DNA from: Strigops habroptila
Lineage: Eukaryota; Chordata; Aves; Psittaciformes; Psittacidae
Direction of reading: 5' to 3'
NCBI RefSeq assembly: GCF_004027225.2
Contig: NC_044277.2
Location: forward strand, 96,779,552-96,843,551
Length of the DNA: 64,000 bases
Shown here: one piece after another, positions 1-64,000 of the stretch
Numbering within the stretch: position 1 is the stretch's first letter
How the letters are laid out: each line of letters opens with the position of its first letter
Program-made: the position numbers and the translations under genes
Notes under the pieces: generated by a model
Database searches by the model: none
What the model saw: only the letters and a program-made list of their open reading frames with translations
What the model was told of the DNA's origin: nothing

Positions 1-2423
1 TCAGCTTCTTCCAGACTGGACTTGTGGCCCTGTTCGTGCCATGATGCCTTCATGGATCAGAAAGTGAGTTCTGGATGAGGTTGCTCTAGCAGGAGGGGTT
101 AGACTCTGCCAACCAGCAGGGATTCACAAGAAATTGGTCACTGCAAAATGACCCAGAAACACTCAGATTATGGTAAAAAGCAGACCTTAACTCAGAGCCC
201 ATGCAGGCACTCTTTTAAAGTGTTTTGGGGCTGCCTTGGTCTGTGTGAGTTTGTCTTTTTCCAGGTCTGCCTGTATCCTTGTAAGTCTCCCACTGAGTTC
301 CTAATGCTGCAACACTGCAGCACTGTCATGTTGCGTGTCTCTGACCCCATGTCTACACTAATCTGATTTGTTCTTACCAAGCTATACATGTCCATGGGCT
401 AAAAGTAACCATTATTTTTTTTGCCTTGGTCCATTCTTCAAACCCCTCAAAAGAACATTATAGTGTTCTATTGATTCAAACTGAATCAAAGTGTTCATAA
501 AAATGTCAGTAATGCCTGTGTTCTCTGTTTTCATTTTTGTGAGTGAACAATGAGTTAAGAGTTATATACTCTTTTCTCTCATAGGGTGGGGGACCAAGAG
601 GCAGAGCATCTCTGCGGTCTGTGATGAGTAGGGCAGGTTTGAGGGGCAGGAGCTTTTTGGACAATGGAGGCTGGCACCAGTGTGCAGACCTGCGCGCATT
701 TCTCTTCCCATGTTGTTGCATCCCTTGGCAGCAGCGCTGCCAGGTGGCTGCTCTGGTGCATCATTAGACACTGTTCCAAATAGCACAGGCAGGAATGGTT
801 CAGCACTCAGAAGAAAATGAGCTGGTGATGGATAGCCCTGGTGATGCCAAAGCTGTTAAAATATGAACCTCTGAAGTGCAGCCAGGGTTCCAGCAAGGGA
901 CTCATCCTCTCTGTGTTCAGCTGCTGGCGTGTGGGGACAGGGCTGGTCTATGTTCCTTCCCTTTTCTGGTTTCGTCTGAGGTAGGCTGTTGTCACTGAGT
1001 AATGGTAACTCTGAGTCTGTAACTCATGGTGGCCCAGAATCCCTGCCTGGAGAATGAGAGGTGAGTGATGATCAAAGGTCAGACAGATGCTTCCCCGTGA
1101 GCACACACATTGCTGTTTGAGGCTCTGTTATCCCTGATGCTGCCAGTGCTGTAATGGGACTGAGGGTCTGTGGCATCCTTGGATCTGTGTCTCCATCTAT
1201 GTTCTCCCCAGCAAGGATTGTTGCAAATAGTTTGTTTCATTGGTTTTTGTTTGTGGGGTTGGTTGGGGTTTTTTTTCCATCTTCTCTCCCTCTCTATATT
1301 CTTTTCACTCTGGAGTCTCAGATGTAGCCAACAGTAATGCTGCTTCATTTTCCCTGCTTGGGATTGTGCAGTGGGGGTGGGAGATGTATTCAGAAGTTAA
1401 TTATGTGAAAAAGTAAGTCTTATTTGATATCCATAATTTCCAGGGCCATGTAACAATGGAGGTCAGAAGGCATCCTTCTTCTAATGTCCTCTCCTTTTAT
1501 AGCCCTGTATTACCTGCTGCCAAACATGGAGGGGGGGACAGGACTGAAAGACCTGCTGTCTGGTAAGGTGCTTCCTGATCCGGAGCTGCAGCCAGTGACT
1601 GTTAGAGCCCGGTGCCTGCCTTGCTGTGCCCCCAGTGCTGAGAAGCTTGGAACAGAGCAGAGTGCTTCTCTGCAGCCTGAGGACAAGAAGTGTGTTCTCA
1701 CATAAGCAATGTGTATTGGGCTGGGCGCAGGACAGTTACCTAGTGGTACCCCACATGGTCTCCAAGCGGGAGGAGGTTGTTTCCATGTGGCCCCATGCAG
1801 GGTGTGGGACTGGAGAATAGGATGACATGGGCAGAGTGGCCCCATGAGGAATGGCTGCTGCAGGCCACACGCGGTTTTCCCATTAGCGAGTGTTTAGTTC
1901 AGCGTTTTAAATAATTGTGTCCTCGGAATGATATTTAAAATCCATTTGGGAGGCAATGAGGCGGGAAAGTGCCTATGCCATTGTGATGACGCTGCGCAGG
2001 CCGCGCCGTACATGCATATTACAAACTCGTTACAGGCTCGTTTACACGCACACTGCTCACTCCCCACACAACCTCTTTCTGATGCTCCTAATGTTTCTTC
2101 CCCACCATGGCTGCTTCTGCTTGGCACTAGAGAGAAATTTACTTGATAAGTCAGGCCTGGTGTCATCTGCAGCAAGAGGAGCAAGGGGCATGGTCATGGC
2201 AGTTGGGTGCTGGCCTTTGGAATGGGGATGTGTGGGGCATGCTTGGTGATGGGACTGTCTCTCAAGTGTCCTGTCTTTCACTTGTGCTCCATGCCCAATG
2301 AGAGCTATACTTTCTGACAAGCCCTTGAACTTGTGTTATTGCAGGCTCCAGACCCTGCAGCCCTAAGGCTTTCAGCGGCTGTGCTCTGGGTACAGCTGGG
2401 AGGAGAGCTGCAGCCCATGCTAG
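1..2423. other. Unassigned non-coding sequence, left edge
   Basis: No open frame here has convincing coding character or paired splice sites. Short T-rich and G/T-rich runs occur around 1245-1285. The stretch around 1885-2060 keeps several CpG dinucleotides and is listed separately as a possible conserved element. By the gene order of other amniotes, the neighbour on this side should be IQCA1L or ABCF2, but neither can be demonstrated here. Confidence 0.5.
1885..2060. promoter_or_regulatory. Possible conserved non-coding element
   Basis: This block combines AT-rich motifs (AAATAATTG, ATATTTAAAATCC, CATGCATATTACAAAC) with a cluster of intact CpGs around 1990-2045. That is unusual against the CpG-depleted surroundings. 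No open frame explains it. A conserved enhancer is an inference from base composition only. Confidence 0.25.
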
Positions 2424-2548
2424 GCTGACTATGAAGCTGAGTACCAGCACGTGCTCTTGAATGTCCATGGGAAGCTATGTGAGCTGGAGGGACTAGGCAC
2501 AAGGGAGCAGAAGGAGCAGCAGCTTCAGCAGCAGTTTCTTAAGTTCTG
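2424..2548 (+). CDS. Candidate exon, unassigned
   Basis: A 125-bp open segment lies between a possible acceptor (CATGCTAG) and a possible donor (TG|GTTAGT). In the frame starting at 2424 it encodes about 41 residues: a charged, Glu/Gln-rich helical stretch containing KLCELEG and then a run rich in Q, L and E ending near FLKF. The composition looks coding and coiled-coil-like. Its position next to ASB10 would fit a DRC11/IQCA1-like protein, but I cannot align it to one reliably. It could equally be a remnant or a chance open frame. Confidence 0.25.
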
Positions 2549-4553
2549 GTTAGTGGCTGAATGGGAGTGTGGTGTTACTGCTGTCCCTCTATCCCCAATT
2601 CCTCTCTGACTGTTGCATAGGCACCCTCCTCTGTCCTCTCAAGCTCTGCAAAATAGAAATCCTATGTGGCAGTACAAGGCTCCTGGTACCACTTTATCCT
2701 GTTGGCCTTGGTGGCATGAGCAGTGTTCAGTCTTCTCTCTTTGTCCTCTCAGTCCTGATTGTGTTCAGGGTCTTTTAGCCAGGGTCTTATCTGTGGTTTT
2801 GCATGGTGTGAGGTGAGGATCAAGCCCGTGGGTATACTTAAGAGCATGTTGGGTTCTGACACCTACGTCCCTTGCACAGTGACCCTGCTGGCTGCTTTCC
2901 TGAATAGGAAAAGATGCTCCAGCATCATTTGCTCAGAAAAGACTGCTGAGCAGGTATGAGGGCAGAAGCAAAGCTGGAGTAGGGGCAAAGGTTGTCAAAT
3001 TAGAGGAGGGAGGGCAGGGTATAAAACATGGGCCTATCTGTGGTTGAGGCAGCAAATATTTTCAGGAGGTGCAATTTCTCCCCATCCTGCCCCAGGGCTA
3101 GTGTGTCTGAATTTCCAGTGTATTTGGGAAATATATGTGGCGGGATGGTCTCAGGATGAAGGGGTTGGGTCTCACAGCCTTATGCTGAAGGGGTGCTAAC
3201 TGATATAATCTGCGGCAAGGAAGTGGTGAGCTTGGATGTGCTGCCTTCATCCATGTTTCTGCCAGCAATGAATGGAGTATTCACAACATACTGTCCAAGT
3301 AAGGGAGCTGCATGCCATGGTTGGGAGGGGACTGGAGCTGCTGTTAATGCAACACAGATCAAGAAACCAGAAGCTGATACTTAATGGCTGGAACTTTGCA
3401 CAGTTGACATGCATGAGTTTGTGTATGGTACTGTGTGGTATATTGCCTTGATTGTGCCCTCCCTGTGCATGTGCCTGTGAATAGTAAGGCTCCAGCTGAA
3501 ACCTTAACCTTGCTTTCAAAGAATCTGTCTGTGGTGGGTTTATTCTTCAGGACACTACATTTCATCTTCTGTGCATACAGCTTTGGGTATCTGCACTCCA
3601 CTTGCCACTTCTCGCGACCATAGCTGTGGTGCAAGAGGCATGAGCCCAACTTGGGTTTCTAGGTGCTTGCTTATTATCACACCTTGGTGTGGATGGCAGG
3701 CAATGCCAAATGCAGGCATTTGGACTTGCACATGCATGGAATGCTTGGCTTCCCTTGCTGAGACCCTGAGTGTTGTCTGGAGGCGGGGAGAACCTGGCTG
3801 CTCTGTCTGCCAAGCTTTATTTTTCATGTGCATTGTGGCTCAGCTCATCCAAGCCAGGCTGTGTCACATGCCTCTCAGCTGCCTGTGCAGCTGCCCTTCC
3901 AAGGGAAATGGTTCAGAGGTGCTGCAGGGAACAGACCAGGCTCTGCAATGAGGAAGGCAGCAGTTCTTCCCTGATGGTGGCAGTGGGCTGAAACACAAGC
4001 GGGAAGGGTGTAACATGACAATGAACTGGATGTGATGAGATGTTCTCCTAACAGATGTGGTGTGGTGATAGGGAAGCCTCAGGTAAAAGGCCCAGTGTCT
4101 TTGGGAGGTAGGGGAAAATGGAGTTGAAAGAGTGAGTCTGGTGAAGTTCAGCTGCCCCATCTTTGCAGACAGAGTCCATGGCCTGAAAGTGATCAAGACA
4201 GAGAAGAGGTGGGAAAAGAGATCTGCCCACAGATGAGCCCTGTGGACCTTCCTACTTGTCAACTGCTTTGCTTGGAGGTGTTGAAGAGAAATGGAAAGGC
4301 TTTTGAGATTCATGGAGTTCAAGAGCAGAGCTCTCAGGATCAGGAAGGTGTTCATGGCTGTTTCTTCCTGGAGAAAGTTCAACTTAATCACTGCTCTGTG
4401 CAGCCTACGTCCACGTGCAGGAGTGAGTTAGGCTGGGAATGACTAACATGTGGTGTGGCCTCTAGGGACAGTGTTCCTGGTCCAGTGTTAATGGGGTATT
4501 AGAGGTGAACCAGAAATCTGCCAGGTGCTATGTTGAGGTTATCTTATCTCCAG
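2549..4553. other. Unassigned sequence between candidate exons
   Basis: Several short open frames occur. None has both a good acceptor and a good donor together with recognisable protein similarity. A segment ending at about 2956 in GAGCAG|GTATGA is a possible donor, but its upstream boundary is unclear. Confidence 0.4.
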
Positions 4554-4646
4554 ACTGATGATGAGCTACTGGGAGAGGAGCCACAGATACTGAATGTGGC
4601 AGAGGACCAGGAAGATAAGAAGCCACACAAGGCAAAGGCAACAGCA
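4554..4646 (+). CDS. Candidate 31-codon exon, unassigned
   Basis: Exactly 93 bp lie between a good acceptor (TTATCTCCAG) and a good donor (GCA|GTAAGG), with phase 0 at both ends and no stop. The peptide starts TDDELLGEEP, continues with acidic residues and ends with a Lys/Ala-rich run (KKPHKAKATA). This acidic-then-basic composition resembles linker exons. An IQCA1/DRC11-type protein, which has a Lys-rich linker, would suit the location, but I recognise no diagnostic motif. It may be a real exon of an upstream plus-strand gene or a leftover of a decayed one. Confidence 0.35.
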
Positions 4647-6829
4647 GTAAGGTTAGGAAGACAGCCCAGTGTTTCAGGCACCACGGGTAGGAATGCATAG
4701 CCAGTGAACCAGTAATTGAGCAAGGCTGTGGGTGGAGTTGTGGCTGGCTCACCTGGAATCGGCTGTTTGTGCTAGGTCTCTGCTGGTGTTCCCCACTCCA
4801 GACTCCTGTACTCCTGCTTTGATAAGGCCTCTGTCACCTGCTTCTGACACTACAGTTAGAGAAGTTGCTCCAGCTGTCAGTAATCTGGGTTGGGAATGAA
4901 GAACACTAGTTTTGTAAAAGGCCTTCCAGGAGGAAGGAAGTGAGACCTAAAGAGAGAGATAGGTGGGCTGCCAGCTTCTATATTCAAACTTTCTTTCCAG
5001 CTGGGTTAGAATTTTTAATAACACAATTCGCAATCCCTGCCATGTGCTATCCTTATCAGGGCCTCTTCCCTGAGAAGCTGGCTGGCTTGTGTCAGAAGTG
5101 AGCTTGGAAAGCTCTTCTGAATGACTTATAGCCATAGCAAGTTGCTCCTGAGCAGTAAAGGCGGCTAAAAGTGGCTACCACGCTAACCCATGTGCTTCTG
5201 TGCAAGAGCAGTCCTAAGAAATATTTGAAGGACAACCTCCTTTACTCACATGAGGGTGTCTAACCCAGTCCCCATGTCTCATGGCTTCAGTTCAGTAATG
5301 TTGTCTTGAGGATTGCACATGTTCTACTTATTCTTTCCTTGGAGCGTGGTTTGAAGCTCCATGAGGTCTCTCTCTGCTACCTTTACTTACAAAAGGGACT
5401 GTTTGTGCTTGCTAGAGTAAAGGCTTTCCCAAAACAGCAGCTGCTGGCTACCACTTGCATTAACATCTTGCAGACTAGCAGGATCTAGTTGCTTGTTGCC
5501 CCTTATGATCAGGGTGCAAGTTCTTTTGTATCCCTCCTTCCTTTCATCTACTGTATTATAGAAATATGTACTTTGCCTTTGGCTTCAGTGTAGCACAGCA
5601 GCTTCTGTATACCCAGCAGGTTTAACAGTAAAGCAAAACCAGGCTTTATTAATGCTTAAGGTAGAAAATGAGGAGCTAATAGTTCAAGACTTGAAAACAA
5701 AGTGCACGATATGGGCTCCAGTAGCTTACTATGTGTCATCAGGACCTTTTGCAGGTGGTAGCATTTAATACATCCAGGTTAGTGTATATGACTAGCTAAT
5801 ACCTCCATTAAAACATGGTTTCCTGGGTAGTCTCTGACCTGAGAGGGATGGTCATATGCTACATCTTTAGGCTTGTAGTTTACACAGATGACTTTGCTAC
5901 TAACAAGGTATGTGAGCTCCTACAGCTGCTGAGCAAGGTGGGTACCATCTACAGGGAGAGGAGCCTGGTGGAGTCTGTAGGTAATTCATCCTGTCTCCTC
6001 TGCTTTCTCCTGCTTGACTGTTCCTCTCCATTTGGTTTCAGCCTGATTGTCCCGTTTCTTTTGTGCCCTGGACAAATGGCCAGTTTTTTCTGTCCCAAAC
6101 CTGTTTCTATGTTCTGTGCTGTGACTCCCCTCTGCAGCCTTTTTATACCCTCTGAATACTTGCTCTCTCTGCAGGACTGGTAAATGAAGAAAGCCCTGGG
6201 TAAAAGGTGGCTCTAGGCAGTGTAAGAGATGGCAGAAGTGAAGGAGGTGGAAGGGAGAGATGAGAAAGGGGAAAGAAAAAATAAGTTAACAAATAGTTCT
6301 GATGAGCTCTGCACATATTATCTTGGGACAGAAGACCTGTTCGTCAGTTTTGGGCACTGCCTGTGCAGAAGGGGGACAAACCACTGAGTGGGGAGAGGCT
6401 TTGAGAGGACTGTGTGTGCCAAAGAAAAAGGCCACGGGGCATGTGTGTACAGATTTACCTGGGGTGGGGTTCTGTGTTGTGGTGAGCATGGTGAAGCTCA
6501 GCACGTGTGAGGGAGGCTGGAGAGGTCTTCATAGGCGTGCTTGGACTGTGGCCTTGCTCTGTTTCTTTCCAAGTGGGAGAATAGTGCAGAGCAGAGACTT
6601 GCAGAGCAAACAAGCAAGCACATAGTGTTTCAAGGCTGCCTGTTACCCTTCTCCCGTACCTAATGTGTGCTGGTGATTGCATCCAGCAGCTGAAAATAAT
6701 CTCTTGGAAGGAGGTGATGAACAGGAGTTGCCAAGCAGGACTATTTATAATGGGTGAGTCAGGACATGCCTGAATCCAGCCAGACAGTGGGGAGCTGGAA
6801 CCCAGGAGTAACCTGCAAAGGACATAGCC
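4647..6829. other. Unassigned sequence upstream of ASB10
   Basis: A 122-codon open frame at 5815-6183 contains a fragment that reads plausibly as protein (around 5880-5960), but its splice boundaries are poor and no family is recognised. The promoter of the ASB10 transcript that uses the upstream first exon should lie in or near the right end of this stretch. No TATA box or CpG island is evident. Confidence 0.35.
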
Positions 6830-6901
6830 TTGGATAAGAGGCTGTTGCCTGCAGTAGCTTGTTTATTGCATAGTTCAGACTCGTCCTGTTTGTCCTCTGT
6901 G

Positions 6902-7211
6902 ATGGACTGCACCTTTCCCTTCAGCTCTACCACACGCTTGCTGCAACCGGATGGGGGGCAGCTAGATGAGTGGAAGTACTCTCGGCGTGTAAGGCCCCAG
7001 TACTACCACAGCAAGCACAGCCTGAGCCCAGCTAGCCAGGGATGCCAGAACAGCCGTTTGGAGCCACTGGAGTGCCGGGATCTGCTGGTTCAGAATGCAC
7101 TCTTCACTGGGGACCTGGAGATGGTGCAGAAGTACTTCACCAAGGATGCAGCCATCAATCTCATCATTGAGACCAAGGGTGATGAGCTACGCTGGACTAG
7201 CAAGAAATTTG
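6902..7211 (+). CDS. ASB10: ASB10 exon 1a (alternative first or upstream exon)
   Basis: The open frame ends at a donor (TTTG|GTGGGT) in phase 1, completing a glycine codon with the first two bases of the exon at 11402. The peptide includes [25 protein letters not shown] and the ankyrin-like segment [13 protein letters not shown] strong acceptor (CCTTTCCCTTCAG, ending 6924) may define the true left boundary at 6925. In that case the ATGs at 6902 and 6830 would be intronic. Confidence 0.65.
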
Positions 7212-10200
7212 GTGGGTGTGCAGGGCTGGGACATGGGACGATAGAAAGTGCCCAGGATGGGAACCAGAGAAAGAGCACTGATGCCTGAGAAAAGTGTTGA
7301 GAGGAATCACCAGTGGTGGAAACAATGGTGAAGAGGGACTGGGGAAGAATGGCTTTTAGTTGAGGAAAGAGGATTCCAGTGCTGTTGAACAAATGGTAGC
7401 AGTCTTACTGAAGGTGGCCAGATTGTTGGTGAGAATAGGGCCCTTGGAAGTGCTACTGGAGAGGAACAACATCAATGCTGCCCTGTTAGAGATTACTGGG
7501 ATAGATGTGAAATATGTGTGAGGTGGAGGCAGTGCTTGAGTGAGAAGGCATCAGGTGGCATAAGGATGCTTTTCTTGCCTTATGTCTTAAGTTGGGTCTG
7601 CTACTCCAGCTCATTAGAAACTGGAGGCTGTGGCATACTTTGGGAACAGCGGAGCAGTGGTAGTAGAGGGATTAGTAGCCTGGAAGTGCAGTTGTCCTTG
7701 CTGCTGTCTGTTAGTAGTATGGTGCAGGCAAACTTCCAGAATTTAAGACAGGGAGTGTCAGGTGTAGAGGGGCCACAAATGCACCATTCTTTTCCATAGA
7801 AGGTTGGTGGCAAAAGCCCCCCTGTGCCAGAATGGAAGAGCTGCTGCTGAAGGCCACTTTCCCAGAGGCGTGGGTTCTTTTTAAGTGTCATGGCACAAAG
7901 CTATGGAGCACACTGATAATGCTTGACCACGACCAAGTGTTTTGTGGGGATCCATGATACCAAGAGACAAACATAGGGTGAGCTTGCAGATGCAAGTGCT
8001 GCTACTTGTGAGTGGTGAAGATTATTTACTGAGTTCCAAGATTTGTACAACCCAGGTTTTGAATTGTTACAGTCTACTTAGGAATAAAAATACAAAAGGT
8101 ATTACCCTTTGTGTAACTGAAACCACTTGTCAATAAAATATTAATTGCTCATTTTAACTCCTGTCTTATGCTGGGCTTGCAGACACTTGAACAGCAAGTT
8201 AGTCTGCTTGTAAAGATTTGTGTCCCAAAGATAACAGAACAGCTGATGTAAAGCAACTTTAGACAGAAATTGTTCTTACCACCAAAGTTTCAAGATGTAA
8301 AAAAATCAACCAAAATTATTCATCAAGACAAACAGACCAAAAATGTACTGCCAAATTTATCAGATAAGGGTATAGAACAAAACCCAAAGCAAACCTTCAT
8401 GCTTTGGTTCTGTACCTCACTGGCCTGTAGGGACAGTTTCTTAAAACTTAGCCAGCCAGTGACCTTAAAGTAGACACTACTGACCTGGTGCTTCCCAAGT
8501 CATCCCTACTGATATTTTAAGAAGCGCAGAGGAAGTGTACATTGTATGGTATTACTGACACTAACTCACATAGCCTTTTGCCTCCCTGGTGATGTGTATG
8601 TGATTGAGAACCTTAGCCTCTCGTGGGACACCTGCTTATATCTTTGGGGAAACAGGATACCGTCAGGTGAGAAAGTCTGCCTGGCGTTTCCCTCCTTATC
8701 CTTTCATGGGCTACATTTTAGCTAGACAAGGTGGTGAAGTCAGCACAGACAGAGCATGCTGGAGACTGTCAGTACAGAACCTGGTCATTTATTTTCATTA
8801 CTGAGAAGGGTAAAGTTCCCTATCTTACGCTCTTCTCTGGTCCCCCAGGTAATTGTTGCTTGGTGGTCTATTGGAGTCACTTGGTTTTAGCTGCATGATC
8901 TGAATAGTTCTACACCACAGAATTAAACTAAACACTACTGGCCTTCCCTGCAATTTGATGTGTTCTTTAGAACATATGGTCTGAACAAAACACATACATA
9001 CATGCTGACAAACTGTGATCGAAGTGTGCTGTTCTGTAACCAAAGTAGGGGCAGGATGGGTTTATACAACTCAGTGGGGACAGGAGAAAATGCCATCTCA
9101 GGTGAAGGAACAGCAGTGAAGAACCCCGAGTGAGGCGACTGTCAAAGGATGCTAAAGGACTGTCAAAAGGAGTACTAAAACAATGCAGGAGCTCTCTGTA
9201 AAGCTGAATTTCAAGGAAAAGTAGGAAGGGGTCTAAAGGATAATTACCTTCTATGTTTTTACTTCTCTTGTAATGCGCTCTTTCCCATCCTTGTACATAT
9301 TTCCACCTGTCGTTTGTCTTTAAGCTTTGATTAAAATGAACTTTCCTGTAGCTTGTTTAAAAACCTGTCTAGTGACAAGGGCTTGGGTGGAACTAGCAAA
9401 CTGGTGTGTGTTCAGTGCTGGAGATGTGGAAGGAGCCAAGGGCTGGACAGAGCTGTGCTGCTGGTTTATGGCAGCAGCTGTGCGTTGTGGTCTGGGCAGC
9501 ATCTGGGTGACAGCAGGCTAGCTGGACGTGAGACTACTTCCCTGTCTTTTCTTAGTGATGTTGTATCTCTGTTTCTACCCTTCAGGCCACCCTGCTGCCC
9601 TGCCCTGCCTAAGGGCTTTTCCTTCACAACCAGTAACTGCAGCGATACTGCTGCCTGAGAGGAGTGTCCTTCTCAGCCTCTTGGCCCAAATGTTTGGTCA
9701 CAAGGTTTCCCAGAATAGAAGAGCTGAGACCTGAGCTGTACCCAACCTGGGCCAAACAGTGCTGTGGCATGTCTGCCCTCCTTGTGGCGTGCCCCAGGGC
9801 AGGCAGGCAGCCCATCAGCTGGGGCACGGAGCACTGGTGGGGCTGCACCCACAGGCTCAGAGCCTGGCTGGGGAGGCAGCAGAAGCAGGTCCTGCCCTGG
9901 TGTCTGTGGGGGCTCTGGGTGCTGCATCATGGGCAGCATCAGAGAAAGAGGAGACAAGAGTCAGGAGCCCATTTGCACGCAGAAGGTGGATGGCCCTGCC
10001 CAGACCTACTGGCAGGCCTTGCTGACTGGAGATCAGGGGGTTGTGGCCGAGATCCTTAGCAACTCTCAGAACAACCTGAGTCCCAATGCTGTGTTTGACA
10101 CCAGTGACCTGGAAGAGTGGAAGAACTACCGTTTCAACATCCGTTGGCTGAGTATGAGGGGGCAGTGGGCAGGCAGCGTGCCACACCTCAACAGGGGCTC

Positions 10201-13200
10201 AAAGCCGTTTGCTTATGCTGCAGGCCATTACTGTTGCTGGGATTGTGTGTTATGGGTGCTGTTAGGGTTACGTAGGAGTGAGGGTGGGAGTGAGAGCACT
10301 AGGACGTGGTTGGGTTCCCCTGTGCTGCTTGTGGGAGAGTGTTCATGTGTCCAGGATTGTGAGGTGCATCTGGGATACCTGGCCCTTCTAGCAGTGGTTG
10401 TGCAAGTGCTTGGAAGCTGCTTGGGTTCCCCCACTTGGCAAAGGAGATTCAAGCTCCAGGTGGTGCTCCTTCTGTGACCGGCCCTGTAACGTGGCTCTGT
10501 GCGCCTGTTCTGTCTGTGTGCAGCCTGTGCTGCTGGTTCTCTCTGTGGGTTGTGCTGGCCAAGGAGTTGTCACAGCCCTGCGTTAGGTCCTTGAGATAGT
10601 TCAGTTTGAACCTGGCCCTGGGAAACACAGTTGATCGCACGCTGCTGCTGCAAGAAAGAGGTGAGAGTGATGTAGTGTTGAACATACGCAGTCTGGGATT
10701 TGGTTCTCCACCCTAGCCTGGTTGGGCAGCAAGAAACATGATTTAAGGAGGCCTTTTCCTGTAACAGCTGCAGCCTGTTTGCCAGCAGACTGTACCAGCT
10801 CAGCAATGGTTCCAGCATCTTTGCTGAGTTTGCATGTTTCAGCCCCTTGCTATCTCCTAAGCCCTAGATGCCCATCTCTGCTGAAGCTTGCTTGTCTGCA
10901 CCATGCTCAAGGTTTGTCTGAATCTTGTGTGTGTGTGTGGCAGCCTGCTTGTTTTACTGTCTGGTTCCTTGTATTTGTGGTGCTTCACACCTGGTGTTCT
11001 TCCCAGTCACCTTGCGGCTTTCAGCCCTGCCTGTGCCCCAGGCCCTTCATCTGCTTTACTCCTGTCAACAGAACCCCCATCCTGCATGACTGAGTTGCAG
11101 GTGAGAAGCACACTTCCTGGGAACAGCCTCTGCCCCAAGGCTGCGGCTCCTTTGAGCTCCCCGTCAGCATGGCTGTGCAGTGTAAGGAGCTATCCCCAGA
11201 TCTTTGCCTTTAGCAGGCCAGTCCAAAGGCAGGGCCTTTGCAGAGAAGGGACTGGCATGAAGAGGCAGTCCCTTGAGTGGAAACCCAAGTCTCTCAAGGG
11301 GGGGATGTACATCAGGTACCCTGGGGGAAAGGGCAGGTCTGGACCCAGTGCTTTTGTGCACAGTGGCTGGATGCAGCTCCCTGACCATTCTTTCCCTGCA
11401 GGACTGTGGTCTCTGAGCTATGAGCAGGAGCTCACCACGCCGCTGCAGATCACAGCCAGCCGGGGCTACACAGACTGCCTGCGGCTCCTGCTGATCAGGG
11501 GTGCTGCCGTCAACTTTGCACCAGGGGGTAAGACTGCCCTGCATGAGGCTTGTGCAGCAGCCAGCACAGACTGTGTGCGCCTGCTGCTCAGCTTTGGTGC
11601 TGACCCTGAGGCTGTCTCCGAGAATGGCTACAAGCCCCTGCATCTCTGCAAGACCCCAGAGTCCATCGAGTGAGTTCTACTGAAGGGACACAGTGGATCT
11701 CCCACGTTGAGTCTTATCCTTTGTAGAAGGGCTCCCTGCTCATCCCTGCAGGTGGGGTGGTGGTTGCAGCAATGGCTGCTAAATGGGGTGGCCTTACTGC
11801 CTATTCCTGGACCAGCATCACTTGAAGTCCAACAGATGGCTGCAAGCTGTAGTCCGCAGCTGATGCAGCTGAATTTGGTGCTGCTGTCTTGCTACCCACC
11901 AGCAATGCAGAACTGATGGTTCACATTCTGAAGCTCAGGGCATGCACTGTGCATGCAGGCTAATGTGGGTGTGTAGGAGCAGGCTCTGGGTGTGATGACA
12001 CTGTATTACAGATCTGTGGAGAGTTAACTAGAATTAGGATGATGGTGTCTCCACTCACCAGTTAACCTTGCTTAAAACCACTGCTCCAGGGCATGAGAAG
12101 CAGGGATTTTTGGACTTCTGGGAAAAGTAAAAGCCCTGGGATGGTACAGACACAGGGGTGAGGGGAGGTAGTATAGCTGCAGAGGAGAGCCTGTCACTGA
12201 GTCATCTTGACCCACATAGGTGTGTGCAGCAGCTGCTGCAGCATGGAGCCAGCGTGAAGAGTCGGACAGAGGAGGAAGACGACACAGCACTGCATATAGC
12301 AGCACGGCATGGCCTAACAGACCACGTCCAGCTGCTTCTGCGCCATGGGGCAGAGCTGGAGGCAAGGAATGAAGAGGGGCAGACACCACTGAATGCTGCC
12401 TGTGCTCAGCCCCATCAACCCCAGGACATGGACCGCTACTACCAGGTCTGCCAGCTGCTGGTGGAGAGCGGTGCTAGCATCAATGCTGCAGATAGGGACC
12501 GTCAGCATCCACTACACCTGGCCTGCAAGAATGCCAATGCTCAAATAGCAGAGTTACTGCTGGCCCGAGGTGCAAACGTAAATGTCATGAACTACAGCGG
12601 CAACACAGCACTGCACAATATCCTGCAAGCAGCTGCCTACAAGCTAGACCACCACCCAGAGCTTGTGGTGCAAGCCCTGCTTAACTACGGTGCCATCCGC
12701 ATCTGGCCTGGCGCTCTCCTCAAGGTGAGGGGCTCACAGCCATGCCAGGAGCATGGTGGGAAAGGGAGAACATGAACATCAGAGCTCCAGGGAGAGCAAG
12801 GATATTTCTGTCACAGAAGGGCTTGTTCTGTGCCAGCCTGCTCGCTTGTCTCTTCCCAGGGGCTGTGGGAGGGGGAATTGACATTAATGGTAAGGGGTTC
12901 CCTGAAGTTTTCTCCTGGGGCATGTTCTCCTGTAGGACTCTCCTACTTCTGTCTGCTAAGCTGTGTGGACAGTACCTACTAGTTTCCATAATCACTTGCC
13001 CAGGAAAGCGTTGGGTCTTTGCCTCTTGCGGATGTTTCCTCTTTGGGGCATACCCTCCAGCTCATGCTGCCTCTGCAAAACACCAGTAAATAGAGGGTTA
13101 ATTTCCTGTCTTAATTCCTGAGCAGTGCAATAATTACCCAGCCCGGAGATCAGCAGATTGCTCTCCCCTTTGGGAAAATACAGGAAAATCAACAATTAAC

Positions 13201-15192
13201 ACTAATTAATCTCCTATTAACGCCAGATAATGAGGATCACTCGTACAGCCAGAATAGACTCTGACAGCTACTGCTGGCCTGGGCCACAGGGAGTGGGAGC
13301 CAGGAGCTGGGGGAGATCTGCCTCTGTGCAGCTATGCATGGGTGGGGTGTGCTCCAAAGGCCACATGGGTGGCATAAGATAGACAGCACCAGTGTGTTGC
13401 TTGCATTTACACAGACAAAGTACACACTAGAGATGTGTTACACAAGGCATGTGATGTCTTCCTGGGGCTCTGTGTCACAGCTACTGTGCGCAGTACTTCC
13501 TAGGACACCCATTGCACACAGCACAGATACCCGATGTCTCGGTAGCTCCATGCTAAATAGGCATAATACATCCCTGAGACCCCTGTGTAGCCCTCAACAG
13601 AGGCGTGGTATTAGTCTTGCTTAGTCTTGCTGCCCACAAAATCATTGTCAGTCCTTGCCCCAGAATGGCTCATGCTCTAACTAGAAAAATGTGAGGAAAG
13701 AAGCCCGGCGTAAAGCAGAGTGTTGGTTGATTACAAGCGAATTGCAGCAGCGAGGCAGATGAAGTTCTGCATCCCTGCCATGTATGTTAGTCCCTGCATC
13801 TGAGAAGAGGCTGTGGGGACCCAGTTGTGCTGAATGCAGCCATGCTGTGCGTGTTGGGTGTTGGCTCAGTCACCCTCTTTGCAGGAATGGTGCTCTGGCA
13901 TTTCCCACTATTGTGGGTTTGATCTCCTGGGGCAGCACAAGGGAAGGACATTAGTTCTCTACATTTACCCAGGCTATTTTTGAGCAGCTTTTAGAGGGTG
14001 AAGGTGGGACTTGCAGGACCTCGCCCAAAGGTGATGTTCATCTGCTCTCTCCCTGGCACAGGTGCTGCGGTACTGCCATACCTGCCCGCGTGCCATTGAG
14101 GTCCTGATGAACAGCTATGACCATGTGCGCGTCTCCGAGGACTGGGTGGAGGCAGTTCCGGTGGAGGTTGTACAGGTGAGGGAATGCATCCTCCCAGCTG
14201 GAGCTACTGTGGCAGGGTGCCAGAGGAGGCTTGGGACTGAGCGGGGTTTGGGGCAGGGCTGGGGCCAGGTGGAGATTTGCAAGGCACAGGATTGGTGCTG
14301 TTGGGGGATAGGGAGGATGCACCACAGAGTCATAGAATCAACTAGGTTGTAAAAGACCTTCAACATCATCAAGTCCAACCGTTACCCCAGGACTGCCAAG
14401 ACCACCACTAAACCATGTCACTGGGGGCCTCGTCCACATGGTTTTTGAACACTTCCAGGGATGGTGATTCCACCACTTCCCTGGGCAGCCTGTTCCAATG
14501 CTTGACTACCCTTTTGGTGAAGAAACATTTCCTAATATCCAGTCTAACCCTCCCCTGGTGAAACGTGAGGGTGTTACCTCTTGTCCTATCACTAGTTACT
14601 TTGGAGAAGAGACCAGCCACCTCCTTGCTCCATCCTCTTTTCAAGTAGTTGTAGAGAGCAATAAGGTCCCCCCGAGCCTTCTCTTCTCCAGACTAAACAC
14701 CCCCAGTTCCCTCAGCCGTTCCTGATAAGCCTTGTGCTCTAGACCCTTCACCAGCTTCCTTGTCCTTCTCTGGACACGCTCCAGCACCTCGATATCTCTC
14801 TTGTAAGGAGGAGCCCAGAACTGAACACAGTATTTGAGGTGCGGCCCCACCAGTGCTGAGAACAGGAGGATTATTACTTCCCTAATCCTGCTGGCCACAT
14901 TATTTCACCATAGTGACTAAGGTAAAGGGATGTCTGGTTCAACCTCTGCTGCCAGGGTGGTATCTTTAGCTTTATCTGCCTGTGGTCCTCTTTTCTTTCT
15001 CTGTAGAAATATCCACGTTTCTACCAGTCACTCTTCTCCCTGGAGCAAAGACCTCGCTCCTTGCAGCATCTGGCTCGCTACACGCTCAGGACCTTCCTGG
15101 AGGGCCGGTTGCTTCTGGTCCTGTCCCAGCTGCACCTGCCAAGTGCCTTGCACCGTTTCCTGCTGCTCAGCTTCGAGGATGTTCTCTACTGA
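6902..15192 (+). CDS. ASB10: ASB10, isoform with upstream first exon (exon 1a)
   Basis: This is the alternative transcript model joining 6902-7211, 11402-11669, 12220-12724, 14062-14175 and 15007-15192. It gives 461 codons (460 residues plus stop), and all junction phases agree. From the second exon on, the protein is identical to the other isoform: ankyrin repeats followed by a SOCS box. The first exon supplies a different N-terminus. This includes a helical ankyrin-like segment ([14 protein letters not shown]) and an acidic stretch leading into [14 protein letters not shown]. From memory, that arrangement resembles the N-terminus of the paralogue ASB18 more than the usual ASB10 start. The start is uncertain: an in-frame ATG at 6830 would add 24 residues. 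A strong acceptor ending at 6924 also allows exon 1a to be an internal exon, with the start further upstream. Confidence 0.6.
7212..9928 (+). other. ASB10 intron between exons 1a and 1b
   Basis: No coding sequence is recognised. If exon 1b is a true first exon, its promoter must lie near the right end, where GC content rises after about 9560. Confidence 0.5.
9929..10151 (+). CDS. ASB10: ASB10 exon 1b (canonical first coding exon)
   Basis: The exon reads from an ATG in [10 protein letters not shown] to the donor CTGA|GTATGA in phase 1. Joining to 11402 gives the residues FNIRWLRLWSLSYE, which matches the exon junction I recall for mammalian ASB10 (FNIRALRLWSLTYE). Confidence 0.85.
9929..15192 (+). 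CDS. ASB10: ASB10, ankyrin repeat and SOCS box protein 10 (canonical isoform)
   Basis: ASB proteins are substrate receptors of Elongin B/C-Cullin5-RBX2 ubiquitin ligases. The ankyrin repeats bind the target and the SOCS box docks the ligase. Exons 9929-10151, 11402-11669, 12220-12724, 14062-14175 and 15007-15192 join in phase to 432 codons (431 residues plus stop), somewhat shorter than the human protein of about 450-467 residues. Residues about 25-75 ([25 protein letters not shown]) match the mammalian ASB10 N-terminus. About seven ankyrin repeats follow at residues 87-345, with [47 protein letters not shown] and TALHNIL as repeat cores. The SOCS box occupies about residues 383-431 and ends FEDVLY. 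The chosen ATG is the one nearest the conserved part; an in-frame ATG at 9764 would add 55 low-complexity residues. ASB18 is the main alternative, but exon 1b and the GBX1 linkage favour ASB10. Confidence 0.88.
10152..11401 (+). other. ASB10 intron 1
   Basis: The intron runs from donor GTATGA to acceptor CCCTGCAG. The long open frame 10888-11673 that reads through its right half is an extension of exon 2, not coding. No repeats or other elements are seen. Confidence 0.7.
11402..11669 (+). CDS. ASB10: ASB10 exon 2
   Basis: The acceptor is TTTCCCTGCAG and the donor is CGA|GTGAGT. The exon starts with two bases of a split codon and ends with two. It encodes [14 protein letters not shown] and the first two and a half ankyrin repeats ([40 protein letters not shown]). 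Confidence 0.93.
12220..12724 (+). CDS. ASB10: ASB10 exon 3
   Basis: The acceptor is GACCCACATAG and the donor is CTCAAG|GTGAGG. The exon carries the rest of the third ankyrin repeat and about four more ([54 protein letters not shown]). It ends with [19 protein letters not shown], a sequence characteristic of the ASB10/ASB18 pair. Confidence 0.94.
12725..14061 (+). other. ASB10 intron 3
   Basis: Besides the conserved-element candidate at 13085-13235, nothing specific is visible. Confidence 0.7.
13085..13235. promoter_or_regulatory. Candidate conserved element in ASB10 intron 3
   Basis: A compact AT-rich block carries many homeodomain cores: GCAATAATTACC, CAACAATTAACACTAATTAAT and CTATTAACGCC. 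It sits in a GC-balanced intron. The sequence style is that of developmental enhancers near homeobox genes, so it may serve GBX1, whose start is 13 kb downstream. This is an inference from motif density. Confidence 0.35.
14062..14175 (+). CDS. ASB10: ASB10 exon 4
   Basis: This 38-codon, phase-0 exon lies between the acceptor CCCTGGCACAG and the donor GTACAG|GTGAGG. It encodes [19 protein letters not shown] and the linker between the ankyrin domain and the SOCS box. Confidence 0.92.
14322..14905 (-). mobile_element. CR1 non-LTR retrotransposon fragment
   Basis: The element lies in ASB10 intron 4 in minus orientation, with its 3' tip at about 14322 (AGAGTCATAGAATCA) and its truncated 5' side near 14905. 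The minus strand encodes the end of the CR1 reverse-transcriptase ORF in two frames: 14898-14641 ([20 protein letters not shown]) and 14644-14408 ([20 protein letters not shown]). The change of frame at about 14642 shows that the copy is dead. Confidence 0.9.
15007..15192 (+). CDS. ASB10: ASB10 exon 5, SOCS box and stop
   Basis: The acceptor is CTTTCTCTGTAG. The exon encodes [19 protein letters not shown] followed by the SOCS box and the stop TGA at 15190-15192. The Elongin-C (BC) box reads [11 protein letters not shown], with Ala where many SOCS boxes have Cys. The Cullin-box position reads LHLP where LPLP is usual. The ending [10 protein letters not shown] corresponds to the ASB10/ASB18 terminus. 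Confidence 0.93.
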   Translation, partial: KYPRFYQSLFSLEQRPRSLQHLARYTLRTFLEGRLLLVLSQLHLPSALHRFLLLSFEDVLY

Positions 15193-15645
15193 GGGCTGCA
15201 GTTCCAGTCCTACTGTGCCTTTCCGTGCAGATGTTCCATCCCTGCGGTGCAGTCTGTGCCTTCCCTGCTAACCCCTTCCCCTTGCACACCTCCTGCCAGG
15301 CCATGTCAGCCCCCCAGGCCAAACTTGTTGCTGTGTTCTTGTCCAGGCAGCCTCGTGTTCTGCCTCATGCACCTATTTTGGAGCACTCTGTTTACCCATA
15401 CTAATCAGGACAAACTCCAGACTCAGTAAGAAAAGCAAGATATGGGGATTAGGGTGTTTTGAGGGACAAGGAGCAAATACACTGCATTGATCACAGTTTT
15501 AGTCATAGGATATTGGTCTCCCTATCTCAAGCCTACAAACCCTACCCTGAATGATGCAGCTCTATGCCCTGGGCATTTATTAAGGTCCTGTCTTTAGTCA
15601 AGTTGTTTACAGTTTGTACCCAAAGTTGTTTGGAATAAACCCTAG
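15193..15645 (+). other. ASB10: ASB10 3' UTR
   Basis: The sequence after the stop carries no ORF of interest. It includes a polyadenylation hexamer AATAAA at 15634-15639; a second AATAAA lies at about 15821. The nearer one is the likely transcript end. Confidence 0.55.
15634..15639 (+). terminator. Putative ASB10 polyadenylation signal
   Basis: AATAAA lies about 440 bp after the ASB10 stop codon, with TTG/TCTTG-rich sequence shortly downstream. Confidence 0.45.
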
Positions 15646-17154
15646 TCTTGCTCTATACCTACCAGAGTACGACTTCTGCCTTGCCTTGAAGGCTGTCCTG
15701 TCAGAGCTTATCCATGTGACATGCCACACGTAGTGGCATGTGCACTCTCAGACCCACACATCCATCTGCTTACCAGAAGACAGAGAGAAATGTGTGGAGA
15801 GTGTGGGGCTGAGGCCTCCCAAATAAACACTTCGTATGGAGGTACAACGTCTGTGTTCGCCTGGCTTTAAAGCTCGGGGCAGGACAGCAGTGTTTGTGCC
15901 AGCACTGGGGACTTTGATGTGGGGCAAGGAGGAAGCGTGCCCTGACAATGCTGGAACCATGGGCCCAAAGCAGCCAGCATCTGCCAGGGCACAGTGCAAG
16001 TCCACACACTGCTGCCTGGGCTGCACCACACTCTAGACAAGGTAAAGGGTAGTGTTTATTCCTATCATTTCAAGAAACAGTTGTAAAGAAATCAAAGCAC
16101 TAACCATCTTTAAAGATTTGCTGTAAGCTAACTCCATTCCTGCACCTGACTCAAGTTGTGCCTGAATTGTGGCTGGCTGGCAGAAGGTACATGAGGGCAG
16201 CGCTGCACGTTGTTCCTCTGTTAATTTTTAGCCAGATCATGTCTGTGAGTGGAGGAGGAGGAGAAAACAGGGGGGTCTGTCCCTTTTGGGTGGCGGCATG
16301 GTCTAGGATTGCTTTAGTCTGAATAGATATCCTTGGTTTCAAGGCAGTCTGTGGAGCAGTACATGTGGGGCTGGTTTACCATTCTTCCCTCTTTCCATCA
16401 CTGTCCATATACCTACAAACACTTATGTTTAGTAAACGAGTACTCAGCCATAAAGATAATATTGCCTTAAGGACAGGGAAGGATTTAATCTAATGGTTTG
16501 CTTTATTTTGTAATTGTTTCTTGTAGTTGTTAGACTTAGAGCCACACCTCAGGTCTTGCTGATTCCTTTTGCTAGCTCTGAAGCCTGCTCTGCGTTTGGA
16601 TGCTGAAGGCAGCTCAGGTTGGAAGAGGTGAACCTACCATGTTTAGTTTCTGCATACACCGGCGCACACGATGCCACTGCACGCATGGGCAGGCCAACTC
16701 CTGGCACTGCCAGTGCCTCTTTAGACAAAGGTATCTCGGTACAGATGGGCACCTATTGCAGTGAAGTACCTGTGCTGGGACTGCAGATGAGTTTGCAGGG
16801 TTCCTTTCAAGCTACCAGGTTTGCGGGCAGGGGATCCCAGCATCAGTGGGAGGGCTGAGGTCAGGTAGGTGGCTGAGAGGGGCAAGCCATCCCTGGGCAC
16901 ACATTTTCATAGACGAGATTTCATCTGTGTTCCCAGTGAACTTAAAAGGGCGTGATTTCATTGGTGCAAGGATACCACTGAGGAACCATTTTCAAGGAAT
17001 GTGAGGCTAGTAGGAAAAGGGGAGTACCTTTTACAGTTTGACTGATTTGACTGGGGGACAAAAAACAAAACGAACAAAAAAAACTCATCAGAAAAGCTTT
17101 TGGGCGCTTAAGCCCTTTTTCAGAACTGAAACAATCAGAAAAGTTCAAGCTAAG

Positions 17155-17225
17155 TGCAGGCTGAGAACAAATTCTCTGAGTTTAACTCAGTTATGCTAAT
17201 CGATTAGCAATTGATTTTAAAAACA
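17155..17225. promoter_or_regulatory. Homeodomain-site palindrome and AT-rich block
   Basis: A 16-bp perfect palindrome, TGCTAATCGATTAGCA, occupies 17194-17209. It consists of two head-to-head TAAT cores around CGAT, followed by CAATTGATTTTAAA. Paired TAAT palindromes of this kind are bound by homeodomain dimers. Regulatory use is inferred. Confidence 0.35.
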
Positions 17226-18514
17226 TCTACAAGAACAGAATTAGAAAGGTTTGATGTTCCAGAGCACATTTTGGCAATATAACAAGCTGTGCTACTTTTT
17301 CTCAGGCTCCTAAAAGGGAAATTTCTAATGCAGCATTGAATGTACTTGCTGGGACAGGAGTGTTATGCAAGGGAAATTTAGCTGTCCTGAGTGTGAGGGC
17401 TGTGGTCTCGATCAAGGACAGCAAGCATGTGAAGTTAGCACAGGGCCATGTGGTTCTGAAGTATTTTACCACAGGCAGCTGCTGATCGCTGCTGTGTCCC
17501 AGGTTCACTGGGGATGTCTCTTGGTCATGTGCTGCTGTTCCTGCTTCAGCATCCACTTGGGGTTTTTGGCACAGCAGTCAGCAAGAGACACCTTCATGAC
17601 TGGCTGAAGTAAATGCGAGTCCACTGCCACGTTCCCAGTGCAGCTGTCCAAGTGATGTGCTCTGGGAAAAAACGAACTCATCCCATGTCTATATAGAAGT
17701 TTCTGATCCGCTCTGTGCAGTCAAAGCGCTGCCTATTCCTAGCATCTCTGCTCTTTGCTTGAAAGATCAACTGCATCAGAGTCTACCTGTAGGCTTCCCA
17801 GTCAAATATCTGCTTGACTCTTACTTAATCTTTTAAAGCTCCTCAGTAAAGAGTATGATATGCCATAAGGGGTGGACTAGTAGACCACAATGGTACTTAT
17901 AGAAGGGTACAAGGACAAAGCAAGTATAGAAAAGCTCTTCCCTAGGATGTCCATCCCCACCCCTGAGCTCTGTAAATTGCAGTTCAGGTAGTTTTGAGTC
18001 AAGAGGGCATCTTTGTTATAAAGAGATTTTTTTTTTTCCTTCCATAAATTTGACCAGTCACTTTTTGGACCCACATATGTTTGAGCAGTTCGTTCAAATC
18101 TGTTAATACTGATCACACTCACTGTAGCATGCAGCTCATTTTTCTTATTAGAATGTCATATCTAATGACATTACAGGACTCTAAACATGCCATATCTATC
18201 TAGTTAGCTCTATCAAACTTGTAGGCTTACAAAAAAAATAAATCAACCCACAACATTATTTGAAAGTACCTCTTTCAAATGACATTATTTGGGTTCTAGC
18301 TTTTACTAATTTTCCCAGGACATCCTTTGGCTGTTTTTGTCGGCTTGTCTGTGATTGCTTGGGATGTCTGTTGAACTAACTGCGCTGTAGTTTCTTGGAT
18401 ATCTGTGTGAACACCTGTAGATACTGACAAGACATTGGGGTTTGTTTTTTTCCCCGAATTATCTTAAGTTCCCCAGTGTGCCATGATTTGTTATAAAGAA
18501 AAAAAATCAATGGT

Positions 18515-18640
18515 TCAGTGAACTCATTAGCCAATTAAATACTCTTGGCTGTAAGTTATCCTCCTGCAGATTATAATAATTGTTACTTAAACAGTTTTTC
18601 TTTAGCATCTTCCTTAATTACTGATGGAATAGTATTTTGT
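18515..18640. promoter_or_regulatory. AT-rich candidate element
   Basis: The block is dense in TAAT/ATTA cores (CATTAGCCAATTAAATAC, TTATAATAATTGTTAC, CCTTAATTACTGATGG) in otherwise ordinary spacer. Conservation is not tested here. Confidence 0.25.
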
Positions 18641-19134
18641 TAGTACTGTAAAATACGAGTATTATCCATTGTTGCTTCAAATACAGAGCAGAAACATTTA
18701 TAGAGTTCTTGGGTTTCATTCCGCAGAATGTCTGTTTCCTCACAGAAACCTGGGGCAGGTGCCCAGCAACTGCAGTTCTTTGGATTCTCTGCTGCTGGGG
18801 CATCTGTGGTTGGACACAGCACGGTTGATCCTTGGAGTCCTGTGTGCAGTTGTAGGCACCTGTTCTTCAGTCCCGGATTTACAGGGCAGGAAGGATTGAC
18901 AGCACTCTTCCATTGAAGCACTGTGGGCACGTGAGCTAAACACATGCTCCATGGCCATGCTGACATCCATGGCTGGTCCTCAGCTGTGCCTTCCTAAGGT
19001 TTCTGAGGGGCCAGCTGCAGGGTTTGTTCAGTGCTGCCAGTTCTTCTGAGTGGCACTTAGAGGTAAAACTAGATCCAGTGGCTGGAAATTGAAGCTGGGA
19101 AAACACATATTAGAAATGAGACACATTTTTAATA

Positions 19135-19190
19135 GAAAGGGTAATTAATCTACTAGTTAATTGCATCTTAGAATAGCTTATCACGGTGGA
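19135..19190. promoter_or_regulatory. Short TAAT-rich candidate element
   Basis: It contains GGTAATTAATC and TAGTTAATTGC within 45 bp. The density of homeodomain cores is the only evidence. Confidence 0.2.
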
Positions 19191-20459
19191 TGTAGATTTC
19201 TCATCTCTGGCTTTTTTAAAAATCACTGGAAGATCTGCCCTATCCCAAACCAGAATTTATCCTGCATGGTGCTCAGCCCAAGTCCCAGGGAAATCAGTCT
19301 GCTTAATTACAGATCTATGATCCATAGTCCTGTCACTCTTCCACACTGGTCTAACACTGGCCTCTGTCACCGCTGGGACTGTATTTGGCCCCAGGGTAAT
19401 GAAACAGTTTCATGTTTCCCTTGATAGCGCTGCTCACTTCACTGATACTTCACTGATGTCTGTAACTTCCCTTATTTCCCTTCATTTTGTAACTACTGGT
19501 TTGTACTGGCTCTATTGGCTTCCTTGCTCTGAATTTGCTGCCTGGACTGGTTTCTGAAAAAGACATTCTGAAATAAACAGTGATGCTAGTTTATAATTTT
19601 ATTTAAATATTTGCTCTTATTCAATTCCTCTCACAAGCTTTAGGTTTGAAATTTCAGCCATTTGGAAGCACTGAGCAATTTCACCCTGCGACTGGGCAGT
19701 GTTTGTGGATTGCCAAAGGACATCAGGGCTGGATGTGACACACAAAGGCAAACTCCTTTCGCTAGTTCACCAGCACATGAGGATGATCCACCTGATGAGA
19801 GACCCCAAGGGTCTCTGACTCACAGCAGTCAGAGCCTCAGTGTTTGCCCCAGTCTGCAACCCCATACAGCAACACCGCCTCTCTTTGAGTAGCCCCATGC
19901 AGAGCTCTGCTGGACCGACTCCAGGGGCTGGTTTGGCCCTACAGCAGTTCTCCTGGTGCCGAGTGCTTCTGGTATCTCACCATTAGAAGCATGACTCCAA
20001 ATACGTCCTGCACATCTGTTTCCATCTAGATGCTCTGCAGCAGATGCAGATGCTCCTGGGGTACCATGCTCTGCAGGTGAAATGTGGGGGAGCACACCCC
20101 TGTTGTATAAAGATGCTCTCTGGGGCCTGTCAGCCCTGCTCTGTTCCTCCAGCTCATCACCAGATGTCAGCAATGCTGCTCACATCCACTCTGTCCCATC
20201 CACCTCATTGCTCCTGGCTGCAAGGCTGTCCCTCGGGCTTCTGGGCCACGTGGGCTTGGTCCAAATGCAAGCACATGTTTGATAGTAGCCTGTGACTTCT
20301 TAAATTTGCTCCTATGCCTGGCCAGCCTTACTCTGATTCCTGAAAAATACTGCAGGAAATAACTGAACAATTTGTAACTGCCTGGATACATGCAGAGTTG
20401 GTAAGACCAATTCTATGTCCTTCTGTCAAAGGGCCTGTGGGAAATGAACAGAAAGAGCA

Positions 20460-20620
20460 GATGTTATGTGTCTTAAGTATCTTAATTTCATGCTCTTTCA
20501 CATAAGATTCTCAAAATTAAATTAAGACAATATAGAGTGAACTATTATTAAGTGAGAGCAGGATTAATCAGAAAACCCTACTCGGAGTCAGTTATCAGTA
20601 GTCATATTGCAGTGACACAT
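20460..20620. promoter_or_regulatory. AT-rich candidate element
   Basis: Clustered cores such as CTTAATTTCATG, CAAAATTAAATTAAG, CTATTATTAAG and GGATTAATCAG (an OTX-type GGATTA) lie in 160 bp without an open frame. Confidence 0.25.
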
Positions 20621-23600
20621 AGAGGGTGTTACCTGGAGGTGTGTCCTGCACTCTTCCAGAGTTGTTAAAGACTTCCATGGAGGAGTAGACATTAGGCTTA
20701 TTTAATCTGCAACTGTGCTGGTTGAGGTTACAACCCCAGCTGCTGCTAAAGGCAAGCAGCACAAATACCAAGTTCTCTCCTAGAACCAGCAGAGCCCAGC
20801 TGCAAAAGCCTTAGTAAGGCCTGACCTGCCAGAGATGGTGCAAGATGAGATGTGCAGGGACAAACATACCACATGGTGCCCATGACCAGCTGCACAGAAA
20901 AGGCACAGCTGTCATGGCATGCACAGATTAGAGACTGATCTGTAAAGAAGTGCCACGCTGATCTTCTCTTCCAGAGGTCTGGTGGCCACAGCATAGAGGG
21001 CAGGCTGCGGTGGGAACAGAGGACATCAAGAGTGATAAGAAGACAAGGAAATGGCCAACAAAAAGCACCTCAAGCATCTGGAGCTGTATATTTGGAAGAA
21101 GAGAAAACTGAGTGGTGACAAAATAACAGTATCTGAACATGGTCCTGGGCAACTGGCTGTAGGTGGCCCTGCTTCAGTGGGGGGCAGGAGTGGACAAAAT
21201 GACCTCCAGAAGGCCCTTAGATCCTCCACCATCTCTGTGTAGTCCAATAGTAAGGTCTGTGCCTGATATGAGCCTTGCCTCTGTCAAGACAACATCACAG
21301 CCAGCCCATTCTCTAGATTTTCTAACTTCGAGTAGATAATTTTGCAACATTACCCTTGCTTTTAATATGTTTAGTAGCTATATTGCAAGAATGCCTAGAG
21401 GCCGTGACTAGATTTAGTCCTGTTGTGCCAGATTCTGCATAGAGATCTTAAGTGGAGCAGGTAGAGGCATAAAGTTAAGGTTGCATAGCAGTTTCCATTA
21501 GAAAGACCTGCTTTCATTTGCCAGTGAGTTATTAAACTTTAACTGTTGCCGTTGTGGTTTGCCATGCTGTGTGCCTGTCGCAGACTGAACTTTTCCCATT
21601 ACAGCTACAGCAAAAATTAATTGGCCTCTACTTAGCCAACAGCCTGTGTACCAGGAATATGCTTTAGACTCCCCACCTTGGAAGAGCAGCTTACAGTGCA
21701 GGAAGGAAAGCTGGCCCAGATGTTTCTTCTTCTCCCTAGTAGCATGGGATCACCTTTTCCTAAATGACCAGCCTCTGAGGATCCCATTTTGCATGTACCA
21801 GGCAAGGACACTTTTAGAGGCTGATACTTTTCTCCCAGGAAGCCTCTGCTGAGCAGTTTGAAGTTATGCTAGATCCTCCATGCTGACCAGACAGGTCATG
21901 TACCATCTTCAGCATAGACGCTGTGTCCAAAGTGCCAAGTGTTGAGTACGAAACTTCACAGTCTTGCCTATTGACTTTTCCATGCTCACATCTCCAGCAA
22001 GGAACAGAGGAGGAAGAGGATGAAGCTTCAGCAGTTCTAATGCAGAAAACAGGCAAGAAGAGGGCTGGGAAACAAAGGCAGCTGAGGAAGGAGGGCCAGC
22101 TCAGGCAGTGATGTGATGGAGGAGATGGGACAGGCTGGCCTGTAATTGCTTAAGGGCACTGCTTGCAGAGACTGGACTCGAATTCAGTGCTTGGGGCCTG
22201 GTCTGCAGAGGCTCAGGACCAAGTGCTGAGGCTGATAAACATGGAGCTATGACCTAGCAACCTCAAAACAGAAGGGAGAGAGCAGGTCTCCTCCTGAGAC
22301 TCTTTTGTACCTCAGTGTCTCATAATGTATCCAGCAAGGTCCTGAGAGGTCCCTCATTGTCAACAGCTGAGAGTGCAATGAGACCAGGGGCTTTACGAAT
22401 TGCACATGCAATTAATATTTCTCACATACCTGGTGTGTTGGATGGTGTATCTTCAGGCATGTTAAGGGAACATACCAGCTACTTGCAAGTGGGGGATGGA
22501 GCCTGATAAAATGGCACAGAGTGGCTCCCACAGAGAAGGCATGTGGAGAAGGAGAAACGCCCAGGGAGCGTACTGAACAGCAGAGGTCTGAGCCTCAAGT
22601 GGAAGCCATGGAAACTGCATTTCCACTAGACAGTGAAAAACTGTGGAAGATTAGATACAGGATACAGAAGTTGGGGAAGCCCCCAGAGGCCTAAGGGGTG
22701 ATAAAGTTATCATGTGCAACCTAGACCCTCACCCTTCCAGTTTGGCTCATCCTGCAAGGATGGTGGATGTGGGAGCTCTCAGTCTGTGTCTTGTTTAATG
22801 TACGTACTAGAGTACAGTATTTGCTTTATTTTGCCTAAAACTCTCCTCCTCCCACCCCCATTCCTTCAACCTTTTCTTCTCTGGATCTTTGCTATACAAT
22901 TTGCAAATGAATTTCTACCTTACTTTACCGAGACAAAGTAAACCAGAGCAGAGTAAGTTGGCACGACCCTGAGCACATTCCCCTTCTCCTGTGGGTTTGG
23001 CTCACTGGGGTCAGGGCCAACTTAGATAATGTCTGTCCTTGCGGAACCTCAGCAAGAGCCCTTCTTTGGCTGAGGAGCTGCTTTTAAGCTCAGGCTCTGA
23101 ACCTTAGTCTCTGCCTGAACTAAGCTGGAAGCACACATGATCTCGTACCTCCCTGATGCTGATAGTGATCCCAACCCACTGATTTGACTTTCTGGCTTAG
23201 CCTTGGACCTGCCTCAGCACTTGGAGACCTGTTGGGTGATCACTGGACTATTGGTGACCCTGGTTACTGTCACCAGATCTGTTCTGCTCACCTCCCTTAA
23301 GTCCTGTGGGACTGCGCCCTTGTCAGTGAAGACACTGCCCTGCCTGCCTTGCTGCAACTCTTGCTTCCTGGCCCCCCTTCCCTGTCAGAGCAGCCTCCTC
23401 TTGCTTCTCCCAGCATTGAACTGACATTCAATGTTTGAAGAGAGATAGGGGCTGTGGGTAATGCAAGTGCATGATCAAGTAAGCAGAACCTTAATCTTGG
23501 AGACATACATAGGGACTTGCAGGGTACAAGCTATTGATTGCAGAGGCCAGTATGGAAGCTTGTGTTATTGGCTTTAGAAAGGACCTGCTGCTTTGGGCAC

Positions 23601-25924
23601 AGGCAGTGATCCTTCCCTGTGGGAGCCGTAGTTTATTCCCCAGCTTTCTCAGCTTCCCCAGCAAGGTCACTGAAGATAGCACTTTCTTGTTGCTCTCACA
23701 TATCTTACTAACATATATGAGGGTGCAAGGTGTGGGTTGAAGGTTACATGTAAAAGGCTCACTGAACAAGTGATCAAATGGCAATTGCTCAGGAGTTCGG
23801 AAGTTGCTTGCACAGCCTTGATTTGGACCCTTCTGAGGACAGGTCTTGAGATCCAGTAACTTACACATGACTACGCTTCATTTTCTCCATGGTCTAACAT
23901 AGCAATGTAATGAACCCAAACTGTGTGCCTGAAGTTGACTCCAACCTGAAGGTTCCTTTCCCACAGAGGCATTTGGTGGATGAGACAGGAGGGCTGGGCC
24001 AAGGGCAGACAGAACACGGATGCTGACCTACAGACCTTGAGTGTGTCCCTTATCATGTCAAAACTGATTCTTAAGGTGGGATTCATCCAAATGCTAGTCA
24101 CTGCCAGCTGCCTTTCCAGCCTGAAATCTGGGTCCTCACCCTAGAACAGGGTCGAAATGGCCTATGCCCTGTAAACATCCACATCTCTTTCTCAGTGATC
24201 CAAAGGACATCAGTTTATGGGACACATCTGCATCAGAGTGGTGAGAGGCCTGAGTTTTATGATTCAATATTTGAGACTAGACAATTATTTTAACATTGAC
24301 TTCACACCTCTGTTTCCCTGGCTGAGGGTAGGGCAGCTTTTGCCACAGAGGGTTATTTCCCTGCAAGGATGTGCCATAGAGAATGCCATAAAAGATGTGA
24401 AAGAAAGGGGAGGCTCTGTGCAGGCCCTTTGTACTAATATCACAGCTGGATTCAGATTGTGCCTGTTTGGTGGAGGAAGGCTGAGTACCGCACTGTCAGC
24501 CTGGTGGGCCCATTTGGCCTGATTTACATGCTCCACACAGGATTCAAGCATCCAGCCCCATGGCTGGACTGTCATGTACCCCACAAAACACATGATTAAA
24601 GGCTGCAGCAAAGTGGTGCCCCAGAGGTCCGTGGAGAAAGAGAAGGTGGTGGTGTTGAAATCTGCGTGTTCAGGGAGCCTAGATAGCTAAGCAACCAGAA
24701 GGACTGCATCCCTGGTCAAAGCATGAGTGCAGGCAGGGGTCCTGAGAAGAGGACTACCCCTAGGCGAGAGTTGGAGGTCACTGAAGATACAGCTGGAGTG
24801 AGTTAAGACACAAGTTCAGCTTTGGCATTTCTCAGCTTCCAAGTGCTTTACATGCTAATCTAGATGCTGATGCTCTTCCGAGGCAGGGCTTTAGTTTGCT
24901 CGATGTTTAGCGTATTACAAACCCGGTAAGCATCTAATTGTGGACAGGAGCATAATGTAAGCTCTCCGTTTCAGCCAGGCCGTGCACCCCAGGATGCGCA
25001 GCAGAACAGGGCAGAGCTCTGGAGCTCTCGCCGCAGTTGAGAAGCAGTCGGCTTGCGCTGGTCTCACTCGCTCTGTAGACGGAGTGATGTGCATCGGCAG
25101 CCAGTCGGGGTACACGTCTGTCACTCGAGCACCGCACCGGTGGGAGGGCAGAGCCTAGGGGCTTTGTGCAGCTGCAGCGCAGGCAGGTTCGCAAACCCTG
25201 GCCCCGGCCGGCCTGGGGCCGCCCCGCTAGTGGGCAGGTCCGGGCAGGCAGAGCCGCCCGGGCGGGGGCTCCCCGGTGCCCCAGGCTGCGGCCCCGCTCA
25301 GCCGGGGCTCAGCACCGCCTGCCCGGTCTGCCCCGACGGAGCCGAGCACCGGGAGCCCCCCGCGGTGTGCCGTGCCGGGGGAGCCTCAATCTCCGCTCGG
25401 GCTTCAGACACCCGTTCGCGCTCTGGCCCGAGCGCGTCTCCGGCTGGCCCGGCAGCCTCCCCCGGCCCCGCAGCGCCCTCACCCGCCGGCTTCACGGGGA
25501 CCCCGCTCCGAACCCGTCACGGAGGCTCCGGGGAATGGGCTCCGGGGCCTGGAAACGGACATGCCATACCCTGCCCGACGCACCCTCCCCGCGCCCCGGA
25601 CGGAGGCGGACGGTATTCCGACACAGCCCGGTAGCCCTGAAGTGGTGGGGCCGCGCCCGACTGCTGGGCCCGGTCACTGCCCGGCGAGGACCGGTCCGTC
25701 GGATCGCTCTGTCCCGCCCGGCGGCCCGTCCCCCGGCTGCTCCCTAACGAGCTCGGCTATCAGGAGCGCCGGCCCAGGCCGGCTCACGGGAGCCGGTGTG
25801 GCTGCTGCAGAGCGGGCCCGGCTCGTCCCATCCGTTGTCCAGGACCCGCGGACAGCCCGAGCAAGGATGTGCCAACCGATGCGGCCCCGTCCCGTCCCCA
25901 CAAAAGCGCCCTTGTGCTGGCCCC

Positions 25925-25970
25925 GTAATTGCTAATCATCAATCACCATTAATAACAGCTGATGAGGCGG
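25925..25970. promoter_or_regulatory. Homeodomain/PBX/E-box cluster upstream of GBX1
   Basis: Within the CpG island an abruptly AT-rich 46-bp island contains GTAATTGC, CTAATCATC and CATTAATAAC. It also has ATCAATCA at 25938-25945 (reverse complement of the PBX-HOX site TGATTGAT) and the E-box CAGCTG. It lies about 415 bp before the GBX1 ATG. The composition contrast suggests a selected cis element, possibly for autoregulation. Confidence 0.5.
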
Positions 25971-26383
25971 GAGGGGGAGGCGCCTTCCCAGGGGCCGGCC
26001 GCGCCGGGGGGGAGCGGGGAGCCTTGTCCCGCCGGAGCGGGTGCTGAAGGAGGAACTCGACCGTGATGTGCGGAAGATGGATGAGAGCAGAGGGCGACAC
26101 CCCCGCCCGCCTTCCCTTCCCTCCCCTCCCCTCCGCGGCCCGGCCCGGCCCCCCCGCGGCGGGGCGGGCGGGCGGGCGGCTCCGAGCGCGCCTCCACTCC
26201 GCCGCGCCGAGCCAGCGAGCGGGCGGCAGCTCTCGCCGGGCGCCGGAGCCCACGGGAGGCGGCGGGAGCGGGCCGGGGCCAGGGCCGCGGCAGCGGCGGG
26301 GCCCGGCGGCGGCGCGGCGAGTTGGCGGCGGCCCGAGCTCGCCGGAAAGTTGGTGCCGGCTGAGCCGGCGGCGCCCGCTCGCC

Positions 26384-26843
26384 ATGCAGAGACCCAGCGG
26401 CCAGGGGACTGCCTTCTCCATCGATTCGCTCATCGGGACGCCGCCGCCGCGGTCCGGGCACCTGCTCTACACCGGGTACCCCATGTTCATGCCGTACCGG
26501 CCGCTGGTGCTGCCGCAGGCGCTGTCCCACGCGCCCCTGCAGTCGGGGCTGCCGCCGCTGGCGCCGCTGGCCTCCTTTGCCGGCCGCCTCACCAACACCT
26601 TCTGCGCCAGCCTGGGCCAGGCCGTGCCCTCCATGGTGGCTCTCACCACGGCCCTGCCCAGCTTCTCCGAGCCCCCCGACGGCTTCTACCCGCCGCAGGA
26701 GCTGCCTCCACCGCGTGCCAACCCCGACGCCGGCTGCCGGCGGGGCGCCGAGGGTCTAGAGGCGGAGGAGCTGCCCCCGGGGCGCGACAAGGGACCGCCC
26801 GAGCCGCCGCTGCACTTTCCGGACCCCTTCCCCGGCCTGGCAG
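26384..26843 (+). CDS. GBX1: GBX1 exon 1 (coding part)
   Basis: The exon encodes 153 residues plus one base and ends at donor CTGGCAG|GTAAGAG. It contains the eh1 motif, the Pro/Leu-rich N-terminal domain ([32 protein letters not shown]) and an acidic/proline linker. It lacks the long Gly and Ala runs of the mammalian protein, which accounts for much of the shorter length. Confidence 0.95.
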
Positions 26844-29800
26844 GTAAGAGCGGCGCGGGCCAGCCCCGCCCGGCGGAGAACAACTCGTCCGCGGCGAGAG
26901 CCGGCCCGCCTCGCCCCGCACTTCCGCAGCCCCGAGGGGCTCCGCGGCGGGCAGCGCCGCCCGCCCGGCCCCTGTCCGGGCTCTCCCCGCCGCCCCAGCG
27001 GAGGCTGCCGGCGGGCGGCACCGTGCTCGTCAGGACAACAGCCGTGGAGCCAGCGGCTCGGGGGACCGGTGTACGGCGGGGCCCCGATGGGCCGTGGCGG
27101 CGGGACCTGGCCACGGCTGCGTTCCCGGTGTGTCCCGTCGGGCCGAGCCGGGAGCACGGGGCCGATTCCCCTCCGTTCCGGGCCGGCTCAGCAGCGCCCG
27201 CAACTTTCGCGGGTGGCAGACAAACTCCGCTCTCCTCGCCCGGGCCCGCGGGGCAGGAGAGCCGCCGGAGCCGCCGATCGGGGCGGCCGCCTCGGCGGGG
27301 CACGGACCAGAGCGGCGCGGGGCCCCGGAGCTGGGGACGGCCCCGGCGGCGCGGAGCTCTCCGAGGTCCTGGCACCCGGCCCGGGGCTAACGAGGACTGC
27401 GCGCAGCCCTTCCCGCCCGTCCCGGTACCGTTCGCTGCAGCTACGATATGAGGCTGCGTCTTGTCCCCGGCACGATGCCGCGTCCCGGGCGGACCGCGAG
27501 GCTGGGGGATCCCTCGCTCGCCAGCAGCCCGCCCCGCCCGGGTGCCGTCGTGCTGCGGCTGCCGGCGCTCCCAGCCTCTCCGCGCCGCCCGGAGCCCCGC
27601 TCCCCTTCCTCTTGGTCCGCCGCCCCGCGCTGCTGTGCCTGCTGCCTCCGCACTGGCTTTGCCCGACGGCGCGGGCAGGCGGCAGCTCTGCTCCCGCGAC
27701 CTCCCTCGGTGCTGGCCCGGAGCGGCTCTCGCTGCTTTAGCGGGGTTGCGGGGTCCTCGCCTTTGTGAGGCAGGCATCAGGCTCGGTTACTTGTTGCTCT
27801 GTATTTCTCAGCCAGCTCCAGCTCTTGCTCTCTTACACATCTGCTCCTGCAGCACGGGGCTTGAGGTGTCCTTTCTGCCACGAGACTGAGACAAACCAAC
27901 ATCTGGTTCTCTCTGATGTGGCCTGTCCTGAGAGCTGTCTCCCCTGGTCACCCCCCTGAGATCCACCTTTGTCTCAGAGGCTTCCTGGCATGTGTGCCGA
28001 GATGTCTCTGCTGCTTTTTACAGTGCTTGGCTATTTGTTCTCCATCCTCCATTTAGTCTCTCCTGGATAAGCCCGGGTTTTTTCCTTGCCCTGCCTTGTT
28101 CTTTTCTCAGAAGACTGTTCCCCTCACTCAGGCACCTCTTGAACCTTTTCCCTTAGCAGGACAGCTGGGGCATTTTGCCTCCCCATTGCCTTTGTGGGTT
28201 ATCAGGGCTTTTGTGCTCCTCTGGTGTACTAGACCTCTGTCCTGAGTCAAAAGCCCAGTGCAATCTCACTTTCGTTGTGAAAGTGTCCTCAGGGACAGAA
28301 CTGTCCTGACCAAAACCAGCTGCCTGTATGACCACATCTTCCCAATCTCTGGGGAAATGAACTGCGTTGTGCTTGATCTCCCTCCATGGCTCCTCCATGG
28401 CTAAGCCAAACATGGTCTCTTTTCCCGAGGGACTCAGATGAACTGTCCAAGCCATTTCTGGTATCGAGAAATCACCTCTCTAATACTTGCCCTGTTGTGA
28501 CTGGCTCATGTGATGGAAGGAAGTATGTCTTGCTGCTGCTCTTCATTTGCTGCTGCGTTGCTTGCTCTGCAGCCAGGAAGGATGCTTTTCCTTCTGCACA
28601 AGCATGTGCCCATGTGGACCTGACTCTGTGGGCTGCTCTGCCCAGGTCCAAGAGGATTTGTCAGGCCAGGTGTGCCCACCTTCTCCTTTACCTAATGTTT
28701 CTCCTGAATGTACCAGCTGAGGCCCTTAGGGATGGACAATAGGGTTTGTTTTACCAATCATCTCTGATGAAAGCCAGGATAGTTGCTGTGGGCTTTCTTC
28801 ACAAAAGAGAAAGATGATTCACATCAACAGCAGGCATCAAAAACTATAATGCAGTTTGCATTACCACCCTATCTGTGGCCCTGGCCAAAAGCAATTGTTC
28901 AGGGAAGAGCAAGAGAGCACAACCTTTGCAATACTTTTTAAAATTACACATAAAATTGCCTACCATCCAACCACCTGCAGTTCAGGAGCTTTCTGAGCCA
29001 GGTGTTGTTTCTGTATATTTAGTAACCTTTGGCCAGTTCCTCTTCTGTGACCTTATCTAGTCTCCCCTGGAGTCCACCAGAAAGAAGAGATAAACTTGGC
29101 ATCAGCCACATCCTGGGGCAAGGTGTTCCACAGATCTCTTATCTGTAGAAGAACCATGTGAAGAAGAAATGCCTCCTTTTGTCTGTTTTGCTGACATCAA
29201 GTGAGTTATACCCTAAAGTGACTATTTCTGTCCCTGGGCTCCATTAGTATCTCCATCGTGCAGGTGTCTATGGAGACAAGATCAGTTGCTTGCCGGATCA
29301 GCCAAAAGAGTCAATGCTCTATTTTAGGGCCTCTCTCTGCATCTACTATGTCTCAAACTTGCTTCCAGCTGTTGCTACACTTCTTGAGGGGGGAGAAGCA
29401 TGTGGGGGAAACTGGTGGTAAGAAGCAGCAAAGCTTTGAGTCTGGTTTGTTACTACAGCTGCAACAAAGACTACAACCCTCAGGATAAAGGTACTCAATA
29501 CCCCCAGCTATCTACACTTCTCCTGAGAGCATGTTTGGTCCTAAGCTGTACAGGTCTCCACTGAGATCCAAGCAGCAGCTTGAGACCCTCTCTTGGGTTG
29601 ATGTAGTAACAGCACATTCAGTGAGGGACAGGGTGAAGTTTCATGTTGTTCCCTATGATCATGACAAACAGCTTGTGTGTGCTTACCAATGCAGGGCTCC
29701 TCTGGCTGTCACAACACACATTCTTGAACCAGGACCCCCTGATCCTGCTTGAATAATTTTGCCGCCTGTGACACCCAGCTCTCCTCACCATGCTTACCAA

Positions 29801-32800
29801 GTCCATAATCACAGAATCATAGAATAGTTTCAGTTGGAAGGGACCTTTAAGGTCATCTAGTCCAACCACCCTGCAATGAGCAGGGGCATCTTCAACTAGA
29901 TCAGGTTGCTCAGAGCCCTCTCCAGCCTGACCTTGAATGTTGCTAAGGATGGGGCATCTACCACCTCTCTGTGCAACCTGTGCCAGTGTCTCACCACCCT
30001 CACTGTAAAAAATGTCTTCTATCTAGTCTGAATCTGTCCTCTTTTAGTTTAAAAACATTGTGCCTTGTAGTATTGCAACAGGCCCTGCTAAAAAGCTTGT
30101 CCCCAGCTTTCTTGTAAGACCCCTTTAGGCACTGGAAGCTGCTCTAAGGATGCTCTGGAGCCTTCTATTCTCCAGGCTGAACAAGCCCAGCTCTCTCAGC
30201 CTGTCTCCATAGCAGAGGTGCTCCAGCCCTCAGATCGTTTTTGTGGCCTCCTCTGGACTCCCTCCAACAGGTCTATGTCTTTCCTAAGATCAATGAACTG
30301 GGACTTTGTGAAGAACAAAGCAATGGGTCGGTCCTACTCTTCATCTCCTGCCTTCTTGCTGATTTTTTAAAGTCACAATGCTTTGCTTCGTGACAGCTTC
30401 ACTTCCTGTTCAAAGGCCTTTAAAGTCTCAGTAAACCCTCCCACCAAATGGGTGGGTTCCCCTGCCTCCATTACTTCCTCAATGGGGACATACTAAATGA
30501 CTAACAGACCAACATACCAATTTTCTTTGTGAAAACCTCTGGTTTAGACACTATCATCCTAGAATTCTGACTTCCTTAGTGCAAACCCAGCCCTTTTATA
30601 AGACACAAATGTGAGACATGTTAGTCTGCTAGAGACCATCTAAAATGTGGGGTCTGGTTAAGAAGAATGTATCCAGAGAGAGTACCTGTTTTACAAAGTG
30701 CCATGTTGCAGCTGGTAGCTCAGACTTCTTCCAATCTCTTGGAGCACAGTCTGGGCCTACAAAAGCTGACTGCCCCACCAGCACTGTTTCATAGTGTGGC
30801 TGCTGGGATGCTGCCCTCCACCACTGGGGAAGGGGAAGGTCAGGACCTATGAGTAACTCCTGGTGAAGACACTGACATCCTCAAAGAGCTCTCTTGTCAG
30901 GCCTTATGCTCTAATGGACAGGTGCTACACAGAAATGAAAGCTCTCCTTTGGCAAAGTGCTTGCATGAGACTCTGCACTGGCAGCCAAAATGGCCCATGC
31001 CGCCTGCAGCTAATCCTTACCCCCACAAGTACAGATTCTCCGGGTCTTTCCTATACTCCCTACACCTATGGGAGATTTCTTCTCCCGCCTCTGACCCTCG
31101 GGAAGAAAGAGGTTACCATCTATTCTTCTGCAGCAGAATAGAGACTAAGGCGTTTCTTTCCCCCTGCATGAAGCAGGAGGAGCAGGGAAATGATTCCAGA
31201 TCTCCAAAGCCTCCCACTCATTCTCAGGAAGTCACAGACTTGCTGCAGAACCAGCAAAGGATGTGGGAGCTCCACAGCAACCAGACTCCTAAGAATGTCT
31301 CCTGGGCTCAAGCAGTTTCTTGCAGTAGCTGCTTGTGCAGCTTCAGGCATCTGAGGGCTATTCTGCCTTTCCCACTGAGGTGAGGTGTTCAGAGACCCAG
31401 TGGCCCAAGGTGCACATACCTGGACACTGCTTAGAAGCTTGGAGAGCTGCTGCTTCTCCTTCTGCATGTAGGATTACATTGAGTGGCATTGCTTGAGGAC
31501 CAACTCATTTCAGCAGCCATTCCTGCTCTTGGGTCAGACTTGGAGCATTTGCTAGTCTCTTCTAGTCTCAGCATGACAAAAAAAGCTTCATCTGCTGGTG
31601 CATAGCTGGGGGTCCTCTCCCTGTCCGTGACCCCTGGCTATGTCTGGGAGCATCTTCTTGCTTGATCTTCTGGGAGGCCTTTGTTTGAGCCCTTCTACCA
31701 AGGAAGTGACTGGCTTCCAGGCCTCTTTCCTCCCCACTGTCTCCTACCCATGTTCTCCCTTGCTCCATGGCTGTTTAATCATTCAGGCAGCAATCGGGGA
31801 CACAAGAAGCTTGAAAGAAGGAGATTCATACACCTATACCTGATCAGTATCCTTGCAGGCAATGCAACAGAGGTGCCTGCAGGGTTCAAGCACTGCCTTC
31901 CTGAGAGGACCTTCTCCGAGGCCAATCTGTTGAGTAATGTTGGAGGTCTCTATCCTGCCCCTCTGCACAGACTGGTATGGGGAGCTGAGCCCTGAGCATC
32001 AGCTGCCTAAGCAGCTTGTTCCCTGGCTGTGCAGCTCTGCTATAGTGTATCTTGGGGTTAGGGAGGGAGTGCTGGTGGCAGGACACCCCATGTCCCGTAG
32101 AGCCCTGCAGGAAGGTTTGCTGGGCTGAAACCTGGTCTGGCTGCTGTTTCCAGGACCGTCCTTCAGCTCTTCTCGGCTGGCTTCCTTCCGGCTTAACAGC
32201 ATCGTTGTAGTGCGACAGGACCGAGGGAGGGCTGAGGTGAGGGGCAAGGTGCAGACTTTCTTTCCAGATGCGGAGGTCTGGACAAGCCCTGGAAGCGGGG
32301 CTGAGCTGTGGGATGGGGATGGCGGCAGCGGCTGTGGCGGCTCACACCCCAGGCTGCGGGGGTGCTGCCCCGTAGAGTCGGGCAGGCTGCGAGCAGTGCG
32401 GAGCAGCCCGCGATGGGCTCTGGCACGGCAGCAGCCGGCGCTGCCTGCAGCGGGGCCGAGATCGCGGCTGGGGCCGGGGCCGCTGCTCGTCTTGCGGGCG
32501 GCCGCGGGGCTGCGGGACCGGGCGGGCGAGGGGGAGCCTCGGTCGGGTCGGGGCGGGGGGCGGCGGGCCGCGCCGGCGGGCGCTGACGCTGTGTGCCCCG
32601 CAGACGGGAAAGCGTACAGCTCGGACGAGGAGAAGCTGGAGGTGAAGTCGGCGGCGACACCGTGCAGCGAGCGGGAGGAGGAGAGCTCGGCGGGCGACAG
32701 CGAGGAGGAGCCCTTCCTGGACGGGGCAGCCGCCGCCGCGCTGGGCGCCAAGGGCAAAGGCAAGGGCGGCCCCGCGGCCGAGCAGACCCCGCCGGGTTCC

Positions 32801-33124
32801 GGAGCCGGGAAGAGCCGCCGGCGGCGCACGGCCTTCACCAGCGAGCAGCTGCTGGAGCTGGAGAAGGAGTTCCACTGCAAGAAGTACCTGAGCCTGACAG
32901 AGCGCTCGCAGATCGCGCACGCCCTGAAGTTGAGCGAGGTGCAGGTGAAGATCTGGTTCCAGAACCGCCGAGCCAAGTGGAAACGCATCAAGGCGGGCAA
33001 CGTGAGCAACCGCTCGGGCGAGCCCGTCCGCAACCCCAAGATCGTGGTGCCCATCCCGGTGCACGTCAACCGCTTCGCCGTGCGCAGCCAGCACCAGCAG
33101 ATCGAGCAGGGCGCCCGGCCCTGA
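26384..33124 (+). CDS. GBX1: GBX1, gastrulation brain homeobox 1
   Basis: Nuclear homeodomain transcription factor of the GBX family, acting in patterning and neuron specification of the central nervous system. Exons 26384-26843 and 32604-33124 join in phase (GCA G|AC GGG) to 327 codons (326 residues plus stop); the human protein has about 363. The eh1 Groucho-binding motif FSIDSLIG is at residues 11-18, followed by [20 protein letters not shown]. An acidic [10 protein letters not shown] region starts the second exon. The homeodomain is residues 224-283 (nt 32813-32992), with WFQNRRAKW in helix 3. The tail reads [27 protein letters not shown] and GARP. GBX2 is excluded by [17 protein letters not shown] and VNRFAVRSQ, where GBX2 has VKAGNA and VSRFAIRSQ. 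The ATG has a good context (GCCATGC), and the long upstream extension of the frame is GC-driven. Confidence 0.96.
26844..32603 (+). other. GBX1 intron
   Basis: A single 5.76 kb intron runs from GTAAGA to GCCCCGCAG. Both ends lie in CpG islands. The middle is ordinary AT/GC-balanced sequence with a CR1 fragment at 29809-30310. No other gene is recognised in it. Confidence 0.9.
29809..30310 (-). mobile_element. CR1 retrotransposon fragment in GBX1 intron
   Basis: The characteristic CR1 3' end in reverse orientation (CACAGAATCATAGAATAG, then TTGGAAGGGACC and TCTAGTCCAACC) starts at about 29809. Degenerate CR1 sequence continues to about 30310. Frames are broken throughout. Confidence 0.85.
32604..33124 (+). 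CDS. GBX1: GBX1 exon 2, homeodomain exon
   Basis: The acceptor is GTGCCCCGCAG and the stop TGA is at 33122-33124. The exon encodes [14 protein letters not shown], a Ser/Glu-rich acidic stretch, the complete homeodomain ([47 protein letters not shown]) and the conserved GBX1 tail. Confidence 0.97.
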
Positions 33125-33425
33125 GCGCCGTCGGGGCTCTCGGACCCTGGGGCGGGCGGGCCGCCGGCAGCGGAGAGGGCCGGCGCGGCAGGGGCGCGGC
33201 CCGGGCGCCCGCTCGCACTCCTCTGTACATGTCCCTTATTTATTCCGTGTAAACTCTGTACATACGGCAGCGTGTCCGTCTGTCCGTGCCGCGGAGAGCG
33301 CAGGCCGCCTGGCCCCCGCGGGTCCCGGCCGCCAGCCGCGCCGGGCCGGGGCCGGGGCCGCGCTGCCCGCGGGCGCCCGCCCATGTATAGCTGTGATTTC
33401 AATAAATTATTTTCTATGGAACGAG
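33125..33425 (+). other. GBX1: GBX1 3' UTR with polyadenylation signal
   Basis: A short GC-rich 3' UTR contains TGTACATG and TTTATTTATTCC near 33225-33245. It has AATAAA at 33401-33406 followed by a T-rich stretch, suggesting cleavage near 33420-33430. Confidence 0.7.
33401..33406 (+). terminator. GBX1 polyadenylation signal
   Basis: Canonical AATAAA, followed by TTATTTTC, 277 bp after the stop codon. Confidence 0.75.
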
Positions 33426-36400
33426 GCGACCTTCTTCCGCGGTGCTGCCCACGCGGCTGCGCTGCAGGGACGGGCGGCCGTGGCCAGTAGCGCCTCCCGG
33501 CCCCCGGCCCCGCAGCCACAGGGACAAGGGAAGGGGCAGAGACTGCGGGCAAGCGGGCGGCCGGGCACGGCTGGGGACGGCGGGAGGCTCCGGGGGTCGC
33601 CCGCTCCTCGGCCCGTGCCGGTACCGGCGGCTGTGCGGGGAGCAGCGGTGGCCTTGCGGGCTTCATCGGCCCCGGTCCGGTACTGGTGCTGAGGCACGCG
33701 AGGGGACAAAGAAAGGGAGGAGCTGGGAAGCGCCCGGGAGCATCTCCGGGGGTCTGTGGCCGGGGCCGTCTGTCGCTGCATCCCGCAGCCTCTGCCGCTA
33801 CAGCCTGCCCGAGGCCAGGAGCGCACCCCGGGGTGGGAGGGACGTGTGCGCTGCCCCCGGGCTCCTGACACGGCTGTCTCCTCTGCCCCGCCCCGGGACA
33901 GCCGGCATCCCTAGTCCCACAGGCCCTGGGACAGGAGCGACTGCCACCTTCCCCCCCCCCCCGTTCCCCTCGAGGTCTGCTCTGCACAATGGCTGATTGT
34001 CACCTCCCTAAAGGCAAAGCCCTGCCCATCTCATGCGTCTCATGCCAGGACCTGGCTTTTGCTGGCCGTGGGCTGAGGCGAGGTCTGTCCCCGCAGCCAC
34101 CTCGCTCCTGCCCGATGCAGGCAGGATGTTTGCCTGCGGTCCCCGTGCTGCCCTGGCGCGCTGTGCCAGCTCTAAGCACACTCAGCCCCACGTACCAGCA
34201 ACACTTCTGAGGTCCAGTGATGCAATGCGCTCCAGCTCTTCAGGGCTGGAATTCCTGCTAGAAGAGACCTGCCTCGAAGCCTTTTCCCCCTCCCTTAGCC
34301 CCAGGGAGCACACCCCAGACCACAGGGAATGAATGGAGAAATTTTCCTGCAGCTCAGGTGCCTTATTGCCACTGAATCCTGAGGGGAAGGTAAGGGTTTT
34401 GCTCTTCCTTGGAAACCTCAGCCTGTCTCACCAGTACCAGTTGCTGCTTCTCTTACCACACTGCCAAGGCGCTGCAGCTGTAAGCAGGGCCAGGATGGAT
34501 GAGGCACTGCTGGTACCAAGTGTCTCCTTGCCCCAGCCTGGAGCAGCTGCTGGGTCTCACTGCACTGATGCAGGAGAGAGGTTATAGGCTTCCTGAGCAG
34601 AGGCTCTCACATCTAGGCCAGCCAGAGCAGAATAGTCTGCTCTTGAGAGCTATTGCATGAGACACTGCTTCTGAAGCCATTCATCTCAGATGGCTGAGCC
34701 CAGCCCCTGATGAAGATCCAGTTTTGCACGGTACACAGCTGCACGCACAATGCCGAGTTGACAGTGCAAGGACCATGTGATTTCAATGCTGAGTGTTCAG
34801 CCATGAAAGCCTCTGTCCCTGGTTTGACCAACACCAGCCAGCCCAGCCCATGAGGCAAGGGAGCTCATGCATCTGTGCTGTAGTAGCAACACCACCAGAG
34901 GTTCTTGGACAAGGAGAATGTGTTCTCCAAGGGTGTGGGACATGGTGCTGCTTGCACACTAATTGCTCCGAGGTTTGATATGGAGTTTGGGTCACACAGG
35001 GTCCAGTTAGGTGTTGGCACCCTTCCCTGGGAGACAGGGCAACATCCCTGACAGCCAAAGCTGACTTCACCTTCCTAAGTAAGTGCCCTCCATGATGCCA
35101 CAGCAAGGGCTGCCTATCTCCATGCTGCCTGGGGTGAAGTGCTCCCTCCCCATGGCCCTTGCCTCTTAGGCAGGTGTAATCTGTTACTCTGGAGTGTGGA
35201 CCTGTGCTCAGCTGGCAAAAGTGAGTTCTCCTGCAGAGCTCTGTACCCTCAGAGCACTGGTGGGTGGCCCTCCCTGCCCATCGTCTGCTGGCCTCAGTGG
35301 GGTCAGCCACAGCTCAGAGCAGAGCAACTGTCAGGACAAAGCTGTGCTCCTGGATGTCCTAGGTGGGTGCTTCTTTCCACAGAGATGTTTGTTGCAGGTC
35401 CCAGCACAGTTCCGCAGGACCCTTTCATGACCTGGCTTTCTGAGCACCTGCTGGGGCAGCAGAGCACATCTGGCTTCCTGCAGCCACAGCAGGACAGCTT
35501 CTGCCTCTGTCCCCTGCACCACCGGCCTGTAAGGAGAAACTCTCCAGGAACTGCCTGGTTGCTCACAGCATCCTCAGCGTGGGCTTGGCCTGATCAGGTA
35601 GCAATATCTACTGGCATTCACTCTGGATATGGGGAGGTAAATGTCCTCTGGCAGATGACCCCAGGTGTCCAGCCCTCAGAGGAGCTGGCAGTTCCCTTCA
35701 GCATGCAGGGGTAGAGCTGCCTGCACGTGAGGACTACAGCTCAGGTATTCCCTGCTTCTCCCTCCTTGGGTCTGGGTTGTTCAGAGGCAGAGACTGTCAA
35801 CTTACCTACACACGGCTGCTAAAGGGGATAACATGCCAGTTGCAGCAATTGCAATAGCTCCTGCACATGAGCTAATGCACATACCTCTGGGCCAGCTCTG
35901 GGGAGGGTGTGCGGAGGGCAGGGGAGGCAGGATGAAGCAATTGTGCAGCTATAAGCAGTGCTCTGTCACTATAAATGTGTCCACATGAGGGGTCTGTGCC
36001 ACTACAACCTAGCACAGCACAGCAGTACAAGATTAAGCACAGCACTCTGAAAGATGTCCACAGCTCCAGGGCTGGGGCAGCGACACTGAGAGGAGTTAGA
36101 TTTTATTTTAGGGTCGGAGAGCCCCCTTGTTCTCATTTGGCATTTCCAGCTGACACTGTGGTTTGATAATGCCCTGCTCCAGTGCCAGCATCAGTTTATT
36201 GTGTTCTTAACGCATCACACCACCACCCCCCAGCCATGCACACCACTGCCAACTTGAACCCTGTGTGCACATTTGTTCATGGACTGCTGGGAGAGTGGAT
36301 TGGAGAACTAGAGCTTTCAAGCTTCTTTCTTAGGAGTTATTTGGGGTTTAGCTTTTTTTTTGTTGCTGAGTTAGATCAGCCCCAGAGCCAGTGCAACAAT

Positions 36401-36804
36401 GCAACCCTACAGACGGTCATGTTAATGTAACTCCAGATGCTGCAGCTCAGCCTGGTGCTGAGGAGGTGACAGACTCACTGCTGTCACCAGGGTTGCTGGA
36501 GAGCACTGCAGAATAGCTCCTTGTGCTGTGCGGAGCAGAGCTCCCCTGTGGACCTTGTGCATTGCAATGAGCCTGATGCCTCCTGCATGGCACAAAGTGC
36601 TGCAACACACCAGTGAGTGCAGTGAATGCCCACACTGCAGAAGGGGCTGCAGCACCTCCCCAAATAAAAGAGCTGCTGGGTAGAGAGCAGCATGCCCCAT
36701 GAGCTAGAGCAATAGGTGCTGCATCATTTAGACTGGGATGGGTGGGAGGAGGAGAACAACAATGAAAAACTGGGCAGTAAAGATAGACCCTGCCATGACA
36801 GAGC

Positions 36805-37020
36805 CATGCACATGGGAAGGGACCTCAGGAGGTCTCTGGTCCAACACCTGCTCAAAGCTGGTCCTGTTAGACTTCAAGGATCTCCAAGGATGGCGATCCC
36901 ACCTCTTCAGGCCCCTGTTCCAATGTCAGACCACCTTACTTGTATTTTTTTTCCTTGTATCTATTTGGAACTTCCCATGTACCACCTTCTGTCTGAGTCC
37001 TGGAGCCTACTCCCAGTCTT
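36805..37020 (-). mobile_element. Degenerate CR1 fragment
   Basis: GAAGGGACCTCAGGAGGTC, TGGTCCAACACCTGCTCAAA and GGCGATCCCACC are corrupted CR1 3' sequence in reverse orientation. The boundaries are approximate. Confidence 0.6.
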
Positions 37021-37085
37021 GGAGTAGAAACTAGAGTAGGGAAGGAACTCATGTGGAATCCCAAATGCACACACTTCTCAACATA

Positions 37086-37265
37086 CAGAATCACAGCATC
37101 ACAGACTGGTTTGGGTTGGAAGGAACCTCAAAGCTCATCCAGTTCCAACCCCCTGCCACAGGCAGGGACACCTTCCACTAGAGCAGGTTGCTCCAAGCCC
37201 CGTCCAACCTGGCCTTGAACACTGCCAGGGATGGGGCAGCCACAGCTTCTCTGGGCAACCTGTGC
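37086..37265 (-). mobile_element. CR1 3' fragment, younger subfamily
   Basis: Reverse-oriented CR1 tip (AGAATCACAGCATCACAGAC, then TTTGGGTTGGAAGGAACC) runs about 175 bp before breaking into a (CA)n/(TATG)n tract. It is nearly identical to the copy at 43608-43985 over its whole length. Confidence 0.85.
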
Positions 37266-37390
37266 GCATGTGTGCACACACACACAAAGTAAAATGTAGA
37301 TAAAGATATGTACATATATGGACATGCATTTATTTATATGTATGTTTATACATACATCTTTATATATATCTATACACGCATACATATGAA
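37266..37390. repeat. CA/TATG simple-repeat tract
   Basis: Alternating purine-pyrimidine sequence (TGTGTGCACACACACACAC, then repeats of TATATG, ATACAT and TATATATC) directly abuts the truncated CR1 copy. Confidence 0.8.
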
Positions 37391-40124
37391 CAAGACTTAT
37401 TTTGCCCTCATGAAGACAGTTTCATCATTTACAAGAGAATTCTCTCTACCCAGACGTGCCCACTCATATACCTGGACAATGGTTCTTAAAGAACTCGGGA
37501 AGGAGTAGTGATTGCATCCCATGGGGTATTTATTCACTCAGGGATCCCCTCTCAGGAAAAGGTTTTCAGCGCAACAAAGGTGGCTCATGGTGTTCTCTAA
37601 CAATGGGCTTGTATGAAGATTTGGTGGGCCACCACATGGTGCTGGTGCTTCTGTTGTTCATGAGTCAGCCTCTCTGGAACTTGCTCACATGTTTAGCTGA
37701 TCTGCTAGTGACTCAGAGCAGTTCCCCAGGAGGTCACACTGGGCTCTTTTTCCCAAAGCCGGTGTGCAGCGGTGGCCTTCCGGCCCTGGTAGGAGCAGAC
37801 TCGAGGCAGGGCAGAAGAACACCATATGCTGCAGGGGAATCCATGGTGTTGGGGGTTGCCTTTAGGGAGCAGCTCACCATACGCTTGGCCTTGGTCAGAA
37901 GTACCATGCTGGTGTCATCATTGCAGGAATCCTGCAATGCGATGAACCTGTACCCTGGTGGGAAGAAGTTGGCTCTGAGTGCATACGGGCCCAAGAGACA
38001 CAACCTTTCTTCCCACCTGGGAAGGGTTATGAGCTTCCCCCAACCTCCAATTCCTTTACAGCCAGCTCCACAGCAGCACACAGAATTCAGGGTGAAGGTA
38101 CAGAGGGGATCCAGTAGCTAGTCTGGTCATGATGGCTTCAGCAGCAGAGTTCAAACTCCTGGTGGGACTATCTTCAGTGTCAAAGGAAAATGACACAAGA
38201 CCTGAAAGAAGTTATCAAGGGCAGGCTGGATCTGGGGCTTGGGAGGAGAGAGGGATTGTAGCCACACTCTGCTGTGCTGCTGCTTGCTCAGGTGCTGGGT
38301 GAGTTATGAAGCACTTCATGAGAATGCAGTGCTTGATGATTCCTTCCTATCCAGGACTTCTGAAGCCCTTCCCAAGCAGTGGGGTCCCACTTGCCTGCCT
38401 ATGCTGGACCTTGCACAGCATACTAGTTCATGCTAGTGTCCTCAGCTGCGAGGCTAAGGTCTCCTCAGAGGGCTCTGGAGGACCTGTGCTTTGGACTTCT
38501 GCAGACCAGATACCGAGACGTGAATGGGCATAGGGTGAAGGTGCTGTAGTGGAGCATATCGGTGCCATATCTTGGTAAGCACAGGCCAAGAGAGCTGAGA
38601 CATTGCATCACACCTCTGTCCTCTCTTTCAAACAGGCAGGGCTGATTGGAAATGCAAAAGTGCAGACCAATAGTGTTGATCTCTGCTCTGGCCATCTCCT
38701 GTAAAAGCACCTCTGCATGTACCCAGCGTGTGGTCCCCACTGCCTCCCAGCTGGCTAGTTCTGCCCCATGCCATGGCTGCTGCCCCCCTGGAGGCTGTGC
38801 AAGCTCAGCTAGGGCTGTGAGAGGGTTCATGGGGCTTGTCCTGGCCAGCGTCTGCTGTGCCCAGACTCTCTGGGAAGTGTTGCAGACCTGTGATATGGCT
38901 GGTTTCCAGCCTAGGGCTGCACACCATGGATGTGCTCATGACACGAGTCTGCACTCCTTGCTCCTGCCGTGCAGCACCCACACCCTGCTGCAACCACTGC
39001 TTCAGCTTGGTGGTGCGAGTGGTGCTGGCTGGCTGTGGCAGGGTCCTTATGGTGCTGCCAAGGAGTTGGTGTGGTCATCGCTGCTGCTAGGGGCTGCGTC
39101 ATGCAGGGACAACCCCCTGTGCTGCTGCCCTGGCACACTCCTGTGGTGTACAGAGCAGAGCAGAGGGTCTGCCTGGGCCCTCCCCGGCACAAGCCTGAAC
39201 ACAGACACAGCAGCTCCTGCCCCTAAACATGGACGCAGTAGCTCCTGCCACAGCATGACCAGGCCCAGGACCATGTGAAGCCATGCAGGCCACAGTGGCA
39301 CTGAGATGTGCTCGACCAGTGGGATAACACTGGGGCAGGACCAGAGTGCTGCTGCTGGGGCCTGGCCCTACTGCCAGATGGGGGCATGCTATTTTTCCTA
39401 GCAGGGACGCTGTTGTTCAGTGCAAACCCATTCCTCCTGGGGACAGGAATGACATGCCCCAGCCCAGAGGCTGCCTGTGCCCAGCACAGCACAGGCCCTT
39501 GCACTGGGACGGCACACTGGTATGGGGTGGCAGTGCTGCCCCCCTTAAGAAAACGAGGGCCACTTGTGGTGCCAAAGCCTGCAATGGCCTTTGCTCGCTC
39601 AAGAGCTGGAGTAAAGGGCTTTTTTCTTGGCTCTTTGGAACCATGTCAAAACCCACAGAGAAGCTGCTGGTGCTCCCTTCCTCTGGATGCAAGCAGAGGG
39701 GAAGCCCCTGGATCCACAGCATCCATCTGGAAGATGTGGGCAACAGCAGGGCACTGGGTCTGTCTCTACGGGGCTATGCGCTGGCAGTGGTGTCACCACC
39801 AGCAGGACCTGGCCGGGGCTGTGGGTGCCCCGAGGGGGGCTGGACACCCCCATGGGCATCATGTAGCTCCAGGGCTGTGCTCACACTGCTCTTACTGGCA
39901 CGGCTGCTGCTCCCAGCCCCAACGCTGGGGCTGACCCCTAAGGCAGAGCATGGCTGCAGGTGAGGGGTTTGAGTGGAACCCCTAGCTCTGGGACTGGGTT
40001 TGGAGCTGGGTCCAGGTTGTGCCACAGGCCGGGGGCATCCCAGCGGGTCAGAGCAGGGCAGGGCAGGGCTGGGATAGGAAGGGAGGCGCCAGGGCTGGGC
40101 CGGGTGGGATCCCACGCGGGAGAT

Positions 40125-40390
40125 GATGTATGGGCAGATGTATCAGATCGCACAAGATAAACAAGCAGTGAATTTCATCAGGGCCCATCATGGCTTTAAT
40201 TTGGCTGCCTAATGAGTCAGATCCAGCCGCGCAGATAAAAGTTGTCAGAGCCGCAGCCCTAATGAATTTCTTGCCACTTGTAATCAAGGCAGCTTGTCTG
40301 AGGGGGATGATTAATGGGCCCCAGAGGAGCTGCCGTCCCTCGGCTTCCATTCCCGCTAATGCAGTCGCCAGGAAATTAACCAAGCCCAGC
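40125..40390. promoter_or_regulatory. Strong candidate conserved non-coding element downstream of GBX1
   Basis: The 265-bp block differs sharply from its GC-rich flanks and holds many developmental factor motifs: AGATAAACAAGCAG (forkhead-like), GGCTTTAATTTGGCTGCC, CCTAATGAGTCAG, CCCTAATGAATTTC, TGTAATCAAGG, ATGATTAATGGG and GAAATTAACC. No open frame explains it. Its position, 6.7 kb past GBX1 and just before the AGAP3 3' end, suits a GBX1 enhancer. Conservation is inferred, not tested. Confidence 0.5.
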
Positions 40391-41439
40391 ACCGGGCTGG
40401 GGCTGGAGCCGGAGCCGGGGCTGGTGCAGGGCACCTATGTGCGCTGTGAGGAAGAAGGGGGCGAGGCATGAGGGGCAGACATGGGCATAGGCAGGGAGGG
40501 CTGGGACTGGGGCCAGGAACGGGATGGGGACCACAACACTGGCACATGCCGCTAGTACATGGAGGTGAATTAAGGGACTAGAGGGGTTGGGGACCCCATA
40601 TGCAGCCACCATAGGAGAGGTACAGGGAAGAGGCAACAGGGGTTTGGAGCAGACTGCTGAGGGGTATCTGTGGCAGGTGGGGTGCCAGGGATGAGAGCGG
40701 GGTCTCTTGGTGCCTCTTTTCCTTACAGCACCACCACACAGGCTTGGGGACCAATCCCTGTGCCCAGTCCCAGTGCAGCACAGAGCCTGAACCCCGGCAT
40801 GGTAAAGAGGGATGCTGGAGCACCAAACTGTCACTTGTGGTGTGGCCTTGGGTCCAGCTGGTGGAGAACTGGCAGCACTGGCCCTTGCTCAGCCAAAAGC
40901 CGGGAGAAGCTTGTGGGGTCGGGGGTGGTGGAGCAGGGACCCATGGCTCTCTTCACTGCCTGCGGCTGTCTGCACGTTGAGGCTAGATGACCCCAGTCTT
41001 CTGCAGCAATCTTTTCCTCAGGCAAACTACCCAGGCTCCTTGCTTGCTGGGACAGCCCATCACTCCCTGTCCATCTCTGCTTCACCCCCAGCTTCAAACT
41101 CACTGTACAGTGCACAGGGACCAGCTGGCCCCACCACTTCCGACCCGGTGTTTCCTCTGCCCAGCACACACCTCATCCCACCAGAGCCGTGCATCTCTGG
41201 GGCTGTGTCCCTACATTGTCTCACAGCACCTGGGGTTGACACATCTCCCCACCCCAGCACTCTGCCATGTACACCAAGGGGCCCATCTCAGCACGGGATT
41301 GCTGTTACCAACTCCTCAGCAGGAGAAAGGGCTGAATATCTGTCAGTCTGGGATGGGAATCCACCAGGTGCCCCAGAGCAGGCAAGAAGCAGACTGGAGG
41401 CTGCACTGGAGGCCCAAAAGGAAGCACACAGAAAAGCTG

Positions 41440-42530
41440 GCCTGGCAGGAGGTGGGTTGCTTTATTGGTCTTTATCTCCTTGGCTGCAGATAACACACAC
41501 AGGGCAACTCATGGCGAAGAAACAGTATATACAGAGTGTCCATATAAATATTTCCAATGTACATTTTATACACAAGTGACAGAGACGTTCCACAGCAGCG
41601 TCCAAAGCCTTGGGGTTCCAGCACTCAGCTGCAGGCTTGGCCCAAAACCAAAGGGAGACGCTTGTCTCCACTCTCTTCTTGCTCAGCCGGAGACCAGCCC
41701 CGCCTGGGCAGCAGCGGGAGCCAGCGGGGATGCTCTGATGGAGACACTGTGTATGGCTTTGGGGCTTGAACCTGGAAGGACAGTGACTCTACAGACAGAC
41801 AGACACAGCTGGGGATCCCGGGGTGGCCATCCTCCTCCCGCTCTAGGCCACCAGGGAGGCTACGGGCCTTTGTCCAGGAGCTGCATGGGAGATGCACCCT
41901 TTGCATCAGCACGTGGGGAGTGGTACAGCGAGCGGATCCCTCTCTGCACTGGCCAGAAGCAGAGAGGGGTACGGGGGTGTAGTGGACAAACAGGCACCTC
42001 CTGCTGCCCCCCACCTCCCCATGGCACCAAGGGGGCACAGTGAGGCCGACATAGGTGGGAGGGCAAGAGGGGAGTGCCCAAACTGTTTGGGAGAGGCACT
42101 GCAGCAATCACCCTCCCCAGTACCGGCTGTGCAGGGCAGGGCCACACACCTCACCTGCCTCCAGCCCTTGTATTATCTACATGTGTGTGTGGTGGGGGCA
42201 CAGAGAAACTGCCTCTCCTCCCCCTGTACCGGTCATGAGAATGGGGTGTACTGGAGCCTCCCACCCCAGTGGCTGTGAGGGAGCCCTCCGCAAGCTGACA
42301 GCACTGGGTCTGCACAGCCCCATCCCGTCCTCCCTGCAGGTGCATGGGGAGAGCCCACAGGAACTGGCGCAGAGGAGCAGGCTGCTGGCTCCCCGGCCTC
42401 TTCCCAGCCAGAACAGCGGTCCCAGTGAGGGGCAAGCACAGCGGGTGGCCCGGCTGTGCTGCCCTCAGAGCCGCTCCTGTGGCCTTGGTCCCCTGGCAGG
42501 GCTGGAAGGCGGCTGTACGGTGAGCAGGAG
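41440..42530 (-). other. AGAP3: AGAP3 3' UTR
   Basis: Sequence on the minus strand after the AGAP3 stop runs to a polyadenylation hexamer (TTTATT on the plus strand at 41461-41466, which is AATAAA on minus). The terminal 120 bp (about 41465-41580) are AT-rich compared with the rest, as 3' ends often are. Transcript end near 41440 is inferred. Confidence 0.65.
41461..41466 (-). terminator. Putative AGAP3 polyadenylation signal
   Basis: AATAAA on the minus strand, about 1.07 kb after the AGAP3 stop codon. Confidence 0.6.
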
Positions 42531-63145
<20,615 letters not shown>

Positions 63146-64000
63146 CTGCAAGAGAGGCATGCATTGAGCATGGACTACCTGCTCCTCTGAAGCATGGGGG
63201 AAGAAGGAAAAGCTGTCTTGCACATGATGCAACATGGCCCTGCATGAGGACAGGCTGTTTGGCTCTCCTCTCACAAGGGATGCCAGTGCATCACCCCCCT
63301 CAAAGGTGCTGAGAAAAATGCACTGCCCAGCACACAGCACTCCTCAGAGGGACACCCAGCTCAATGGATTTCAGCACAGCACCCCAGGATGCACAGCTAG
63401 GCACCGTGGCACACAGCTTCCACCTCCAGCCAGATTTTGCAGCTGGAGTTTGTGCTCTGCTCACCATTTTCACTATAGCCCCAGGCTATAGTGAAACAAA
63501 CACAAAACCACCCCATCTCACCTCATCCTCGCTCCTTAACTTCACTCCTGTGTGTCCCTAGCAAGAAACACAACCACACTGGAGGCACTAGGAGTAAATG
63601 GGAAATCACATGGAGGATGTCAAAGGGACAAGCAGGGGAACAGAGGTCTGTAAGGTGGGGATTGTGAGTGGAAATGCCTCTTCCCAGTAGCTGGAAACTC
63701 CTGGAGCTGAGCCCAGCAGCTTGAACCCCCAAGAAAAAAGAGTGTTCTGGGGACTAGAGACCGTCACAGAAGACAAGATCTCTCAGTGATTCAAAATGGG
63801 TCAAGTGTTTCTAGATTACAAGAATATCCAAAATTTCCAGAATAGTAAATAGAGCAATTCTGACAGGGAGCAAAAATCTTGCCGTTCAAGGCTGCAGGCA
63901 ATCTGTTAAGGAGGATGACGCTGTCCTAGAGGGATTACCCTGCACCTGCCCACCACGAGCACTTTCCTACACCTTCCCTTAGGGCATTCAGCTCCAGCCA
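63146..64000 (-). other. AGAP3 intron at the right edge
   Basis: No further AGAP3 exon is found before the window ends. The split codon at 63145 shows that at least one more upstream exon must lie beyond it. Confidence 0.7.

Follow-up and report, generated by a model that had tools for sequence, protein, structure and literature searches.

A probable GBX1-directed regulatory domain hosted by AGAP3 in Strigops habroptila, with one noncoding element common to the GBX2-AGAP1 locus

One of the nearest described relatives of the locus considered here is the Gbx2/HACNS1 domain at AGAP1-GBX2-ASB18. In the mouse, a super-enhancer is situated 3' of Gbx2, about 60 kb from its TSS, and a TAD boundary with three CTCF sites separates Gbx2 from Asb18, Gbx2 being transcribed from the boundary side towards the super-enhancer (PMC11344162). 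These enhancers are therefore 3' of Gbx2 and away from the Asb18 boundary, presumably, to judge from gene order, on the side of AGAP1. HACNS1 and GBX2 occupy one TAD, of 480 kb in human, in which GBX2 has the sole protein-coding promoter, and when HACNS1 is knocked in, the Gbx2 promoter gains H3K27ac (PMC8758698). More generally, the TAATTA motif is common in vertebrate conserved noncoding elements, or CNEs (PMC6730951), and has been found in 18-24% of them (PMC11034925), while a hagfish genome paper treats Gbx and Agap as syntenic to the Hox clusters (PMC10927551). In the part of the GBX1 literature that was surveyed, no description of a GBX1-AGAP3 enhancer domain was found; the nearest is a table of GO terms for genes associated with teleost CNEs, which names gbx1 as an example (PMC11034925).

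The window (the whole stretch of DNA analysed, 64,000 nucleotides, C1:96779552-96843551 of Strigops habroptila) contains GBX1, read from left to right, and AGAP3, read from right to left, in a tail-to-tail arrangement. Genome searches were run on the whole assembly (1.149 Gb, 89 contigs). Seven AGAP3 coding exons were located from frame and splice context, four of which have Pfam ankyrin, ArfGAP or PH matches:

26150..26800 (limits approximate), plus strand: open reading frame, which we take to be GBX1 exon 1 from its N-terminal protein sequence
32604..33124, plus strand: GBX1 exon 2 with the homeodomain (Pfam Homeodomain, E 9.2e-25); the presumed target gene
41455..42760, minus strand: AGAP3 last exon and 3' UTR, ankyrin (Pfam Ank_2, E 4.1e-05, under the curated cutoff), with the stop codon and an AGAP1 counterpart on C5
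43047..43305, minus strand: AGAP3 ankyrin exon (Pfam Ank_4, 2.5e-06; AGAP1 74%)
44766..44989, minus strand: AGAP3 ArfGAP exon (Pfam ArfGap, 9.9e-25; counterparts on C5 and C24)
45331..45422, minus strand: AGAP3 exon (AGAP1 counterpart on C5, 59%)
45961..46119, minus strand: AGAP3 exon, C-terminal part of the PH domain (Pfam PH, 2.4e-06; AGAP1 81%)
58281..58447, minus strand: AGAP3 exon with KKHRRKKS (AGAP1 counterpart on C5, 70%)
62971..63147, minus strand: AGAP3 exon (AGAP1 counterpart at C5:6149411-6149551, 65%)

Pfam domains, frames and splice context establish the gene identities and their arrangement, as the original prediction had them. An AGAP3 polyA signal was seen by eye near 41460, and the right limit of the stretch examined for regulatory blocks, 63145, falls within the exon at 62971-63147. 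To the left of GBX1, at 10.9-12.8 kb, Pfam finds an ankyrin-repeat gene, consistent with ASB10. The AGAP3 promoter is presumed to be near a CpG island at 136-138 kb, and the 64-136 kb region to be the 5' part of this gene.

This gene order is collinear with that of the paralogous GBX2 domain. The best other match in the genome to GBX1 exon 2, C5:6274235-6274696 (70%), is taken as GBX2, since it lies beside AGAP1, in which the seven exons have counterparts in order; seven AGAP exons and a GBX gene are therefore collinear on C1 and C5. The linkage of AGAP and GBX on two ohnologous regions, which had been proposed from the outset, is thus real; that of ASB, proposed along with it, is found on C1 in the form of the ankyrin-repeat gene, the ASB side having been observed there only. 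From what is known of these gene families, the GBX-AGAP duplication would be the early vertebrate one. A third AGAP-type ArfGAP match, at C24:1787987-1788208, is probably AGAP2; on C24, homeobox matches with at most 58% identity to GBX1 also follow one another at about 1.08-1.20 Mb.

The initial reading of the locus started from blocks of TAAT/ATTA cores in the AGAP3 introns and the spacer. A cluster was defined as at least four such cores in 300 bp, with known exons and CR1-like repeats masked, and core counts were compared with 500 dinucleotide shuffles in 1-kb tiles. The blocks stood up to this comparison: in 40125-63145, there are 95 cores versus 47.5±6.6 after shuffling (about twofold) and 11 clusters versus 2.7±1.4 (about fourfold), and none of the 500 shuffles had as many of either, which establishes that the clustering is non-random. 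ATTA comes top among AT-only 4-mers at both tile sizes (z 6.2 and 7.1); among all 4-mers, tiles of 200 bp put it third and tiles of 1000 bp put it first, with AAAT close behind. Within 33430-64000, one of the 11 clusters is in the spacer and ten are candidate elements in AGAP3 introns, between the exons at 45961-46119 and 62971-63147. The spacer as a whole (33430-41454) has no excess of cores (15 versus 16.8), only a single dense block, and the GBX1 intron has no TAAT excess in the same shuffle test. The left side of the window (1-25000) is also TAAT-rich, with 161 cores versus 119.4±11.0 and 19 clusters versus 11.6. The 11 blocks, to which no strand is assigned, are:

40197..40572: TAAT block 1, 9 cores, 14 CpGs, o/e 0.45; 59% GC
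47505..47809: TAAT block 2, 8 cores, 4 CpGs, o/e 0.26
51240..51453: TAAT block 3, 5 cores, 9 CpGs, o/e 0.70
52463..52595: TAAT block 4, 4 cores, 3 CpGs, o/e 0.51
53344..53717: TAAT block 5, 6 cores, 17 CpGs, o/e 0.67
54738..54961: TAAT block 6, 4 cores, 2 CpGs, o/e 0.17; weak
56094..56152: TAAT block 7, no CpG; repeat-derived
56425..56613: TAAT block 8, 5 cores, 4 CpGs, o/e 0.41; weak
57924..58082: TAAT block 9, 7 cores, 2 CpGs, o/e 0.44; weak
59102..59228: TAAT block 10, 9 cores in 127 bp, 4 CpGs, o/e 0.79
62027..62577: TAAT block 11, 9 cores, 28 CpGs, o/e 0.72; 53% GC

In their excess and clustering of TAAT/ATTA, these blocks resemble the TAATTA-rich CNEs of vertebrates; they differ from them in that not all are AT-rich relative to their flanks. 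The description of the blocks as AT-rich has to be given up for 40197-40572, which at 59% GC is like its flanks, and 62027-62577 has 53% GC. At least eight were said to retain CpG, and eight of the 11 do have an o/e of at least 0.40, but four of those eight hold merely 2-4 CpGs.

Block 7 was rejected as a regulatory element because it lies inside an interspersed repeat (about 56058-56192) found at three other places in the genome, which resembles an old CR1 coding fragment. Searches of the genome with 51200-51480 and, at E 0.001, with 62020-62600 gave self-matches only, and repeat behaviour, in the sense of copies at unlinked places, was not seen for either of these or for 40125-40420. The stretch 58900-62970, which contains block 10, also matched only itself, which is weak evidence of absence since so long a query is perhaps less sensitive. 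Six blocks are good candidates, namely 40155-40572, 47505-47809, 51240-51453, 53344-53717, 59102-59228 and 62027-62577, the rest being weaker. The window also contains CR1-like copies at 14323-14800, 29804-30345, 37085-37265, 43605-43990, 48880-48976 and 51650-51697, with a mutual identity of up to 93%. An intron stretch at 44100-44530 appears by eye to keep CpG, with GATA and few TAAT cores.

Pooled over the 11 clusters (33430-64000), CpG o/e is 0.54 versus 0.22 outside, a value equalled by none of 731 circular shifts, and the retention holds under four cluster settings, three of them new (0/431 shifts each). It is unevenly distributed: 68 of the 87 cluster CpGs come from four blocks (40197-40572, 51240-51453, 53344-53717 and 62027-62577), whereas seven of the 11 have at most four CpGs and three have an o/e below 0.3. 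In 250-bp windows, the TAAT count is correlated with CpG o/e on the GBX1-AGAP3 side (rho 0.26, p 0.01, 97 windows) and uncorrelated on the left side (rho -0.07, 96 windows). When clusters were seeded with other words, those of AATT kept CpG too (o/e 0.58, 0/431 shifts), those of TTAA were intermediate (o/e 0.49, 8/431), and weaker words had their value reached by more of the 431 shifts (AAAT 48, TAAA 45, AATA 49, AAAA 103, ATAA 216). Homeodomain-like words are therefore the strongest for the CpG effect, and TAAT is not unique among them. The retention is best read as constraint; germline hypomethylation is a possible alternative, and the methylation of ultraconserved noncoding elements (UCNEs) is described as variable (PMC5836973).

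For comparison, the flanks were taken in as far as 50 kb left and 80 kb right of the window. These control stretches were masked for window-like CR1 copies alone and still contain repeats of other kinds, as well as CpG islands and unlocated exons. The 44 clusters between -50 and 25 kb have a CpG o/e of 0.19 versus 0.29 outside, the latter value being inflated by the CpG islands present there; positions 1-25000 alone show a slight retention (0.215 versus 0.158; 19/653 shifts reach the value). On the other side, 25 clusters at 63-134 kb have 0.25 versus 0.21 (147/1123 shifts); the result is borderline at 64-100 kb (19 clusters, 0.25 versus 0.20, 29/558 shifts) and null at 100-136 kb (six clusters, 0.23 versus 0.23, 268/569 shifts). 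With little or no CpG retention in the flanks, the strong signature is therefore concentrated at 40.2-62.6 kb, that is, between the 3' side of GBX1 and the 3' part of AGAP3, if AGAP3 starts near 136-138 kb. On the ASB10 side, a TAAT cluster at 1882-2092, with 12 CpGs and an o/e of 1.06, is unlike its neighbours; it may represent an isolated conserved element or else a repeat rich in CpG.

One stretch of the spacer, overlapping block 1, has a counterpart at the GBX2 locus:

40155..40247, no strand assigned: putative duplicated conserved noncoding element, whose sister copy in this genome is C5:6271881-6271983, in the spacer between GBX2 and AGAP1

In a comparison of the masked window with 130 kb of C5, the two copies agree at 79 of 104 positions (68 bits, E 2.4e-11), and in the core, 40186-40222, they share 36 of 37 bases. 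E ranged from 9e-12 to 2.4e-11 across C5 targets of 50 to 130 kb, and reversed-sequence controls against C5 gave nothing better than 0.14. Both copies are in gene orientation, downstream of GBX, and are flanked by GBX exon 2 on one side and by the last AGAP exons on the other; the C5 copy follows the GBX2 coding match by about 2.3 kb. When 40125-40420 was searched against the genome at E 10, it found only itself and the C5 place (87% over 61 bp, E 2.7e-11), and it is thus not a dispersed repeat; the absence of a third place rests on a search that scores its best candidates only. Like known duplicated CNEs (dCNEs), 40155-40247 is noncoding, is common to two paralogous developmental loci in the same relative place, and has one reported counterpart there, with order and orientation kept; the difference is that the comparison here was made within one genome. 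Its behaviour is that of a duplicated conserved noncoding element, and the presence of one spacer element at both GBX1 and GBX2, within this one genome, is the specific new datum of the analysis. A run of Ns (C5:6271556-6271868) directly adjoins the GBX2 copy, so the length of the element on C5 cannot be judged. Near this copy, C5:6272329-6272839 is a TAAT cluster with 30 CpGs (o/e 0.87) and a candidate GBX2 element.

Fourteen block queries, made up of ten pieces covering the 11 clusters and four chosen by eye (44100-44530, 54150-54360, 59840-60000 and 61370-61420), were compared with 120 kb of C5. Three matched at E 0.05, as against none of 14 hand-chosen control pieces, and one match, that of 40155-40247, was convincing. 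The other two, 44228-44309 (E 0.007) and 59873-59910 (E 0.045), were discarded as ohnologs because they match C5 introns that do not correspond, which leaves 13 of the 14 queries with no convincing ohnolog in these 120 kb. The whole masked window, compared with 130 kb spanning all seven AGAP1 exon counterparts and containing some N runs, yielded no further noncoding ohnolog; matches of 14808-14897 in C5 were rejected as the flank of a CR1-like copy. A comparison of the 64-144 kb flank with C5 was swamped by apparent repeats and was excluded from the results. The conservation expected of the blocks is thus present for 40155-40247, through its ohnolog only. At the GBX2 locus, nine of 85 TAAT clusters in 110 kb reach a CpG o/e of 0.4, and CpG retention is therefore neither a required mark of such a domain nor a general property of the TAAT clusters there.

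How are these blocks to be explained? One answer would be that they are real enhancers of AGAP3 itself, a neurally expressed gene, with GBX1 a mere neighbour. Ten of the 11 blocks do lie in AGAP3 introns. However, the signature peaks where AGAP3 faces GBX1 and is much weaker at 64-136 kb, the presumed 5' part; the best element is between the genes, and its ohnolog is close to the GBX2 coding match; moreover, in the paralogous human TAD, GBX2 is alone in having a protein-coding promoter (PMC8758698). We consider this explanation improbable. Another possibility is that most blocks are unconstrained AT-rich islands, with 40155-40247 alone conserved, in which case the "landscape" would be a pattern of composition. 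It could draw on the single ohnolog among 14 queries, on the TAAT excess at 1-25000, on the block that is a repeat, and on the seven blocks with four CpGs or fewer. Against this, the pooled CpG retention goes beyond the shift controls here and is weak or absent in the adjoining 75 kb and 71 kb; furthermore, most CNEs have no paralogous copy, dCNEs making up 9% of the CNEs even in 13 loci chosen as dCNE-rich (PMC2781166). We regard this explanation, too, as unlikely. A third possibility, that 40155-40247 is transcribed at both loci, whether as a distant 3' exon of GBX or as a conserved noncoding RNA, is very unlikely. In its favour are the position of the element, which follows both GBX genes with its orientation unchanged, and the mere 2.3 kb or so that separate it from the GBX2 coding match. 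Against it, a GBX1 AATAAA, seen by eye near 33401, precedes the element by about 6.8 kb, and a search of the window with Rfam at gathering scores gave no match, a result that is silent on undescribed RNAs.

The best explanation, and in our view quite a probable one, is a GBX1-directed enhancer domain hosted by AGAP3, in other words a genomic regulatory block. As in such blocks, there is a developmental transcription factor gene, a neighbour with CNE-like blocks as candidate elements in its introns, and a long-lived synteny of target and bystander, seen in both ohnologous regions; in contrast to them, conservation has been found for one element only, from an ohnolog in one genome, so that the conserved-element array is represented by one of 14 queries, and CpG retention is indirect. 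The regulatory-block reading thus owes its standing to the reality of the blocks, the element kept in both spacers and the precedent of the paralogue, but one of its original arguments has to be abandoned. It had been reasoned that a broadly expressed GTPase-activating gene would not need TAAT motifs, whereas a neighbouring homeobox gene would. The cores show possible binders, not the target, and because TAATTA marks vertebrate CNEs generally, they make the blocks look CNE-like without pointing to GBX1; TAAT content was accordingly rejected as proof of GBX1 targeting. The case for GBX1 is built instead on where the blocks lie, on the element that both loci have kept next to GBX, and on the experiments on the paralogue. 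By analogy, the concentration of the signature at 40.2-62.6 kb fits the mouse Gbx2 layout. CTCF-like sites (seven in 194 kb versus one in the reversed sequence, none at 12.5-26 kb) were uninformative, having been sought with one consensus. The GBX2/HACNS1 domain has been tested by experiment, whereas the present one is proposed from its sequence, and the cluster of blocks covers about 22 kb, compared with the 480 kb of the human GBX2 TAD. The GBX1-AGAP3 system is well supported, though of an ordinary kind.

In such a domain, the spacer and the 3' AGAP3 introns (40.2-62.6 kb) would contain clustered cis-regulatory modules of CNE type, to which homeodomain proteins and other developmental factors would bind. 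These modules would regulate the GBX1 promoter from afar, and AGAP3 would be their host or a bystander. From the above, we infer enhancer activity, GBX1 as the target, looping, and a role of the elements in keeping the genes linked. The element at 40155-40247, the nearest to GBX1, would have stood between the ancestral GBX and AGAP before the duplication and been retained in both copies, while the remaining elements would have diverged beyond recognition or arisen later.

What this means for the GBX family is, in the first place, practical: the 22-kb interval and the one duplicated element constitute a small set of fragments that can be tested, and the GBX1 and GBX2 landscapes allow a direct comparison of how ohnologous landscapes diverged. 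By analogy with HACNS1, which lies near AGAP1 and acts on Gbx2, our results suggest that intronic variants of AGAP3 may act via GBX1. It can be proposed, tentatively and with rather more doubt than confidence, that AGAP and GBX together formed a regulatory unit that predates the genome duplications of early vertebrates, with one element 3' of GBX as its core and the others replaced or reworked. If this were true, 40155-40247 and its C5 sister would be a founding enhancer or a promoter tether that locked AGAP to GBX, and this founding element would still drive the expression common to GBX1 and GBX2.
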